Positions 1 to 60,705 of a DNA stretch of 60,705 nucleotides are shown here, piece after piece; the stretch's first letter is position 1, and every line of letters starts with the position of its first letter. This DNA is from Bacillota bacterium (lineage in GTDB: Bacteria; Bacillota; Clostridia; Oscillospirales; Oscillospiraceae). The position numbers and the translations under genes were made by a program. The notes under the pieces were generated by a model. It was not told where the DNA came from. It saw nothing but the letters and a program-made list of their open reading frames with translations, and searched no databases. The stretch covers positions 1-60,705 of the forward strand of contig JAQXVF010000047.1 in the NCBI GenBank assembly GCA_029224785.1, in the 5' to 3' direction.

Positions 1-141
1 GATCTGCTTCCACCCGGTCTGCATCACGCCGTTTGCATCCATGTAGTACCATTTGCTGTTCACCTTCTGCCACCCGGTCAGGGCCACGCCGTTGCTGTCG
101 AAATAGTACCACTTGGCACTGATCTGCTTCCAGCCGGTGTA
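1..141. repeat. Left copy of 141-nt terminal direct repeat
   Basis: Positions 1-141 match 60565-60705 in the same orientation with a single difference (A at 118 against G at 60682). Both copies lie in the same reading phase of choline-binding-repeat coding sequence on the minus strand, including the unusual unit that begins with Tyr-Thr-Gly-Trp. Confidence 0.95.
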
Positions 142-1434
142 TTTCTGCCATACGCCGTTGGATCCGAAGTAGTACAGCTTGCCGCCTATTTTCTGCATAC
201 CGGTGCACATGGCGCCGTCGGTACCCAGATAGTACCACTTTCCGGAGATCTGCTTCCACCCGGTCTGCATGGCGCCGTCGGTGCCCAGATAGTACCACTT
301 GCCGGAAATCTGCTTCCAGCCGGTCTGCAGGATACCGGTGCTGTTAAAGTAATACCATTTGGCGGAGATCTTCTTCCACCCGGTGACGAGCTGGTTATCT
401 TCATAGTAGTACCACTTGCCGTCTTCCTTCTCCCAGCCGTCCTTCGGCGTGTAGGCGACCCAGGTCAGCGTTCCGCCGTAATCCTGCATGATATCCGCTG
501 TCCAGGTGCTGTTGCCTGCGGGGTAGTAAACCGTGGCAGTCACTCTCTCAAAGGTGTCGCGCAAAAAAGCAGGTGCGTCGCCCTCAAATCGTATCGAATT
601 CAACTTCCGGCATCCGCAAAATGCACTGTGCCCGATGGATTCCACCGTATCGGGAATTACCACCTGCTCAAGATACACTGCGTCTTCAAATGCAAACTGT
701 ACGATATTCGTCGTTCCGGAAATCACCCGGTATTTTATATCCTTCTTCCCCAGCGGATATTGCAGCAGGGAATCCTGTTGATACAGTACGCCATCCGAAG
801 AAAACAGGGCAAAATGAGAATCCGCAACACCAATTGCTTCCAGAGAAGAACAGCCTCTGAAAGGACTGTCGCCGCTGACAAAAACTCCGCCGGAATACCC
901 CTCAAAATACACATAGGTCAAGCCGGTATCCCAGGAGAAAACACCGCCATCCAAAAAACCAAGGGTGGACGGAATGGTAACGGAGGTGATGCATGGACAC
1001 CCTGCAAACGCTTCCTGCCCAAGGCTTTGAAGATTCTTCGGCAAGACAAAATTCTGAAGACGTTCGCAACAAAAGAACGAGAAGTTGCCTATTTTCTGAA
1101 TCGAATCGGTAAACTGGACAGCAGACAGGTTTTCACAGAGGTAAAAAGCGCTTGCGCCGACATAAGTAATCCCGTCCTCGAACACCACCGACTTGATCTG
1201 CAGTTTGTATTCTTCCCACGGACAGGGATGGTAATCGTAGGAGGGAGAATCGTCCAGGAAATCCCACATCCGCCCGGAGCCGCGGATGGTCATCTTTCCG
1301 TTGCTGTCCAGGGTCCAGGTCAGGTTCTCGCCGCAGATGCCGCTGGCCACGGTTTCCGCGTGAACCGCCGGCACAAACTGGCAGATCAGCACCAGCGCCA
1401 GAAGGAAAGCCGTCATTTTACGCAAAAATCTCAT
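1..1434 (-). CDS. Secreted LRR (BspA-like) protein with choline-binding-type repeats, 3' end missing
   Basis: Minus-strand reading frame open from 1434 to the left edge (478 codons seen, no stop). The start ATG follows AAAGGAGG at a normal distance. Residues 1-26 form a signal peptide (MRFLRK, then a hydrophobic stretch ending VHA before ET). The next ~280 residues carry BspA/Listeria-type leucine-rich signatures such as LTWTLDSNGKMTIRGSG and VIPDTVESIGHSAF. From about residue 325 there are aromatic cell-wall-binding repeats of the form TGWKQISGKWYYxxxDG, about eight units before the edge. Role inferred: extracellular protein held non-covalently on the envelope by the repeats, with the LRR part free for adhesion or ligand binding. 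Monocistronic by context, between the pyk terminator and the edge. The missing 3' part may be the fragment at the right edge of the window. Confidence 0.9.
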   Translation of the reverse strand, partial: MRFLRKMTAFLLALVLICQFVPAVHAETVASGICGENLTWTLDSNGKMTIRGSGRMWDFLDDSPSYDYHPCPWEEYKLQIKSVVFEDGITYVGASAFYLCENLSAVQFTDSIQKIGNFSFFCCERLQNFVLPKNLQSLGQEAFAGCPCITSVTIPSTLGFLDGGVFSWDTGLTYVYFEGYSGGVFVSGDSPFRGCSSLEAIGVADSHFALFSSDGVLYQQDSLLQYPLGKKDIKYRVISGTTNIVQFAFEDAVYLEQVVIPDTVESIGHSAFCGCRKLNSIRFEGDAPAFLRDTFERVTATVYYPAGNSTWTADIMQDYGGTLTWVAYTPKDGWEKEDGKWYYYEDNQLVTGWKKISAKWYYFNSTGILQTGWKQISGKWYYLGTDGAMQTGWKQISGKWYYLGTDGAMCTGMQKIGGKLYYFGSNGVWQKYTGWKQISAKWYYFDSNGVALTGWQKVNSKWYYMDANGVMQTGWKQI

Positions 1435-1576
1435 TTGCCAAACCTCCTTTTTTGTTATTTCATTTTAATGCTCCGCGGTACGGATGTCAAGCGGGAGTTC
1501 GTTCCGGCGAAAAGAGACGGCTGAAAAGCCGGTCATTGTGGGTCAGCCGCCAGACTGGCGCTGCGACACGATGAAA

Positions 1577-1602
1577 CCGGGCCAGGAATGCTCCCGGCCC
1601 GG
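1577..1602 (-). terminator. Putative pyk terminator hairpin
   Basis: Seven-base-pair GC stem (CCGGGCC at 1577-1583 with GGCCCGG at 1596-1602) about 20 nt beyond the pyk stop. On the minus strand it is followed only by a short T stretch. A better T run (CCTGTTTTT) follows it on the plus strand, so it may act in both directions. Confidence 0.45.
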
Positions 1603-1619
1603 CCTGTTTTTGTGTGTAT

Positions 1620-3032
1620 TCAGACGGTTTCGACTTTTATGGTGTTGGTGTTGCCGGACGCTCCGTTGATGGGGCCGCCGGTAAGCACCACGGTGTCGCC
1701 TGCCTTCAGACCCAGCACCCGTTTGGCGTGGGCAAGGGCATGATAGAACATCACATCCATGGAACTGAAGGTCTCCGACAGCACCGGCGTGACGCCCCAG
1801 CTCAGGCTCAGTTTCCGCCAGATCTTGGGGTCCGTGGTCATGCCCAGAATGTCCACCGGGCAGCGGAACCGGCTGACCATCCGGGCGGTCTTGCCGGACA
1901 CGGAGCATACCACGATGCCCTTGGCATTGACATCGATGGCCATGGCGCAGGTGGCGTGGGAGATGGCGTCCATGGTGTTTTTGATCTTGAATTCCGCGTG
2001 GTAGAACCGCTTCACATAGCTGGTCCGCTGCTCGGTGTATTCCGCAATCTGCGCCATGACGCTGACGGCCTGAACCGGGTATTTGCCGGCGGCGGATTCG
2101 CCGGAGAGCATGATGGCGGAGCTGCCGTCATACACGGCGTTTGCAACGTCCGAGATCTCTGCACGGGTGGGCCGGGGGTTTTGGATCATGGACTCCAGCA
2201 TTTCCGTGGCGGTGATGACCCGCTTGCCCAGCATACGGCACTTGCTGATGAGCTGCTTCTGAATGGCAGGAACCTCCACAAAGGGGATCTCCACGCCCAA
2301 ATCGCCCCGGGCGATCATGATGCCGTCGCAGACCTGGCAGATCTCCTCGATATTGTCCACGCCGGCACGGTTTTCGATCTTGGCAATGACGTCGATCTTT
2401 TCGCCGCCGTTTTCCCGAAGAAACTGCACCATTTCTTCCAGATTCTCCCGGGTGGAGACAAAGGAAGCGGCAACGAAGTCCACATCATTCCGGATGCCGA
2501 AAAGAAGGTCGGACTTGTCCTGCTCTGAAAGGAAGGGGCCGGTCATCACCTTGTTGGGGAAGGACATGCTTTTGCGGTTGCTCAGTTCGCCGCCTACCAC
2601 GACTTTACACTCCGCGTTGCAGCCCTGCAGGGCCACTACGTCAAATACCACCAGTCCGTTGTTCACCAGGATCCGGTCGCCCACGGACAGGTCATTGATA
2701 AGACCCTTGTAGTTGACGCTGACCCGGGTCTCGTCTCCCTCCACTTCCTCAGTGGTAAAGGTGAAGCAATCGCCCTCCTTCAGCGTGATCTTTCCGTCGC
2801 GGAAAGTCCGGATCCGGTATTCCGGACCCTTTGTATCCAGCATGATGGCAATGGGAAGATTCAGCTCCTCCCGAACCTGCTTGATCAGATCGATTTTCCG
2901 CTGCTGCTCCTCGTAAGTCCCGTGGGAGAAATTCAGTCTGGCCACGTTCATGCCGGCCAGGCACATCTGTTTCAGAGTTTCTGCGTTCTCCGATGCGGGG
3001 CCGATGGTGCAGATGATCTTGGTTTTTCTCAC
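1620..3032 (-). CDS. pyk: Pyruvate kinase
   Basis: Converts phosphoenolpyruvate and ADP to pyruvate and ATP, the last step of glycolysis, in the cytosol. 470 residues opening with the family N-terminus VRKTKIICTIGPAS. The substrate/metal-binding region MIARGDLGVEIP is present, as are the ISDVANAVYDGSSAIMLSGE region and a C-terminal domain ending in VLTGGP. The length fits the short form without the extra PEP-utiliser domain found in Bacillus Pyk. Start chosen at GTG (3032) because GGAGG lies just upstream. The frame stays open far upstream but that extension shows no kinase sequence. Transcribed alone, divergently from the AEC transporter gene. Confidence 0.96.
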   Translation of the reverse strand: MRKTKIICTIGPASENAETLKQMCLAGMNVARLNFSHGTYEEQQRKIDLIKQVREELNLPIAIMLDTKGPEYRIRTFRDGKITLKEGDCFTFTTEEVEGDETRVSVNYKGLINDLSVGDRILVNNGLVVFDVVALQGCNAECKVVVGGELSNRKSMSFPNKVMTGPFLSEQDKSDLLFGIRNDVDFVAASFVSTRENLEEMVQFLRENGGEKIDVIAKIENRAGVDNIEEICQVCDGIMIARGDLGVEIPFVEVPAIQKQLISKCRMLGKRVITATEMLESMIQNPRPTRAEISDVANAVYDGSSAIMLSGESAAGKYPVQAVSVMAQIAEYTEQRTSYVKRFYHAEFKIKNTMDAISHATCAMAIDVNAKGIVVCSVSGKTARMVSRFRCPVDILGMTTDPKIWRKLSLSWGVTPVLSETFSSMDVMFYHALAHAKRVLGLKAGDTVVLTGGPINGASGNTNTIKVETV

Positions 3033-3069
3033 AATTGATTCCTCCTGATGTTGTTGAAAATCCGGTATC

Positions 3070-3098
3070 AGTATACTATATTTTATCTGTAAGGTAAA
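3070..3098 (-). promoter_or_regulatory. Probable pyk promoter
   Basis: On the minus strand TTTACC (3093-3098), 17 nt, TATACT (3070-3075), about 40 nt upstream of the pyk GTG. It sits back to back with the promoter of the plus-strand AEC gene. Confidence 0.6.
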
Positions 3099-3128
3099 GA
3101 GGACATTTTGGGAAAATGTTTTTGTCTT

Positions 3129-3156
3129 TTGACAAATGGATGATCTGCGGTATAAT
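3129..3156 (+). promoter_or_regulatory. Sigma-A type promoter of the AEC transporter gene
   Basis: TTGACA (3129-3134), 16-nt spacer, TATAAT (3151-3156), 50 nt before the ATG. Both hexamers are exact consensus. Confidence 0.8.
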
Positions 3157-3206
3157 AGCAGGGACAGATCCCTCTGCCGCACAATGTCTTTCCGGAGGTC
3201 TATGCA

Positions 3207-4148
3207 ATGACTCAGCTTCCTTCCCTGCTGACGCTGCAGGGACAGCTTGCCCTGCTGATGCTCACCGGGGTCTTTATCCGAAAAGTGGGAATGGTGGATG
3301 AAAAGGGAAAACAATTCCTGACGGACCTGGTGATCAACCTGGTGCTTCCCTGCAACATCATCCAGTCTTTCCGGATCCCCTTTCACATGGATGTCCTTCG
3401 CAGTACCTTTTCGGTGCTTCTGATATCCCTGTTCCTTCAGATTGGCTGTGCTGCCGTCAGCCGGTTTGCCTACGGCCGTTATGCCCATGCGCGCCGGGCC
3501 GTAATGCAGTACGGCACCGTGTGCTCTAACTCCGGTTTTCTGGGAAATCCCATAGCGGAGGGGATCTTCGGAAGCGAAGGCCAGCTCCTGGCCTCCATCT
3601 TTCTGATTCCTCAGCGGATCGTCATGTGGTCCACCGGCATCGGGTATTTTATGGCAAATGACGGCCAGACAGATCCTGCGCAGAAGCGGGAACACCGGAA
3701 AGCGGTGCTGAAAAAGACGCTGACTCACCCCTGTATCCTGGCGGCAGCCATCGGAATGGTGATCATGCTGCTGCAGATCCCTTTGCCGGCCTTCCTCGGC
3801 AACACCATCAAGAGCTTCAGCAGCTGCAACACGGCCCTTTCCATGCTGCTGATCGGCATCATCATGGGCGGCAGCAGCTTCCGGCACCCCCTTGACCGGG
3901 ATGTGGTACTGTACTGCGTGATCCGGCTGCTGCTGATCCCCCTGGGATTGTGGATGGGCTGCCTTCTGTTCCGGATCAGCGCCCTGACTACCGGCGTGTC
4001 CGTGGTGCTGGCGGCGATGCCCATGGGTGGGACCACGGCCATCCTGGCAGCCAAATACGGCGCGGATGCCCCCTTTGCTGCCAAGTGTATCGCGGTCTCC
4101 ACGGTGCTGTCCCTGCTGACCACGCCGCTGTGGTGCCTGGTGCTGTAA
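3207..4148 (+). CDS. AEC family transporter (auxin efflux carrier-like permease)
   Basis: 313 residues, almost entirely hydrophobic with about ten predicted membrane helices, typical of the AEC/PF03547 family. Family features seen: an N-terminal block like LADLVINLVLPCNIIQ (here LTDLVINLVLPCNI), a mid-protein CSNSGFLGNPIAEGIFG segment, and a C-terminal TGVSVVLAAMPMGGTTAILA segment. Members export organic acids such as malate or malonate in bacteria; the substrate cannot be deduced here. Start ATG follows CCGGAGG. A hairpin at 4168-4200 separates it from the downstream oxidoreductase, so co-transcription is possible but not certain. Confidence 0.88.
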   Translation: MTQLPSLLTLQGQLALLMLTGVFIRKVGMVDEKGKQFLTDLVINLVLPCNIIQSFRIPFHMDVLRSTFSVLLISLFLQIGCAAVSRFAYGRYAHARRAVMQYGTVCSNSGFLGNPIAEGIFGSEGQLLASIFLIPQRIVMWSTGIGYFMANDGQTDPAQKREHRKAVLKKTLTHPCILAAAIGMVIMLLQIPLPAFLGNTIKSFSSCNTALSMLLIGIIMGGSSFRHPLDRDVVLYCVIRLLLIPLGLWMGCLLFRISALTTGVSVVLAAMPMGGTTAILAAKYGADAPFAAKCIAVSTVLSLLTTPLWCLVL

Positions 4149-4167
4149 GAGAGATCAAATCGATCCT

Positions 4168-4200
4168 CTGCCGCTGTTTCCTCCGGAAAAAAAGCGGCAG
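4168..4200 (+). terminator. Hairpin between AEC gene and oxidoreductase gene
   Basis: CTGCCGCT (4168-4175) pairs with AGCGGCAG (4193-4200) around a 17-nt loop. There is no T run after it, so it may be a weak terminator or processing site rather than a full stop. Confidence 0.35.
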
Positions 4201-4231
4201 AAACATACACAATGAAAAGGAGATGCTTCTT

Positions 4232-5203
4232 ATGGAAAAAATCAAGTGGGGACTATTGGGTACCGCCAAAATCGCCCGGCAATGCACCATTCCCGGAATG
4301 CTCCAGGCGGAAAACTGTGAACTGACCGCAGTGGCAGGCAGAAGTCTGGAAAAGGCACAGGCCTTTCAGCGGGAGTACGGCTTCCGGAAGGCCTACGGCA
4401 GCTATGAAGAGCTGCTGGCGGATCCGGAGATCCAGGCGGTTTACATCCCACTGCCCAATAACCTGCACCCGGAATGGTCCATCAAAGCCCTGCAGGCGAA
4501 AAAGCACGTGCTGTGCGAAAAGCCCTTGGCACCCACCGCTGCTCAGGCGGAAGCGATGATCCGGACGGCTGAGGAAAACGGCGTGTATCTCATGGAAGCG
4601 TTTGCCTATCTCCACAGCCCGCTGATCCGCGCCATCCGGGAGGAAATTGACAGCGGCGCCATCGGAAAGCTGAACTATATCGAAAGCGAGTTTTCCACCC
4701 CCGGCCATGACCCCTCCAACATCCGGATGCACAAGGACACCTGCGGCGGCAGCTTCTATGATCTGGGCTGCTACTGCACCAGCCTGATCCTGTGGATGTT
4801 CGGACAGGATCCGGAGTCTGTTCATGCAACGGCGGAATTCTCCGACCAGGGGATTGATACCATGGCTACCGGCTTTCTGAAGTTCCCGGGAGGGGGAAGG
4901 GGCGTGTTCACCTGCGGAATGGATCTGGCTCCTGGCAGGCGGATTGACAGAATGGCATTCTACGGCACCACAGGCAGCATCCTCACAGATGCCCAGTTCA
5001 ATCAGGACGGGGCTCTGCGCTATACCCTGCAGACCAAGGAGGGAACCGTGGAAAAGACCGTGGAGACGCCTCACAACTATGGATTGGAAGTGGAACAGCT
5101 CGGCCGCTGTGTCATGGGTCTGGAAACGCCCCATGTATCCAATGCGTTCTCTCTGCGCAACAGCAAAACCATGGACCGGATCCTGAAGGAAATGCAATAT
5201 TGA
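4232..5203 (+). CDS. Gfo/Idh/MocA family NAD(P)-dependent oxidoreductase
   Basis: 323 residues. The N-terminal Rossmann fold starts at WGLLGTAKIARQ. The EKPLAPT motif around residue 92 carries the conserved Lys of the family, and the C-terminal alpha/beta domain includes GGSFYDLGCYC. Such enzymes oxidise sugars, inositols or dihydrodiols or reduce their keto forms; the exact substrate is unknown. Start chosen at ATG 4232 because AAAGGAG lies 9 nt upstream. The frame is open further upstream but overlaps the AEC gene there. No carbohydrate genes flank it, so context adds little. Confidence 0.88.
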   Translation: MEKIKWGLLGTAKIARQCTIPGMLQAENCELTAVAGRSLEKAQAFQREYGFRKAYGSYEELLADPEIQAVYIPLPNNLHPEWSIKALQAKKHVLCEKPLAPTAAQAEAMIRTAEENGVYLMEAFAYLHSPLIRAIREEIDSGAIGKLNYIESEFSTPGHDPSNIRMHKDTCGGSFYDLGCYCTSLILWMFGQDPESVHATAEFSDQGIDTMATGFLKFPGGGRGVFTCGMDLAPGRRIDRMAFYGTTGSILTDAQFNQDGALRYTLQTKEGTVEKTVETPHNYGLEVEQLGRCVMGLETPHVSNAFSLRNSKTMDRILKEMQY

Positions 5204-5210
5204 CAATGTA

Positions 5211-5243
5211 CAAGACCCGGCAGGCAGCGCCTGCCGGGTCTTG
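5211..5243. terminator. Inverted repeat between convergent genes
   Basis: CAAGACCCGGCAGGC (5211-5225) and its exact complement (5229-5243) flank a 3-nt loop between the oxidoreductase stop and the dapF stop. The 15-bp stem is symmetrical and could terminate both strands; T runs are poor. Confidence 0.65.
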
Positions 5244-5260
5244 CGATACACAGGGACAGA

Positions 5261-6037
5261 TCAGATCTCATAGACCTGAAGCACCTCTGTGGGACCTTCC
5301 ATCAGCAAAGAGGTGATCTGGGAGCCGGTGCCCGAAACCTGAAATTTCAGGGTTCCGCCTTCATTTTCCAGGGTGATTTTCCCGGAGGGCAGCTTTCCGG
5401 CGGCAAACAGGACGGAACTGATAGAGCCGCATCCGGTGCCGCAGGCAAGAGTGTACCCCTCCACGCCCCGCTCATAGGTCAGGACGCGAAGTCGGTCCGG
5501 TGCGATCCAGGTGTAGAAATTGACGTTTGCGCCCTTGGGAAAGGCGGGGTGGTGCCGAAGCTGCAGGGCCCGGGGCAGAAGTGCCTCTTTTTGATCCCAG
5601 CTCAGATCCGGAACCTCGGTGACGGCATGGGGAACGCCGGGATTTCCCAGCTCCACATAGGCGACCCCGGGCAGGCGCTCCGGATCCAGTACACCCGGAT
5701 TGTTCAGCCGAACCTGATACTGGGTCTGACTGATCCGGTGACCGTAGACGATGCCGGCATCGGTCTCCAGGGTCATGGTCTCCTGGGCAATGCCGTGCTC
5801 ATAGGCAAAACGGCAGATGCACCGGCTGCCGTTTCCGCACATTTCCCCCCGGGAACCGTCGGAATTGTAAAAATGGAGGCGGAAATCGGCAACCCCGGAT
5901 TCATCCACGGCCATAAAGCCGTCCGCTCCGGAAAGTTTACATAACTGAACAGCGGTCCGGGAGAAGTCCATCTCCCGTCCCCGGGCATCCACGACCATGA
6001 AGTCGTTGCCCGCTCCGCTCATGTGCCAGCATTCCAT
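5261..6037 (-). CDS. dapF: Diaminopimelate epimerase
   Basis: Interconverts LL- and meso-diaminopimelate, giving the peptidoglycan cross-linking residue and the lysine precursor. 258 residues. Both catalytic cysteines are visible: one in MCGNGSRCICRF (general base, about residue 76) and one in LACGTGCGS (about residue 210). The N-terminal SGAGNDFMVVD is typical. Last gene of dapA-dapB-dapF, starting one base after the dapB stop with its own GAGGAAC ribosome site. The length is slightly short of the usual 270-280 but no domain is missing. Confidence 0.96.
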   Translation of the reverse strand: MECWHMSGAGNDFMVVDARGREMDFSRTAVQLCKLSGADGFMAVDESGVADFRLHFYNSDGSRGEMCGNGSRCICRFAYEHGIAQETMTLETDAGIVYGHRISQTQYQVRLNNPGVLDPERLPGVAYVELGNPGVPHAVTEVPDLSWDQKEALLPRALQLRHHPAFPKGANVNFYTWIAPDRLRVLTYERGVEGYTLACGTGCGSISSVLFAAGKLPSGKITLENEGGTLKFQVSGTGSQITSLLMEGPTEVLQVYEI

Positions 6038-6038
6038 G

Positions 6039-6764
6039 TTATCGTTCCTCCACCAGGTCGTTCATGTCGTACAGCCCCACAGGCTTTCCCAGCAGGAACC
6101 GGGCAGCATCCACGGCACCCTCCGCCATCATTTCCCGGCTGAAGGCCTCATGCCGCAGGGTCAGCGCCTGGGTAGGAGTGCAGATATGCACCTCGTGGAT
6201 GCCAACGATGCCGCCCATGCGCAGGGAGGAGATCCCGATCTCGTTTTGGGAGCGCTTTCCCTCTCCGGACCGGCCGCAGTGCTCCGTGGCCTCCGGACGA
6301 ACCTGGGCAATGGAATCGAACAGCAGGTGGGCAGTGCCGCTGGGGGCATCCACTTTCCGGTTGTGGTGTACTTCCACGATCTCAATGTCCGCTTCCGGGA
6401 AGAAAGCGGCAGCCTGCTTTGCCAGACGGCACAGCACCGCAATGCCCAGGCTCATGGTTCCGGAGAAAAACACGGGGATCTTCTCCGAGGCCCGGGCAAT
6501 GAGAGCACGCTCCTGGGCCGTGTGACCGGTGGTGCCGATCACAGCCGCACAGCGGTGCTCCACGGCATACTCCAGCAGGGAGGAGACGGCGGTGTGATGG
6601 GAAAAGTCCAGGATGATATCGGCGCCAACCGAACCAAGCTGCTGAAAGCTGGTGGGGACGCCATTGGCACCGTCAATACTGACCTTGCCCACTACCTCAT
6701 CCTTCAGAAGATTGCACAGCAGTGTGCCCATGGCGCCGTTTGCGCCGCAGATAATCGCTTTCAT
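6039..6764 (-). CDS. dapB: 4-hydroxy-tetrahydrodipicolinate reductase
   Basis: NAD(P)H-dependent reduction of the DapA product to tetrahydrodipicolinate. 241 residues. The N-terminal dinucleotide-binding loop GANGAMGTLL, the catalytic signature EVHHNRKVDAPSGTA (His pair, Lys and substrate-binding loop) and a C-terminal EVHICTPTQALTLRHEA-like segment are all present. The start overlaps the dapA stop by 4 nt (ATGA), so translation is likely coupled. Middle gene of the dapABF operon. Confidence 0.96.
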   Translation of the reverse strand: MKAIICGANGAMGTLLCNLLKDEVVGKVSIDGANGVPTSFQQLGSVGADIILDFSHHTAVSSLLEYAVEHRCAAVIGTTGHTAQERALIARASEKIPVFFSGTMSLGIAVLCRLAKQAAAFFPEADIEIVEVHHNRKVDAPSGTAHLLFDSIAQVRPEATEHCGRSGEGKRSQNEIGISSLRMGGIVGIHEVHICTPTQALTLRHEAFSREMMAEGAVDAARFLLGKPVGLYDMNDLVEER

Positions 6765-7651
6765 CCGATGTTGACCCCCAGATTCCGCATGATTTCAAAC
6801 AGCTTGTCCCGTCCCGGCTGCTCCATGGGGGTCAGCGGGAGACGGATATGTTCTTCTCCGAAGCCCATGGCAGAGACGGCTGCCTTGGCGGGAATGGGGT
6901 TGACCTCCAGGAAGAGGGCCTTGTTCAGAGGCACCAGACGGCGCTGCAGCTCCCCGGCTCCGACCACATCCCCCCGAAGGAAACGGTTCGTCATTTCCTT
7001 TACCAATCCGGGAACCACATTGGATGCCACACTGATGCAGCCCTTGGCGCCGACGGCCATCATGGGAACGGTGATGGCATCATCGCCGGAGTAGATATCC
7101 AGCTTGTCCAGGCAGAGAGAGGCCAGCTCCGTCACCTGGGCAAGGCTGCCGCAGGCCTCCTTGATGGCGGTGATGTTGGGGTGCTCCGCCAGCCTGGCGG
7201 CAGTGGCAGGCAGCAGATTGCAGCCGGTGCGGGAGGGCACATTGTACAGGATCACGGGCTTATCCGATGCGTCTGCCACGGCGGTAAAGTGGGCGATCAG
7301 GCCGTTCTGCGTTGCCTTGTTGTAGTACGGAGTGACCACCAGTACTGCATCCGCGCCCACATCACAGGCCTGACGGGTGTACTCCAGCACATGCTTTGTA
7401 TCGTTGGTGCCGGTGCCGGCAATGACGGGAACCCGGCCGTTTCCCCGGCGGACCGTCTGGGCAATGACCTCCGTCCGTTCTTCCGGAGTGAGGGTGGCGC
7501 TTTCGCCGGTGGTGCCCACGGCAACCAGAGCGTCGATGCCGGCCTCCAACTGAAAATCAATCAAACGGGCAAGGGCGTCATAGTCCACACCGGTGGATGT
7601 CATGGGTGTGACCAAGGCGGTAGCAGTGCCCTGATAAATGGTCTTTTTCAT
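6761..7651 (-). CDS. dapA: 4-hydroxy-tetrahydrodipicolinate synthase
   Basis: Condenses pyruvate with aspartate semialdehyde, the first committed lysine/DAP step. 296 residues, a TIM-barrel aldolase of the DapA family. Seen: GTATALVTPM, the AVGTTGESATLTPEE signature, YNVPSRTG with the catalytic Tyr, and the Schiff-base Lys in ITAIKEACG (about residue 163). First gene of the operon, with GGAGG before its ATG. No lysine riboswitch can be fitted into the short leader. Confidence 0.97.
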   Translation of the reverse strand: MKKTIYQGTATALVTPMTSTGVDYDALARLIDFQLEAGIDALVAVGTTGESATLTPEERTEVIAQTVRRGNGRVPVIAGTGTNDTKHVLEYTRQACDVGADAVLVVTPYYNKATQNGLIAHFTAVADASDKPVILYNVPSRTGCNLLPATAARLAEHPNITAIKEACGSLAQVTELASLCLDKLDIYSGDDAITVPMMAVGAKGCISVASNVVPGLVKEMTNRFLRGDVVGAGELQRRLVPLNKALFLEVNPIPAKAAVSAMGFGEEHIRLPLTPMEQPGRDKLFEIMRNLGVNIG

Positions 7652-7684
7652 GGGAAAACCTCCATGCTATATGTTGCTTTTGCT

Positions 7685-7714
7685 ATTGTAACATATCTTC
7701 GAGGGAAAAGGCAA
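7685..7714 (-). promoter_or_regulatory. Probable promoter of dapABF
   Basis: Minus-strand TTGCCT (7709-7714), 18 nt, TACAAT (7685-7690), 34 nt upstream of the dapA ATG. Confidence 0.55.
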
Positions 7715-7720
7715 CTTTTT

Positions 7721-8374
7721 TTACACAATGGGGCGCATTGTGTCGAAAAAGTCGAACAGGGGACGGGTGCCAGCCCAGAAGGCGCCTACCCGGTCGGCAA
7801 GCTCCGGTTCAAAAATCCCGGGGCCAACCGGCTCCTGACGGAAGCAGGAGACATTGGTTTTCCAGGAGAAGAATGGCAAAAGATCCGGGTTTTCACATGG
7901 CTTGGGCCGTTTGTAGCAGTCTGCGGTGACCTTTTCGCCGGTGGCCCGCTCCGTGGCTTCCAGGGCGGAGAGGAAGGCATCCGGGTCTGCGGAGACGGTT
8001 TTTCGGAACAGCTCCATTTGAGCAGGTTCGGGCCTCCAAAGGGAAAGGCCGTATTCCACCCCTTCAGGACGGATGGAAAAGTACAGGTTGGGGACCCGGT
8101 ACCATTCTTCCGTTCTGGGCCGCAGGGAGAGCCAAAGGCTGTCCCGGTAGGGGAGGTCATAGTGCATCCGGGTGTCCCGCAGGATCCGGCAGACCTTCAT
8201 GATCAGGTTGGGATTCTGACAATAGGGGGCATACAGCGCCTGCGCCATGGCCTTCAGCGGATTGTTCAGTTCCCGGGTATATTCTTGTTTGTGGTCGGCA
8301 AACCACTCGCGGTTGTTGTTGAACCGGATGCCCCAGAGAAAGTCGATTGCCTGGGGACGAAAGCCTTCAAACAT
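7721..8374 (-). CDS. DUF2461 domain-containing protein
   Basis: 217 residues matching the DUF2461 family pattern: FLWGIRFNNNREWF near the N-terminus, then an RDTRM...PYRDSLWLSL block and a YFSIRPEG segment. The biochemical role of the family is not established. Cytosolic by composition, with no signal peptide or membrane helix. Monocistronic: its own promoter lies upstream and the dapA promoter begins just after its stop. AAAGGAG precedes the ATG. Confidence 0.85.
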   Translation of the reverse strand: MFEGFRPQAIDFLWGIRFNNNREWFADHKQEYTRELNNPLKAMAQALYAPYCQNPNLIMKVCRILRDTRMHYDLPYRDSLWLSLRPRTEEWYRVPNLYFSIRPEGVEYGLSLWRPEPAQMELFRKTVSADPDAFLSALEATERATGEKVTADCYKRPKPCENPDLLPFFSWKTNVSCFRQEPVGPGIFEPELADRVGAFWAGTRPLFDFFDTMRPIV

Positions 8375-8430
8375 GGAAATGCTCCTTTCGCCGATGTGTT
8401 CTGAAAGTATTTTGGGGGAATATATCGTTT

Positions 8431-8459
8431 ATCATATCCTTTTTTCGTCCAAATTGCAA
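8431..8459 (-). promoter_or_regulatory. Promoter of the DUF2461 gene
   Basis: Minus-strand TTGCAA (8454-8459), 17 nt, TATGAT (8431-8436), about 57 nt before the start codon. Confidence 0.65.
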
Positions 8460-8574
8460 TCTTTCCGTGCGTATTTCCGGAATGGTGACGGAGAACGAAT
8501 AAGCAAAAACAGGGCGGAAAGACAACTTTGATTATCGATATATAATTATTTTTTCTGCCTAACCGCAAAATATC

Positions 8575-8603
8575 TGGACAAAAATCGAAAAATGATATAT
8601 CAT
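8575..8603 (+). promoter_or_regulatory. Candidate rnf promoter with overlapping 14-bp palindrome
   Basis: TGGACA (8575-8580), 17 nt, TATCAT (8598-8603). A perfect palindrome AATGATATATCATT covers 8591-8604, so it overlaps the -10 box and would suit a dimeric repressor. Just after the predicted start site a small hairpin (TCGGT 8616-8620, ACCGA 8624-8628) is followed by five T. The rest of the 276-nt gap (8375-8650) is AT-rich with no gene. Confidence 0.4.
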
Positions 8604-8650
8604 TAGAAAAGCATGTCGGTTAGACCGATTTTTGATTGAGGTGATAGTAA

Positions 8651-9979
8651 ATGGCATTTTCTTTTTTTGGAGGCATCCATCCAAAAGAGAACAAGAGTTA
8701 TGCCGAACATGAGAAGGTTCAGGCGTTTCCGGAGCCGGACATTCTGGTGATTCCCATGTCCCAGCACATCGGCGCACCGTGTAAGCCCCTGGTCCAAAAG
8801 GGGGATCATGTGACCGTGGGCCAGAAGATCGGCGATAATGCGGGTCTGTGTGTCCCGGTCCATTCTTCCGTTTCCGGTACGGTCAAGGGTGTGGAGATGC
8901 GCCCCCACAGCAGCGGCTCCACCATGATGAGCGTGGTCATTGAAAACGATCATCAGGATGAGCTTTGCCCCGATATCCGGCCCAGGACTCCGGAGGAAGT
9001 GGAAAAGCTGACCCCGGAGGAGCTGATGGGCATCATCCGGGAAGCGGGCATCGTGGGTATGGGCGGAGCCACCTTCCCCACCCATGTGAAGCTCAGCTCC
9101 GGCATCGGTAAGGTGGATACTATCATTGTCAATGTGTCTGAGTGTGAGCCCTACATCGTTGCCGACGACCGGCTCTGCCAGGAGTATCCGGAGCAGATGC
9201 TTTCCGGTGTCGGCATTGTCATGAAGATTCTGGGTCTTTCCGGGGCACATATTGCCATGGAGGACAACAAGCCCGAGGCGGCACAGGCCATCCGGCAGGC
9301 GCTGGATCCCCGAACCGGCATGGTGCTGGATGTTCTGCCCGCCAAGTACCCCCAGGGAGCGGAGAAACAGTTGATCCAGGCCATTACCGGACGGCAGGTC
9401 CCCTCCGGCGGACTGCCTGCGGCAGTGGGCTGCGCGGTGTTCAATGCGGCAACCTGCAAGGCCATCCATGATGCCGTGTATGAGGGAATGCCCCTGATCC
9501 GCCGGATTGTGACGGTGTCCGGCGACATCGTCATGGAGCCGAAGAACCTGATGGTGGCGGTGGGCACCAGCCTGAACGATCTGATGGAAGCCGTTGGACA
9601 CAGGGAAAACCCCTACAAGGTCCTTTCCGGCGGACCGATGATGGGCGTTGCCCAGTTTGATCTGTCTGCTCCCGTGACCAAAGGAACCAACGCGGTGACC
9701 ATTCTGGGCTCTGCCAACCGTTTTGCGGTAAAGGAGCCCCACTGCATCCGCTGCGGTAAGTGCATCGGCGTGTGCCCCATGCATCTGATGCCCGTCCGGA
9801 TGTACCGTGCGGAGAGAAGCGGAAACGTGGAGGCCATGAAGAAGGAAAACACCATGGACTGCATTGAATGCGGGTGCTGTGCCTACACCTGTCCGGCAAC
9901 CATTCCCCTGGTCCAGAGTTTCCGCACGGCAAAGCAGAAGATCCGGGATGCGGCACCCAAGCCCGCCCCGAAGGCGTAA
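8651..9979 (+). CDS. rnfC: Rnf complex subunit C
   Basis: Peripheral NADH/FMN- and Fe-S-carrying subunit of the membrane ferredoxin:NAD+ oxidoreductase, which pumps Na+ or H+ as electrons pass from reduced ferredoxin to NAD+. 442 residues. The N-terminal FFGGIHPKENK is typical; a flavin/NADH-binding central part with MGGATFPTHVK follows. Two [4Fe-4S] motifs lie near the C-terminus, CIRCGKCIGVCP and CIECGCCAYTCP. First gene of rnfCDGEAB, the usual clostridial order. GAGG lies before the ATG. Confidence 0.97.
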   Translation: MAFSFFGGIHPKENKSYAEHEKVQAFPEPDILVIPMSQHIGAPCKPLVQKGDHVTVGQKIGDNAGLCVPVHSSVSGTVKGVEMRPHSSGSTMMSVVIENDHQDELCPDIRPRTPEEVEKLTPEELMGIIREAGIVGMGGATFPTHVKLSSGIGKVDTIIVNVSECEPYIVADDRLCQEYPEQMLSGVGIVMKILGLSGAHIAMEDNKPEAAQAIRQALDPRTGMVLDVLPAKYPQGAEKQLIQAITGRQVPSGGLPAAVGCAVFNAATCKAIHDAVYEGMPLIRRIVTVSGDIVMEPKNLMVAVGTSLNDLMEAVGHRENPYKVLSGGPMMGVAQFDLSAPVTKGTNAVTILGSANRFAVKEPHCIRCGKCIGVCPMHLMPVRMYRAERSGNVEAMKKENTMDCIECGCCAYTCPATIPLVQSFRTAKQKIRDAAPKPAPKA

Positions 9980-9991
9980 GGAGGCGTCCCT

Positions 9992-10987
9992 ATGGCACAG
10001 ATGAAATACTTTTATGAACTGACCGTTTCCAGTTCTCCACACGCCCACAGCCCGGTGACGACGCAGACGCTGATGCGGGATGTGCTGATCGCTTTGCTTC
10101 CGGCCTTGGTGGGAAGCGTGTACTTCTTTGGATTCCGGGCCCTGCTGGTGACGGCGGTCTCTGCCGCAGCCTGCGTGTTTTTCGAGTGGATCTACCGAAA
10201 GCTGATGCACAAGGACTCCACGGTGTACGACTGCTCCGCTGTGGTGACCGGTGTGCTTCTGGCGTTTGTCTGCCCGGTAACCATTCCCTACTGGTGCATT
10301 TTGATCGGCGACTTCTTTGCCATTGTGGTGGTGAAGCAGCTTTTCGGCGGTATTGGTAAGAACTTCATGAACCCGGCCCTGGCGGCAAGAGCTTTCCTGT
10401 TCAGTTGGCCGGTGCTGATGAGCAATTGGGTGAAGGTGGGCTTTTCCAACGCTGCCGGTCTGCTGGATACGGCTGATGTCGTTACGGCGGCTACTCCCCT
10501 GTCCTCTATGCATCAGGGAATGCTGCCCACCGACAGCCTGATGGATCTGTGGATCGGCCGGGTCGGCGGCTGCATCGGAGAGACCTCCGCGCTGCTGCTG
10601 CTCATCGGCGGCGGATATCTGCTGATCCGCAAGGTCATTACCCCCCGGATCCCTCTGGCCTTTATCGGAACGGTGGCGGTTCTGACCTTCCTGTTCCCCC
10701 AGGGCAACGACCGGCTGGCCTGGATGGCTGCTCAGATCCTTTCCGGCGGTCTGATGCTGGGCGCCATCTTTATGGCGACGGACTATGTGACCAGCCCCCT
10801 GACCGGAAAAGGACAGCTCCTGTACGGCATTGGCTGCGGTGTCCTCACCGTTGCCATCCGGTACTTTGGATCCTACAACGAGGGCGTCAGCTATGCGATC
10901 CTGGTGATGAATGCCTGTGTGATGCTGCTGGACAACGTAGGACATCCCGTGAAATTCGGCGCAGGAAAGGAGGCCGGACGGAAATGA
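9992..10987 (+). CDS. rnfD: Rnf complex subunit D
   Basis: Integral membrane subunit of Rnf with about eight to ten helices in 331 residues. The VVTAATPLSSM segment contains the Thr expected to hold covalent FMN (family knowledge). Starts 12 nt after rnfC with GGAGG, and its TGA overlaps the rnfG ATG by 4 nt. Confidence 0.95.
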   Translation: MAQMKYFYELTVSSSPHAHSPVTTQTLMRDVLIALLPALVGSVYFFGFRALLVTAVSAAACVFFEWIYRKLMHKDSTVYDCSAVVTGVLLAFVCPVTIPYWCILIGDFFAIVVVKQLFGGIGKNFMNPALAARAFLFSWPVLMSNWVKVGFSNAAGLLDTADVVTAATPLSSMHQGMLPTDSLMDLWIGRVGGCIGETSALLLLIGGGYLLIRKVITPRIPLAFIGTVAVLTFLFPQGNDRLAWMAAQILSGGLMLGAIFMATDYVTSPLTGKGQLLYGIGCGVLTVAIRYFGSYNEGVSYAILVMNACVMLLDNVGHPVKFGAGKEAGRK

Positions 10988-11538
10988 AAAAGGAATCTGT
11001 AATCGGCTACGTTCTCCGTCTGGCGCTGACGCTGATGATCATTACCGCCGTGGTGGCGGCCCTGCTTGCCGGGGTCAACGCCATTACCCGGGACCGGATT
11101 GCGGCCATTGACGAGGAAAAGACCCTGGCTGCCATGGCAGCCGTTCTGCCCGATGCCAAGGATGCGGAGCCTGTGTCCTTCACGGATGACAGCGGCATCG
11201 TTTCCGCGGTGTATGCTTCCCCGGCAGGCTACGCCGTGATGGTGGAACCTGTGGGCTTCGGCGATACCATCACCATGATGGTGGGCGTGGACAAAGAAGG
11301 GAAGGTGCTGGGCATTTCCGTGGTCAAGCACGGAGAGACTGCCGGCTTGGGTGCGGTGGCTGCCGCAAAGACAGCCAGAGGCGAAGCCTTCCGGAGCCAG
11401 TTTGCCGGCATGAGCGGCACCCTGGCGGTGACCAAGGACGGCGGACAGGTAGATGCCATCTCCAGCGCCACCATTACCTCCCGTGCGGTGACTGCCGGTG
11501 TCAACGCTGCGCTGGCCTGCGTGGAAAACTTTGGTTAA
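10984..11538 (+). CDS. rnfG: Rnf complex subunit G
   Basis: 184 residues: one N-terminal membrane helix (about residues 10-30), then an extracytoplasmic FMN-binding domain. AISSATITSRAV near residue 160 is the SATxT motif whose Thr carries covalent FMN. Start ATG 10984 overlaps the rnfD stop (ATGA); the frame is open upstream inside rnfD but that part is out of family. Takes electrons from the RnfD/E side within the complex. Confidence 0.95.
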   Translation: MKKESVIGYVLRLALTLMIITAVVAALLAGVNAITRDRIAAIDEEKTLAAMAAVLPDAKDAEPVSFTDDSGIVSAVYASPAGYAVMVEPVGFGDTITMMVGVDKEGKVLGISVVKHGETAGLGAVAAAKTARGEAFRSQFAGMSGTLAVTKDGGQVDAISSATITSRAVTAGVNAALACVENFG

Positions 11539-11550
11539 GGAGGCTGCAAA

Positions 11551-12189
11551 ATGAATTTCAAAAAACAGCTCAAAGAGGGCCTTTTGACCAAGAACCCCGT
11601 GTTTGTGCAGCTTCTGGGTATGTGCTCCACCCTGGCCATCACTACCAGCCTGTTTAACGGACTGGGTATGGGTATTTCCGTTACGATCATCCTGATCTGC
11701 TCCAATGTGCTGATTTCTGCTTTGCGGAAGGTGATCCCTTCCAATGTCCGGATTGCAGCCTACATCGTGATCATTGCGGGCTTTGTGACCATCGTGGATC
11801 TGATGCTGAAGGCATTTCTCCCGGATCTGTCGGAGAATCTGGGTGTGTTTATCCCCCTGATCGTGGTAAACTGCATCATTCTGGGCCGCGCAGAGGCATT
11901 TGCCTCCAAAAACGGCGTGCTGGCCTCCGCAGTGGATGGCCTGTGCCAGGGCGTAGGGTATACCGTTGCCCTGTGCATCATGTGCATCATCCGGGAGCTG
12001 CTGGGATCCGGCACCTTCGGCGGCGGCATCCTCAACGGCGGCGAGGGAATCACCGTAATTCCCGAGGGCTATCCTGCCATGATGATGGTCATGCCTGTGG
12101 GAGGATTTTTGACCCTGGGCTTCATCATCGCCGGCTCTCAGTGGCTGATGAAGCGCATTGAGAAGAAGGAAAAGGAGGCTTCCAAATGA
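11551..12189 (+). CDS. rnfE: Rnf complex subunit E
   Basis: 212-residue integral membrane subunit with six predicted helices, paired with RnfA in the ion-translocating, Fe-S-bridged core. Seen: the N-terminal [16 protein letters not shown] pattern and the [12 protein letters not shown] segment of the RnfA/RnfE family. AAGGAGG precedes the ATG; the stop overlaps the rnfA start by 4 nt. Confidence 0.95.
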
Positions 12190-12776
12190 GCGCTTATCTT
12201 CAGAGCCTGCTGGGAATCCTTCTCAGCGCAATCCTGACGGAAAACTTTATCCTTGTGAAATTCTACGGAATCTGCCCCTTTATGGGCGTTTCCAAAAAGA
12301 CGGATACAGCCCTGGGCATGGGCATGGCCGTGACCTTCGTCATGGGCATCGCCTCTGCAGCTACCTGGGCGGTGTACACGCTGCTGCTGGTGCCGCTGGA
12401 TCTGGCTTATATGCAGACGGTTGCCTTCATCCTGGTGATCGCCGCCGTGGTGCAGGTGGTGGAGATGTTCCTGAAAAAGAGCATTCCCTCCCTGTATCAG
12501 GCGTTGGGTATCTATCTGCCGCTGATCACCACCAACTGTGCCGTGCTGGGCGTGGCACTGGTGAACGTGCAGAAGAACTACGATTTTCTCCAGAGCGTGG
12601 TGTACGGCGTTACCGGTGGCCTGGGCTTTACGTTGGCCATCGTCCTGTTTGCCTCCATCCGGGAACGGCTGGAGGATGCGGACTGCCCCAAGAGCTTTGA
12701 AGGATTTCCTCTGGCTCTGATCTCTGCCGGCCTGCTTGCCCTGGCATTCATGGGCTTCTCCGGCCTGCACTTCTGA
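12186..12776 (+). CDS. rnfA: Rnf complex subunit A
   Basis: 196-residue membrane protein, paralogue of Rnf[21 protein letters not shown] and TTNCAVLG are hallmark segments; each holds a Cys expected to ligate the membrane [2Fe-2S] cluster. Coupled to rnfE by an ATGA overlap and followed 13 nt later by rnfB. Confidence 0.96.
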
Positions 12777-12789
12777 GGAGGGTGGAAAC

Positions 12790-13632
12790 ATGGATATTTT
12801 GATTGCAATCGGTGTGCTCGGCGGTCTGGCTCTGGCCTTTGGACTGATCCTGGCTGTGGCCTCCAAGGTGTTCTATGTCGAGACGGATCCCCGGCTGGAA
12901 AAGCTGACGGAGAGCCTCCCCGGCGCCAACTGCGGCGGCTGCGGATACTCCGGCTGTGCCGCCTATGCTCAGGCGGTGCTGGAGGGCAAGGCTGAGATCG
13001 GAAAATGTGCTTCCGGCGGCAATGATTCCGCATTGGCTATGGCCCAGATCATGGGCGTGAAGGCAGAGAAGGTGGAGCGGAAGGTGGCGCTGGTCCGCTG
13101 CTCCGGCTTCAAGGGCGTGGACGAAGATGGCAAGCCCACCGGCTCCAAGCTGAAGGGCGTGTACGAAGGAATGCAGGACTGCGCCGCCGCCGCAAAGGTG
13201 GCAGGCAAGGGCCCGCTGGTCTGCAAGTTCGGCTGCCTGGGCTTCGGCAACTGCACCAAGGCCTGCAAGTACGATGCCATCCATATCGTGGACGGCGTGG
13301 CGAAGGTGGATCAGGAGAAGTGTGTGGGCTGCATGAGCTGTGCGGCGCAGTGTCCCAGAAATCTGATCGTGCCTGTGGACAAGAGCAATCAGATCGTCAT
13401 TGCCTGCGCCAACCATGCAAAGGGAGCCGTGACCATCCGGGGCTGCACCATAGGCTGCATCGGCTGCGGCCTGTGCAAGAAGATCTGCCCGGCGGATGCC
13501 ATCACGGTGGATCACAATCTGGCGTCCATCGACTATTCCAAGTGCACCTCCTGCGGCCTGTGTGCCACCGTGTGCCCCAAGAAGCTGATCTCCGACAGCA
13601 CCGACGAATTGAAAACCCCGGTAAAAGGATAA
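12790..13632 (+). CDS. rnfB: Rnf complex subunit B (polyferredoxin)
   Basis: 280 residues; the entry point for electrons from reduced ferredoxin. An N-terminal membrane helix (about 3-25) is followed by the Fe-S domain GANCGGCGYSGC and then four ferredoxin-like cysteine groups, the last three being CVGCMSCAAQCP, CIGCGLCKKICP and CTSCGLCATVCP. Start ATG 12790 follows GGAGGGTGG; the upstream open stretch is inside rnfA. Last gene of the operon, with a strong terminator after it. Confidence 0.96.
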   Translation: MDILIAIGVLGGLALAFGLILAVASKVFYVETDPRLEKLTESLPGANCGGCGYSGCAAYAQAVLEGKAEIGKCASGGNDSALAMAQIMGVKAEKVERKVALVRCSGFKGVDEDGKPTGSKLKGVYEGMQDCAAAAKVAGKGPLVCKFGCLGFGNCTKACKYDAIHIVDGVAKVDQEKCVGCMSCAAQCPRNLIVPVDKSNQIVIACANHAKGAVTIRGCTIGCIGCGLCKKICPADAITVDHNLASIDYSKCTSCGLCATVCPKKLISDSTDELKTPVKG

Positions 13633-13642
13633 AGCAACCTGC

Positions 13643-13673
13643 ATAACAGCCGCATTTGCGGCTGTTATTTTTT
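13643..13673 (+). terminator. rnf operon terminator
   Basis: Twelve-bp stem ATAACAGCCGCA / TGCGGCTGTTAT with a 2-nt loop, followed by a run of T, 11 nt after the rnfB stop. Confidence 0.9.
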
Positions 13674-13706
13674 ACGGGACGGAGACAGCCGGCAGGGGTT
13701 TGAGAC

Positions 13707-13735
13707 TTGTTTCTTGTCCATGGTTGTGGTATGAT
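13707..13735 (+). promoter_or_regulatory. Probable promoter of larEBC
   Basis: TTGTTT (13707-13712), 17 nt, TATGAT (13730-13735), 34 nt before the larE ATG. Confidence 0.5.
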
Positions 13736-13769
13736 AGAGGTGAAATGATTTGGAAACCGAGGGGATATC

Positions 13770-14522
13770 ATGGACCTCAATACCTTTTTTCAGGAAAACC
13801 GCCGGGTTGCGCTGGCATTTTCCGGAGGCGTGGACTCTGCGTATCTGCTGTACGCAGCCATCCAATCCGGGGCGGATGTGAAAGCCTATTATGCAAAAAC
13901 CGCGTTTCAGCCGGATTTTGAATATCAGGATGCTCTCCGCCTTGCCGGGGAGCTGGGGGCGAATATGCAGGTGCTGGCACCGGATCCCCTCGGCGTGGAG
14001 GAGATCTGTGCCAATCCGAAAAACCGGTGCTACTACTGCAAGCGGCTGCTGTTTGATGCCATTTTGAGGGCGGCAAAGGCAGACGGGTATGACCTGGTGA
14101 TGGACGGCACCAATGCCTCGGACGATGCTTCCGACCGGCCGGGGATGGCCGCTCTGCGGGAGCTGGAGGTCCGGTCACCTCTCCGGGAGTGCGGCCTTAC
14201 CAAGAATGTGATCCGTCGGCGCTCCAAAGAGGCGGGGCTGTTCACCTGGGACAAGCCTGCCTATGCCTGTCTTGCCACCCGGATCCCTACCGGAGACCGG
14301 ATCACGGCGGAGAAGCTGAAAACCACGGAAGAGGCGGAGGATTTCCTGATGCAGTTGGGCTTCCGGAATTTCCGGGTCCGCCTGGTTGGAAAAACGGCGA
14401 AGATCCAGCTCCCGGAGTCCCAGTTGGGCCTTCTGCTGGACAATCGTGAGACAATCGTGGAAATGCTCCGAAAGACATATGCCGGCGTATTGCTGGATTT
14501 GGAGGTCAGAGATGAACAGTGA
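13770..14522 (+). CDS. larE: ATP-dependent sacrificial sulfur transferase LarE
   Basis: 250 residues. Adenylates the LarB product and donates sulfur to make the pincer ligand of the nickel-pincer nucleotide, cofactor of lactate racemase-type enzymes. The PP-loop SGGVDS is at residues 18-23. A CxxxxxxCYYCK group is at 80-91. Cys167 lies in KPAYACLATR, the region holding the sacrificial cysteine in characterised LarE; the match of this Cys is inferred. First gene of larE-larB-larC, overlapping larB by 11 nt. Confidence 0.93.
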   Translation: MDLNTFFQENRRVALAFSGGVDSAYLLYAAIQSGADVKAYYAKTAFQPDFEYQDALRLAGELGANMQVLAPDPLGVEEICANPKNRCYYCKRLLFDAILRAAKADGYDLVMDGTNASDDASDRPGMAALRELEVRSPLRECGLTKNVIRRRSKEAGLFTWDKPAYACLATRIPTGDRITAEKLKTTEEAEDFLMQLGFRNFRVRLVGKTAKIQLPESQLGLLLDNRETIVEMLRKTYAGVLLDLEVRDEQ

Positions 14523-15267
14523 AATTCGGCAGCTCCTGCAGGCGGTGCAATCCGGACAGGTGTCCGTGGATGAGGCCGTCAGCAAGCTGAAACTGCAGCC
14601 CTTTGAGGACATCGGCTATGCCAAGATCGACCATCACCGCAAGATCCGACAGGGGGCGGCGGAGGTGATCTACGGAGCAGGGAAAACCCCCCGGCAGATC
14701 GAAGGCATTGCCCGGGCCATGCTTCAGGCAGGACAGAAAACCATTCTCATCACCCGGATGAGCCGGGAGGCGGCGGAGGAAGTCTCCGCTCGGATCCCCC
14801 TTACCTACCATGAGGAGGCCAGAATCGGCATCGTTGGAGAATTGCCGGAACCAGATGGCATCGGGAAGATCGTGGTTGCCACGGGAGGGACCAGCGACAT
14901 TCCGGTGGCAGAGGAGGCTGCTTTGACGGCAGAGGCCCTGGGAAACCGGGTGGTGCGGCTGTATGATGTGGGTGTCTCCGGCGTCCACAGGCTGCTGGCC
15001 CATATGGATCTGATCGTGGATGCCACGGTGATTATTGCCATTGCGGGCATGGAGGGCGCTCTGGCCAGCGTCATCGGCGGCCTTGCGGACTGCCCGGTGA
15101 TTGCCGTCCCCACCAGCGTCGGCTACGGTGCCTCTTTTGGAGGACTGTCTGCCCTCTTGAGTATGCTCAATTCCTGCGCAAGCGGGGTATCGGTGGTGAA
15201 CATTGACAACGGTTTCGGTGCGGGCTATCTTGCCGGCATGATCAACCATACGGAGGTCAGAAAGTGA
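14512..15267 (+). CDS. larB: Nickel pincer cofactor biosynthesis protein LarB
   Basis: 251 residues. Carboxylates and hydrolyses nicotinate adenine dinucleotide to the dicarboxylated mononucleotide precursor. Seen: YGAGKTPRQIEGIA, TGGTSDIPVAEEA, the YDVGVSGVHRL core and a PTSVGYGASFGG segment, all typical of the LarB/PurE-like fold. The start lies inside the larE 3' end after GGAGGTCAG. The stop overlaps larC by 4 nt (ATGA-like), so the three genes are translationally linked. Confidence 0.94.
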   Translation: MNSEIRQLLQAVQSGQVSVDEAVSKLKLQPFEDIGYAKIDHHRKIRQGAAEVIYGAGKTPRQIEGIARAMLQAGQKTILITRMSREAAEEVSARIPLTYHEEARIGIVGELPEPDGIGKIVVATGGTSDIPVAEEAALTAEALGNRVVRLYDVGVSGVHRLLAHMDLIVDATVIIAIAGMEGALASVIGGLADCPVIAVPTSVGYGASFGGLSALLSMLNSCASGVSVVNIDNGFGAGYLAGMINHTEVRK

Positions 15268-16292
15268 AAACATTGTATCTTGACTGCGCCATGGGTGCTG
15301 CCGGCGATATGCTGACGGCGGCGCTGCTGGAGCTTTTGCCGGATCCGGAAGGCTTTGTGGAGGAACTGAACGGACTGGGGATCCCTCACGTCTCCTTCTC
15401 TGCGGAAAAAAGTGTGAAATGCGGGATCACCGGAACCCATATGTCGGTGCGGATTTCCGGACATACGGAAGACGAGGAGATGGAAAACCACCACGCGGAG
15501 CATCACCACCATTCCCACAGCGGTCTGCAGGAGATCTCCCATCTGATATCCCGCATGGATCTGCCTGCTGGCGTAGCGCAGAATGTGCTTTCCGTTTACG
15601 GCCTGATCGCCCAGGCGGAGAGCCACGTTCACGGAGTTCCCGTCAGCCAGGTCCACTTTCACGAGGTGGGCAGCCTGGACGCGGTGGCGGATGTCACCGC
15701 CGTGTGCCTGCTGATGGACCGACTGTCACCGGATCAGGTGGTGGTTTCTCCCGTCCATGTGGGAGCGGGGACAGTTCGCTGCGCCCACGGCATTTTGCCG
15801 GTGCCGGCGCCTGCCACGGCATATCTCCTGCAGGGGGTGCCCATCTACGGCGGCGCCATCCAAAGCGAGCTTTGTACCCCCACCGGTGCGGCGCTGCTGA
15901 AGTTCTTTGGAACGAAATTTGGAGAAATGCCGGCAATGACCCCGGAAAAGATCGGATACGGCATGGGGAAAAAGGACTTTCCGGCTGCCAATTGCGTCCG
16001 TGCCGTCCTGGGTCAGTCTGCCGGAGAGCCGGTGTGTGTCCTGTCCTGCAATCTGGATGACATGACCGGCGAGGAGATCGGATTCGCGGTGGAGGAACTG
16101 GAGAAGGAGCATCCTGCCGAGGTCTATACCACTGCCATCAGCATGAAAAAGTCCCGGCCCGCCGTGATGCTGACCGTGGTGTGCAGCCCGGAAGAGGAGG
16201 AACGGATGGTAAAAGCCATGTTCCGTCACACTACCACCCTGGGCATCCGCCGCAGCGAACAAGTCTGCTATCGGCGCAGCCCGGAGAAATGA
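15264..16292 (+). CDS. larC: Nickel insertion protein LarC, shortened C-terminus
   Basis: 342 residues. CTP-dependent nickel cyclometallase of the LarC family: N-terminal LDCAMGAAGDMLTAALL, a His-rich metal-collecting stretch (76-85, His-heavy), HFHEVGSLDAVAD and LCTPTGAALLKFFG. The last recognisable block is TTTLGIRR, after which the protein ends within about ten residues. Family members usually run roughly 60-80 residues further, and Lactobacillus makes that part through a frameshift (LarC1/LarC2). I found no continuation in the other forward frames before the next promoter. It may be a natural short form or a damaged gene. No lactate racemase gene lies nearby. Confidence 0.9.
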   Translation: MKTLYLDCAMGAAGDMLTAALLELLPDPEGFVEELNGLGIPHVSFSAEKSVKCGITGTHMSVRISGHTEDEEMENHHAEHHHHSHSGLQEISHLISRMDLPAGVAQNVLSVYGLIAQAESHVHGVPVSQVHFHEVGSLDAVADVTAVCLLMDRLSPDQVVVSPVHVGAGTVRCAHGILPVPAPATAYLLQGVPIYGGAIQSELCTPTGAALLKFFGTKFGEMPAMTPEKIGYGMGKKDFPAANCVRAVLGQSAGEPVCVLSCNLDDMTGEEIGFAVEELEKEHPAEVYTTAISMKKSRPAVMLTVVCSPEEEERMVKAMFRHTTTLGIRRSEQVCYRRSPEK

Positions 16293-16295
16293 ACC

Positions 16296-16324
16296 TTGAC
16301 TTTGCTCTGTGCCCATGGTATGAT
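16296..16324 (+). promoter_or_regulatory. Strong promoter of the SCIFF peptide gene
   Basis: TTGACT (16296-16301), 17 nt, TATGAT (16319-16324), starting only 3 nt after the larC stop and 62 nt before the peptide ATG. It gives the peptide its own strong transcription unit. Confidence 0.8.
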
Positions 16325-16385
16325 ATTACCCGAAGAGAACGGCAGCTTTTGCCGCCGGAACATAAGAAAACAGGAGAATTTGAAC

Positions 16386-16529
16386 ATGGAGAGAATTGTT
16401 ACCCTTGAGACCCGCGATCTGTGCCAGAGCGCGAAAAACGGTGGCTGCGGCGAGTGCCAGACTTCCTGCCAGTCCGCCTGCAAGACAAGCTGCGGCGTTG
16501 CCAATCAGTCCTGCGAAAACAAGATGTAA
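16386..16529 (+). CDS. scfA: SCIFF (six-cysteine) ranthipeptide precursor
   Basis: 47-residue precursor of the SCIFF/ranthipeptide family, found almost universally in Clostridia and modified by the adjacent radical SAM enzyme to contain Cys-Thr thioether links. The core NGGCGECQTSCQSACKTSCG and the ending NQSCENKM match the family closely. This copy has seven cysteines (13, 21, 24, 28, 32, 36, 43), one more than the name, the extra being in the leader (DLCQS). AGGAG precedes the ATG. A terminator-like hairpin follows before the maturase gene. Confidence 0.95.
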   Translation: MERIVTLETRDLCQSAKNGGCGECQTSCQSACKTSCGVANQSCENKM

Positions 16530-16544
16530 GAACAGGCTCATGAA

Positions 16545-16573
16545 AAGTGCTGCTTTGCAAGCGGCACTTTTTT
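16545..16573 (+). terminator. Attenuating hairpin between SCIFF peptide and maturase
   Basis: Eleven-bp stem (AAGTGCTGCTT at 16545-16555, one G-U pair, with AAGCGGCACTT) and a TGC loop, followed by TTTTTT. Its position favours more peptide mRNA than maturase mRNA. Confidence 0.8.
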
Positions 16574-16597
16574 ATTGCAGACCAATGGGAGGCTACA

Positions 16598-18007
16598 ATG
16601 GTTCACCAGTATCAACTAAACGGCTACAATATCGTGCTGGACACCTGCTCCGGCGCTGTCCACCAGGTGGATGAGGTGGCCTATGACATCATCGCCATGT
16701 ACCCGGATCACACCCGGGAAGAGATTATTTCTGCCATGCTGGACCGGTATGAAAACCGGCCGGATGTGACCCGGCAGGAGCTGGAGCTTTGCCTGGACGA
16801 TGTGGAAACGCTGAAAAACCGGGGGAAGCTGTTTACCCCGGACAATTTCGAAGACATGGCCGGTACCTTCAAGGCGCGTTCCGGCGACGTGGTGAAGGCC
16901 CTGTGCCTTCACGTTGCCCATACCTGTAATCTCAACTGTGCCTACTGCTTTGCCAGCCAGGGAAAGTACCATGGGGACCGGGCGCTGATGTCCTTTGAGG
17001 TGGGAAAGCGCGCTCTGGATTTTCTCATGGAGCATTCCGGCTCCAGACGGAATCTGGAGGTGGATTTCTTCGGCGGTGAGCCGCTGATGAACTGGGAGGT
17101 GGTCAAGGAGCTTGTGGCCTATGCCCGCAGCGTGGAAAAGGAGCGGAACAAGAACTTCCGCTTTACCCTGACCACCAACGGAATGCTCATCGATGATGAC
17201 GTGATCGATTTCTGCAACCGGGAAATGAGCAACGTGGTGCTGAGCTTGGATGGACGGAAAGAGATCCATGACCGTCTCCGGGTAGACTATGCCGGAAAGG
17301 GCAGCTATGACCGGATTGTGCCCAAATTCCGGAAGCTGGTGGAGGCCCGGGAGGGAAAGAACTATTATATGCGGGGAACCTTTACCCACGCAAACCCGGA
17401 CTTTACGGAGGATCTGTTCCACATGGCAGATCTCGGTTTTACCGAGCTGAGTATGGAGCCGGTGGTATGCGCTCCGGAGGATCCCGCTGCCCTGACAAAA
17501 GAGGACCTGGAAACGGTAAAGGATCAGTATGAGCTGCTGGCAAAGGATATGCTCCGCAGGGAAGAGGAGGGCCATCCCATCACTTTCTACCACTACATGC
17601 TGAGCCTGACGGACGGGCCCTGTGTGTACAAGCGGATCTCCGGCTGCGGGTCGGGGACGGAGTATATGGCTGTGACTCCCTGGGGAGACCTGTATCCCTG
17701 CCACCAGTTTGTGGGAGAAGAGAAGTATAAGCTGGGCAATATCTGGGACGGCGTGACCAACACCGATCTTCGGGAGGAATTCCGGAGCTGCAATGCCTAT
17801 GCCCGTCCGGACTGCCGGGACTGCTGGGCAAAGCTGTATTGCTCCGGCGGCTGCGCAGCCAATGCCTATCACGCCACAGGCTCCATCCGCGGGGTGTACA
17901 AGGACGGATGCGAGCTGTTCCGCAAGCGGATGGAATGCGCCATCATGATGCAGGTGGCAAAGAACGAAAGGCAGCGCAAAAAGATCAATGAAAACACCGA
18001 TTTGTGA
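16598..18007 (+). CDS. scfB: SCIFF radical SAM maturase (thioether-forming)
   Basis: 469 residues. Forms Cys-Thr thioether crosslinks in the SCIFF peptide. An N-terminal RiPP-recognition-like region (1-95) starts with VHQYQLNGYNIVLDTCSG. The radical SAM motif CNLNCAYC is at 110-117, followed by a DFFGGEPLMNW block. The C-terminal SPASM/twitch cysteines include SGCGSGTEY, YPCHQF and CRDCWAKLYCSGGC. Start ATG 16598 has GGGAGG upstream. Its 3' end overlaps the downstream PLP decarboxylase gene by 20 nt. Confidence 0.95.
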   Translation: MVHQYQLNGYNIVLDTCSGAVHQVDEVAYDIIAMYPDHTREEIISAMLDRYENRPDVTRQELELCLDDVETLKNRGKLFTPDNFEDMAGTFKARSGDVVKALCLHVAHTCNLNCAYCFASQGKYHGDRALMSFEVGKRALDFLMEHSGSRRNLEVDFFGGEPLMNWEVVKELVAYARSVEKERNKNFRFTLTTNGMLIDDDVIDFCNREMSNVVLSLDGRKEIHDRLRVDYAGKGSYDRIVPKFRKLVEAREGKNYYMRGTFTHANPDFTEDLFHMADLGFTELSMEPVVCAPEDPAALTKEDLETVKDQYELLAKDMLRREEEGHPITFYHYMLSLTDGPCVYKRISGCGSGTEYMAVTPWGDLYPCHQFVGEEKYKLGNIWDGVTNTDLREEFRSCNAYARPDCRDCWAKLYCSGGCAANAYHATGSIRGVYKDGCELFRKRMECAIMMQVAKNERQRKKINENTDL

Positions 18008-19313
18008 TTTTGTCCGGGATTACCGGCAGGGGGACTGGGTTCGGTTCCATATGCCGGGACACAAGGGGAAGCCCTTTTTGGGCATGGAAGCCATGGACCT
18101 GACGGAAATCGCCGGGGCGGACGAGCTGTACCATCCGGAGGGGATCATCGCCGAAAGCGAGAGCAATGCCTCGGCGCTGTTCGGCAGCCGGAGCACCTGC
18201 TACGGCACCGAGGGTTCCAGCCAATGCATTCGGGCAATGCTGTACCTTGCGGCCATGCGCACCGGCGAAAAACCTCTGATCCTGGCTGCCAGAAACGTCC
18301 ACAAGGCGTTTGTTTACGGGGCGGCGCTGATGGATCTGGAGGTCCGGTGGCTGTATCCGAAGGAGACGGACAGCCTGTGCCGCTGCAGCATTTCTCCCGG
18401 ACAGTTAGAGAAGGCCCTGCAGGACGCCCCCAGGCCGGTTTCCGGCGTGTATGTCACCAGTCCGGATTATCTGGGAGGCATGGAAGATGTGAAGGCTCTG
18501 GCGGAGGTGTGCCACCGCTGGAGGACCATCCTGATGGTGGACAACGCCCACGGCGCATTTCTCCACTTTTTGGATACTCCCATGCATCCGCTGGACCTGG
18601 GAGCGGATCTGTGCTGTGATTCCGCCCATAAGACGCTGCCGGTGCTCACCGGAGGTGCCTACCTCCATGTGAGCAGGAATTGTCCGGAGGTGGGAGACCC
18701 CAAACGGGCCATGGAGATTTTCGGCTCCACCAGCCCGTCGTATCTGATTTTACAGTCGCTGGATTTGGCAAACCGGTATCTTTTAGAGGATTTTCCCGGG
18801 GATCTTCGGAAAACCTGTGATCAGGTGGCCATCATCAGGGGAAAATTGAGAGAAAACGGATGGCATTCCGAGAATGCGGATCCAATGCGGATCACTTTGA
18901 ATGCCCGGGAGAGCGGCTGGAACGGTACAGATTTGGCAAACCGCCTTCGCTCTTTCCGGATCGAGTGCGAATATGCGGATCCGGAGTATGTGGTCCTGAT
19001 GGCGGCTCCTCGCAATCCTGACGAGGATTTTGCCCGACTGGCTGAAGCCCTGGGGAAAAACACCCTGCAGGCGCTTCCTGCACCACAGCTTCCCCGGGTG
19101 CGGCCCCGTCAGGGGGTGTCCATCCGAACGGCCCTTCTGTCTGCCCATGGTACGGTTCCCCTGCGGGAAGCCCAGGGGAGGATCTGCGGGGCACCTACGG
19201 TATCCTGTCCTCCGGCCATTCCGGTGGCGGTTTCCGGGGAACGAATCGACAAGGACTGCATTGCAGTCATGGAGCACTACGGAATCCAAACCGTGGAAGT
19301 GCTCAAATTGTGA
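17988..19313 (+). CDS. Orn/Lys/Arg decarboxylase-family PLP enzyme
   Basis: 441 residues of fold-type I PLP enzyme related to SpeA-like arginine/lysine decarboxylases. N-terminal FHMPGHKGKPF, then DLTEIAGADELYHPEGII. The PLP-binding lysine is K215 in DSAHKTLPVLTGGAYLH, and the cofactor Asp lies in VDNAHGAF. The C-terminal domain is short. Expected role: decarboxylation of a basic amino acid toward polyamines; the substrate is not resolvable. The 20-nt overlap with scfB makes joint expression with SCIFF maturation likely. Confidence 0.88.
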   Translation: MKTPICDFVRDYRQGDWVRFHMPGHKGKPFLGMEAMDLTEIAGADELYHPEGIIAESESNASALFGSRSTCYGTEGSSQCIRAMLYLAAMRTGEKPLILAARNVHKAFVYGAALMDLEVRWLYPKETDSLCRCSISPGQLEKALQDAPRPVSGVYVTSPDYLGGMEDVKALAEVCHRWRTILMVDNAHGAFLHFLDTPMHPLDLGADLCCDSAHKTLPVLTGGAYLHVSRNCPEVGDPKRAMEIFGSTSPSYLILQSLDLANRYLLEDFPGDLRKTCDQVAIIRGKLRENGWHSENADPMRITLNARESGWNGTDLANRLRSFRIECEYADPEYVVLMAAPRNPDEDFARLAEALGKNTLQALPAPQLPRVRPRQGVSIRTALLSAHGTVPLREAQGRICGAPTVSCPPAIPVAVSGERIDKDCIAVMEHYGIQTVEVLKL

Positions 19314-19337
19314 TTTCCATGTATGGAGGAGCTGACC

Positions 19338-19979
19338 ATGAGAAGAATCATGTTCGTGACGGACTATGTCTGCCCCTACTGTCTGGTGGCCAAACGTGCA
19401 CTGGAAAAAGCCCTGGAGAGGCTGGAAATGGAGGCGGAGATCGTCTGCCATCCCTTTGAACTGACGCCGGAACCACGACCCAGGGTGGACACCTATCACG
19501 ATGTGGTGAGAAAAGCCCGCTATCGGGTGCTGGAGGAGCCATGCCGTGCCTTGGGACTGGATATGAAGCTGCCGCCCAGGGTGGTGCCCCGGCCCTACAC
19601 CCGGCTGGCCTTCGAGGGGCGGTTTGTGGCGGCCCAATACGGGGTGGAAAAGGAATACAATGAACGGGTATACTGTGCCTACTTCCTGGAGGAAATGGAC
19701 ATTGGGGACCCGGAGGTGTTGACGGAGATCGCCGTCAGCCTGGGCATCGATGGGGAAGAATACCGTCAGGCACTCTCCTCCGGACGCTTCCGGAAGGAGC
19801 AGGAGGAGCTGAATCGGATTGCCCGGGAGGAAATGAAGATCCGTCAGGTTCCAACGATTTTCCTGGATGGAAAAGAGGTGTCGGTTTCTTCCTACACGGA
19901 GGAGGAATTCCTGGCGCTTCTGCAGGAGGATGGCGGGGAAGCCGGGGCGGGCTTTGCCTGCGGTCCGGACGGATGCTGA
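19338..19979 (+). CDS. DsbA/FrnE-like thioredoxin-fold oxidoreductase
   Basis: 213 residues. The CPYC redox motif at 12-15 sits on the first thioredoxin strand (VTDYVCPYCLVAKRA). A helical insertion follows, and the cis-Pro loop VPTIFLDGKEV is near residue 175. No signal peptide, so it is probably cytosolic like FrnE/2-hydroxychromene isomerase-type members. An extra C-terminal FACGPDGC tail adds two cysteines. The start was set at 19338 because GGAGGAG lies 8 nt ahead; an ATG 15 nt earlier lacks a ribosome site. Substrate unknown. Confidence 0.8.
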   Translation: MRRIMFVTDYVCPYCLVAKRALEKALERLEMEAEIVCHPFELTPEPRPRVDTYHDVVRKARYRVLEEPCRALGLDMKLPPRVVPRPYTRLAFEGRFVAAQYGVEKEYNERVYCAYFLEEMDIGDPEVLTEIAVSLGIDGEEYRQALSSGRFRKEQEELNRIAREEMKIRQVPTIFLDGKEVSVSSYTEEEFLALLQEDGGEAGAGFACGPDGC

Positions 19980-19995
19980 CTCCGGCATTTTTCGG

Positions 19996-20024
19996 TTGAT
20001 AGTCCGGGGATTTTGTGGTAAGAT
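19996..20024 (+). promoter_or_regulatory. Promoter of the yhaM-like gene
   Basis: TTGATA (19996-20001), 17 nt, TAAGAT (20019-20024), 31 nt before the ATG. It probably also drives rubrerythrin. Confidence 0.65.
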
Positions 20025-20055
20025 ATTGCCAATCGATGAAGAAAGGGGTAACGGG

Positions 20056-21003
20056 ATGGAATGGAACAAACCGGTCTCGGAAATGGGGCCCGGCAATGAA
20101 GTGGAGGGCTTTTATCTGCTGAAGGCAGCGGCTTCCAAGGTGACTACCTCCGGAAAACCCTTTCTGGCGGCAACTGTTGGGGACAAGACCGGCAGCATCG
20201 ACGTAAAAGTCTGGGATTATGCCGGCCCGGTGGGTGCGGCAGACGTGGGGAAGATCGTCAAACTTCGGGGAGAGGTCTCTTCCTATCGGGGGGCACTGCA
20301 GTTTACGGCAGGCCGGATCCGTCTGGCAGGCCCCAATGACCAGTATGACATTTCTGCCATTGTGCCGGTGGCGCCGATTGATACCGACGGTACTCTTGCC
20401 ATGGTGGAATCCCTGATTTCCTCTCTGGAGGATCCGGATTACCGTCAGGTGTGTACGGTGCTTCTGGACCGTCACCGGCAGGCATTCCGAAGCCTGCCTG
20501 CCGGAAAGAGCGTGCATCACAGCTTCCTGTCCGGCCTTCTGATGCACACGGCCAATATGCTGAAAATTGCCGATTTCCTGTCGGGAATCTATGGGCAGAC
20601 CGTGAACCGCAGTCTGCTGCTGACGGGAACGCTGCTGCATGATTTCGGAAAGGAGAGGGAATTCTCCCTGTCGGAGCTGGGGACTGTGACGGATTACTCC
20701 ACAGAGGGCCAGCTTTTGGGCCACCTTGTGATGGGAGCTATGGAAGTAGACCAGCTCTGCCGGGAACGGAACATTCCCCGGGAAAAGGCCCTGCTTCTGG
20801 AGCACATGATCCTGTCCCATCATGGGGAGCCGGAGTTCGGTGCCGCCGTTCGGCCCGTGTGTGCAGAGGCGGAGCTGCTGTCCCTGATCGATATGCTGGA
20901 CAGCCGGATGGAGATCTATGCGGAGGCCCTGCATGATGTGACGCCCGGGCAGTTTTCTCAGCGGGTCTTTGCGCTGGAAAAGAAACTGTACCGTCATGAA
21001 TGA
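20056..21003 (+). CDS. yhaM: YhaM-type 3'-5' exoribonuclease (OB + HD domains)
   Basis: 315 residues, the same length as Bacillus YhaM. The N-terminal OB fold (about 15-90, FLAATVGDKTGSIDVKVWDY) binds nucleic acid. The HD domain has HHSFLSGLLMHTANM, LLHDFGK and ILSHHGEPEFG, giving the metal-binding His/Asp set. Role known for the family: Mn-dependent 3'-5' RNA (and ssDNA) trimming. Start ATG 20056 follows GAAAGGGG. Rubrerythrin follows 52 nt later, probably on the same mRNA. Confidence 0.92.
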   Translation: MEWNKPVSEMGPGNEVEGFYLLKAAASKVTTSGKPFLAATVGDKTGSIDVKVWDYAGPVGAADVGKIVKLRGEVSSYRGALQFTAGRIRLAGPNDQYDISAIVPVAPIDTDGTLAMVESLISSLEDPDYRQVCTVLLDRHRQAFRSLPAGKSVHHSFLSGLLMHTANMLKIADFLSGIYGQTVNRSLLLTGTLLHDFGKEREFSLSELGTVTDYSTEGQLLGHLVMGAMEVDQLCRERNIPREKALLLEHMILSHHGEPEFGAAVRPVCAEAELLSLIDMLDSRMEIYAEALHDVTPGQFSQRVFALEKKLYRHE

Positions 21004-21055
21004 CCGATCATTCTGCGACACTGTCGCGATGAAATAAACATTTGGAGGAATGAAA

Positions 21056-21592
21056 ATGAATCGTTATGAAGGCACCCAGACCGAGAAGAACCTGATGGCT
21101 GCGTTTGCAGGAGAGTCTCAGGCACGGAACAAGTATACCTACTTCGCATCCACTGCAAAGAAGGAAGGCTATGAGCAGATTTCTGCCCTGTTTCTGAAGA
21201 CTGCCGAGAACGAAAAGGAACACGCCAAGATGTGGTTCAAGGAGCTCAGCGGCATCGGAACCACCGCCGAGAACCTGCAGGCTGCTGCAGAGGGTGAAAA
21301 CTACGAGTGGACCGATATGTACGAGGGCTTTGCCAAAACCGCCGAGGAGGAAGGCTTCCCCGAGCTGGCAGCCAAGTTCCGGGGCGTTGCCGCCGTCGAA
21401 AAGGCCCACGAGGAGCGTTACCGCGCCCTTCTGAAAAACGTGGAGACGGCACAGGTCTTTGAAAAGAGCGAAGTGAAGGTCTGGGAGTGCCGCAACTGCG
21501 GACACATTGTGGTCGGTACCAAGGCTCCCCAGGTGTGCCCCGTGTGCGCCCATCCCCAGGCGTATTTTGAAGTCCACGCGGAGAACTATTAA
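21056..21592 (+). CDS. rbr: Rubrerythrin
   Basis: 178 residues. Non-haem diiron peroxidase that reduces H2O2 in anaerobes. The N-terminal ferritin-like four-helix part has metal-binding Glu/His groups ([30 protein letters not shown]). The C-terminal rubredoxin domain has two CxxC knuckles, ECRNCGH and VCPVCAH. GGAGG favours ATG 21056 over one 6 nt earlier. Confidence 0.97.
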
Positions 21593-21629
21593 TTCCATTT
21601 TCGCCTGCGTAAGTAGCTTTCAGCGAGAA

Positions 21630-21666
21630 ACAGCGGGACCTTTCCCAACCGGAAAGGTCCCGCTGT
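21630..21666. terminator. Bidirectional terminator between rbr and the glg cluster
   Basis: Sixteen-bp perfect stem (ACAGCGGGACCTTTCC at 21630-21645 with its complement at 21651-21666, loop CAACC) placed between convergent genes. Confidence 0.8.
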
Positions 21667-21695
21667 ATTGTCTTGTACACGCAACTGCGCGATAT

Positions 21696-21872
21696 TCAGT
21701 CCGCTTTCTGCAGCTCGTCTATTTGCCGGGCGATGAGGCAGCTTCCCTGGTGGGTGCAGCCGCCGTAGCAGCAGTCCACATCCACCAGCTTTCCGCTTTC
21801 CGTTTCCACGGTTACCATGCGGCTCTGATCCAGCACCCGGCAGTAGCCGCTGATGATCTTTTCTTCTTCCAT
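21696..21872 (-). CDS. 58-residue conserved-looking Cys-rich small protein
   Basis: Minus-strand ORF of 58 codons: MEEEKIISGYCRVLD... with a C-terminal cysteine cluster DCCYGGCTHQGSCLIARQI (Cys 34, 35, 39, 45, plus Cys11). Its ATG shares one base with the stop of the GH13 gene (TGATG), and GGAGG lies 7 nt upstream inside that gene, so translational coupling is strongly suggested. The cysteine spacing suggests a metal or Fe-S site. No function recognised. Similar short cysteine proteins occur in Clostridia, in my recollection, without an assigned role. Confidence 0.75.
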   Translation of the reverse strand: MEEEKIISGYCRVLDQSRMVTVETESGKLVDVDCCYGGCTHQGSCLIARQIDELQKAD

Positions 21873-23713
21873 CAGGTTTCCTCCACCACACAGAAGCCCA
21901 TAGGGGACAGAGTCAGCCAGTTGGGGGCAACGGTGTGCATATTATGGGCAAGCAGAATCTTCCCGGCGGGAATGTCCCAGCTATCGCCGCTGCGGTTTAG
22001 ATAAACCCGGAGCTTCTTACCGTCTAAGCTTCTGGAGAAGCCCAGCCGGTGCTCCCCGGCCTGGAAAAACTCGATGTCACCGGTTCGCAGGACCGGATGC
22101 TTGCGAAGCTGACCCAGACGGCGGAAGTGGGAGAGCAGATCCTGATCCTCGTGTCCCCAGGGATAGGTGCGGCGGTTGAAAGGATCCTTGCAGCCTTCCA
22201 TGCCGGCCTCATCGCCGTAGTACAGGCTGGGCATTCCCGGCAGCGTATACTGGAGAAAAGATGCCATATACAGCCGCTCCGTGGCTTCCTCCCGCATGGA
22301 ACGGGACAGCTTCCGCTTGGCATTCTCTTCCCGGGAGCCTTCGTAGTCATCCACCAGCGCGGTGAGGATCCGGGGGGTATCGTGGGTGCCCAGCATATTC
22401 ATGTTGCAGCACAATACCTGGGGCGGATAGTTTTCGGCGATGGTCATCACCACATTGCGAAGTCCCCGCCCGTCGTCCCAGCCGCGCATGAAATTCAGGA
22501 TGGCGGTGCGGAAGGGGTAGTTCATGGCGGAGTCCAGCACTCCATCCACAAAATAACGGCGGCGAACGTCGTATGCGGACTTGTTGGAGGCGTCCTCCCA
22601 CACCTCTCCCACCAGCAGAGCATCCTTCCGGATCTCCCGGATCCGCTTTTTCAGAAGTGCAACAAATTCGTTGGGAAGCTCGTCCACCACATCCAGGCGG
22701 AAGCCGTCCGCCCCCAGCTTCAGCCAGTGGGCCACGACGGAATCCTTTCCCGTGATGATGTAGTCGACGAAGGAAGGCTCCATCTTGTTGACGGTGGGAA
22801 GGGTGTCGAAATCCCACCAGCAGCGATACCGGTCGGGGTATTGCAGGAAAGAAAACCAGGGGTAGAAGGGGGAATCCTTGGTGCAGTAGGCACCTTTGCC
22901 TCCAAAGCTCTTTTTCTTATCGAAGTACAGACTGTCAGAGCCGGTATGGGAATACACCCCGTCCAGAATGACCTTGATGCCGTGGCTGTGGGCAGCGTTG
23001 CACATGGCAGAAAAATCCTCGGCGGTTCCCAGCATGGGATCCGGGGTCTTGTAGTCTCCGGTGTCGTAGCGGTGGCTGGAAAAACTCTTGGAGACGGGGT
23101 TCAGATAGAGAATCTCCACCCCCAGAGAGGCCAGATAGCCCATCTTTTCGGTAATGCCCTTGAAGTTGCCTCCGAAAAAGTCGTTGTTCAGCACCAAACC
23201 CTCCGGTGTGGGCTTCCAGTCCACTTCCTCATCCCAGTGCTTGTGGACGGTGTAGGGCTGCAGCTTACCGGTCAGGTCACATTTTCCGCTCTGGCGGAAA
23301 CGGTCAGGGAAGATCTGGTACATGAGGGCGCCCTTGGCCCAGTCCGGGGTGGTGAAGTCCGCGGGGATGCAGCTTACCTGCCACAGGTCGCCCTGCTCCA
23401 TATTGGTGTTGTCTCCCTGCTTAAACAGGGAAAAACTTCCGGTTTTGGTGTCGATCCGGAAGTGATAGAAGTACAGCCCCACCGTCTGAAAGGAAAACCT
23501 GCCGCCGAAGATGTCGTAGGCGCCCTTTTTCTTTTGATACTCCATGGGAACGGAAAGGGCGGGACTCTGATCCTCGTTTCGGATCAGACAGGTGACGGCG
23601 GTGGCCTGAACGGTGGAGGGAATATGAATATGCAACGTACAGTTCTGACCGGGTGTTAAGGTGCCGAAGGGGGTCTTGAACTGTGAAATCTTACTGTCAA
23701 ACAAAATGCGCAT
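21872..23713 (-). CDS. GH13 alpha-amylase family glycosidase
   Basis: 613 residues. An N-terminal beta domain (1-~125) resembles neopullulanase/cyclomaltodextrinase-type enzymes and is followed by the GH13 barrel. Conserved regions: DGVYSHTG (region I), GFRLDVVDE with the Asp nucleophile (II), GEVWED with the acid Glu (III) and LGTHDTPR (IV). YQIFPDRF is also typical. No signal peptide, so it probably acts on intracellular glycogen or imported alpha-glucans. Follows glgA after a hairpin and is coupled to the 58-residue gene after it. AGGAG precedes the ATG. Confidence 0.92.
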   Translation of the reverse strand: MRILFDSKISQFKTPFGTLTPGQNCTLHIHIPSTVQATAVTCLIRNEDQSPALSVPMEYQKKKGAYDIFGGRFSFQTVGLYFYHFRIDTKTGSFSLFKQGDNTNMEQGDLWQVSCIPADFTTPDWAKGALMYQIFPDRFRQSGKCDLTGKLQPYTVHKHWDEEVDWKPTPEGLVLNNDFFGGNFKGITEKMGYLASLGVEILYLNPVSKSFSSHRYDTGDYKTPDPMLGTAEDFSAMCNAAHSHGIKVILDGVYSHTGSDSLYFDKKKSFGGKGAYCTKDSPFYPWFSFLQYPDRYRCWWDFDTLPTVNKMEPSFVDYIITGKDSVVAHWLKLGADGFRLDVVDELPNEFVALLKKRIREIRKDALLVGEVWEDASNKSAYDVRRRYFVDGVLDSAMNYPFRTAILNFMRGWDDGRGLRNVVMTIAENYPPQVLCCNMNMLGTHDTPRILTALVDDYEGSREENAKRKLSRSMREEATERLYMASFLQYTLPGMPSLYYGDEAGMEGCKDPFNRRTYPWGHEDQDLLSHFRRLGQLRKHPVLRTGDIEFFQAGEHRLGFSRSLDGKKLRVYLNRSGDSWDIPAGKILLAHNMHTVAPNWLTLSPMGFCVVEET

Positions 23714-23744
23714 AGCGGCTCCTAATGTGGAAGAGTTGTAAAGG

Positions 23745-23773
23745 GAAAACCGGGGCAGCGTATCTGCCCCGGT
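23745..23773 (-). terminator. Hairpin after glgA, before the GH13 gene
   Basis: Stem ACCGGGGCAG / CTGCCCCGGT with a 5-nt loop, followed on the minus strand by TTTTCCC. It may partly terminate the glgBCDA message and lower GH13 expression. Confidence 0.6.
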
Positions 23774-23788
23774 GAGAAACAGACGGGT

Positions 23789-25240
23789 TTATTCGCCCAT
23801 GCCGCACATCTTGCGGAACAGCGCCATATAGCGCTGGGCGGGCTTGTTCCAGCTAAAGTCCTGGCACATATCCCGGTACTGCAGGGCGCGGAATTTGTCG
23901 GGATGGTTCCGATACAGGTTCAGGCAGCGGGTGATGGCACCCAGAAAGTCATCCCCGTTGTAGCTCTGGAAGGTAAAGCCCAGGCCGCCGTCACCGAACT
24001 GATCCACGGGGGGGACGGTGTCCCGGAGTCCGCCGGTGGCGTGGACCACGGGAATGGTGCCGTAGCGCATGGCGTTCATCTGGGAAAGACCGCAGGGCTC
24101 GCTCTTGGAGGGCATCAGATAGATGTCGCCGCCGGCATAGGCCCGGGCGGCAAGGCCCAGGTTGAACATGATCTTGGCGGAAACCTGATCCGGGAACTCC
24201 TGAGCCAGATTCCGGAAGAAGTCCTCGTACTGAGCTTCTCCGGTGCCGATGATCAGAAGCTGAACGTCGTTCTCCCACAGCATTCTGCGGGCAATGTAGC
24301 GCAGCAGATCCAGACCCTTGTGGCCGGCCAGACGGGTGACCATGACCATCAGCGGTACGTCCGGACGGACGGGCAGACCCACCTCTGCCTGAAGGGCGGC
24401 CTTGATGGCGGCTTTTCCCTGGGGAGCGGTGTCGGCATTGTAGTGGGCGGGAAGGGCAGGATCGGTCTCGGGGTTAAAGACACCGGTATCGATGCCGTTG
24501 GTGATGCCGGTGAGCTTCCAGCTTGCATCGGACAGCACGGAATCCAGACCGTGGGCGTAGTAGGGATACATCAGCTCCCTGGCGTAGGTCTCGGACACGG
24601 TGGTGACCAGATCGGCCGTCTCGATGGCGCCCTTCATCACGTTCACGGAACCGTTCATATCCAGGCAGGAACGGAAGCTGCCGGGCAGACCCAGCACATC
24701 GTCAAAGAATCCGGCGCCGGCCCAGCCCTGGTACTCAATGTTGTGGATGGTATACATACAACGGGTCCGGGAGAACCGGTCCTGATACAGAGCCTTCAGG
24801 TAGACAGGCACAGGCGCAGTCTGCCAGTCGTTGCACTGGATCACATCCGGGATCAGATCCAGGGTGGACAGGGCGTCCAGACAGGCCCGGGAGAAGAAGG
24901 CGAAGCGTTCGCCGTCGTCCAGATCGCCGTAAATGGCACCGGGCCGGCCTGCAAAGTAGTATTCGTTGTCGATGAAGTAGACCTGAACGCCGTCGGTGCG
25001 GCCTTTCAGCCGGAGAACGCCGGCATACTGGCGGCGCCAGCCCAGGGCAACGTCAAAATGGGCAGCCAGCTCCACCGGATAGGCAGCGTTGTCCCGGATT
25101 TTCCGGTAATAGGGGAGGATCAGAATGACCTCGTTCCCGGGGATCCGGGCCAGGGCAGCGGGCAATGCTTCCATCACATCGCCCAGACCGCCGGATTTGA
25201 GATAGGGAGCGCCTTCGGAGGCAAGGACGGCAATTCTCAT
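23789..25240 (-). CDS. glgA: Glycogen synthase (ADP-glucose)
   Basis: 483 residues, GT5 family. Elongates glycogen from ADP-glucose. N-terminal SEGAPYLKSGGLGDV carries the KxGGL nucleotide-sugar motif. The C-terminal catalytic loop is PSKSEPCGLSQMNAMRYG, followed by THE-like VHATGGLRDTV. The start overlaps the glgD stop by 4 nt. Fourth gene of glgB-glgC-glgD-glgA. Confidence 0.97.
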   Translation of the reverse strand: MRIAVLASEGAPYLKSGGLGDVMEALPAALARIPGNEVILILPYYRKIRDNAAYPVELAAHFDVALGWRRQYAGVLRLKGRTDGVQVYFIDNEYYFAGRPGAIYGDLDDGERFAFFSRACLDALSTLDLIPDVIQCNDWQTAPVPVYLKALYQDRFSRTRCMYTIHNIEYQGWAGAGFFDDVLGLPGSFRSCLDMNGSVNVMKGAIETADLVTTVSETYARELMYPYYAHGLDSVLSDASWKLTGITNGIDTGVFNPETDPALPAHYNADTAPQGKAAIKAALQAEVGLPVRPDVPLMVMVTRLAGHKGLDLLRYIARRMLWENDVQLLIIGTGEAQYEDFFRNLAQEFPDQVSAKIMFNLGLAARAYAGGDIYLMPSKSEPCGLSQMNAMRYGTIPVVHATGGLRDTVPPVDQFGDGGLGFTFQSYNGDDFLGAITRCLNLYRNHPDKFRALQYRDMCQDFSWNKPAQRYMALFRKMCGMGE

Positions 25241-26349
25241 ACGATCTCCCCTCGCTTGATGATGACGGGGCTCTCTTTCGTACCGATGACTCTGGAGCCG
25301 GGGCGGATGGTCACATTCTTGTCCAGAATGACGTTTTTCAGCTCGGCACCTTCGCCGATAACGGCTTCATTCATGATGACACAGTCCTCCACATGGGCGC
25401 CTTCGGCGATGGTGACCTGGCGGAACAGGATGGAGTGCTTGGCATTGCCGTTGAGGATGCAGCCGTCGGCCACCACACAGTTTTCGATCCGGCAGGACTC
25501 GCCGTAATAGCTGGGGACACGGTCCCGGACCTTGGTGTAGATGGGATGGTTGTTGACGAAGAGGTCCATGCGGATGTCCTTGTCCAGCAGGGACATGGAG
25601 TTGGCAAAGTATTCGGCAACGGATTCGTTATACAGAGCCACGCCGCCGAACTGGAACACGTTGACGGAGACGTCGCCGCGCTGCCAGCCTCCCAGGATCA
25701 GATCCCGGTCCATGTGGTAAAGGTTGTGGGCGATGTACTCGTTGACCCGCTTGATGAGCCACTTCTTGGAGACCACATAGGTGTCCATGGAGGCAAGATA
25801 CTCCTCGCTGGCAGCGTAGTCCACAGCCAGATCGGCGACCTCCCCGTTTTTGTTCAGCTTGACTGCCAGGTCGATGGGCTTGACGCCGTTGGCAATACCG
25901 GCTTTTGCCACCACGGTCACGTCTTTGCCGCTGGCGATGTGGGAAGAAAGGACCTCGTTCAGGTCGATATTGCAGGAAACGGAGGAGTCGATCATGATGA
26001 CATACTCATCCTTGTCGCCGTAGGAGAGGAAATCCATGGCGGAGTACAGAGACTCCAGCTTGCCCCGGTAGGTGGCGGAGGTGCTCATGGAATACGGCGT
26101 CAGGTATTCCAGGCCGCCTTCTCCCAGCTCCAGACCCCACTCTTCGCCGTCGCCGATGTGGTTCATCAGGGACTGGTAGTTGTGGCGGGAGATGATGCCG
26201 ATGTGCTTGATGCCGGCGATGGTCAGGTTGGACAGTGCAAAGTCCACCTGGCGGTAGCGTCCGCCGAAGGGGATGCTGGCCATAGTGCGCTTGTTGGTCA
26301 GCTCACCTAAAGTTGCGTCATTGGTGAAGATAATACCCATTACATTCAT
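25237..26349 (-). CDS. glgD: ADP-glucose pyrophosphorylase regulatory-type subunit GlgD
   Basis: 370 residues. A GlgC paralogue that in Firmicutes forms a heteromer with GlgC and modifies its activity. The N-terminal GIIFTNDATLGELTNKR lacks the GGxGxRL pyrophosphorylase loop of GlgC, consistent with a non- or less-catalytic subunit. The C-terminal left-handed beta-helix with hexapeptide-like repeats is present. GGAGGG precedes the ATG; 15 nt separate it from glgC. Confidence 0.95.
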   Translation of the reverse strand: MNVMGIIFTNDATLGELTNKRTMASIPFGGRYRQVDFALSNLTIAGIKHIGIISRHNYQSLMNHIGDGEEWGLELGEGGLEYLTPYSMSTSATYRGKLESLYSAMDFLSYGDKDEYVIMIDSSVSCNIDLNEVLSSHIASGKDVTVVAKAGIANGVKPIDLAVKLNKNGEVADLAVDYAASEEYLASMDTYVVSKKWLIKRVNEYIAHNLYHMDRDLILGGWQRGDVSVNVFQFGGVALYNESVAEYFANSMSLLDKDIRMDLFVNNHPIYTKVRDRVPSYYGESCRIENCVVADGCILNGNAKHSILFRQVTIAEGAHVEDCVIMNEAVIGEGAELKNVILDKNVTIRPGSRVIGTKESPVIIKRGEIV

Positions 26350-26364
26350 CGCAGGATCCCTCCT

Positions 26365-27555
26365 TTACAGCATTTCACCGGGCAGCAGCGCGGTGTTTTC
26401 TGCGACCACAGCGCCCTTGGAGGTAACGCTGATCTTCTTTTTCTCCTTGGGACCGAAGGCGCCGCCGACAACGGCGTTGCGGCAGACCCGGCTGTTTTCT
26501 CCCAGGATGGCATGACGGACGATGGCACCGGATTCGATGACCACACCGGGCATCACCACGGAATCCTCCACAACGGCATTCTTTCCGATGTTGCAGCCGG
26601 TGGAAATGACGGAGTGACGGACGGTACCGTAAACCACCGAGCCTTCCGCGATGAAGCAGTTGACGGTCTTTGCAGTTTCGTCGATGTAGCTGGAGGGCAG
26701 GGCGTTGTTGCGGGCGAAGATCTTGGTATGCTCATCTCCGTGGATGTCGAAGGCAGGATCCTTGCCCAGCAGATCCATATTGGCCTCCCACAGGGAGTCG
26801 ATGGTTCCCACATCTTTCCAGTAGCCCTTGAAATTGTAGGCCATCAGCTTGTGACCGGCATTCAGCAGGCTGGGGATGATGTTCTTACCGAAGTCGTTGG
26901 AAGAGTCGGGGTTGTCCTCATCGGCGATCAGAGCCTCCCGCAGTACACTCCAGGTAAAGACATAGATGCCCATGGAGGCATTGGTGGACTTGGGCTGCTT
27001 GGGCTTTTCCTCAAACTCGTAGATGGTGTTGTCCGGATTGGTGTTGAGGATGCCGAAGCGGCTGGCCTCCTCCAGAGGCACGTCCCGGACGGCGATGGTG
27101 CAGGAAGCACCGTTGGCCTCGTGGTAAGCCACCATGGCGGCGTAATCCATCTTGTAGATGTGGTCGCCGGACAGGACGATTACATAGTCGGGGTCAAAAC
27201 GGTCAATGAAATCGATGTTCTGATAAATGGCGTTGGCGGTGCCCTTGTACCAGCCGCTCTTCTTGTCGTGGCGCTCGTAGGGGGGCAGGACCTGGGCACA
27301 GCTATGCGTCTTGTTCAGGCCCCAGGGCTGACCGTTGCCGATGTATTCATTCAGTTCCAGAGGCTGGTACTGGGTCAGGATTCCCACGGTGTCGATGCCG
27401 GAGTTGACACAGTTGGACAGGGGGAAATCGATGATGCGGTACTTTCCGCCAAAGGGAACGGCGGGTTTTGCGGTTTTCTCAGTCAGGACCTTCAGACGGC
27501 TTCCCTGACCACCTGCCAAAAGCATAGCGATACAGCGTTTCTTCTGGAAATACAT
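26365..27555 (-). CDS. glgC: Glucose-1-phosphate adenylyltransferase
   Basis: 396 residues. Makes ADP-glucose from glucose-1-phosphate and ATP, the committed glycogen step. [16 protein letters not shown] gives the nucleotide loop. [27 protein letters not shown] and the EEKPKQPKS Lys region for glucose-1-phosphate are all intact. Start ATG 27555 is supported by AAAGGAG about 11 nt upstream; a longer open frame upstream has no similarity to the family. Confidence 0.97.
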
Positions 27556-27630
27556 TTGGAACACAGCTCCTTTTGTTGATGTCGTTTGTAAAAGGGGGGA
27601 TTGCAAGCAGTTGGCACTGCGAACATACGA

Positions 27631-29535
27631 TTATTCAGCCGGCTCTTTTTTGGGAGCCTTGGAACGGTCCGGCACCCGTGTGAAGAAAGTCACGGACATG
27701 GGCGGGACCCGGACGGAAGCGATGTAAGGGTACTCCCGGTAAACGCCCGGCTCTGCCTGCACGGGGACGGGAAGCTGGCCCGTGCCGCCGTATTTGAGGT
27801 CATCCGAGCAGAAAACGGGGGCATAGGTGCCGGGCTTGGGGACACCGATGCGGTAGCCCTCCCGGAGCACAGGGGTGAAATTGCAGATGCAGATCACTTC
27901 CTGCTTTTTCTTGTTGATGCGGCGGAAAGTGAGGATGCTGTTGTTTCCGTCATCCGGCTGGATCCACTGGAAGCCGTTCCAGCTCAGGTCATCCGCCCAG
28001 AGGGGATCGTTTTTCAAGTAGAAACGGTTCAAATCCCGGGTGAAAGCCTGCATTTTCCGGTGCATATCGTAATCCAGCAGCAGCCAATCCAGCTCCTTCC
28101 GGAAGTCCCACTCGATAAACTGACCGAATTCGTTGCCCATGAAGCTCAGCTTTTTGCCGGGGTGGGCCATCTGATAGCCCAGGAGGGTGCGCAGACCGGC
28201 AAATTTCCAGAAATAGTCTCCCGGATTCTTGTTGATCAGGCTCAGCTTCCCGTGGACCACCTCGTCGTGGCTCAGGGGGAGAATGAAATTCTCGGAGAAG
28301 GCGTAGGTCATGGAGAAGGTAAGGGAATTGTGATGGTACTTCCGGTTGATGGGATCCTCTTTGATGTAGCGCAGGGTGTCGTTCATCCATCCCATGTTCC
28401 ACTTGAACAGGAAGCCCAGACCTCCGTCAAAATCCGGCTTGGTGACCATGGGGAAGGCGGTGGATTCCTCTGCGGCCATGATGATATTCTTCCGGACGGC
28501 AAAGCAGGCCTGGTTCAGCTTCCGGAGAAAATCGATGGCCTCCAGGTTTTCCCGGCCGCCGTAGCGGTTGGGACGGTAGTGCTGCCGGTTGTAATCCAGA
28601 TAGAGCATGGAGGTCACGGCATCCACCCGCAGGCCGTCCACATGGAACTCCTCCAGCCAGTACACGGCGTTGGAGATCAGGAAGCTCCGGACCTCCGGAC
28701 GTCCGAAATCAAAGATCCGGGTGGTCCAGTCCGGGTGCTCGTTCATCATGGGATCGCCCACCTCGTAGGTGCAGGTGCCGTCGAACTCATACAGGCCGTA
28801 TTCGTCCTTGGGGAAGTGGGCGGGCACCCAGTCCAGGATCACGCCGATGCCGGCCTGATGCAGGGTGTCGATGAGCAGCCGCAGTTCCTCCGGAGAGCCG
28901 TAGCGGGAGGTGGGGGCGTAGTAATGGGTCACCTGATATCCCCAACTGGGATCGTAGGGATACTCAGCAAGAGGCATCAGCTCCACATGGGTGTAGCCCA
29001 TTTCCTTTACATATTCGGCAAGCATCGGGGCAAGCTCGGAGTAGGAGTAATAGGTGTTGTCCTCCTTTTTCCGCCAGGAGCCGAGATGCATTTCGTAGAT
29101 GTTGACGGGGGCATTCAGCGGGCTGCGGCGGGCGTTCCGGGCCAGCCACAGGCTGTCGTGCCATTTGTAGCGATCCACGAAGATCACGCTGGAGGTGTCC
29201 GGGGATTTGCAGGTGCGGAAGCCTACGGGGTCCGCTTTGTATACGGCTTTTCCGTCCCAGTGCGTTACCACATATTTGTAGGCGCCGCCCTCTTTGGGAT
29301 TGGGAGACCAGGCTTCCCAGATCCCGCCGGTGATCTTCTGCATAGGCAGGTCCTGGGGATTCCAGAAATTGAAATCTCCTACAACGGCCATCTGTTTGGC
29401 GTTGGGAGCCCAGACGCGGAACACAAACCCATCCTTGCCGTCCCGAGCCTGAGGATGACACCCCAGAAACTGATAGGCGTGGGTCTCCGTTCCGTTGTGA
29501 TAGGCTTCAGGCGTAGCGGTATGCCGTTTGTTCAC
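27631..29535 (-). CDS. glgB: 1,4-alpha-glucan branching enzyme
   Basis: 634 residues, GH13 branching enzyme. An N-terminal carbohydrate-binding module (CBM48) is seen in RVWAPNAKQMAVVGDFNFW. Catalytic Asp in GLRVDAVTSMLYLD, Glu in MAAEESTAFP, and LPLSHDEVVHG. The start is placed at GTG 29535 because AAAGGA lies about 10 nt upstream; an ATG 30 nt earlier would put that site inside the gene. First gene of the glycogen operon. Confidence 0.95.
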   Translation of the reverse strand: MNKRHTATPEAYHNGTETHAYQFLGCHPQARDGKDGFVFRVWAPNAKQMAVVGDFNFWNPQDLPMQKITGGIWEAWSPNPKEGGAYKYVVTHWDGKAVYKADPVGFRTCKSPDTSSVIFVDRYKWHDSLWLARNARRSPLNAPVNIYEMHLGSWRKKEDNTYYSYSELAPMLAEYVKEMGYTHVELMPLAEYPYDPSWGYQVTHYYAPTSRYGSPEELRLLIDTLHQAGIGVILDWVPAHFPKDEYGLYEFDGTCTYEVGDPMMNEHPDWTTRIFDFGRPEVRSFLISNAVYWLEEFHVDGLRVDAVTSMLYLDYNRQHYRPNRYGGRENLEAIDFLRKLNQACFAVRKNIIMAAEESTAFPMVTKPDFDGGLGFLFKWNMGWMNDTLRYIKEDPINRKYHHNSLTFSMTYAFSENFILPLSHDEVVHGKLSLINKNPGDYFWKFAGLRTLLGYQMAHPGKKLSFMGNEFGQFIEWDFRKELDWLLLDYDMHRKMQAFTRDLNRFYLKNDPLWADDLSWNGFQWIQPDDGNNSILTFRRINKKKQEVICICNFTPVLREGYRIGVPKPGTYAPVFCSDDLKYGGTGQLPVPVQAEPGVYREYPYIASVRVPPMSVTFFTRVPDRSKAPKKEPAE

Positions 29536-29928
29536 AATGATCAATTCCTTTCTGATAAAGCACACAATGAGATTCTGTAACCATATCTATTTAACCATAA
29601 CATAACATATTTTCCTATAATGCGAAAGGGACAAATTATCTAAAATGCAATACCGGTTTTCGTTGTTTTGCACAAATGATCGAAGAGAAATTGGAAAAAC
29701 CACGGAAAATATGTCAAATTCTGGATGATAACAGTACAATTTGCGGCTCGCTTTTTTGTACAGTCTTTCCCAAATGCCTTCCTGCCGCCCGAACCGGGAA
29801 AGCAAGCGCTTTCCCGACGGAAAACACCCCGGTCTGATACCGGAGTTTTCGGCGGAAGGAGAGGAAAAACCGGGTTTTGCGGGACTGGTTTTCGTCTATT
29901 CTAACGCGGAAGCCGGTGTGCGTCAAGG
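29536..29928. other. Intergenic region between divergent glgB and mgtE
   Basis: AT-rich near glgB, with no convincing -35/-10 pair that I could fix for glgB (TATGTT and AATATG are candidate -10 boxes around 29595-29615). A hairpin CGGGAAAGC / GCTTTCCCG at 29795-29816 has a 4-nt loop; it loosely resembles a CcpA-like half-site pair but the spacing is wrong. No gene seen. Confidence 0.5.
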
Positions 29929-29957
29929 TTGACAATCCGGAGATGGGATACTATAAT
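29929..29957 (+). promoter_or_regulatory. Consensus promoter of the mgtE transcription unit
   Basis: TTGACA (29929-29934), 17 nt, TATAAT (29952-29957): exact consensus with ideal spacing. The expected transcript starts near 29964, giving a leader of about 160 nt before mgtE. Confidence 0.9.
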
Positions 29958-29992
29958 ATATTTACTTTTCAGCAAAAAAAGGAGGGAATCTG

Positions 29993-30067
29993 ATGGACAC
30001 CGGCGACAGTGGCAATATACCTGGACGAAGTAGCACGTTAGCGGTGTCCGGGTTGGACTCCGTGTGA
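29993..30067 (+). CDS. Putative 24-residue leader peptide upstream of mgtE
   Basis: ATG preceded by a perfect GGAGG 7 nt away; reads MDTGDSGNIPGRSSTLAVSG plus LDSV, then TGA. It is the first translatable ORF of the transcript. It uses ATA, CGA, AGT and TTA codons that the GC-rich neighbours largely avoid. An acidic start followed by Pro recalls Mg-sensing leader peptides of proteobacterial mgtA/mgtC, but there is no sequence similarity to them. It may instead be incidental to the RNA structure it lies in. Confidence 0.55.
   Translation: MDTGDSGNIPGRSSTLAVSGLDSV
29995..30049 (+). promoter_or_regulatory. Candidate structured RNA element in the mgtE leader
   Basis: GGACACCG (29995-30002) pairs perfectly with CGGTGTCC (30042-30049), enclosing 39 nt. 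The stem contains the last base of the leader ORF start codon. A second possible GGAC/GTCC pairing follows around 30055-30073. No U-run terminator is seen before mgtE, so any control would be at translation or through RNA stability. I could not match it to the M-box or other Mg riboswitch from memory. Confidence 0.5.
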
Positions 30068-30122
30068 TTGTCCGTGTTGTTGCTTCCGAAATCGAATCAA
30101 AAAACGAATAGGAGGAAAACAA

Positions 30123-31502
30123 ATGGCAGAAAGATTTGAAATTGTTGAAAAAGCGCTGATCCGGATGCTGGACGAGAAAAAGTATGTGACTCTGCGGGAC
30201 ATTCTTGTGACCATGAACCCCAGTGACATCGCCCAGATGTTCTCCGGACTGAATGAAGAACGCATTCCGCTGATGTTCCGGCTCCTGACCAAGGAACAGG
30301 CAGCGGAGACCTTTGTGGAAATGGATCCGGATGCCCAGGAGCTGCTGATCCGGGGTTTTTCCGACAGCGAGCTGAAGGCTGTGGTAGACGAGCTGTATGT
30401 GGATGACGCGGTGGAGCTGGTGGAGGAAATGCCGGCCAATGTGGTCAAGAGGATCCTGAAGCAGACCGATCCGGAGATGCGGTCCTCCATCAACATGATC
30501 CTGCGGTATCCCGAGAATTCCGCCGGATCCATTATGACCACGGAGTATGTCTCCCTCCGGCCGTCCATGACCGTGGATGAGGCCATCCTGCGGATCCGCC
30601 GGCAGGGTGTGGACAAGGAGACCATCTATACCTGTTACGTCACCGATGAGAACAAGGGCCTGATCGGTCTGGTTACGGTGAAGGATCTGCTTCTGGCGGA
30701 GGATGGAGATACACCCATCCAGGACCTGATGATCACCAACCTGATCTCGGTTACTGCACAGACCGACCAGGAAGAAGTGGCCAAGATGCTCAGCAAGTAT
30801 AACTTCCTGGCGTTGCCTGTGGTGGACGGGGAGAACCGCATGGTGGGCATCGTTACCTTCGATGACGCCATGGACGTTATGATCGATGAGGCCACCGAGG
30901 ATATGGAACTGATGAGCGGCTTGATGCCCTCGGAGAAATCCTACATCAAGAGCACTCCCATTGACCTGTTCCGAAACCGGATCCCCTGGCTGTTGCTTTT
31001 GATGGTGTCCGCCACCTTTACCGGGCTGATCATCACCGCCTTTGAGGATGCACTGGCGGCCCAGGTGGCCCTGACGGCGTTTATCCCCATGCTGATGGAT
31101 ACCGGCGGAAATTCCGGCTCTCAGGCTTCCGTTACGGTGATCCGCTCCATCAGCCTGGGAGAGCTGAAGAGCTCCGACCTGCTGAAGGTCATCCGCAAAG
31201 AGCTTTGCACTGCGGTGCTGTGCGGCGTGACGCTGGCGGCGGCCTGCTTTTGCAAAATCATGCTGGTGGACCGTCTGATGATGGGACAAGCCGAGGTGAC
31301 GGCTCTGGTGGCGGCGGTGGTGTGCATGGCTCTGGGAATTACCGTGGTGATGGCGAAGATGGTTGGCTGTACTTTGCCGATCCTTGCCAAGGCGCTGAAT
31401 TTCGATCCGGCGGTGATGGCAAGCCCCTTTATCACCACCATTGTGGATGCCTTGTCCCTGCTCGCCTTCTTTACTCTGGCAAAGGTGATTCTGAAGATCT
31501 GA
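30123..31502 (+). CDS. mgtE: Magnesium transporter MgtE
   Basis: 459 residues. Mg2+ channel of the cytoplasmic membrane. Order: an N-terminal superhelical domain (about 1-130, with LVTMNPSDIAQMFSGL), a CBS pair (about 130-255, including YPENSAGSIMTTEYVSLRP), a connecting helix, and five membrane helices with the selectivity signature MLMDTGGNSGSQA. AGGAGG precedes the ATG. The cytosolic domains close the pore when Mg is high (family knowledge). The leader upstream suggests extra control of synthesis. Confidence 0.97.
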   Translation: MAERFEIVEKALIRMLDEKKYVTLRDILVTMNPSDIAQMFSGLNEERIPLMFRLLTKEQAAETFVEMDPDAQELLIRGFSDSELKAVVDELYVDDAVELVEEMPANVVKRILKQTDPEMRSSINMILRYPENSAGSIMTTEYVSLRPSMTVDEAILRIRRQGVDKETIYTCYVTDENKGLIGLVTVKDLLLAEDGDTPIQDLMITNLISVTAQTDQEEVAKMLSKYNFLALPVVDGENRMVGIVTFDDAMDVMIDEATEDMELMSGLMPSEKSYIKSTPIDLFRNRIPWLLLLMVSATFTGLIITAFEDALAAQVALTAFIPMLMDTGGNSGSQASVTVIRSISLGELKSSDLLKVIRKELCTAVLCGVTLAAACFCKIMLVDRLMMGQAEVTALVAAVVCMALGITVVMAKMVGCTLPILAKALNFDPAVMASPFITTIVDALSLLAFFTLAKVILKI

Positions 31503-31512
31503 CAGAAAGCGC

Positions 31513-31545
31513 TGAGCGTGCCGAAAGCACTTTTCGGCACGCTCA
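31513..31545 (+). terminator. Long hairpin after mgtE
   Basis: Fourteen-bp stem TGAGCGTGCCGAAA / TTTCGGCACGCTCA with a short loop, but no T run. It is followed directly by AAAGGAGG of the next gene. A processing or partial termination element is as likely as a true terminator. Confidence 0.5.
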
Positions 31546-31565
31546 GGTCATGAAAGGAGGATATC

Positions 31566-31931
31566 ATGGATTGTGACCGCAACTGCGGAAACTGCGGAGG
31601 CTGCGGCGGCCGGGAGCTGACCCTTTCGGAGGAGGAAATCCGGGTGCTGCGAACCTTCGGGGAATTCCCGTTCCAGCCTGTGGCACGGAAAGCAGGGGAG
31701 CAGACACCGGTCTGCCGGGAGCACACCTTCTTCCCGGAGACTTTTTTGGGCAGCATCCTGCTGCTGTTGGAGAAAAAGGGCCTGATTGCCCTGGATTATG
31801 ACATGGCCCTGGGGGGCTTTTCCTACGAAGCGTATCCGGATCTTTCCGTGCGGGGCAGCATGGCACTGACCGGACGGGGACAGGATGTGCTGGACCTTTT
31901 GGAGATCAACGGCGCATCCCCGGAGGAATAA
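31566..31931 (+). CDS. Hypothetical protein with N-terminal Cys cluster and winged-helix-like body
   Basis: 121 residues. The N-terminus MDCDRNCGNCGGCGG has cysteines at 3, 7, 10 and 13, a pattern able to hold Zn or an Fe-S cluster. Residues 20-115 look like a small alpha/beta winged-helix fold (EEIRVLRTFGEFPFQP, then LLEKKGLIALDYD, then LTGRGQDVLDLLE). No family recognised with certainty. AAAGGAGG lies 6 nt before the ATG. Located 63 nt after mgtE with a hairpin between, so it may be read from the mgtE promoter. A sensor or regulator is possible but speculative. Confidence 0.75.
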   Translation: MDCDRNCGNCGGCGGRELTLSEEEIRVLRTFGEFPFQPVARKAGEQTPVCREHTFFPETFLGSILLLLEKKGLIALDYDMALGGFSYEAYPDLSVRGSMALTGRGQDVLDLLEINGASPEE

Positions 31932-31977
31932 AAAACAACCCTGCCGAAGCATCCGGTTTTCGGAAGCTTCGGCAGGG
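31931..31977 (-). terminator. Terminator of the yfhO-like gene
   Basis: Stem CCCTGCCGAAGC (31939-31950) / GCTTCGGCAGGG (31966-31977). On the minus strand it is followed by TTGTTTTTT. Lies between convergent genes and may also stop the plus strand. Confidence 0.85.
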
Positions 31978-31981
31978 ATTC

Positions 31982-34693
31982 TTATGCTTCGTATTTTCCT
32001 CTGCGCCGCTTTTTCCGGGGCAGATAGAGGAAGAAAAGGAGGATCAGCACAGCCAGACTGCCTGCGGAGATCCGCCAACCCAGGGAAAAGGCGGGGTTTT
32101 CGTATACCAGGACTACGGTGTGCATTCCCTGGGACATGGAGGCGGAGACCATGACACCGCCAACCAGGGTGACGGGAACCTCCTTGCCGTCCACCAGCAT
32201 TTTCCAGTTGCCGTTCTGGGGGACGGAGGTGTAGAAAAGCCCGTCCCGATCGCAGTCCACGGTGCCTTCGATCCGGGTGTTGGTGAAAGAGGAGAGCTGC
32301 CAGACGGAGGAATTCAGAATGTCATATCCCTGGCGGAACAATGCATCGTCCAGAATGGCCAGATGGGCCGTCAGGCTGCCTTTTTCGTCGGATTTGCAGG
32401 AGACCCGAATCTCAATCTGATCTCCGGCTTCCACATCGCAGACGGCAAACATCTGGGGCAGGCTGATGTTTTCACTGTAAAGCTGCGTGCCGTTTTTCCA
32501 TACGGTGAAGTTGTTTCGCTTGGGGAAATCGATGTCCACGCAGGCGAAGCCTTCCCGGTCGGCGGTGAAGCGGAAGGTGACGGAGGCGGCGGACCCGCCG
32601 TCCTGATAGGAGGCAGTGCCGGAGGAGGCGGCAAAGGATACGCTGACATCCGAGCCGGTGACCTCCGTATCCGCTCCGGACAGTACGCTCCAGACCGAGC
32701 CGTTCAGCCCGGTGGCCGCCCGGAAAAGCTGATTCTGGAAGAGGAAGTTGCTGTTGGAGTGGAGGAAATCCAAATCCGCCAGGGTATCCTCTGCCAGGAA
32801 GCCGAGAGGAAGATATGCGTTGTTCTGAAGAAGATGCACGTCTCCGTAGTGGTGCACATCGTCAAAATACCGGTTCTCCGCCACTTTTCCGTCCCGGGCG
32901 ATCATATATTTCAGCCCCAGGAAGAGGTTTGCCACCGGGGAGCTTTCCTCAAAGCTGTACCGGTTGTAGGTGTTCTTGGCACCGTAGCCCAGGGCCTTCA
33001 TAAACTCGGTGACATGGACGTTGGCGGAGCTTGTAAAGGTGGTGATTCCATGGTAGTTGTTCAGTGCGCCGTCGTTGAGTGTCTGGGTATGGGTAACCTC
33101 TGCCCGATAGAAGGGAGTGCTGCTCTCCCGTTCTTTCATATAGCGGATCATAGAGGCGGTGTGCTCTCCCCCCAGGGGGTAATTCTCCACGTAGGTACCG
33201 GGGAAATGGATGCCGAAGGAGAGAAGATTCATGACAATTTCCAGGGCAATGGTGCAGCTCAGTGCCACGGAGCCGATGCGCCGACTGCGGTGGTAATCCT
33301 GCATCTTTTTCTCGTAAACCAGTACGGCTTTTTGAGAAGCTTCCGGATCCTCGGGATCCTGAATGGGCTTTCGGGGCTTCTGCACCTGCCGGCACAGGAA
33401 AAAGGCGGTGTAGAACAGAACAAAGCCAGCATTGTAGGCCAGAAAAGCCGGGTCAAACCGCTTGTCGGAGCAGGCAAAGAGCCCAACGGATACCACTGCG
33501 GCAATACCGATCCAGGCGGGATGGTAGGAATCCATCATCAGCCATGCCCGGTAGGCCATGGTCAGCAAAACGAAGCTGAACAGGAAGCTGAAGCGGTAGG
33601 GGATCATGTTGGGGAAGTGGAAGCCGTGCCAGATATAATCCAGCTGCCGCAGCAGAAAGCTGAGGATGAAAAACACCAGCAAAAAGAGGTTGCACAGCTT
33701 TTCCCGCAGGGGGATCTTTCCGGCGCAGAGATACAGAAATCCCAGCATCACCGCAAACACACCGCAGTAGAGGTTGGGAAGCCCCTCTTTGAAAGAAGGC
33801 TCCAGCCCGCCGCCCAGATTTCCCACTACCTGGCGCATGCCCTCCAGCAGCCCCTTCCAGGTGTTGGAAGAGGCGATGTTCAGCCGGAACCCGGTGGGGA
33901 AGGAGTTGACGCTGGATTGGGTCTGCTGAAGCGCCGCCAGGGTGGGAAGGGACATAACGGCGGTCATGGCAATGGCAATCATGGAGAACAGGGCGATCCG
34001 CCCCAGGTCGGCAAAGAATCTGCCGGGGGTGGGACGGGTGCAGATCTCGTAGCAGAAGAAAGAGAGCGCCACGAAAATACAGGTGAACAGACCGATATAG
34101 TAGTTGATGACCACGGAAAAGAACAGGGTGACGCTGTACAGGACCACTTTTTTGTCCCGCAGCAGACGCACCATACCCAGAACCACCAGGGGAAGCAGGG
34201 CAAAGGTGTCCAGCCACATCACATTCCACTGATAGCCCAGCGCCCAGGCACAAAGCCCGTAGAAGCAGCCGAACAGGGTGGGAGCCAGGTCCTTCTTTCC
34301 AAAGAGATTCCGGAGAAAAACGGTGAAGAACAGACTGGCAAAGCCCAGCTTCAGAGGAACCAGGAAAGAGAAGAAGCCCAGCAGCCAGGATTCCGGAACC
34401 AGAACACTGAGAAGATTCAGGGGGGAGCCGAGATAATAGGAGATCAGTCCCAGGTAGTCCATGCCCATGCCCACATCCCAGTTGTACAGCAGGGACTGTC
34501 CTGAGAGCAGTGCCCGGCGGAAAGAGACAAAGAAGGGGTAGTACTGATGGTACATATCGGAATACAGCATGGAATACCCCCCGAAGGGGGCATAGCCGGA
34601 GATGATCATCAGAATGACGACTCCCAGAAAAGGAATGGCAAAGGAAAGAGCAAGGGTGTGGCGGTTTACAAAGCGGGAAAATCTATCTTTCAT
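31982..34693 (-). CDS. YfhO family polytopic membrane protein
   Basis: 903 residues. About a dozen N-terminal/central membrane helices (starting LALSFAIPFLGVVILMI) and a large extracytoplasmic C-terminal domain, then a last helix and a basic tail (RKKRRRGK). SGYAPFGGYSMLYSDMYHQY and NWDVGMGMDYLG are YfhO/GT-C-type signatures; the early acidic SDMYHQY loop suits a polyprenyl-phosphate-sugar glycosyltransferase. In Bacillus and Listeria relatives act in glycosylation of teichoic acids. The acceptor here is unknown. Own promoter upstream. Confidence 0.88.
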   Translation of the reverse strand: MKDRFSRFVNRHTLALSFAIPFLGVVILMIISGYAPFGGYSMLYSDMYHQYYPFFVSFRRALLSGQSLLYNWDVGMGMDYLGLISYYLGSPLNLLSVLVPESWLLGFFSFLVPLKLGFASLFFTVFLRNLFGKKDLAPTLFGCFYGLCAWALGYQWNVMWLDTFALLPLVVLGMVRLLRDKKVVLYSVTLFFSVVINYYIGLFTCIFVALSFFCYEICTRPTPGRFFADLGRIALFSMIAIAMTAVMSLPTLAALQQTQSSVNSFPTGFRLNIASSNTWKGLLEGMRQVVGNLGGGLEPSFKEGLPNLYCGVFAVMLGFLYLCAGKIPLREKLCNLFLLVFFILSFLLRQLDYIWHGFHFPNMIPYRFSFLFSFVLLTMAYRAWLMMDSYHPAWIGIAAVVSVGLFACSDKRFDPAFLAYNAGFVLFYTAFFLCRQVQKPRKPIQDPEDPEASQKAVLVYEKKMQDYHRSRRIGSVALSCTIALEIVMNLLSFGIHFPGTYVENYPLGGEHTASMIRYMKERESSTPFYRAEVTHTQTLNDGALNNYHGITTFTSSANVHVTEFMKALGYGAKNTYNRYSFEESSPVANLFLGLKYMIARDGKVAENRYFDDVHHYGDVHLLQNNAYLPLGFLAEDTLADLDFLHSNSNFLFQNQLFRAATGLNGSVWSVLSGADTEVTGSDVSVSFAASSGTASYQDGGSAASVTFRFTADREGFACVDIDFPKRNNFTVWKNGTQLYSENISLPQMFAVCDVEAGDQIEIRVSCKSDEKGSLTAHLAILDDALFRQGYDILNSSVWQLSSFTNTRIEGTVDCDRDGLFYTSVPQNGNWKMLVDGKEVPVTLVGGVMVSASMSQGMHTVVLVYENPAFSLGWRISAGSLAVLILLFFLYLPRKKRRRGKYEA

Positions 34694-34724
34694 AAGGGAA
34701 CTCCCTTCGTGTGTTGTCCCCTTT

Positions 34725-34753
34725 AGTTTACCACGTTTCCGTTTGCCCGTAAA
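34725..34753 (-). promoter_or_regulatory. Probable promoter of the yfhO-like gene
   Basis: Minus-strand TTTACG (34748-34753), 17 nt, TAAACT (34725-34730), about 32 nt before the ATG. Confidence 0.55.
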
Positions 34754-34770
34754 GAGAAAAGAGAGGATTT

Positions 34771-36234
34771 TTACAGGATAATGCAGATCAGCCCGGTGGC
34801 GCCGTCGTTGACGATCCGGGTCAGACAGCCCCGGAATTTCCCCCGTACTTCATCGGGCAGGCGGATCAGCTTGGCGGTCAGACCGTCCTGCACCAGTTCA
34901 TACACGGATTTTCCAAACAGATTGCTGTGCCACAGCTTATCCGGATCCTCCTCCGACAGGTAGGAGATCAGATCCCGGGCTTGCTTTTCGTCTCCCACGA
35001 TGGGACTGATCTCCGCGTCGATATCCACCCGGATCATGTGGATGGAGGGGGCAGCGGCCTTCAGCTTGACACCGAAGGAGCCTCCTTTTTTCACGGTTTC
35101 CGGGGCGGAGAGGACCATTTCCTCCATGGTGGGCATGACGATGCCGTAGCCGGTGGCCTTTACGGAGGACAGGGCATCGGAGATCTTGTCGTATTCCTGC
35201 CGGATCCGGGACAGGTCGCTGAGCAGCTCCAGAAGCTGGCCGTCGTTGCGGATGGGGATCCCTGCCTTGGCGCTGAGGATGGAGTAGAACAGAGCCTCTG
35301 GGAAGGTCAGAGCGCAGGAGACGGTGCCGGTGCCCAGATCGATGCTGCGCAGGGAGAAGTCCTGAACATCCTCCAGCTGCCGCAGACCGGACAGAACGGC
35401 TTCCGCCTTTCCCAGGGCGGGGATCCTGCCGGCATCCTCCAACAGGGCGGAGCACAGCCGGGCTTTCAAAGGATGGTCCGGCTCCAGAGCATCCAGCCAG
35501 CGGGGCAGATGCACCTCCAGCCGTGCCATGGGAAAGGCATACAGCAGGGCTCGGATCAGATTCTGGATCCCGGCCTCGTCCAGGGCCTGACAGTCTGCCA
35601 CCACCGGTTCTACGGAGAATTCCCTTCGCAGATAATCCGCTGCTGCCCCGGCGGCTTCTCCGCCGGGCTGCCGGGTGTTGACCAGCACCAGGTAGGGTTT
35701 TCCGGTGGCCTGCATATCACAGATGGCCCGGCGCTCCGCAGCCATGTAATCGGTTCGGGGAATGTCGGTGATGGTGCCGTCGGTGGTGACCACGAGGCCG
35801 ATGGAGCAATGGCCCTCCATCACCTTTCGGGTACCCAGCTCCGCAGCCTCCGTCATGGGGATCTCGTGGTCGTACCAGGGAGTGGTGACCATCCGAGGGA
35901 CGCCGTTTTCCTCGGCGCCCACGGCCCCGTCCACCATATACCCTACGGAATCGATCATCCGGATCCGCATTTTTGCGGTGCCGTCCGGACTGATCTCCAT
36001 CGCCTCCTCCGGCACGAATTTGGGCTCCGAGGTCATGATGGTGCGGCCGGAGCCGCTTTGGGGCAGTTCGTCCTTGGCCCGTTCCCGTCGGTAGGGATCC
36101 GGGATGTTGGGGATCACCATTTGCTCCATGATCCGCTTGATCAGGGTGGATTTTCCGGTCCGCACCGGACCGACCACGCCGATATAGATATTGCCGCCGG
36201 TTCTGGCAGCAATGTCCGCATAAAAGGTTTCCAT
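34771..36234 (-). CDS. spoIVA: Stage IV sporulation protein A
   Basis: 487 residues, close to the usual 492. Morphogenetic ATPase that forms the basement layer of the spore coat on the forespore surface. The Walker A region GPVRTGKST is at residues 22-30, after the canonical DIAARTGGNIYIGVV. MIDSVGYMVDGAVGAEE and the C-terminal block ending TGLICIIL are family-diagnostic. The start was set at ATG 36234 because AAGGAGG lies 6 nt upstream. It marks the organism as a spore-former or a recent descendant of one. Confidence 0.97.
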   Translation of the reverse strand: METFYADIAARTGGNIYIGVVGPVRTGKSTLIKRIMEQMVIPNIPDPYRRERAKDELPQSGSGRTIMTSEPKFVPEEAMEISPDGTAKMRIRMIDSVGYMVDGAVGAEENGVPRMVTTPWYDHEIPMTEAAELGTRKVMEGHCSIGLVVTTDGTITDIPRTDYMAAERRAICDMQATGKPYLVLVNTRQPGGEAAGAAADYLRREFSVEPVVADCQALDEAGIQNLIRALLYAFPMARLEVHLPRWLDALEPDHPLKARLCSALLEDAGRIPALGKAEAVLSGLRQLEDVQDFSLRSIDLGTGTVSCALTFPEALFYSILSAKAGIPIRNDGQLLELLSDLSRIRQEYDKISDALSSVKATGYGIVMPTMEEMVLSAPETVKKGGSFGVKLKAAAPSIHMIRVDIDAEISPIVGDEKQARDLISYLSEEDPDKLWHSNLFGKSVYELVQDGLTAKLIRLPDEVRGKFRGCLTRIVNDGATGLICIIL

Positions 36235-36251
36235 AGCCAGCCTCCTTGTCC

Positions 36252-36291
36252 GGCAGGAGGGCACTCCTGCCATGGTTTACCAAAGGGTATG
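36252..36291 (-). promoter_or_regulatory. Candidate sigma-E-like -10 and 5' hairpin of spoIVA
   Basis: Minus strand: CATACCCT at 36284-36291, close to the mother-cell sigma-E -10 pattern CATACAnT, with an AT-rich TCTAATTT about 14 nt upstream. Between it and the ribosome site lies a perfect hairpin GGCAGGAG/CTCCTGCC (36252-36271). Assignment is tentative. Confidence 0.35.
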
Positions 36292-36445
36292 TCCGGCCCG
36301 GGGAAATTAGAACGGCCCGGAAGGCCGGGTTTCCCCGGAAAACGGCGGATATGCGCCCCTTGTCCCCATAAAAAGAGGGGAAATAGAATTGAAAGAAATA
36401 ACAAATGAAACCAGCCGGTTTTCAAGGTTTCCCCGAAAAAAATGT

Positions 36446-36474
36446 TTGACAAAAAGCAAGTTTGACGATATAAT
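36446..36474 (+). promoter_or_regulatory. Consensus promoter of yceD-rpmF
   Basis: TTGACA (36446-36451), 17 nt, TATAAT (36469-36474), exact consensus, 31 nt before the ATG. Confidence 0.9.
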
Positions 36475-36505
36475 ACATAGGCACGATTGCGAGAGGAGGG
36501 AAACT

Positions 36506-37006
36506 ATGCTTTTAGGGCTTTCAAAGATCATTGATTGTCCCGGTGCATCGGTTCCTTTTTCGACCAGCGTTGACCTGAGTGATCTTGTGTTTGGCACCTG
36601 CCGCCCGGCCACCGAGAGCGTGGAAGCCTCCGGAACGGTCCGCAATACGGCAGGGGTACTGGTCATGACCGGTTCGGTCAGGACCCGCCTGCACGGTGTC
36701 TGCGACCGCTGCGCCTGCGAGTTTACCCGCACCGTGGAGTATCCCATCGACGCCGTCCTGGTGACGGAACTTGCCAACGAAGAAAACGAAGACGAATGGG
36801 TTTTCCCTCTGGAGGGAGACAGCGCCGACCTGGAGGACATCGTTCGCACGGTGTTTGTGCTGAACATGGATTCCAAGCTGCTGTGCAGGGAGGATTGTAA
36901 GGGAATCTGCTGCCGCTGCGGCAAGAACCTGAACGACGGCCCCTGCAGTTGCCAGAAGGAGCTCGATCCCCGTTTCGCTGCTTTGAAGCAGCTTCTCGAA
37001 AAGTGA
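36506..37006 (+). CDS. yceD: DUF177/YceD family protein
   Basis: 166 residues of the YceD/DUF177 family, almost always encoded immediately before rpmF and linked to 23S rRNA/ribosome biogenesis in family studies. A CDRCACEF pair lies in the middle and a dense C-terminal set CREDCKGICCRCGK...GPCSCQ suggests a zinc site. Start ATG 36506 has GAGGAGGG upstream. Strong promoter. Ends 51 nt before rpmF. Confidence 0.92.
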   Translation: MLLGLSKIIDCPGASVPFSTSVDLSDLVFGTCRPATESVEASGTVRNTAGVLVMTGSVRTRLHGVCDRCACEFTRTVEYPIDAVLVTELANEENEDEWVFPLEGDSADLEDIVRTVFVLNMDSKLLCREDCKGICCRCGKNLNDGPCSCQKELDPRFAALKQLLEK

Positions 37007-37057
37007 TCTCATTATGAATGCTGCCAGATAAGCAGTTTGACCAAGGAGGTGTCATCC

Positions 37058-37243
37058 ATGGCTGTCCCTAAGTGTAAAGTGTCCAGCGCCCGCCGCGATA
37101 AGCGCCGCGGTTCCAACTGGAAGCTGTCTGCTCCCACCGTGAGCGTTTGCCCCAAGTGCGGCGAGCCCGTCATGCCTCATAGAGCTTGCAAGGCTTGCGG
37201 TACCTACAATGGCCGTCAGGTCCTGGCCGCCAAGGCTGACTAA
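37058..37243 (+). CDS. rpmF: 50S ribosomal protein L32
   Basis: 61 residues, MAVPKCKVSSARRDKRRG start typical of bL32. Zinc-ribbon cysteines CPKCG...CKACG show the zinc-containing (C+) form. AAGGAGG before the ATG. Follows yceD, the usual pairing, and precedes der. Confidence 0.98.
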   Translation: MAVPKCKVSSARRDKRRGSNWKLSAPTVSVCPKCGEPVMPHRACKACGTYNGRQVLAAKAD

Positions 37244-37338
37244 GGCAGGAAAAGCGAAAGCTGAGAGGAAGGCGTTCTGCCTTCCTTTTTTCCTTTTTTG
37301 GCGAAAATGATTTGAAAAGGAAGAAAGGAGTGACTTGA

Positions 37339-38670
37339 ATGGCAAAAGGACTGATTGCCATTGTCGGAAGACCCAACGTGGGCAAATCCATGCTGTTTAA
37401 CAAACTCACCGGCCAGCGGACCTCCATTGTGGAAGACACCCCCGGTGTGACCCGGGACCGGATCTACGGGGACTGCGAGTGGTGCGGCCGGACCTTCTCT
37501 CTGGTGGATACCGGCGGTATTGAACCCGGTACCGACAGCGATATTCTGAAGTTTATGCGCCGCCAGGCGGAGATCGGTATTGAGCTTGCCGACGCGGTCA
37601 TTATGGTGACGGATGTGAAGTCCGGCGTGACGGCGGCGGACATGGATGTGGCCACCATCTTGCAGCGCAGCGGAAAGCCTGTGGCGGTGGCGGTGAATAA
37701 GTGCGATTCCATCGGTCCGGTGAACCCGGATATTTACGAGTTTTATGCCCTGGGACTGGGTGATCCCTTTGAGGTCTCCGCCATCCACGGCCACGGCACC
37801 GGTGATCTGCTGGATTGGTGCCTGGAGCAGCTTCCCCCACAGCAGGAGGAGGAAGAGGAGGACGACTGCATCAAGGTCGCCATTGTGGGCAAGCCCAATG
37901 TGGGTAAGAGCAGCCTGCTGAACCGGATCCTGGGAGAGGAACGGGTTATCGTTTCCAATGTGGCCGGTACCACCCGGGATGCCATTGACAGCCGGTTTGA
38001 AAACGAGACCGGAAAATACTGCTTCATTGACACGGCGGGAATGCGCAGAAAGAGCAAGATCGATGACGCCATCGAAAAATATTCCAATATGCGCACCATC
38101 AGCGCCATTGAGCGGGCAGATGTGTGTCTGATCCTGGTGGATGCCAACGACGGCATCACCGAACAGGATACCAAGATCGCCGGCCTGGTCCATGAGGCCG
38201 GCAAGGCGGCCATCATTGTGATGAACAAGTGGGACGCGGTGGAGGAAAAAGAGACCAATACCATGCGTGACAAGGAGGCGGAGGTCCGCAACGGCCTGAG
38301 CTATATGCCCTATGCGCCTGTGGTGTTCCTGTCCGCTCTGACAGGCCAGCGGGTGGGAAGACTGTTCCCCATGATCCAGGAAGTGGCCAGGCAGAACAGC
38401 AGCCGGATCACCACCGGCGCACTGAACAGCGTTCTGGCGGATGCCACCACCCGGGTGCAGCCGCCTACGGACAAGGGCCGCCGCCTGAAGATCTATTATA
38501 TGACCCAGGCCAGCACCAAGCCGCCGCATTTTGTGGTGTTCTGCAACGATGCCCGGCTGTTCCACTTCTCCTATCAGCGGTATCTGGAAAATCAGATCCG
38601 GGAGGTGTTTGGCCTGCAGGGCACGCCGATCCGCATGACCATCCGCCAAAAGGGCGACAAGGAGGAGTAA
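37339..38670 (+). CDS. der: Ribosome biogenesis GTPase Der (EngA)
   Basis: 443 residues with two tandem GTPase domains: P-loops GRPNVGKS (about residue 10) and GKPNVGKS (about 185). DTPGVTRD-type and VAGTTRDAID switch regions are followed by a C-terminal KH-like domain. Essential in 50S subunit assembly. GGAG before the ATG. plsY starts 3 nt after its stop. Confidence 0.98.
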   Translation: MAKGLIAIVGRPNVGKSMLFNKLTGQRTSIVEDTPGVTRDRIYGDCEWCGRTFSLVDTGGIEPGTDSDILKFMRRQAEIGIELADAVIMVTDVKSGVTAADMDVATILQRSGKPVAVAVNKCDSIGPVNPDIYEFYALGLGDPFEVSAIHGHGTGDLLDWCLEQLPPQQEEEEEDDCIKVAIVGKPNVGKSSLLNRILGEERVIVSNVAGTTRDAIDSRFENETGKYCFIDTAGMRRKSKIDDAIEKYSNMRTISAIERADVCLILVDANDGITEQDTKIAGLVHEAGKAAIIVMNKWDAVEEKETNTMRDKEAEVRNGLSYMPYAPVVFLSALTGQRVGRLFPMIQEVARQNSSRITTGALNSVLADATTRVQPPTDKGRRLKIYYMTQASTKPPHFVVFCNDARLFHFSYQRYLENQIREVFGLQGTPIRMTIRQKGDKEE

Positions 38671-38673
38671 TCC

Positions 38674-39300
38674 ATGTGGTATTCGATCGTTGTGGTGGTT
38701 CTGATGGCGTATCTGCTGGGGAATATCAACGGATCGGTGTGTATTTCCACCCTGACGCACCATGAGGACGTGAGGACTCACGGCAGCGGAAATGCCGGAC
38801 TGACCAACTTCTTCCGGAGCTATGGCGGAGGTGCCACCCTGCTGGTCATGGCGGCAGACTGCGGAAAAACCGTGGTGGCCTGCCTGGCGGGCGAACTGAT
38901 CCTGGCACCCTTCGGTCAGGAAAAACTTGGCATGGTCATTGCCGCGGTGGCGGTAAGTCTGGGCCATGATTTTCCGGCTCTGCTGGGATTCCGGGGAGGA
39001 AAAGGGATCCTGTGCGGCATTTCTGCCCTGTTTGTCATTGACTGGCACATTGCTCTTGCGGTGCTGGCGGTGTTTCTCTTGGCTTACGGCCTGACGAAGT
39101 ATGTCTCTCTGGGCTCCATTCTGGGGGCAGTCACCTATGCGGTGGGCTTTCTGGTGGTGTACCGGCAGGACCTGCCGGTGATGCTGGGGGGCGTTTTCCT
39201 GGGACTGCTGGCCATCTATATGCACCGGGGGAATATCCGCCGTCTCCTGCGGGGAGAAGAGTCCAAGGTGTATCTGTTCAGGAAAGGCGGGAAAAAATGA
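38674..39300 (+). CDS. plsY: Glycerol-3-phosphate acyltransferase PlsY
   Basis: 208 residues. Transfers acyl from acyl-phosphate to glycerol-3-phosphate, the first step of phospholipid synthesis. Membrane protein with about five to six helices. Motif GSGNAGLTN, GHDFPALLGFRGGKG and a conserved C-terminal HRGNIRRLLRGEE are as expected. The stop overlaps gpsA by 4 nt. Der-PlsY-GpsA is a common Firmicutes gene order. Confidence 0.95.
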   Translation: MWYSIVVVVLMAYLLGNINGSVCISTLTHHEDVRTHGSGNAGLTNFFRSYGGGATLLVMAADCGKTVVACLAGELILAPFGQEKLGMVIAAVAVSLGHDFPALLGFRGGKGILCGISALFVIDWHIALAVLAVFLLAYGLTKYVSLGSILGAVTYAVGFLVVYRQDLPVMLGGVFLGLLAIYMHRGNIRRLLRGEESKVYLFRKGGKK

Positions 39301-40298
39301 GAGCAGCGGTGATCGGAAGCGGTGCGTGGGGAACCGCCCTGTCCATTCAGCTTTGTCAGAAGAGCCACGACACGGTGCTGTGGTTCCGGAATCCGGATAA
39401 GGCGGCTGCTGCAGCGGAAAGCAGGCAAAACCCTGCTCTTCCGGGCATTGCGCTGCCGGATGACCTGCGGGTTTCTTCGGATCCCGGCTGCGTAAGGGAC
39501 TGTGACCTGGTGGTCATAGCCTGCCCCTCCTTTCCCATCCGTTCCGTTTGCCAGACGGTGGCACCCTACCTTCCCCAAGGGGCGGTGCTGGCCTCGGCAA
39601 CCAAGGGAATCGAGCCGGGGACCCATCTGCGGATGAGTCAGATCCTTCAGGAGGTCACCGGCCATACGGCGGTGGCACTGACCGGCCCCAGCCATGCAGA
39701 GGAAGTGGCCAGAGGGATCCCTACGGGGTGCCTGGCTGCCTGCGCTGACCGCCAGAGGGCGGAATTTGTACAGGATGCGTTCATGTCCGACACTTTTCGG
39801 GTCTATACCAGTCCGGATGTGGTGGGCGCCGAGCTGGGCGGGGCGCTGAAAAACGTCATTGCCCTGTGTGCCGGTATCAGCGACGGCCTGGGCAACGGAG
39901 ACAACACCAAGGCCATGCTGATGACCCGTGGCCTGACGGAGATGGCCAGGCTGGGCGTTGCCATGGGAGCGCAGAAGGACACCTTTGCCGGACTGGCCGG
40001 GGTGGGGGATCTGATCGTGACCTGTACCTCCATGCATTCCCGCAACCGGAGAGCGGGCATCCTGATCGGAAAGGGTGTCCCTGCACAGGAGGCACTCAGC
40101 CAGGTGGGAGCGGTGGTGGAAGGGTATTTTGCCGCCAAGTCCGCATACGAGCTTTGCCGGAGCCTGGGAGTAAATATGCCCATTGTGGAAGCGGCCTACA
40201 GCGTGCTGTATGAAAACTGCGATGCCCGGACGGCGGTCAGGACGCTTCTGATGCGTCAGAAAAAGGCAGAACAGGAGGATGCCGGCTGGCTCTCTTGA
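39297..40298 (+). CDS. gpsA: Glycerol-3-phosphate dehydrogenase [NAD(P)+]
   Basis: 333 residues. Supplies sn-glycerol-3-phosphate to PlsY. N-terminal Rossmann loop GSGAWGTALS. ALTGPSHAEEVARG, the catalytic-lysine segment GGALKNVIALCAGISDGLG and NTKAMLMTRGLTEM are all intact. Translationally coupled to plsY. Confidence 0.97.
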   Translation: MRAAVIGSGAWGTALSIQLCQKSHDTVLWFRNPDKAAAAAESRQNPALPGIALPDDLRVSSDPGCVRDCDLVVIACPSFPIRSVCQTVAPYLPQGAVLASATKGIEPGTHLRMSQILQEVTGHTAVALTGPSHAEEVARGIPTGCLAACADRQRAEFVQDAFMSDTFRVYTSPDVVGAELGGALKNVIALCAGISDGLGNGDNTKAMLMTRGLTEMARLGVAMGAQKDTFAGLAGVGDLIVTCTSMHSRNRRAGILIGKGVPAQEALSQVGAVVEGYFAAKSAYELCRSLGVNMPIVEAAYSVLYENCDARTAVRTLLMRQKKAEQEDAGWLS

Positions 40299-40312
40299 AA
40301 TAAGAATCAGAA

Positions 40313-40344
40313 GAACCCTCCGAAGGGATCCCTTCGGAGGGTTC
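40313..40344 (+). terminator. Palindromic terminator after gpsA
   Basis: Perfect 14-bp inverted repeat GAACCCTCCGAAGG / CCTTCGGAGGGTTC around GATC, 14 nt after the gpsA stop. T tract weak. Confidence 0.7.
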
Positions 40345-40351
40345 TCGGCAG

Positions 40352-40379
40352 TAAAAAAGCGGTGCTTTTCAGCACCGCT
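40352..40379 (-). terminator. rpmB terminator
   Basis: Minus-strand stem AGCGGTGCT / AGCACCGCT, followed by TTTTTTAC, 15 nt beyond the rpmB stop. Confidence 0.85.
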
Positions 40380-40394
40380 ACTGTAGGTAAGGAA

Positions 40395-40583
40395 TCAGAC
40401 AGCACGCTCAACCTTGTTGGAACGGAGGCATCTGGTACAAGCGTACACATGGCACGGAGTACCATTGACAACAGCCTTTACACGCTTCACATTGGGCTTC
40501 CAGGTACGGTTGGAACGTCTGTGGGAGTGGGAAACCTTGATACCGAAGGTAACGCCCTTACCACAAAAATCACACTTTGCCAT
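40395..40583 (-). CDS. rpmB: 50S ribosomal protein L28
   Basis: 62 residues, MAKCDFCGKGVTFG start; CxxC pairs CDFC and CTRC give the zinc-binding form. SHSHRRSNRTWKPNVK is diagnostic. GGAGG lies 9 nt before the ATG. Single-gene unit with its own promoter and terminator, divergent from hprK. Confidence 0.98.
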   Translation of the reverse strand: MAKCDFCGKGVTFGIKVSHSHRRSNRTWKPNVKRVKAVVNGTPCHVYACTRCLRSNKVERAV

Positions 40584-40647
40584 TTCGTTGCACCTCCCAT
40601 CCAGTGAAAAATCCAAAACACAGTAATGTGTTCGAACACGCTTAGAT

Positions 40648-40676
40648 ATAATATCAGAGAATCCGAAAAAAAGCAA
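40648..40676 (-). promoter_or_regulatory. Promoter of rpmB
   Basis: Minus-strand TTGCTT (40671-40676), 17 nt, TATTAT (40648-40653), 64 nt before the ATG. Confidence 0.65.
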
Positions 40677-40746
40677 GTGTTTTTTTGAAATATTTTCGGT
40701 TTCTTTTCTGTTTGCAGCCCGGAACCGGGAAAGACAAAATTCGGTG

Positions 40747-40775
40747 TTGATATCTTTTGTCGGAAAAGATATAAT
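40747..40775 (+). promoter_or_regulatory. Promoter of hprK
   Basis: TTGATA (40747-40752), 17 nt, TATAAT (40770-40775), 30 nt before the ATG. Confidence 0.8.
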
Positions 40776-40805
40776 ACACAGAAGAAAGATGATGAGGTGA
40801 TTCCC

Positions 40806-41759
40806 ATGCCGAATACCCAGAGCGTGTCGTTACAGGCACTTGTGCAAGCGTTTCATTTTGAGGTCATTTTTGAGGCAACGGACTACGCGAAGGTCCGCCT
40901 GACCGTGGAGGATGTGGCCCGGCCAGGGCTGCAGCTTGCCGGTTACTATGAGCATTTTGAGCCCATGCGTCTGCAGATGATCGGCAATGTGGAAAACAGC
41001 TATATCCGCAAGCTGTCCCCGGAAGAGCGGGCCACGGCTTTTGACCGGCTGTTTTCCTACAAATTTCCTGCCATTCTGATCGCCCGGAATCTGGAGCCGG
41101 ATCCTCAGTGCCTGGCGATGGCGAAGAAGCACAACGTCACGGTGCTGCGCACTTCCCAGCCTACCAGTGCCATTGCCTCCGAGCTGATTATGTACCTCAA
41201 AAGCGAACTGGCTCCCCGGATCACCCGTCACGGCGTGTTGATGGAGATCTACGGCGAAGGCGTGCTGCTCATCGGCGACAGCGGCATCGGCAAAAGCGAG
41301 GCGGCGGTGGAGCTGATCAAGCGGGGCCACCGGCTGATCGCAGACGACGCCGTGGAGATCCGCCGGGTGTCAGCAACGGGGCTGGAAGGCACGGCACCTC
41401 CCATGATCCGGAATTATATCGAGCTGCGGGGCATCGGCATCATCAATGTGGCCCAGCTTTTCGGCATGGGCGCCGTCCGGGAGAAGAAAACCATCGACAT
41501 GGTGGCGAACATTGTTTCCTGGGACAACCGGGCCGTGTACGACCGGCTGGGACTCAACGACCAGTATATGGAGATCCTGGGGGTCAAGCTGCCTATGAAT
41601 ACCATTCCCATCACCCCCGGCAGAAACCTGGCGGTGATTCTGGAGGTGGCGGCTATGAACAACCGCCAGCGGAAAATGGGCTACAACGCCGCCCGGGAGT
41701 TTACGGAGCAGGTCAACTCCCGGTTTGACGGCAACCGGAAAAACGGTGGACGTGGATGA
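40806..41759 (+). CDS. hprK: HPr kinase/phosphorylase
   Basis: 317 residues. Phosphorylates and dephosphorylates Ser46 of HPr, controlling carbon catabolite repression in Firmicutes. Walker A GDSGIGKS is at 157-164, with the conserved His in RITRHG just before it. ELRGIGIINVAQLFG is the family signature. ATG 40806 with GAGGTGA upstream preferred over a GTG 9 nt earlier. The stop overlaps the pseudouridine synthase gene by 4 nt. Confidence 0.97.
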   Translation: MPNTQSVSLQALVQAFHFEVIFEATDYAKVRLTVEDVARPGLQLAGYYEHFEPMRLQMIGNVENSYIRKLSPEERATAFDRLFSYKFPAILIARNLEPDPQCLAMAKKHNVTVLRTSQPTSAIASELIMYLKSELAPRITRHGVLMEIYGEGVLLIGDSGIGKSEAAVELIKRGHRLIADDAVEIRRVSATGLEGTAPPMIRNYIELRGIGIINVAQLFGMGAVREKKTIDMVANIVSWDNRAVYDRLGLNDQYMEILGVKLPMNTIPITPGRNLAVILEVAAMNNRQRKMGYNAAREFTEQVNSRFDGNRKNGGRG

Positions 41760-42721
41760 AGGAACTGACCATCGGCCCCAACGATGCCGGACAGCGGTTG
41801 GACCGGTTCCTGGCAAAAGCGGTGCCCCTGCTTCCGGCATCCCTGGCACAGAAGTACATCCGCATCAAACGGATCAAGTGCAATGGAGCCCGTGCGGAGC
41901 GGGATACCCGGCTGAAAGCCGGAGATGTGCTTCAACTGTATATCAATGACGAGTTTTTCGACAAGCCACGTCAGGACAACGCCTATCTGACCGTGGCTGC
42001 GCCCAGACTGAACATCGTTTATGAAGACGACAACATCCTCCTGGTGGATAAGCGGCCGGGGGTTGCCGTGCATCCCCATGACGGCGCGGAGTACGGCAGG
42101 ACCCTCATCGACCATATTCAGGCATATCTCTATCAGAAGCACCAGTGGAGTCCCCGGGCGGAAAATGCCTTTACCCCTTCACTGTGCAACCGCATCGACC
42201 GGAATACCGGAGGGATTGTCATAGCGGCAAAAACGGCAGAGGCGCTGCGGATCATGAACCAGAAGATCAAGGATCGGGAGATGGAAAAGCGCTACCTGGC
42301 CATTGTGGAGGGGACTCCCAGGCCGGCGGAAGGAAGTCTCCGGGGATATCTTTTCAAGGATGCCCAAAAGAACCGGGTGTATGTGACGGATACGCCCCAG
42401 CCCGGGAGCAAGTCCTGCCGCACCGATTACCGGACTGTGGCCACCCGTCAGGGGCTTTCCCTGGTGGAGTGCCGGCTGATCACCGGGCGGACCCACCAGA
42501 TCCGTGCCCAGTTTGCCCATGCGGGCCACCCGCTGCTGGGAGACGGAAAGTACGGAAAGCTGGACAAGCGGTTTGACCGCAGCTACCAGGCGCTGTACTC
42601 CTATCAGCTTACCTTCCGGTTCACAACCGACGGGGGTGTTCTTTCCTATCTGGACGGCAAACGCTTCCAGGTGGAGGATGTGGATTTTGTCCGGGAGTAT
42701 TTTCCGGATTACAGTATCTAA
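41756..42721 (+). CDS. RluA family pseudouridine synthase
   Basis: 321 residues. N-terminal S4 RNA-binding domain (about 10-75, RLDRFLAKAVPLLPASLAQKYIR), then the synthase domain with the catalytic Asp in NRIDRNTGGIVIAAKT (family HRLDxxTSG; here His is Asn and Ser is Gly, Asp retained). TGRTHQIRAQFAHAGHPLLGD is typical. Modifies 23S rRNA or tRNA; exact site unknown. Coupled to hprK. Confidence 0.93.
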   Translation: MKELTIGPNDAGQRLDRFLAKAVPLLPASLAQKYIRIKRIKCNGARAERDTRLKAGDVLQLYINDEFFDKPRQDNAYLTVAAPRLNIVYEDDNILLVDKRPGVAVHPHDGAEYGRTLIDHIQAYLYQKHQWSPRAENAFTPSLCNRIDRNTGGIVIAAKTAEALRIMNQKIKDREMEKRYLAIVEGTPRPAEGSLRGYLFKDAQKNRVYVTDTPQPGSKSCRTDYRTVATRQGLSLVECRLITGRTHQIRAQFAHAGHPLLGDGKYGKLDKRFDRSYQALYSYQLTFRFTTDGGVLSYLDGKRFQVEDVDFVREYFPDYSI

Positions 42722-42726
42722 ACAGG

Positions 42727-42757
42727 AACCGGCAGAGCTGCTCTGCCGGTTTTTTTG
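42727..42757 (+). terminator. Terminator of hprK-rlu unit
   Basis: Ten-bp stem ACCGGCAGAG / CTCTGCCGGT with loop CTG and a run of seven T. Confidence 0.93.
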
Positions 42758-42865
42758 ACTTTCAGATCGTAAATCCCGGGGAAAACCGGGGTGCATTGTC
42801 ACAGAAAGGCGGAACCGTCATAGGCTGTCATGGGAAAAATCCATTTGGAGCTTGGAGTGAATACC

Positions 42866-43084
42866 ATGAAAACACTATCGGATCTTCAGCCCGGAGAGAC
42901 TGCAGTGGTTCAGAAAATCCTGACGGAGGGCGGTATGCGCCGCAGACTGCTGGATCTGGGCCTATTGGAAAACACGGAAGTCACCTGCCTGGGCAGAAGT
43001 CCCGGAGGGGATCCCTCGGCCTATCTGATCCGGGGGGCGGTCATTGCCATCCGGGCAAAAGACGGCGCCGGAATTCTGGTGTAG
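42866..43084 (+). CDS. feoA: Ferrous iron transport protein FeoA
   Basis: 72-residue SH3-like protein that supports FeoB. MKTLSDLQPGETAVVQKI and RRRLLDLGLLENTEV match the family. ATG 42866 with GGAG upstream; an earlier in-frame ATG at 42830 lacks a good ribosome site. feoB starts 3 nt after its stop. Confidence 0.93.
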   Translation: MKTLSDLQPGETAVVQKILTEGGMRRRLLDLGLLENTEVTCLGRSPGGDPSAYLIRGAVIAIRAKDGAGILV

Positions 43085-43087
43085 CGC

Positions 43088-45175
43088 ATGGGACTGACAA
43101 GAAATTCCACCGGAAGAGCCCCTGCGGATCCCACAATCTCTGTCCGGCGTGTGGGGGAAAAGGGGAAGATCGTTGCCTTCGCCGGAAATCCCAATGTGGG
43201 GAAAAGTACCTTGTTCAACGGGTTGACCGGTATGAAGCAGCATACGGGCAACTGGCCCGGAAAGACCGTGGAAATCGCCCGGGGATACTGCAGCACGGAG
43301 GACTGCGTCATGACGCTGGTGGATCTTCCGGGTACTTACTCCCTGCTTGCCCATTCCCGGGAGGAAGAGGTGGCCCGGGATTTTCTCTGTTCGGGGCTGG
43401 CGGATCTGGTAGTGGTGGTATGTGATGCCACCTGCCTGGAGCGCAATCTGAATCTGGCCATCCAGGTGGCGGAGATTACGCCCAATGTGCTTCTTTGCGT
43501 CAATCTGATGGATGAGGCGGCCCGAAAAGGGATTCGTGTCTGCCCGGAGGTTCTTTCCCGCAGGCTGGGGGTGCCGGTGGTGACCACCGATGCCCGGAAG
43601 AAAGAGGATCTGAGTGCCCTGAAGCAAGCCATGGCGGGATATTCCGGAGGACAGGTGCTTCGTGTGCCGTATGCACAGCCCCTGGAGCAGGCGATCTCAC
43701 TGGTGATGCAGATGCTGCCCTCCGACCTGCCCAATGCCCGCTGGAAAAGCAGGCGGCTGCTGGAGGGAGAGGAGAAAACGGAGGATCCGGGGCTTCAGGC
43801 TGCCGTGGAGGAAGGCAGGTCCCTTTTGCAGAGCGTTCCCGAAAAAAAGCGGAAGGATCTTGCGGCGGAGGCCATGGTGCATCTGGCGGAATCCGTCTGC
43901 CGGGAGGCGGTTACCCGGACAAAGTCTGGATACCGGGACGGGGATCGGAGATTAGACCGCTTTTTCACCGGCAGAAGAACCGGCTATGCCGCCATGCTGC
44001 TGATGCTTGGGGTGGTGTTCTGGATCACCATTGTGGGTGCCAACGGCATTTCCGACCGGCTCAGCGCGGGATTTGCCTGGCTGGAACGGATTCTGCGGCG
44101 TATATGTGTGCAGTCCGGCATGGCTCCAGAGATTCGGGGACTGCTGATGGACGGAATCTATCGGGTACTTACCTGGGTGGTATCGGTGATGCTGCCGCCC
44201 ATGGCCATTTTCTTCCCTTTGTTCACGCTTTTGGAAGATGCCGGGGTCCTGCCCCGGATTGCCTATAATCTGGATCGGCCTTTCCAGTGCTGCCATGCCT
44301 GCGGAAAGCAGGCTCTGACCATGTGCATGGGCTTTGGGTGCAACGCCGCCGGTGTCTCCGGCTGCCGGATCATAGACTCCCCAAGGGAGCGGCTTCTGGC
44401 CATCCTGACCAACAGCTTTGTGCCCTGCAACGGCCGGTTTCCTGCCCTTTTGCTGCTGATCACCCTGTTTTTCACCGGCAGCGTCACCGGCTTTCCGGCC
44501 TCCGTCCTTTCGGCCCTGCTGCTGATGACGGTGATCCTTTTGGGTGTGGGCGCTACCTTCCTGGCCACCAGACTGCTGACTGTCACCTTTCTTCGGGGAG
44601 TGCCCTCCTCGTTTACCCTGGAGCTGCCGCCTTACCGAAAGCCCCGGATCGGAAATGTGATCGTCCGCTCGGTGGTGGACCGGACGCTGTTCGTCCTGGG
44701 CAGGGCAGTGGTCTCCGCAGCCCCGGCGGGGATGATTATTTATCTTCTGGGCAACTATCCCCGGCAGGGGGAGAGCCTGCTTTTGCAGTTTGGCAGGATT
44801 CTGCAGCCGGCAGGAGCGTTTTTCGGCCTGGATGGAGTGATCCTTCTGGCATTTCTTGTGGGGCTGCCGGCCAATGAGATCGTAATCCCCATTGTCCTGA
44901 TGGCATACACCCAGGCAGGAAGCCCGGTGTCCATGGGGGATACGGCTCAGGTGGGGCAGATCCTGCTGCAGAACGGCTGGAATCTGGAGCGGGCGGTATG
45001 CACCACCCTGTTTTTCCTGATGCATTGGCCCTGTGCTACCACCCTGCTGACCATCCGAAAGGAGACGGGAAGCCTGAAATGGACCGGCATTGCGGCGCTG
45101 CTTCCCACGGCCTTCGGGCTCATGAGCTGCCTGCTTGCCCGGGGGATTCTCGGGCTGATCCGCTGGCTGCTGTAG
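43088..45175 (+). CDS. feoB: Ferrous iron transporter FeoB
   Basis: 695 residues. GTP-driven Fe2+ uptake across the cytoplasmic membrane. N-terminal G domain: G1 GNPNVGKS at 33-40, G3 DLPGTYSL, G4 NLMD. A helical GDI region follows, then about eleven membrane helices with the CMGFGCNAAGVSGCR gate motif and FVPCNGRFP. The Feo operon here lacks FeoC. An iron-dependent repressor site was not identified upstream. Confidence 0.97.
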   Translation: MGLTRNSTGRAPADPTISVRRVGEKGKIVAFAGNPNVGKSTLFNGLTGMKQHTGNWPGKTVEIARGYCSTEDCVMTLVDLPGTYSLLAHSREEEVARDFLCSGLADLVVVVCDATCLERNLNLAIQVAEITPNVLLCVNLMDEAARKGIRVCPEVLSRRLGVPVVTTDARKKEDLSALKQAMAGYSGGQVLRVPYAQPLEQAISLVMQMLPSDLPNARWKSRRLLEGEEKTEDPGLQAAVEEGRSLLQSVPEKKRKDLAAEAMVHLAESVCREAVTRTKSGYRDGDRRLDRFFTGRRTGYAAMLLMLGVVFWITIVGANGISDRLSAGFAWLERILRRICVQSGMAPEIRGLLMDGIYRVLTWVVSVMLPPMAIFFPLFTLLEDAGVLPRIAYNLDRPFQCCHACGKQALTMCMGFGCNAAGVSGCRIIDSPRERLLAILTNSFVPCNGRFPALLLLITLFFTGSVTGFPASVLSALLLMTVILLGVGATFLATRLLTVTFLRGVPSSFTLELPPYRKPRIGNVIVRSVVDRTLFVLGRAVVSAAPAGMIIYLLGNYPRQGESLLLQFGRILQPAGAFFGLDGVILLAFLVGLPANEIVIPIVLMAYTQAGSPVSMGDTAQVGQILLQNGWNLERAVCTTLFFLMHWPCATTLLTIRKETGSLKWTGIAALLPTAFGLMSCLLARGILGLIRWLL

Positions 45176-45214
45176 ATACCCTTCGGGAATGACCGGACCG
45201 GAGCCCTTTTCTTC

Positions 45215-45243
45215 TTGATTATTTTCGTAAAATGCTTACAATA
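45215..45243 (+). promoter_or_regulatory. Possible asnA promoter
   Basis: TTGATT (45215-45220), 17 nt, ACAATA (45238-45243), 29 nt before the ATG; -10 box weak. No T-box leader fits in the 97-nt gap. Confidence 0.4.
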
Positions 45244-45272
45244 GAAAGAGAAAAAAAGAGGGAGTGTTGCCT

Positions 45273-46280
45273 ATGAAAAAAACCGTTATTCCCCAGGGCT
45301 ATCGCGCATCGCTGAACGAATATGAGATCCAGCGGGCCATTGCCTACATCAAGCAGACCTTTCAGGAGGAATTTTCCTCCGCGCTGAATTTGAAGCGTGT
45401 TTCCGCACCGCTGTTTGTTACCGAGCAGTCCGGCTTGAACGACAATCTGAACGGATACGAGCGTCCGGTGACTTTTGATGTGCCCTGTGTGGGAGCCGAT
45501 GCCCAGGTGGTCCATTCTCTGGCCAAGTGGAAGCGATATGCCCTGATGCGCTATGGGTTTTCCGTGGGTCAGGGACTGTACACCGATATGAACGCCATCC
45601 GCAGAGACGAGGAACTGGACAATGTTCACTCGGTCTATGTAGACCAGTGGGACTGGGAGAAGATCATCACCCGGGAAAACCGGAATCTGGATTACCTGAA
45701 GCTGATCGTCAAAGCCATTGTCCGGGCCATCTGTGACACCAACGACCGCCTGCGGGTCCGGTTTCCACAGCTTTCCACGGTCCTGGATCCGGAGGTGAGC
45801 TTTATCACCACCCAGGAGCTGGAGGATCGGTATCCGGATCTGCTGCCGTCCCAGCGGGAAAATGCTTACCTGAAGGAGCACAGAACGGCCTGCATCCTGC
45901 AGATCGGCGGCGCTCTTCGTTCCGGCAAGCCCCACGATGGCCGGGCGCCGGACTATGACGACTGGGATCTGAACTGCGATATCTTCTTCTGGGACGATGT
46001 GCTGGACAGAGCACTGGAGATCTCCTCCATGGGTATCCGAGTGGATGAGAAGTCTCTGGCCCGTCAGCTTGAGATCTCCGGCTGCCAGGAGCGCAGGGAG
46101 CTGCCCTTCCACAAAATGCTGCTGGAGGGGAAGCTGCCCCTGACCATCGGCGGCGGCATCGGACAGTCCCGGCTGTGTATGCTGCTGCTGGGATGCGCAC
46201 ACATCGGCCAGGTGCAGTCCAGCATCTGGGATCCGGAAACGGTCCGGGCCTGTGAGGAGGCAGGCGTGCTCCTGCTGTAA
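45273..46280 (+). CDS. asnA: Aspartate-ammonia ligase (AsnA)
   Basis: 335 residues. ATP-dependent asparagine synthesis from aspartate and ammonia; a class II aaRS-like fold. PQGYRASLNEYEIQRAI, FVTEQSGLNDNLNG, VHSLAKWKRYAL and the C-terminal GGGIGQSRLCMLLL signature are all present. ATG 45273 with GGGAG upstream preferred over the GTG 9 nt earlier. Confidence 0.97.
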   Translation: MKKTVIPQGYRASLNEYEIQRAIAYIKQTFQEEFSSALNLKRVSAPLFVTEQSGLNDNLNGYERPVTFDVPCVGADAQVVHSLAKWKRYALMRYGFSVGQGLYTDMNAIRRDEELDNVHSVYVDQWDWEKIITRENRNLDYLKLIVKAIVRAICDTNDRLRVRFPQLSTVLDPEVSFITTQELEDRYPDLLPSQRENAYLKEHRTACILQIGGALRSGKPHDGRAPDYDDWDLNCDIFFWDDVLDRALEISSMGIRVDEKSLARQLEISGCQERRELPFHKMLLEGKLPLTIGGGIGQSRLCMLLLGCAHIGQVQSSIWDPETVRACEEAGVLLL

Positions 46281-46302
46281 GAAAGAGAAAGGAAGAAACG
46301 CC

Positions 46303-46914
46303 ATGATTTATGTACTGACCGGAATTTTGTCCTATCTGGTGGGTTGCTCCAATATGGCGCTGTATCTGTTCCGGCTTCGGAAGGTGGATGCCAGAGCCGG
46401 CGGAAGCGGCAATCTGGGCGCATCCAATACGGTGATCCTTCTGGGATGGTGGGCAGGTATCCTGGTGGCGGTCCATGACATCGGAAAGGCCGCCCTGTGC
46501 GTGTGGGCAGCCAGAACACTGCTGCCGGAGGTTCCTTACCTTGGCGCAGTGGCGGGGATCTGCGCGGTACTGGGTCATGTGTTTCCCTTTTATCTCCGGT
46601 TTCACGGAGGCAAGGGCTTTGCCTCCTACCTGGGCATGACCCTTGCCCTGAACTGGAAGCTGGCGCTGGTTGTGCTGGCGGTGATTGTTGCGGTGACGCT
46701 GCTGACGGATTACATCGTGGCAGGGACCACGGCAACCATTACCATCGTTCCTATTTGGATGGGGATTGTCCACCGCAGTCTCCTGCTGGCGGCTATTTTG
46801 CTGGTGGGCACGGCGGTGATCGCCTATGTCCACCGGATGAACTACGTCCGGATTTTCCGGGGTACGGAGATCGGGTTCCGCAGTGCTGCCCGGGGCGACC
46901 ACCGAAAAGCATAG
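46303..46914 (+). CDS. Second PlsY-like glycerol-3-phosphate acyltransferase
   Basis: 203 residues with five to six membrane helices. GGSGNLGASN, GHVFPFYLRFHGGKGFASYLG and the AYVHRMNYVRIFRGTE tail are PlsY motifs, but the sequence differs clearly from the plsY at 38674. Probably a paralogue with different regulation or acyl preference. Follows asnA by 22 nt, so likely on the same mRNA. GGAAG before the ATG. Confidence 0.88.
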   Translation: MIYVLTGILSYLVGCSNMALYLFRLRKVDARAGGSGNLGASNTVILLGWWAGILVAVHDIGKAALCVWAARTLLPEVPYLGAVAGICAVLGHVFPFYLRFHGGKGFASYLGMTLALNWKLALVVLAVIVAVTLLTDYIVAGTTATITIVPIWMGIVHRSLLLAAILLVGTAVIAYVHRMNYVRIFRGTEIGFRSAARGDHRKA

Positions 46915-46959
46915 ACATTCAGCCGGAGGCTCCGGCATAGAAACAGAGGTTGAACAAAC

Positions 46960-48339
46960 ATGAATCATTTTGGATCCGGAAAGCGCCACGACGTGGATAT
47001 GACGGAGGGGAGCATTTTCCGGGGCATTGTCCGTTTTGCGTTTCCCCTGCTCATCGGGAATATCTTCCAGCAGCTCTACAACATGGTGGATACCTGGGTG
47101 GTGGGAAACTATGTAAGCAATGAGGCTTTTTCCGCGGTAGGTACCGTTGGCCCCATCATCAATATGCTGATCGGCATTTTCATGGGTCTTGCCAGCGGTG
47201 CCGGTGTGGTGATCTCCCAGTACTATGGGGCAAAAAATGAGAAGAAGGTCAGTCAGACTGTCCATACCAGCATGGCCATGACCTTCCTGCTGGCCATCGT
47301 ATTTACGGCGGTGGGGATCCTGATGACCCCTGCCATGCTGCACATGATGAAAACCCCGGAGGAGGTTTATCCGGAGTCCAAGGCATATCTGACGATCTAT
47401 TTTTCCGGCATGATCGGGCTGATGGTGTACAATATGTGCGCCGGCGTCCTCCGTGCCGTCGGCGATTCCCGGCGGCCGTTCTATTTCCTGATCTTCTCTG
47501 CCTGCCTGAACATCGTGCTGGATCTGCTGTTTGTTCTGGGCTTCCATATGGGCGTCCGGGGGGTTGCCTATGCCACCGTCGCTTCCCAGGGCGTGTCTGC
47601 GGTGCTGGTGATGGCGGTGATGCTGCGGACAGATTCCTGCATCCGCCTTTTCCCGGGGAGGATCCGGCTGCACATGGATGTGCTGTGGAAGATCATCCGG
47701 GTGGGCATTCCGGCTGCGCTGCAGATGGCGGTGACCTCGTTTTCCAATGTGTTCGTCCAGTCCTATATCAACCAGTTCGGCACCGCGTGCATGGGCGGCT
47801 GGACGGCCTATGCGAAGATCGACCAGCTTGTGATGCTGCCCATGCAGGCCATCTCTCTGGGGGCCACCACCTTTATCGGTCAGAATCTGGGCGCAAAAAA
47901 GGTGGACCGTGCCAAGGCGGGGGTGAGAACCTCCCTGCTGATGGCGGTCTGTACCACCGTATGCATCAGCGTCTTTGTAATGCTTCTGGCCCCGGTGCTG
48001 GTGCGAATCTTCAACCAGGACCCCCAGGTGGTCACCTATGGGACACTGTTCCTGCATATTCTGACACCGTTTTACGTTCTGTGCTGTGTAAACCAGATCC
48101 TGGCAGGCGCACTGCGAGGCGCGGGAAACAGCAAGGCACCCATGATCATCATGCTTTGCTCCTTTGTGCTGTTCCGCCAGTGCTACCTGTATGTCATGTC
48201 CCACTATATTTCCAACACGGTGATCCCTATCGCGCTGGGATACCCGGCGGGCTGGCTGCTGTGCTCTGCGCTGGAGGCGCTATACTATCACAAAGTGCAG
48301 TTCGGAAGAAACGATCTCATCGAAGAACGGGCTGCATGA
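46960..48339 (+). CDS. MATE family efflux transporter
   Basis: 459 residues and twelve membrane helices in two related halves. FPLLIGNIFQQLYNMVDTWV at the start and GRNLGAKK-type QNLGAKKVDRAKAG in the second half are MATE/DinF-NorM signatures. Exports cationic drugs or metabolites against Na+ or H+ gradients; substrate unknown. AGAGG upstream; strong terminator after it. Confidence 0.94.
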   Translation: MNHFGSGKRHDVDMTEGSIFRGIVRFAFPLLIGNIFQQLYNMVDTWVVGNYVSNEAFSAVGTVGPIINMLIGIFMGLASGAGVVISQYYGAKNEKKVSQTVHTSMAMTFLLAIVFTAVGILMTPAMLHMMKTPEEVYPESKAYLTIYFSGMIGLMVYNMCAGVLRAVGDSRRPFYFLIFSACLNIVLDLLFVLGFHMGVRGVAYATVASQGVSAVLVMAVMLRTDSCIRLFPGRIRLHMDVLWKIIRVGIPAALQMAVTSFSNVFVQSYINQFGTACMGGWTAYAKIDQLVMLPMQAISLGATTFIGQNLGAKKVDRAKAGVRTSLLMAVCTTVCISVFVMLLAPVLVRIFNQDPQVVTYGTLFLHILTPFYVLCCVNQILAGALRGAGNSKAPMIIMLCSFVLFRQCYLYVMSHYISNTVIPIALGYPAGWLLCSALEALYYHKVQFGRNDLIEERAA

Positions 48340-48343
48340 TTTC

Positions 48344-48371
48344 CGGACCGGCTGTGCCGGTCCGATTTTTT
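48344..48371 (+). terminator. Terminator after MATE gene
   Basis: Nine-bp stem CGGACCGGC / GCCGGTCCG with loop TGT, followed by ATTTTTTC. Confidence 0.9.
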
Positions 48372-48376
48372 CTTTC

Positions 48377-48404
48377 TTGAAAAACGGCTCCGGCATGGTA
48401 TAAT
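48377..48404 (+). promoter_or_regulatory. Promoter of the PfkB kinase gene
   Basis: TTGAAA (48377-48382), 16 nt, TATAAT (48399-48404), 67 nt before the GTG start. Confidence 0.7.
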
Positions 48405-48471
48405 AGCTGCATCCCGGGGAAACCGGACAAAAAGGGCAGATCATACAAAAGAGAGACAGGGAGGCGGAATT

Positions 48472-49404
48472 GTGGGAATTGTGGTTCTCGGGGCGGTCTT
48501 TGTGGATATCAAAGGATATCCGGACGGGGTGTTTCTCCCCACAGGAAGAAATGTGGGCCGCGTGGAACACATCCACGGCGGTGTTTCCCGGAATGTGGCG
48601 GAGGACATTGCCAATGTGGAGCTTCGGCCCACCTTTGTCAGTCTGGTGGATGACTCCGGCGAGGGCATGGACGTACTGCGGAAGCTCAACGATCACAAGG
48701 TGAACACCCGGTATATCCGCACCGTTCCAAACGGCATGGGCACCTGGCTTGCGGTGTTTGACAGCAGCGGAGATGTGTACGCTTCCATTTCCAAGCGTCC
48801 CAGTCTGAAAGTGATCGGGGATATTCTGGATGAACAGGGGGAGGAAATCTTCTCCCAGGCGGACAGCGTGGTGCTGGAGCTGGATATGGAAAAGGAGATT
48901 GTCAAACGGGTCATACGGCTGGCGGGGAAGTTCCGGATTCCGGTGTATGCCCTGGTGTCCAACATGAGCATAGCCCAGCATCGGCGGGATTTTCTTCAGC
49001 AGATGGATTGCTTTATCTGCAACCTTCAGGAGGCCGGAATGCTGTTTTCCGATGACTATTCCGGAAAAGAGCCGCCGGAAATGGAGTCGATTCTGGCGGA
49101 AAAGGTCATGGCTGCCCGAATTCCCCGGATGATCGTGACCATGGGAGGAAAAGGTGCGGTCTACGCGGATATGCAGGGAGACCACGGCTTCTGCCCGGCG
49201 CGAAAGGTGGATGTCAAAGACACCACCGGGGCGGGAGATGCGTTCTGCGCCGGCACGACCATCGGACTGACCTACGGAAAGACCCTGGGACAGGCCTGCG
49301 AGATCGGTGCCCATCTGGCTGCCTCGGTGATCACCACATCGGAGAGCGTCTGCCCTCGGTTCCTGCCCAGAGAACTGGGACTGGATATGGACCCGGCAGA
49401 ATGA
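48472..49404 (+). CDS. PfkB family sugar/nucleoside kinase
   Basis: 310 residues, ribokinase fold. HGGVSRNVAEDIA near residue 35 binds the sugar. DTTGAGDAFCAG near residue 255 holds the catalytic Asp and anion hole. The VDIKGYP opening and GGVxRNxAE pattern recall pseudouridine kinases, but no pseudouridine glycosidase gene is adjacent. GTG start 7 nt after GGGAGG. A GNAT gene follows after 15 nt. Confidence 0.88.
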   Translation: MGIVVLGAVFVDIKGYPDGVFLPTGRNVGRVEHIHGGVSRNVAEDIANVELRPTFVSLVDDSGEGMDVLRKLNDHKVNTRYIRTVPNGMGTWLAVFDSSGDVYASISKRPSLKVIGDILDEQGEEIFSQADSVVLELDMEKEIVKRVIRLAGKFRIPVYALVSNMSIAQHRRDFLQQMDCFICNLQEAGMLFSDDYSGKEPPEMESILAEKVMAARIPRMIVTMGGKGAVYADMQGDHGFCPARKVDVKDTTGAGDAFCAGTTIGLTYGKTLGQACEIGAHLAASVITTSESVCPRFLPRELGLDMDPAE

Positions 49405-49419
49405 AACGGAGGTGCGGAA

Positions 49420-49896
49420 ATGCAGATTCGACCCATTACCATGGAAGATGACGCCGCGATGGCGCAGATCGTCCGCACCAACCTGCGGAAGGTTGGCCTG
49501 GATATCCCGGGAACCGCCTATTTTGATCCCTGCCTGGACCATCTGAGCCGTTTCTGCGCTTCGCGCAGCGGCAGAGGTTACTATGTGATGACCGGGGAGG
49601 ACGGCACTGTTGTGGGCGGTGTGGGATTTGCGGAGTACCCTGACCGGGAAAACTGCGCAGAGCTGCAGAAGCTGTACCTGACAGACGAGGTCAAAGGACG
49701 GGGGTACGGCTATGAACTGGTGGTTTGGGTGAAAACACAGGCCAAAGCGGCAGGGTACCGGCTGATGTATCTGGAGACGCATTCGGTGCTGAAAGCGGCC
49801 ATCCATCTGTATGAAAAGACGGGATTCCGGGAGATCCCCCGGCCTGCCGGGTGCGTTCACAGCACCATGGACCGTTTTTTTCTGACAGAACTGTAA
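49420..49896 (+). CDS. GNAT family N-acetyltransferase
   Basis: 158 residues. Acetyl-CoA binding motif A is seen as YLTDEVKGRGYGYELV (pattern R/QxxGxG/A), with motif B LYEKTGFREIPRP. Substrate unknown. GGAGG upstream. Co-transcribed with the PfkB kinase gene, then terminated. Confidence 0.9.
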   Translation: MQIRPITMEDDAAMAQIVRTNLRKVGLDIPGTAYFDPCLDHLSRFCASRSGRGYYVMTGEDGTVVGGVGFAEYPDRENCAELQKLYLTDEVKGRGYGYELVVWVKTQAKAAGYRLMYLETHSVLKAAIHLYEKTGFREIPRPAGCVHSTMDRFFLTEL

Positions 49897-49922
49897 AAAC
49901 AGCCCTTCGGGGCTGTTTTTTG
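49896..49922 (+). terminator. Terminator after GNAT gene
   Basis: AAAACAGCCC / GGGCTGTTTT stem with TTCG tetraloop and continuing T run, overlapping the GNAT stop codon. Confidence 0.93.
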
Positions 49923-49974
49923 CGGCGCATAAAGCGTGTCCTCCGGCCGTATGCTTTGGGGAGGGGGGACCGAA

Positions 49975-50244
49975 ATGGGATACACCATTTATTATGGACC
50001 TAAGCCGAACAAGAAGCATCCTGTTTTCCGGGGCTGGGCATGGGTACTGGTCCTGCTTCTGGCCGCCGGGCTGTGGATGCCCCGGAGCCGGGAGAGAATC
50101 CTGGCGCTGCGGGATTCTCTGATCCCCGGCACAGCCCTGGAATCCTTTGCCGGGGAGCTGCGGCAGGGCCATCCGCTGGACTCGGCAGTGCTTGCATTCT
50201 GCCAGGAGATCGTCAATGAAGCAAAAAACACAGTGGGAGATTAA
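49975..50244 (+). CDS. Small single-pass membrane protein paired with M50 protease
   Basis: 89 residues. A polar N-terminus (MGYTIYYGPKPNKKHPVFRG) precedes one membrane helix (about 21-38, AWVLVLLLAAGLWM). About 50 mostly helical residues follow, probably outside the membrane. GGAGGGGGG precedes the ATG. Its 3' end overlaps the downstream metalloprotease gene by 29 nt, a layout common for obligate partners. No family recognised. By analogy with SpoIVFA/SpoIVFB it could be a regulator or anchor of the protease; that is inference. Confidence 0.8.
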   Translation: MGYTIYYGPKPNKKHPVFRGWAWVLVLLLAAGLWMPRSRERILALRDSLIPGTALESFAGELRQGHPLDSAVLAFCQEIVNEAKNTVGD

Positions 50245-50800
50245 GGCCGATGCCTGCATCCTGGGGGCGGCACTGGTGCTGCTGCTGCCCCTGCGCTGGT
50301 GGCTGGCGGCAGGGGCAGCAGCGGCCTTTCACGAGGCCTGCCATGGTCTTGCGGTCCGGGCCTTTGGGGGAGGCATCCGGAAAATCACCATCCGTGCCTC
50401 CGGGATCGCCATGGAGTCCGATCCGCTGATGCCGGGGCAGGCCCTTGCGTGCAGTCTGGCAGGCCCGGTGGGAGAGCTTTTTCTGCTGCTTTTTGCCAGA
50501 ACCTTTCCCCGGCTGGCGGTCTGCGCATTGCTGCAGGCGGCGTTGAATCTGCTGCCGGTATTTCCTCTGGACGGCGGGCGGGCGCTGCGGAATTTCCTGC
50601 TGCTTCTTCTTCCGGAAAAAGCGGCGGAGGCAGCGTTTCGCGTTGTGAATATGGGCACTACCGGTGTGCTTCTCCTGCTGGCAATGGCAGGATTTGTCAG
50701 ATTGCAGGCGAAACTGCTGCCGCTGATTGCACTTCTCTTTGTTTTCCGCTCCCTGTGGGCAAAAAGAACTTGCAAAGAAGGGTCTGAAAGGTTACAATAG
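50216..50800 (+). CDS. M50 (site-2 protease-like) membrane metallopeptidase
   Basis: 194 residues and about five to six membrane helices. The zinc-binding HEACH is at 39-43 inside the second helix. An AGPVGELF segment (82-89) and NLLPVFPLDGGR (111-122) supply the third zinc ligand Asp. This is the M50B/SpoIVFB layout without CBS or PDZ domains. Could be the SpoIVFB-like pro-sigma-K protease of this spore-former or a general intramembrane protease. AGGAG 9 nt before the ATG, inside the upstream small gene. Confidence 0.85.
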   Translation: MKQKTQWEIKADACILGAALVLLLPLRWWLAAGAAAAFHEACHGLAVRAFGGGIRKITIRASGIAMESDPLMPGQALACSLAGPVGELFLLLFARTFPRLAVCALLQAALNLLPVFPLDGGRALRNFLLLLLPEKAAEAAFRVVNMGTTGVLLLLAMAGFVRLQAKLLPLIALLFVFRSLWAKRTCKEGSERLQ

Positions 50801-50827
50801 ACCTGATTTTGAAGATGGAGTTTGGAT

Positions 50828-52663
50828 ATGACGGAATTACTGCAGAGAATTCTCCCCACTGTGCAGAAACCGGCACGGTACACCGGCGGAGAGTACAATG
50901 AGATCCAAAAGGACCCGGCGGATGTTCGGGTACGGGTGGCGTTCTGCTTCCCGGATACCTACGAGATCGGTATGTCCAATGTGGGCATGCGGATCCTGTA
51001 CGGGGTCATGAACGAGATGGAAGGCGTCTGGTGCCAGCGGGTATTTGCCCCCTGGGGCGATATGGAAGAGGCAATGAAAACCCACAATCTGCCCCTGCGG
51101 GCCCTGGAAAGCCAGGAGCCGGTGAAGGACTTTGATCTGGTGGCATTTACCATCGGCTATGAAATGTCCTATTCCAACATTCTCAATATGCTCCGCCTGG
51201 CACAGATCCCGCTTCATAAGGAGGACCGCAAGGGCCTGAAGAATATGGTGTTTGCCGGAGGCGTCTGCGTGTACAACCCGGAGCCTCTTGCGGACTTTGT
51301 GGACTTTTTCAGCCTGGGCGAGGGGGAGGAGATCACTCCGGAGATCCTGCGGCTGTATGATCGAGCCAAGGCGGAAGATTGGAGCAAGGAGGATTTCCTG
51401 CGGGAGGCGGCGAAGATTCCGGGGGTCTATGTTCCGGGACTCTACCGCCATGAGTACGGGGAGGAAGGTACCCTGCTCCGGATTGTTCCGGAGGAGGGCG
51501 CGCCGGAAAAGGTGACCAAGCGGATCATCGAGGATCTGGATCACGCCTATTTCCCCACGAAAATGGTCGTTCCCTCCACGGAGATCGTCCATGACCGGGG
51601 GAACCTGGAGCTGTTCCGGGGCTGCATCCGGGGCTGCCGCTTCTGTCAGGCCGGGTTTACTTACCGTCCGGTCCGCAAGAGGCGGGCGGATACCCAATTC
51701 CGGCAGGCCAAGGCCATGCTGGAGGATTCCGGCTTTAATGAACTGACGCTGTCCAGCCTTTCCACATCGGACTACCGGGAGCTGAAGGCGCTGACAGATG
51801 CGCTGATCCCCTATTGTGAGGAACACAAGATCAGCCTGTCGGTGCCCTCCCTCCGGGCGGACAATTTCTCCCGGGAACTGATGCAGAAACTGCAGACCCT
51901 GCGGAAAAGCGGCCTGACCTTTGCTCCGGAAGCGGGGACTCAGAGACTGCGGGATGTGATCAACAAGAATCTGACCGAGGAAGAGATCCTGACAAGCTGC
52001 GCCACCGCCTTTGCCGGGGGATGGAGCAATGTGAAGCTGTATTTCATGCTGGGACTGCCTACGGAAACGGACGAGGATGTGCTGGGCATTGCCGACCTGG
52101 TGTACAAGATCATTTGTGCCTGGAAGGAGCACGGGATCAACAAAAAACGGGGACTTCGGGTCCATGTGGCCACGGCCTTTTTCGTGCCAAAGCCCCATAC
52201 GCCCTTCCAATGGGAGCAGCAGATCACGCCTCAGGAGTATCTGCGGCGCTGCAAGCTGCTGAAGGAGCACTTCTATTCCAAGTCCATTGAGTATGACTAT
52301 CATGCCCCGGATCTGAGCTGCCTGGAGGCGGTGATGGCAAGAGGGGACCGCCGGCTGGGCCCGGTAATCGAATACGCAGTGGAGCACGGTGCCCGGCTGG
52401 ACGGATGGGACGAGTATTTTCGGTATGATCTGTGGCAGGATGCCTTCCGTGCCTGCGGTGTGGATCCATCCTTCTATACCACCCGGGGATTTGGGCAGGA
52501 GCAGGTGCTCCCCTGGGATACCATTGATGTAGGCGTCAGCCGGGATTTCCTGTGGAGGGAGCGCCAGCGGGCCTACCGGGGGCTGGTGACGCCGGACTGC
52601 CGCCATGGCTGCTCGGGCTGCGGCGCCAACTGCCTGCTGAAGGAGGTGCCCTGTGATGCATAG
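50828..52663 (+). CDS. TIGR03960-type B12-binding-like/radical SAM protein
   Basis: 611 residues. An N-terminal domain resembling B12-binding folds (about 30-190; PDTYEIGMSNVGMRILY) is followed by a radical SAM core with CIRGCRFC near residue 270, and a C-terminal CSGCGANC group. Typical of the radical SAM proteins always found beside DUF2344 (TIGR03936) genes; in many Clostridia the two lie near rne/rng and rplU. Reaction not established. ATG 50828 follows GGAG by 7 nt. The 3' end overlaps the DUF2344 gene by 8 nt. Confidence 0.92.
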   Translation: MTELLQRILPTVQKPARYTGGEYNEIQKDPADVRVRVAFCFPDTYEIGMSNVGMRILYGVMNEMEGVWCQRVFAPWGDMEEAMKTHNLPLRALESQEPVKDFDLVAFTIGYEMSYSNILNMLRLAQIPLHKEDRKGLKNMVFAGGVCVYNPEPLADFVDFFSLGEGEEITPEILRLYDRAKAEDWSKEDFLREAAKIPGVYVPGLYRHEYGEEGTLLRIVPEEGAPEKVTKRIIEDLDHAYFPTKMVVPSTEIVHDRGNLELFRGCIRGCRFCQAGFTYRPVRKRRADTQFRQAKAMLEDSGFNELTLSSLSTSDYRELKALTDALIPYCEEHKISLSVPSLRADNFSRELMQKLQTLRKSGLTFAPEAGTQRLRDVINKNLTEEEILTSCATAFAGGWSNVKLYFMLGLPTETDEDVLGIADLVYKIICAWKEHGINKKRGLRVHVATAFFVPKPHTPFQWEQQITPQEYLRRCKLLKEHFYSKSIEYDYHAPDLSCLEAVMARGDRRLGPVIEYAVEHGARLDGWDEYFRYDLWQDAFRACGVDPSFYTTRGFGQEQVLPWDTIDVGVSRDFLWRERQRAYRGLVTPDCRHGCSGCGANCLLKEVPCDA

Positions 52664-53315
52664 ACTCCTTTTTGAAAAAACGGGAAACGCGGTGTGGATC
52701 TCCCACCTGGATCTGATGCGCCTGTTCCAGCGGGCCTTCAAGCGGGCGGGGCTGCCCCTGACCCATACCCAGGGCTTCAATCCCAGACCGTCGGTTTCCA
52801 TTGCGCTGCCCCTTTCTGTGGGTGTGGAGAGCCGGTGCGAGCTGCTGGATTTCGATCTGGAGTGTCCGATCCCGGAGGAGGAAGAACTGATCTCCCGGCT
52901 GAATGCCGCTTTGGTGGAGGGAGTGCGGGTTCTTCGGGCATACGCAGACGGGAGAAAGCTCCGGGATTTGTGCTATCTGAACTGTGATGTGGTTTTGGAG
53001 TACGACGGCGGTGTGCCGGCCGGGGCAGGGGAGGCGATCCTGACCCTGCTGGATCAGCCGGAGCTGAATGTGGAGAAGAAAAACAGAAACGGTGTCACCG
53101 TGCAGAACATTGCGTCCATGATCCGGGAAAGGTCCATGGAGACAGGAGCCTTCGGGGAGCTGATTCTGCACGCCACGGTATGCTGTCAGAATCCCACCCT
53201 GAATCCCGCCCAGATCATCGCAGCTATTGAAAAATACCTGCCGGAACTGGCTCCGGATTTCTTCCGGTGCTGCCGGGTCGATCTGTTGGACAGAGAAAAG
53301 AATCAATTCAGATAA
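52656..53315 (+). CDS. TIGR03936/DUF2344 radical SAM-associated protein
   Basis: 219 residues. MHRLLFEKTGNAVWISHLDLMRLFQRAFKR-like opening (quoted in part: WISHLDLMRLFQRA) and GFNPRPSVSIALPLSVG are the DUF2344 signatures. Always partnered with the preceding radical SAM protein and probably acts with it. GGAGG 9 nt before the ATG; a GTG immediately before is an alternative start. Confidence 0.92.
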   Translation: MHRLLFEKTGNAVWISHLDLMRLFQRAFKRAGLPLTHTQGFNPRPSVSIALPLSVGVESRCELLDFDLECPIPEEEELISRLNAALVEGVRVLRAYADGRKLRDLCYLNCDVVLEYDGGVPAGAGEAILTLLDQPELNVEKKNRNGVTVQNIASMIRERSMETGAFGELILHATVCCQNPTLNPAQIIAAIEKYLPELAPDFFRCCRVDLLDREKNQFR

Positions 53316-53326
53316 GGAGAATCACC

Positions 53327-53545
53327 ATGGAGGAATTGTATGAACTGGAATGCTGCCCCTGCTGCCGCGGAAACGGTATGCTGATGCACGAGGGCGGCTG
53401 GAATGTGCAGGTGGAGTGCGCAGAATGCGGCGCCCACACCATCTATCTGGAGTATGACGGGGAAGAGGAAAAAGCGCAGGCGGAGAAAAGCGTGATCCGC
53501 CTGTGGAACCTGGGAAAAGTCATCCGTCAGGATCCCGGCGAATAA
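53327..53545 (+). CDS. Small zinc-ribbon protein resembling Lar restriction-alleviation family
   Basis: 72 residues. CCPCCRGNGML and VECAECGAHTIYLEY supply two CxxC pairs, followed by a helix ending AEKSVIRLWN. This is the pattern of the Lar_restr_allev family (CPFCG...C..CGA...A...WN). Such proteins are common in phage and bacterial genomes; a role in restriction alleviation should not be assumed. AAGGAG lies 7 nt before the ATG. 12 nt after DUF2344, so in the same operon. Confidence 0.75.
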   Translation: MEELYELECCPCCRGNGMLMHEGGWNVQVECAECGAHTIYLEYDGEEEKAQAEKSVIRLWNLGKVIRQDPGE

Positions 53546-53568
53546 TTCGTCGAACAGAAAAATAATAC

Positions 53569-53597
53569 TTGCAAAATTTGCTGTAGTGTGGTATTAT
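53569..53597 (+). promoter_or_regulatory. Promoter of tRNA-Pro
   Basis: TTGCAA (53569-53574), 17 nt, TATTAT (53592-53597), 28 nt before the mature 5' end. Confidence 0.7.
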
Positions 53598-53624
53598 CAT
53601 TGGGCAGCAAAGATTGCAGGTTAT

Positions 53625-53701
53625 CCGGGTGTGGCGAAGTTTGGTATCGCGCTTGAATGGGGTTCAAGAGGCCGCTGGTTCGAATCCAGTCACTCGGACC
53701 A
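53625..53701 (+). tRNA. tRNA-Pro (anticodon GGG)
   Basis: Full cloverleaf: acceptor CCGGGTG/CACTCGG (one G-U pair), D stem GCGA/TCGC, anticodon stem CTTGA/TCAAG with loop ATGGGGT (anticodon GGG), T stem GCTGG/CCAGT with TTCGAAT loop, discriminator A and encoded CCA at 53699-53701. Reads Pro codons CCC/CCU. Confidence 0.95.
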
Positions 53702-53705
53702 TATC

Positions 53706-53743
53706 AGCACGATGGTTTTGATACGAAACCATCGTGCTTTTTC
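53706..53743 (+). terminator. tRNA-Pro terminator
   Basis: Thirteen-bp stem AGCACGATGGTTT / AAACCATCGTGCT with a 6-to-7-nt loop, followed by TTTTC. Confidence 0.9.
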
Positions 53744-53856
53744 TATATTGGTTGATATTTACACAGCAATTTGATACAATCTATTCGACAAACTGGAATT
53801 TGTCTAACTGGTTTGCACCACACCAACGCAAAAACATGAATTGGGAGGTGAGTTAT

Positions 53857-54399
53857 ATGTTCGATTATGAATGCCACTTTGATGCGTATTGCAAAAAGGA
53901 AGGTCTTGATGTGTGTCTATCATTCGATATGCCTTCTGGATATGAGAACGCAAACGGAATATTTGATATAACAACGAAAACTGTTTTTATCAATAAAACG
54001 AACTTGGACAATGTTCCCGACTACGAGAAATTGTTTTACTTATTTCATGAATTAAGGCATGCAGAGCAGTATCTTGCCCCAAATAATTTTGATTATGCAA
54101 TCAAAAAGAGTCTTCAATATGTTATAATGTTTGATGGTACCTGCTATAAATTGATTGATGGTGTTTATCATCAATGCAAATTGGATGGCGAAGAAGATTA
54201 TTTGGTAAATCTTTATCTCGGGCAACCATATGAAGTTGATGCAAATACCTTTGCTTATGAACATACCAAAAGCATTTATGGAGATTCGGAGCCATTGAGG
54301 AAATTGTATGAATTTTGGATTCCGCATTATCCAATGTCGAACGATGTCTATGATTCTGTATTCTCACTAATTGATGCTAAAATTATAGTAGAATCTTGA
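53857..54399 (+). CDS. Putative HExxH (gluzincin-like) metallopeptidase, AT-rich
   Basis: 180 residues. HELRH at 64-68 in LFYLFHELRHAEQYL and PYEVDANTFAYEH at 125-137 with E127 as probable third zinc ligand; this arrangement resembles ImmA/IrrE-type peptidases. Base composition and codons (ATA, AAT, TTA) are far more AT-rich than the neighbours. Situated right after a tRNA gene with its own GGAGG ribosome site. This suggests acquisition by horizontal transfer. No cognate repressor or toxin gene is next to it. Function unknown. Confidence 0.75.
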   Translation: MFDYECHFDAYCKKEGLDVCLSFDMPSGYENANGIFDITTKTVFINKTNLDNVPDYEKLFYLFHELRHAEQYLAPNNFDYAIKKSLQYVIMFDGTCYKLIDGVYHQCKLDGEEDYLVNLYLGQPYEVDANTFAYEHTKSIYGDSEPLRKLYEFWIPHYPMSNDVYDSVFSLIDAKIIVES

Positions 54400-54449
54400 A
54401 CATCTCTCCATCGCGGAAGTAAGCAAATTCTATCTGTAAAACAATTAAC

Positions 54450-54479
54450 AACAGCCGCTTCGTGATTGAAGCGGCTGTT
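54450..54479 (+). terminator. Hairpin after the AT-rich gene
   Basis: AACAGCCGCTTC / GAAGCGGCTGTT stem (12 bp) with a 6-nt loop; followed by ACATTATG, so the T run is poor. Confidence 0.55.
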
Positions 54480-54552
54480 ACATTATGTTCAGCAAGTTGG
54501 AATTAAGGCTTTTTCGAATTAAATAGAATCATTATTGTCAAAACACTTCAAA

Positions 54553-54586
54553 AAGACTCGAAAGCAAGAGCTTTCGGGTCTTTTTT
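54553..54586 (+). terminator. Second terminator in the 54.4-54.7 kb gap
   Basis: AGACTCGAAAGC / GCTTTCGGGTCT (one G-U pair) with AAGA loop, followed by TTTTTTC. The gap 54400-54698 holds only these two hairpins; no gene seen. Confidence 0.8.
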
Positions 54587-54698
54587 CATATGGAAGCAGA
54601 GAACCGGCGGCCTCTGTATGCGCAAAACGTATAGGGAACGCCGGAAAGCGCGTTTTTTTGATACTGCTGTACATAGGACCTCCTGCATCTGCTGCCGA

Positions 54699-56414
54699 TT
54701 ACTGGGCCACGGTGTACAGGGAATAGAAGAAGCCCTTCTTTTCCATCAGCTCCCGGAAGGTGCCTGCCTCCGCAATCTGTCCGTTTTTCAGGGTCAGGAT
54801 GCAGTCGTAGCGACTTAGCAGGGATTCGTCCAAAGCATGGGTGACCACGATCCGGGTCAGACCCTCCAAATCCAGAATGGCGGAGGAAACCTGATACGCG
54901 GTCTGGGCATCCAGGGCGGCGGTGGCTTCGTCTGCCAGCAGCACCTGCGATTTTCGAAGCAGACTCCGGGCAATGGAGATCCGCTGCTTTTCTCCGCCGG
55001 ACAGTCCGTTTCCGTTTTCACCGCACAGATAGTCCTCTCCCCGGGCCTCGATCAGCGAAGACAGGCCGGACTGCCGGATGGCACGGTCCACGTCTTCTCT
55101 GGGGAAGTCGGAAAACAGGGTGATGTTGTCCCGGATGGAGGCATTGAACACAAATACGTTCTGCTGGATGACGGATACCATCTCATACAGAGACGCACTG
55201 CTCAGCGTCCGCAGCTCGGCCTCGTCGAAGCGGATGGAGCCGGAGTAACGGGGATCGGAGGCCATCAGAAGATTCAGCATGGTGCTCTTGCCGCTGCCGG
55301 AGGCACCGACGAGGGCATAGCTTTTTCCGGTCTGGAAGGTCATGTTCACGTTTTGCAGGATGGGTTTCTCCGGCTCATAGGCGTAGGAAAGATCCTGCAG
55401 GGTGATCCCCCTGTCCAGTCCGGCCTTGATGACCTGCCCCTCTTCCCGGAGGTTTTCAGAAAGGGCGTTGGCGGCCTTCTGAATCAGCGCCCGGGCGGCC
55501 CTGCACTCAGCCACTGCCTGGGGAATGGTGCCCACGGGCTGGATCACGAAATTCAGGAGCTGTACGAAGACCAGCACCGTACCGGCGGACAGACCGTAGC
55601 CGGTCAGGGCCAGATAGGCGCCGATGAGGAACACGCCGAACTGGACGATGGTGCCTGCGCAATTGGCGACCAATTGCACCAGAACCGACATTTTTCCCCG
55701 GAGACACTTGGCATCGGACACTTCCCGGACTTTTTCGGCAAACAGGCGGCACATCTGCGCCTCAGCACGGAAGGATTTGATGACGGAGAAGCCCAACAGA
55801 CTGTCCTTCAGGGTGGTCATGTAGGCATCGTTCCGGTCGGAAACCTGTTTTTCCGCCTTTGCCACCAGGTTCCCGGTGGAAAGGGAGGCCAGCAGCGGAA
55901 GTACCGAAAGCCCTACAGAGAGGATCGTCAGCAGCGGGCTGTACCAGAACATCATGGCCAGGGCACCTGCACACAGGACGGAGTTGGTTGCGATCACAAA
56001 GATATTTGTCAGATAATTGGTTTCGATGGAGGCGGCATCGTTGGAGAGGGCGGAAATGTACAGGGAGGAGCTTTCCCCGGAGAATGCCGAGATCCCTTTC
56101 CTGCAGATCTGAGCAAAGACGTAGTCCTTGTACTGGCCGATTCCCCTGGCGATGAACCGGGGCCTGGAGAAATAGGCAAAGACAAAGGCAAGAACCTCCA
56201 GGCCCAGACCAGCGAGGGAGAGAAGAACCAATTGCAGGAGGGTAAAGCCTACGTCCGCGCCGGTGGTCAGGTCAATGATCTGCTGGATCAGCCAGGAGAT
56301 CAGAATATTCGCTGCCGTCAGCAGTAACGTCTGCACCATCGCCAGGACAAGAAGCCATCCGTTTCCCCGGTAGAACTGTCGGGTATATGGCCGAATCGAT
56401 GCGTTTTCTTTCAT
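54699..56414 (-). CDS. ABC transporter, fused permease/ATPase
   Basis: 571 residues. Six-helix exporter-type membrane domain (about 15-310), then the nucleotide-binding domain: Walker A GASGSGKST, signature LSGGEKQR, Walker B VLLADEATAALD and a switch His in VVTHALDES. No N-terminal peptidase domain. Half-transporter that must dimerise. Start at ATG 56414 after GGAGG; the upstream XRE-TPR gene overlaps it by 4 nt, suggesting that the regulator controls or senses its substrate. Confidence 0.93.
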   Translation of the reverse strand: MKENASIRPYTRQFYRGNGWLLVLAMVQTLLLTAANILISWLIQQIIDLTTGADVGFTLLQLVLLSLAGLGLEVLAFVFAYFSRPRFIARGIGQYKDYVFAQICRKGISAFSGESSSLYISALSNDAASIETNYLTNIFVIATNSVLCAGALAMMFWYSPLLTILSVGLSVLPLLASLSTGNLVAKAEKQVSDRNDAYMTTLKDSLLGFSVIKSFRAEAQMCRLFAEKVREVSDAKCLRGKMSVLVQLVANCAGTIVQFGVFLIGAYLALTGYGLSAGTVLVFVQLLNFVIQPVGTIPQAVAECRAARALIQKAANALSENLREEGQVIKAGLDRGITLQDLSYAYEPEKPILQNVNMTFQTGKSYALVGASGSGKSTMLNLLMASDPRYSGSIRFDEAELRTLSSASLYEMVSVIQQNVFVFNASIRDNITLFSDFPREDVDRAIRQSGLSSLIEARGEDYLCGENGNGLSGGEKQRISIARSLLRKSQVLLADEATAALDAQTAYQVSSAILDLEGLTRIVVTHALDESLLSRYDCILTLKNGQIAEAGTFRELMEKKGFFYSLYTVAQ

Positions 56415-57502
56415 TTTGCAGCTTCCTCCTTCTTTTCTTCCAGCAAGATCCTGCACCAGATGGGACGCAGGGCTTTTCCTGTTTTTTCGTCAGCCAGATG
56501 GTTCTCGATGATGGCCATGGCGGTATCTCCCATGTCATCATAGCAGACACCCTGGTCGCTTCCGTGATAAAGCTTCATACCGGTGCCGGCACGATAATCC
56601 GGGGCGGCGTCGAATTTCAGGGCGGTTTTCCGTGCCCTCACCAGCCAGTCATAGGCACCCTGTTCATTTCCCCGAAGGAGATCCATTTCCGCGAGAATCA
56701 GAAACAAAGGGACATCCTCCCGGTCCATCCAGCTTACCGCGGCAGGATCCCGAAGCCCTTGGCCAAACTGCTGAAGCAGCAGGACCAGCTCGGTGATCTC
56801 ATCGTACTTTCCCAGCGCGCCATAGGCATTGGCATAGCCGACACAGACATTGAAAAGCTGACTGTAGCACGCAAGAAGGGCATCGGACAGATACCGCAGG
56901 GCTTCCTCCGCTCTTCCCGGTATCTGGGACAGGATCAGACCGATCAGGCTATTGTTACGCTTGCCCCCGTTGTTCATTTTGAGCAGCTTGATGGCCTCCT
57001 CCATCCGGCCCATGCAGCAGTAACAGGAGGCAATCCGGTTCTGAATGGTCACGGCACTGATCTCGTCATCGGCATTCTGATCGATGAGTTGGAGCGCTTT
57101 TTCATACAGCTCCACAGTTCTGGGCATTTTCTTGGGATCCATGGTCAAAAAGAAGATCTCCGCGCTTTTTAAGACCACATCAAAGCTGTTGGGATATTTC
57201 TGCAGGGCCTTTTCCGCATAGCGCATCCCTTCCTCCAGCCGCTTTTCCTTAGAGAGGCGGTTCAGCGTTTCCGCAGTCTCTCCCATACCCTGCTTCTGCC
57301 AGCCGTAATCCAGCAGCACATCCACGGAGGTTTCAAAGAACTCTGCAATGTCTACCAGCATTTCCAGCTCCGGGGATGCCTTTCCGGCCTCCCATTTGTA
57401 AACGGCACCGGTGGTGACGCCCATGGCCTCCGCAAGCTGCTCCTGGGTCAGTCCTGCCTCTTTCCGAAGGCGGCGAATGTTTGTTCCCAAGCGGATCTCC
57501 AT
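56411..57502 (-). CDS. XRE family regulator with C-terminal TPR-like repeats
   Basis: 363 residues. N-terminal helix-turn-helix (about 5-60: LRKEAGLTQEQLAEAMGVTT then VYKWEAGK), followed by about 290 residues of helical repeats with TPR-like periodicity (e.g. GMRYAEKALQKYPNSFD). This is the architecture of RRNPP-like peptide-sensing regulators, but many XRE-TPR proteins are not peptide receptors. Translationally coupled to the ABC exporter gene. No small signal-peptide ORF found beside it. Confidence 0.88.
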   Translation of the reverse strand: MEIRLGTNIRRLRKEAGLTQEQLAEAMGVTTGAVYKWEAGKASPELEMLVDIAEFFETSVDVLLDYGWQKQGMGETAETLNRLSKEKRLEEGMRYAEKALQKYPNSFDVVLKSAEIFFLTMDPKKMPRTVELYEKALQLIDQNADDEISAVTIQNRIASCYCCMGRMEEAIKLLKMNNGGKRNNSLIGLILSQIPGRAEEALRYLSDALLACYSQLFNVCVGYANAYGALGKYDEITELVLLLQQFGQGLRDPAAVSWMDREDVPLFLILAEMDLLRGNEQGAYDWLVRARKTALKFDAAPDYRAGTGMKLYHGSDQGVCYDDMGDTAMAIIENHLADEKTGKALRPIWCRILLEEKKEEAAK

Positions 57503-57673
57503 TTTCCTGTCTCCCTTCCTTTGGAATGCCCCCCATTATACCATCAGCAGAAAGAGAAATCCACCAACCATCCGTCTATTTGGTAGAATTTTTTTGCAAC
57601 CATTGGTTGTATTGTCGGTGTAGCGGACGCAACAGGCAGGGGATATGCAATTCCCGCAAGGCGACCCCAAAAC

Positions 57674-57710
57674 AAAAGACGGCAAGGCAGTGAAACCTAA
57701 CCGTCTTTTT
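57674..57710 (-). terminator. Terminator of the GGDEF gene (bidirectional)
   Basis: AAAAGACGG (57674-57682) and CCGTCTTTTT (57701-57710) form a 9-bp stem flanked by A and T runs, just beyond the diguanylate cyclase stop. Confidence 0.7.
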
Positions 57711-57721
57711 CAGGTGTTTTG

Positions 57722-58921
57722 TCAGGCATCCTCATCTGACGGGCAGGCTCCGGCGGTACGGCGCCGGTCCAGCCCCACATGCTGATAGTATGCCTCTTTG
57801 CTTTCGTACATTTGTTTGTCAGCCATATTTACCAGCTTATCAATGGGCAGCTCCGGGTGATCTTCTGCGGCTGCGTATCCGATGGAAAGACTCAGACTGT
57901 GTACGATGTTGCCCCTCCAGGATTCCGCCGCTGTCTGAAGAGCGTGCCGGACCTGGGGGATCTGATTCCTGTCCAGCCTGGTCACGGCAACAAACTCATC
58001 GCCGCTGGTGCGGAACGCTCTTCCGTACTTGCCCAAAACCTCCGTGATACATCGGGCGGCACCACAGATCAGCTCGTCGCCTGCGCTGTGACCCATGGTG
58101 TCGTTGATGAATTTCAAACCGTTCACATCGATGAAAAACACCACCAGATCCCGGGGAAGCGATTCGCTTTGGGCGAATTCCCGCAGGGTTTCGGTGTAGG
58201 CATACCGGCTGCTCATTCCGGTCAGAGCATCGGTTTCAATCAGAATCTTCTGGTGGGACAGGCTGTCGTCGCTTCGCTGCTGGGAAAACTCGCTGTAATG
58301 GATAAACAGAAGGATGGTACCGAAGGCAAGGGACAGGCAGGTGGTGCGGATCTGCCAGCCTCCAAGCTCCTGCAGGAGGATGCCCAGACAGACCATCATA
58401 ATGACTGCGTACAGGGAGATCTTGTTTTTCCGCTTGAATTCCCGGCTGTATGCCCGGAAGGAGAGGAGAACACAGGCAAGCGTCATGCAGTATACGGCGG
58501 CATACACAAAATAGAGGGGACCATGGTGATAGTAGTTTTCCTGATCCAGATAAAACAACCAGCCTGTAACGTTAGAAATCAGAGCCAGAAGTGCATTGAC
58601 GGCCATTACGACACACAGGGCGAGGTGGAATCTCTTGTTGGTGGGCCGCCAGATCATGGAGGCGAAGTACACTCCGGAGATGGGAGTGACGATATAGTCC
58701 ATACTTTTGACCAGACCATGGAAGTTCCGGGTCCATTCCGGCGCGCCGTTGAGGACAACGGCTGCCCACTCGGCAAGGGTAGACAGAATCAACAGCGAGC
58801 AGGTGCGATAAAACCGGTGCTTTGTCATGGTGTCCATCCGGGCATTTTCAAAGACCAGGACTCCAAGGACAATGAGTGCCATACATAAAATCGCAACGGT
58901 GGCGGTATAGTTTTCCAACAT
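57722..58921 (-). CDS. Membrane-bound diguanylate cyclase (GGDEF domain)
   Basis: 399 residues. Seven hydrophobic helices cover about 1-210 (a MASE-like sensor), followed by a GGDEF domain: DALTGMSSRYAYTE, FFIDVNGLKFIND, and SGDEF at 306-310 in place of GGDEF, a variant usually still active. No RxxD inhibitory site is seen just before it. Expected to make cyclic di-GMP in response to a membrane signal. GGGAGG before the ATG. Monocistronic. Confidence 0.92.
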   Translation of the reverse strand: MLENYTATVAILCMALIVLGVLVFENARMDTMTKHRFYRTCSLLILSTLAEWAAVVLNGAPEWTRNFHGLVKSMDYIVTPISGVYFASMIWRPTNKRFHLALCVVMAVNALLALISNVTGWLFYLDQENYYHHGPLYFVYAAVYCMTLACVLLSFRAYSREFKRKNKISLYAVIMMVCLGILLQELGGWQIRTTCLSLAFGTILLFIHYSEFSQQRSDDSLSHQKILIETDALTGMSSRYAYTETLREFAQSESLPRDLVVFFIDVNGLKFINDTMGHSAGDELICGAARCITEVLGKYGRAFRTSGDEFVAVTRLDRNQIPQVRHALQTAAESWRGNIVHSLSLSIGYAAAEDHPELPIDKLVNMADKQMYESKEAYYQHVGLDRRRTAGACPSDEDA

Positions 58922-59216
58922 GGTGATTATCCTCCCTGTGTGGAAACAGATCCGGGGTACGGAAATCCTTCCAAAACTGGTAATATTTTCCTTTTAAGCG
59001 TATATTCTACCATAAAACCAGCTGTTTTTCAACGGTAAAAGGGAGAATTCGGAAAAACAACGGGATATCCGGCCTACAGCCCGTGGGAAGGAGAAAGACA
59101 TGGGAGGTTTACAAAGAATTTACGCGGCTGCGGTTTCTGATTTTACAAAGAAACGGTAATATCCTATGTATAGAATCAGTTGGAATCTCAAGAAAACAGG
59201 AGAAAGGAAGAATCGT
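58922..59216. other. Intergenic region between divergent GGDEF and HAD genes
   Basis: 295 nt, AT-rich near 58975-59035. No gene, repeat or confident promoter pair recognised. Confidence 0.5.
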
Positions 59217-60020
59217 ATGATCGATTTTCAGGAGAAAAAGGGGTTCATTTGTGATATGGACGGGGTGATCTACCATGGGAACCGGGTACTGCCCGGGGCA
59301 TCGGAGTTTATTGACTGGCTTCACAGGGAGAAGAAGGAATTTCTGTTTCTGACCAACAACAGCGGCTATACCCCCAGAGAGCTGCAGCAGAAGCTGGCCC
59401 GTATGGGGCTGGATGTGTCGGAGGAGCATTTTTACACCAGCGCTCTGGCCACAGCGGCCTTTCTGAAAGAACAGGCCCCGGGCTGCTCAGTGTACGCCAT
59501 CGGAGAGGCGGGGCTGCTGAACGCACTGTACAATGCAGGCATTACCATGAACGATGTCAATCCGGATTATGTGGTCATGGGGGAGGGGAAGAGCTATTCC
59601 CTGGACACCCTGACCAAGGCAACCAATCTGGTGCGCGGCGGCGCAAAGCTCATCGGCGCGAATTCGGATCTGACCGGACCCATCGAACACGGGATCGCGC
59701 CTGCCTGCCGGGCACTGGTGGCGCCCATCGAGCTGGCCACCGGAAAACAGGCCTATTTCTGCGGAAAACCCAATCCCCTGATGATGCGTACCGGCCTGAA
59801 TCTTCTGGGCTGCCACTCGGCGGAGGCTGTGATGGTAGGAGACCGCATGGACACGGATGTGATCTCGGGGATGGAATGCGGAATGTCCACGGTTCTGGTG
59901 CTTTCCGGGGTGTCCACCCGGGAAACCGTGGATACCTTTGCCTATCGACCCACGGTGGTCCTGGATGGTGTGGGCAGCATCCCGGAAATTGCCCAGCGGC
60001 AAAAAGAGGGAAAAGGGTAA
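59217..60020 (+). CDS. HAD-IIA family hydrolase (NagD/AraL-like phosphatase)
   Basis: 267 residues. Motif I DMDGVIYHG (nucleophile and acid/base Asp), motif II FLTNNSGYTP, C2-type cap, motif III Lys in CGKPNP, motif IV MVGDRMDTDV. Dephosphorylates small sugar phosphates or nucleotides; substrate not resolvable. Start set at ATG 59217 with AAAGGAAG upstream. Confidence 0.93.
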   Translation: MIDFQEKKGFICDMDGVIYHGNRVLPGASEFIDWLHREKKEFLFLTNNSGYTPRELQQKLARMGLDVSEEHFYTSALATAAFLKEQAPGCSVYAIGEAGLLNALYNAGITMNDVNPDYVVMGEGKSYSLDTLTKATNLVRGGAKLIGANSDLTGPIEHGIAPACRALVAPIELATGKQAYFCGKPNPLMMRTGLNLLGCHSAEAVMVGDRMDTDVISGMECGMSTVLVLSGVSTRETVDTFAYRPTVVLDGVGSIPEIAQRQKEGKG

Positions 60021-60040
60021 CTGCCTGAACGAAGGAAGAA

Positions 60041-60079
60041 AACCCCCGTCCGGCTTTCGCAGAAAGCCGGACGGGGGTT
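60041..60079 (+). terminator. Terminator after HAD gene
   Basis: Eighteen-bp perfect stem AACCCCCGTCCGGCTTTC and its complement with loop GCA. No T run follows. Confidence 0.75.
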
Positions 60080-60118
60080 GCCGTTTGATTTCGATATGCC
60101 TCATGGGAGGAAACCGGG

Positions 60119-60276
60119 TTATCGGGGCTCCTCCGAGACGGTCCACTGGCCGAATTGCACCGTTTCCGGATGCGGTTGGTGATTTCCGATGCTTTTCTCC
60201 ATCCAGACCATGTCGTACCAGATGCCAAATTGATAGCCGCTGTTGCGGAAGGTCCCCACAAGGCGGAATGCTGCTG
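60119..60276 (-). pseudogene. C-terminal remnant of a phosphinothricin-acetyltransferase-like GNAT
   Basis: Minus-strand frame reads AFRLVGTFRNSGYQFGIW then YDMVWMEKSIG to a stop at 60119. This is the characteristic end of PAT-type GNAT enzymes (GF..VG.fr..G.KFGrW.DvvwM). Everything upstream, including the acetyl-CoA site, is missing; the DNA passes directly into the terminator of the neighbouring surface-protein gene. No start codon or ribosome site. Read as a decayed gene fragment. Confidence 0.8.
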
Positions 60277-60277
60277 C

Positions 60278-60313
60278 ATAAAAAGGTGGTCTCTGCGATT
60301 GCAGAGACCACCT
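60278..60313 (-). terminator. Terminator of the right-edge choline-binding protein gene
   Basis: Minus-strand stem AGGTGGTCTCTGC / GCAGAGACCACCT (60284-60313), followed by TTTTTATG. Confidence 0.88.
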
Positions 60314-60316
60314 CCC

Positions 60317-60382
60317 AAAAAGCATGCTTTTGTTTTTCCCTGTCTACTTGACAGGGGGGCATATCAGCAGCCGATCGGCTGC
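60317..60382. repeat. Cluster of short palindromes 3' of the surface-protein gene
   Basis: Three further palindromes in about 65 nt: AAAAGCATGCTTTT (60317-60330), CCCTGTC/GACAGGG (60338-60356), and the perfect 16-mer GCAGCCGATCGGCTGC (60367-60382). No coding potential. Confidence 0.7.
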
Positions 60383-60393
60383 CGCTTGCTTGT

Positions 60394-60705
60394 TTATTGG
60401 ATCCACGCGCCGGTGGAGCTGAATTTGTAGGTCTTTCCGTTGATGGTCAGGGTCTCGTTACAGGCCATGGAACCGTCGGACTTTAAGTAGTACCAGGTAG
60501 AGCCCTGCTGCAGCCAGCCGGTCTTCATGTCGCCGCCGGCATTAAAGTAATACCACTTTCCGGAGATCTGCTTCCACCCGGTCTGCATCACGCCGTTTGC
60601 ATCCATGTAGTACCATTTGCTGTTCACCTTCTGCCACCCGGTCAGGGCCACGCCGTTGCTGTCGAAATAGTACCACTTGGCGCTGATCTGCTTCCAGCCG
60701 GTGTA
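60394..60705 (-). CDS. C-terminus of a choline-binding-repeat protein, 5' end missing
   Basis: Minus-strand frame open from the right edge to TAA at 60394 (103 codons). Repeats YTGWKQISAKWYYFD, LTGWQKVNSKWYYMD, QTGWKQISGKWYYFN and KTGWLQQGSTWYYLK are followed by a final ETLTINGKTYKFSSTGAWIQ module typical of the last unit in such proteins. The first 47 residues are identical to the last 47 residues seen at the left edge. Either the same gene across a contig junction or a near-identical paralogue. Confidence 0.9.
   Translation of the reverse strand, partial: YTGWKQISAKWYYFDSNGVALTGWQKVNSKWYYMDANGVMQTGWKQISGKWYYFNAGGDMKTGWLQQGSTWYYLKSDGSMACNETLTINGKTYKFSSTGAWIQ
60565..60705. repeat. Right copy of 141-nt terminal direct repeat
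   Basis: Matches 1-141 with one substitution (G60682 versus A118). Confidence 0.95.

Follow-up and report, generated by a model that had tools for sequence, protein, structure and literature searches.

This study suggests that a tiny conserved gene stands before mgtE, the gene of a Mg2+ transporter, in a range of Clostridia, and that its translation appears to decide which of two competing folds the leader RNA adopts and hence whether the transporter is synthesized. The window, that is, the whole stretch of 60,705 nucleotides analysed here (contig JAQXVF010000047.1 of a Bacillota bacterium in the Oscillospiraceae), carries one such leader, whose features are collected in Table 1. Taken as a whole, we consider it probable that the leader is an RNA switch under the control of translation, with a translated and conserved leader peptide at its centre.

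Table 1. The mgtE leader of the window: features, positions in the window and their basis
Feature	Position	Strand	Basis or remark
Promoter TTGACA-17-TATAAT	29929-29957	+	Promoter scan, 12/12 consensus
Inverted repeat GTCAAnnTTGAC enclosing the -35 box of the mgtE promoter		+	Repeat found in 44 of 70 unique leaders
Shine-Dalgarno AGGAGG of the leader ORF	29980-29985	+	Sequence; purine-rich site at equivalent position in relatives
Helix C, 5' arm (leader ribosome site and start codon)	29981-30002	+	Predicted fold, swap tests
Leader ORF, 24 codons, peptide MDTGDSGNIPGRSSTLAVSGLDSV, TGA stop	29993-30067	+	Sequence and comparison
Conserved ORF core GGCAATATACCTGGACGAAGTAG, coding GNIPGRS; includes helix A 5' arm (30011-30028)	30011-30033	+	
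Invariant rare Arg codon CGA, codon 12	30026-30028	+	Codon counts across leaders
Hairpin P2, a competitor of helix C over the variable 3' end of the ORF	30034-30066	+	Shuffle and swap tests
Helix C, 3' arm (3' half of the leader ORF)	30042-30061	+	Predicted fold, swap tests
Helix A, 3' arm (post-stop strand), partner 30011-30028	30068-30084	+	Shuffle, swap and partner-change tests
Helix B, 5' arm, overlapping helix A 3' arm	30077-30094	+	Swap tests
Helix B, 3' arm, over the mgtE Shine-Dalgarno AGGAGG (30110-30115)	30105-30122	+	Swap tests
mgtE, Mg2+ transporter gene	30123-31502	+	TIGR00400 and Pfam domains

The initial annotation of this DNA had pointed to an exact-consensus promoter, a perfect ribosome site and a 24-codon ORF rich in rare codons before mgtE, and our analysis bears out all of these. 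Three promoter-like sites lie between 29000 and 32500, against 1.9 (sd 1.5) in shuffled sequences, and only the one before mgtE is perfect; within the 46 ORFs of the window, ATA makes up 4.9% of Ile codons, CGA 4.8% of Arg codons and AGT 6.1% of Ser codons. The MgtE protein scores 454.8 bits with the TIGR00400 mgtE model (cut-off 232.75) and contains the Pfam domains MgtE_N, CBS and MgtE, and the source genome holds a single mgtE match at E up to 1e-60. As had also been stated, the terminator scan found no terminator-like site on the plus strand between the promoter and mgtE, and an intrinsic terminator was therefore rejected as a candidate. A known RNA family was rejected likewise: the leader has no gathering-score match in Rfam 15, the sole such hit in the window being a tRNA at 53625, and the best sub-threshold match in the leader, osmY, reaches 17.7 bits against a cut-off of 46.9. 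The M-box model RF00380, which scores 81-112 bits on nine relatives, is blank on the window at gathering score and in 29850-30200 at E up to 10, in agreement with the earlier statement that no M-box is recognisable there. A further promoter-like site faces the opposite way, from 29926 to 29898, scores 10/12 and shares the -35 box of the mgtE promoter; both sites are present in 43 of 70 leaders, and the inverted repeat round this box is possibly an operator or a symmetric promoter pair. The divergent neighbour in the window is glgB, yet it appears in none of the 61 named stretches with the core pattern. On the other side of mgtE, a strong 15-bp hairpin lies right behind the gene (31512-31546), where the scan calls a terminator on the minus strand, and it is followed by a small ORF of 121 amino acids (31566-31931) with a Cys-rich start, MDCDRNCGNCGGCGG, and without a Pfam match.

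Sequence comparison supports the view that the leader ORF is under coding selection. When the spacer of the search pattern is left free, all 16 matches upstream of mgtE are in frame, at four lengths (35, 38, 41 and 44), against 10 of 43 other matches in that frame elsewhere. The start codon is ATG in 65, GTG in 3 and TTG in 2 of the 70 unique core-pattern leaders, and ATG in 44, GTG in 5 and TTG in 1 of a second set of 50 leaders from other genera, families and orders; in the latter, Asp2 is encoded by GAC or GAT, and Ala3 and Gly4 by all four of their synonymous codons. Because the frame is kept, start codons interchange and synonymous codons vary, the ORF is not incidental, and that candidate was rejected. 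The peptides are 20-38 amino acids long and follow the pattern MD-A-G-S/G-S...G-R-S. An acidic residue stands at position 2 in 119 of 120 peptides, while a second one at position 4 or 5 occurs in only seven of the 120, including that of the window (Asp2, Asp5); MgtQ and MgtL, by contrast, depend on two, which speaks against the Mg2+ reading proposed below. The G-R pair, mostly with S next, is kept behind a stretch that varies between genera, and the 3' third of the peptide shows no conservation. The Arg codon of this pair is CGA in all 68 core-pattern leaders with GR, a count that the pattern itself favours, and also in 34 of 34 leaders with GR among the 39 found via mgtE alone; the other 11 of the 50 came from a pattern containing CGAAGT and are excluded from this codon count. 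The codon that follows CGA in these 34 loci is AGT in 22, AGA in four, GAA in two, TTA in two and TCT, ACC, CGG or CGC in one each.

The leader ORF is found before mgtE in the window's own genus and beyond it. In the own genus, the core was matched with up to three mismatches in 93 of 136 genomes, a count that includes chance matches and in which many genomes are incomplete. Upstream of mgtE lie 106 of the 110 core-pattern matches, these loci being redundant and comprising 70 unique leaders, one of which (L124) is from another family of the order; of the remaining four matches, L032 and L045 have no start codon, and L074 and L075 are cut at the end of the stretch. The core pattern is also present in 61 stretches of named contigs from metagenome-assembled genomes, two of them from Candidatus Faecousia, and one leader peptide is identical between an own-genus genome (L033) and Candidatus Faecousia faecipullorum (L061). 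In the family sample mgtE was found in 108 of 150 genomes. The 29 best family loci besides the window carry the ORF in 27 cases, that is, 26 of 27 from other genera and one of two from the own genus, the exception being L128; among 40 further loci, chosen going down the ranking and covering part of it, 14 have the ORF and 26 lack it. In the class sample mgtE was found in 86 of 148 genomes, and in the 29 best loci the ORF is clear in nine and doubtful in one (L254), being absent from 19 or 20, against a shuffled mean of 0.97 with a maximum of 4 and none on the reverse strand. Both the family and the class lists hold best matches only. A stricter pattern places the ORF ahead of mgtE in further families of the order as well and, beyond the order, in four loci that belong to three families. 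A pattern scan of the phylum matched 26 of 299 genomes, that of the window included, and tblastn showed no mgtE at the 19 new loci examined. Many distant mgtE genes have no leader ORF. In one locus (L161, from 1500 onward on the reverse strand), which is among the 16 in-frame matches, the leader ORF MDAGGSKRTVPGRSS is some 740 bases away from the mgtE gene that follows it, compared with the usual 100-250, and therefore something lies between the two. No report of a leader peptide of clostridial mgtE was found among the matches listed from the open-licence PMC literature.

Our comparison also supports the proposal that the leader RNA can form four helices, C, P2, A and B, of which A and B would be mutually exclusive because both use the post-stop strand; P2 and helix C both draw on the 3' part of the ORF. 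An 8-bp stem closing on the start codon, 29995-30002 with 30042-30049, had been noted before; this pairing is exact and lies inside the longer predicted helix C. Helices A and B, the parts of the proposed switch, do not figure in the initial annotation. The folding energy of the window leader is ordinary (z -0.28, with 72 of 200 shuffles folding equally well or better), so the window sequence alone could not reveal the importance of the stem, which comes out in the comparison of relatives. Against shuffled partners, tested on 63 of the 70 unique leaders (L012, L049, L063, L085, L089, L106 and L124 being left out as long, oddly laid out or remote), helix A has a mean z of -4.27 (61 leaders below -2, one above 0), helix C -2.47 (42 below -2), P2 -2.23 (35 below -2) and helix B, the weakest, -1.74 (22 below -2, five above 0). 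A swap test compared, over 2000 permutations, the pairing of each arm to its own partner and to that of another leader. Among 62 leaders (the same exclusions plus L011), the z scores are -7.3 for A, -9.7 for B, -10.0 for C and -13.2 for P2, none of the 2000 permutations being as low, and four control pairings give +1.4, -1.4, +0.1 and +1.5. In the set of 50, which leaves out L184 and L188 (no mgtE ribosome site located by the script), L224 (no usable ORF) and L131 and L132 (ORFs present but outside the pattern), the scores are -8.7 for A, -7.5 for B and -13.5 for C, again with 0 of 2000 permutations each, and the controls give +2.6, +0.1, -0.2 and -0.2. These permutation counts are not to be read as probabilities, because related leaders are not independent; the control pairings share the same relatedness.

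The partners of helix A change together between groups, GGCAAU going with an AUUGCC-type strand and GGCACA with UGUGYC. The downstream strand is of the AUUGCC type in 42 and of the UGUGCC type in five of the 63 core-pattern leaders; among 20 other leaders with GGNACA it is of the UGUGYC type in 10 and of the AUUGCC type in none. The own partner is seen 41 and 10 times, against shuffled means of 7.3 and 1.8. At positions -1 to -4, helix C shows several Watson-Crick types in other genera, in a register chosen by energy. Three leaders (L063, L085 and L089) share an insert of about 140 bases, located between the post-stop strand and the mgtE ribosome site; it falls within the helix B loop and spares both arms of this helix, CCTCTTATT and AATAATAGGAGG. 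The initial annotation had left a choice between a peptide ORF acting through translation-dependent folding and a structured RNA with an incidental ORF. Neither of the outcomes named there as refuting its proposal came about: the leader has no Rfam hit, and stem and peptide are both conserved in related genomes. The conservation of peptide, frame and start codon together with a start-codon stem that co-varies across genera argues for the former choice; indels that keep the frame, the exchange of one start codon for another and synonymous changes speak against the latter.

How a ribosome on the leader may affect the mgtE ribosome site was examined with an occupancy model based on secondary structure alone and a simple footprint, with neither kinetics nor an A/C pseudoknot. 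For 61 core-pattern leaders (the swap-test exclusions plus L056), the mean cost of opening the mgtE ribosome site is 5.03 kcal/mol in the free RNA; a ribosome at the leader start lowers it by 1.1 to 3.93, opening being easier in 37 leaders and harder in seven. The cost is maximal, 8.6-8.8 kcal/mol, with the ribosome at the Arg codon or one codon before; with the core covered, opening costs 3.5 kcal/mol more and is harder in 54 of the 61 leaders. With the ribosome at the stop codon the cost is 6.72. In the 50 other leaders the corresponding means are 5.14 (free), 5.70 (start), 8.14-8.33 (Arg) and 5.39 (stop) kcal/mol; a ribosome at the Arg codon makes opening harder in 36-37 of these leaders, and one at the start changes the mean by +0.56 (easier in 22, harder in 24). 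The model thus predicts that a start-bound ribosome opens the mgtE site in the core-pattern set but not, on average, in the other 50. When only the start region is masked, the mean opening cost falls in both sets. In the window itself the costs are 5.48 (free), 3.22 (start), 7.68 (Arg) and 4.13 (stop) kcal/mol, so that a stop-bound ribosome opens the window leader, whereas by the mean it closes the core-pattern leaders.

From the model we propose that, when no ribosome is on the leader, helices C and B would form and mgtE would be off. A ribosome detained at the start of the leader ORF would break helix C, allow P2 and A to form and free the mgtE ribosome site, while one that has advanced into the core, especially to the invariant rare CGA, would cover the arm of helix A, let helix B form and switch mgtE off again. 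By analogy with known systems, low Mg2+ may halt or dislodge ribosomes within the first few codons, where residue 2 is acidic as in MgtL and MgtQ, and so turn mgtE on; in ample Mg2+ the ribosomes would get to CGA, and mgtE would be off. We prefer this switch by ribosome position, with early failure as on and arrival at CGA as off, because its outline matches that of mgtQ-mgtB and residue 2 is acidic. The initial annotation had suggested an unrecognised Mg-responsive leader: the comparison supports a translation-dependent leader without an Rfam hit, the ORF is presumably translated, and a Mg2+ response, with low Mg2+ as the cause of early ribosome failure, may be expected from the identity of the gene and from known systems.

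Several other readings of these leaders have to be weighed. The peptide itself may arrest the ribosome: in the presence of Mg2+ or some other signal, MDAGSS...GRS would stall it at GRS and keep it on the core, whereupon helix B would close mgtE. That G-R, mostly with S, is kept after a variable stretch, that CGA is invariant where ribosome occupancy shuts the mgtE site most, and that the C-terminal part of the peptide is unconserved would all suit such an arrest, which we nevertheless regard as unlikely: the stretch from the N-terminus to GR differs from genus to genus, which would be unusual for an arrest peptide, and it is the codon that is fixed, beyond the mere residue, which suggests decoding or the RNA. 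The fixed codon could instead make the leader a sensor of translation capacity or of arginine tRNA, in which CGA gauges decoding by its Arg tRNA independently of Mg2+. The presence of CGA in 34 of 34 loci speaks for this, but a single codon makes a weak amino-acid sensor, we know of no link between mgtE and arginine, and the M-box tandems described below argue that Mg2+ is the signal for these mgtE genes; we hold this reading to be very unlikely. Rho-dependent transcription control, with leader translation exposing or hiding a Rho site, has been reported for the mgtA and corA leaders (PMC11552253) and would agree with the lack of an intrinsic terminator in our leader; a co-varying helix B over the mgtE ribosome site fits translational control, and we give the Rho reading a small chance.

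A riboswitch that binds a ligand or Mg2+, with the ORF incidental, would account for the highly conserved core nucleotides and the alternative helices, but it has to face the 16 of 16 in-frame matches, the interchange of start codons, the synonymous variation in codons 2-4 and the lack of an Rfam match, and is highly improbable. Finally, the peptide may be the Mg2+ sensor itself, its N-terminus, MD-A/T-G-G/S-N/S-S/N-G, being a miniature of the conserved MDTGGNSG in the membrane domain of MgtE, such that the nascent chain or its ribosome reads Mg2+ during a pause at CGA, through much of the class and in tandem with or, in some lineages, instead of the M-box. The peptide start (29993-30016) does resemble the MgtE segment (31095-31118): for three consensus 8-mers MgtE scores above all 386 other proteins compared, and for 63 of 67 distinct leader 8-mers the best match within MgtE is this segment, while reversed 8-mers never rank MgtE first. 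Taken singly, however, leader 8-mers rank MgtE first in only one of 30 core-pattern and 16 of 37 other cases, and for most single leaders other proteins do equally well. In the solved MgtE structure 2yvx the aligned segment reads LGTGGNTG and therefore lacks the Asp. The resemblance, a case weakened by the single-leader ranks, is retained for the sensor-peptide reading only, a reading to which we give a very slim chance.

mgtE is otherwise known for riboswitch control. Our Rfam scans for the M-box covered 40 family loci, 20 further loci and 20 class loci and, among the core-pattern leaders, the window only; RF00380 precedes mgtE in nine of the relatives scanned. Four of these (L200, L201, L215 and L153, in the last at 1037-1266) have the M-box, the leader ORF and mgtE in tandem, and in L153, L200 and L215 a terminator-like hairpin with a T-run was seen by eye between the M-box and the ORF; the other five (L199, L210, L212, L222 and L226) carry an M-box but no leader ORF. 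Because the M-box comes first and the ORF second in the tandems, and the ORF occurs with or without the M-box, the leader ORF is a layer separate from the M-box. It would represent an unreported layer of magnesium control, adjoining the known riboswitch in some species, and apparently a separate case of leader-ORF control, acting on mgtE in several families within and beyond the order of the window. With relatives that have the M-box alone, the M-box and the ORF, or the ORF alone, an exchange between riboswitch and ribosome control becomes directly testable. The CGA codon, fixed across genera among variable neighbouring codons, offers a handle on codon-specific pausing or RNA constraint in regulation.

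Among known leaders of Mg2+ transporter genes, our leaders share with the leader-ORF attenuators a short ORF with a ribosome site directly before the transporter gene and, as judged from comparison and energy only, exclusive folds that overlap the ORF, one of which hides the control site. Such control is reported for enterobacterial mgtA and corA (PMC11552253, PMC11282234) and for mgtB (PMC8092293). For MgtL of mgtA and CorL of corA, these papers describe, as we propose here, leader translation that is inverse to transporter expression, and early acidic and proline residues in MgtL; they differ by Rho-dependent termination and by other peptides, genes and phylum, the apparent target here being the mgtE ribosome site (PMC11552253, PMC11282234). 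The SRC-65-1 motif, a riboswitch candidate reported only from Thioalkalivibrio, is also a structured RNA ahead of mgtE, one in which a stem takes in the ribosome site and start codon of this gene; the text consulted makes no mention of a leader ORF (PMC11109978). The closest system in its working is MgtQ of Salmonella, although homology is not evident and the peptides, judged by appearance, look unrelated. Asp2 and Glu5 of MgtQ are proposed to cause early failure of the ribosomes, by which the ribosome site of mgtB is set free (PMC8092293). The likeness to our leaders lies in a short ORF before a Mg2+ transporter gene, an acidic second codon (Asp2 and Asp5 in the window peptide against Asp2 and Glu5), exclusive stem-loops of which one hides the transporter ribosome site, and an open state favoured by a ribosome retained at the ORF start (PMC8092293). 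MgtQ, as described there, has 8 amino acids and lies between mgtC and mgtB within an operon of enterobacteria, before the gene of a P-type ATPase (PMC8092293). Unlike MgtQ, the leader ORFs described here encode 20-38 amino acids, have in the window a promoter of their own, precede the gene of MgtE in Clostridia, and combine a fixed CGA codon with four predicted helices.
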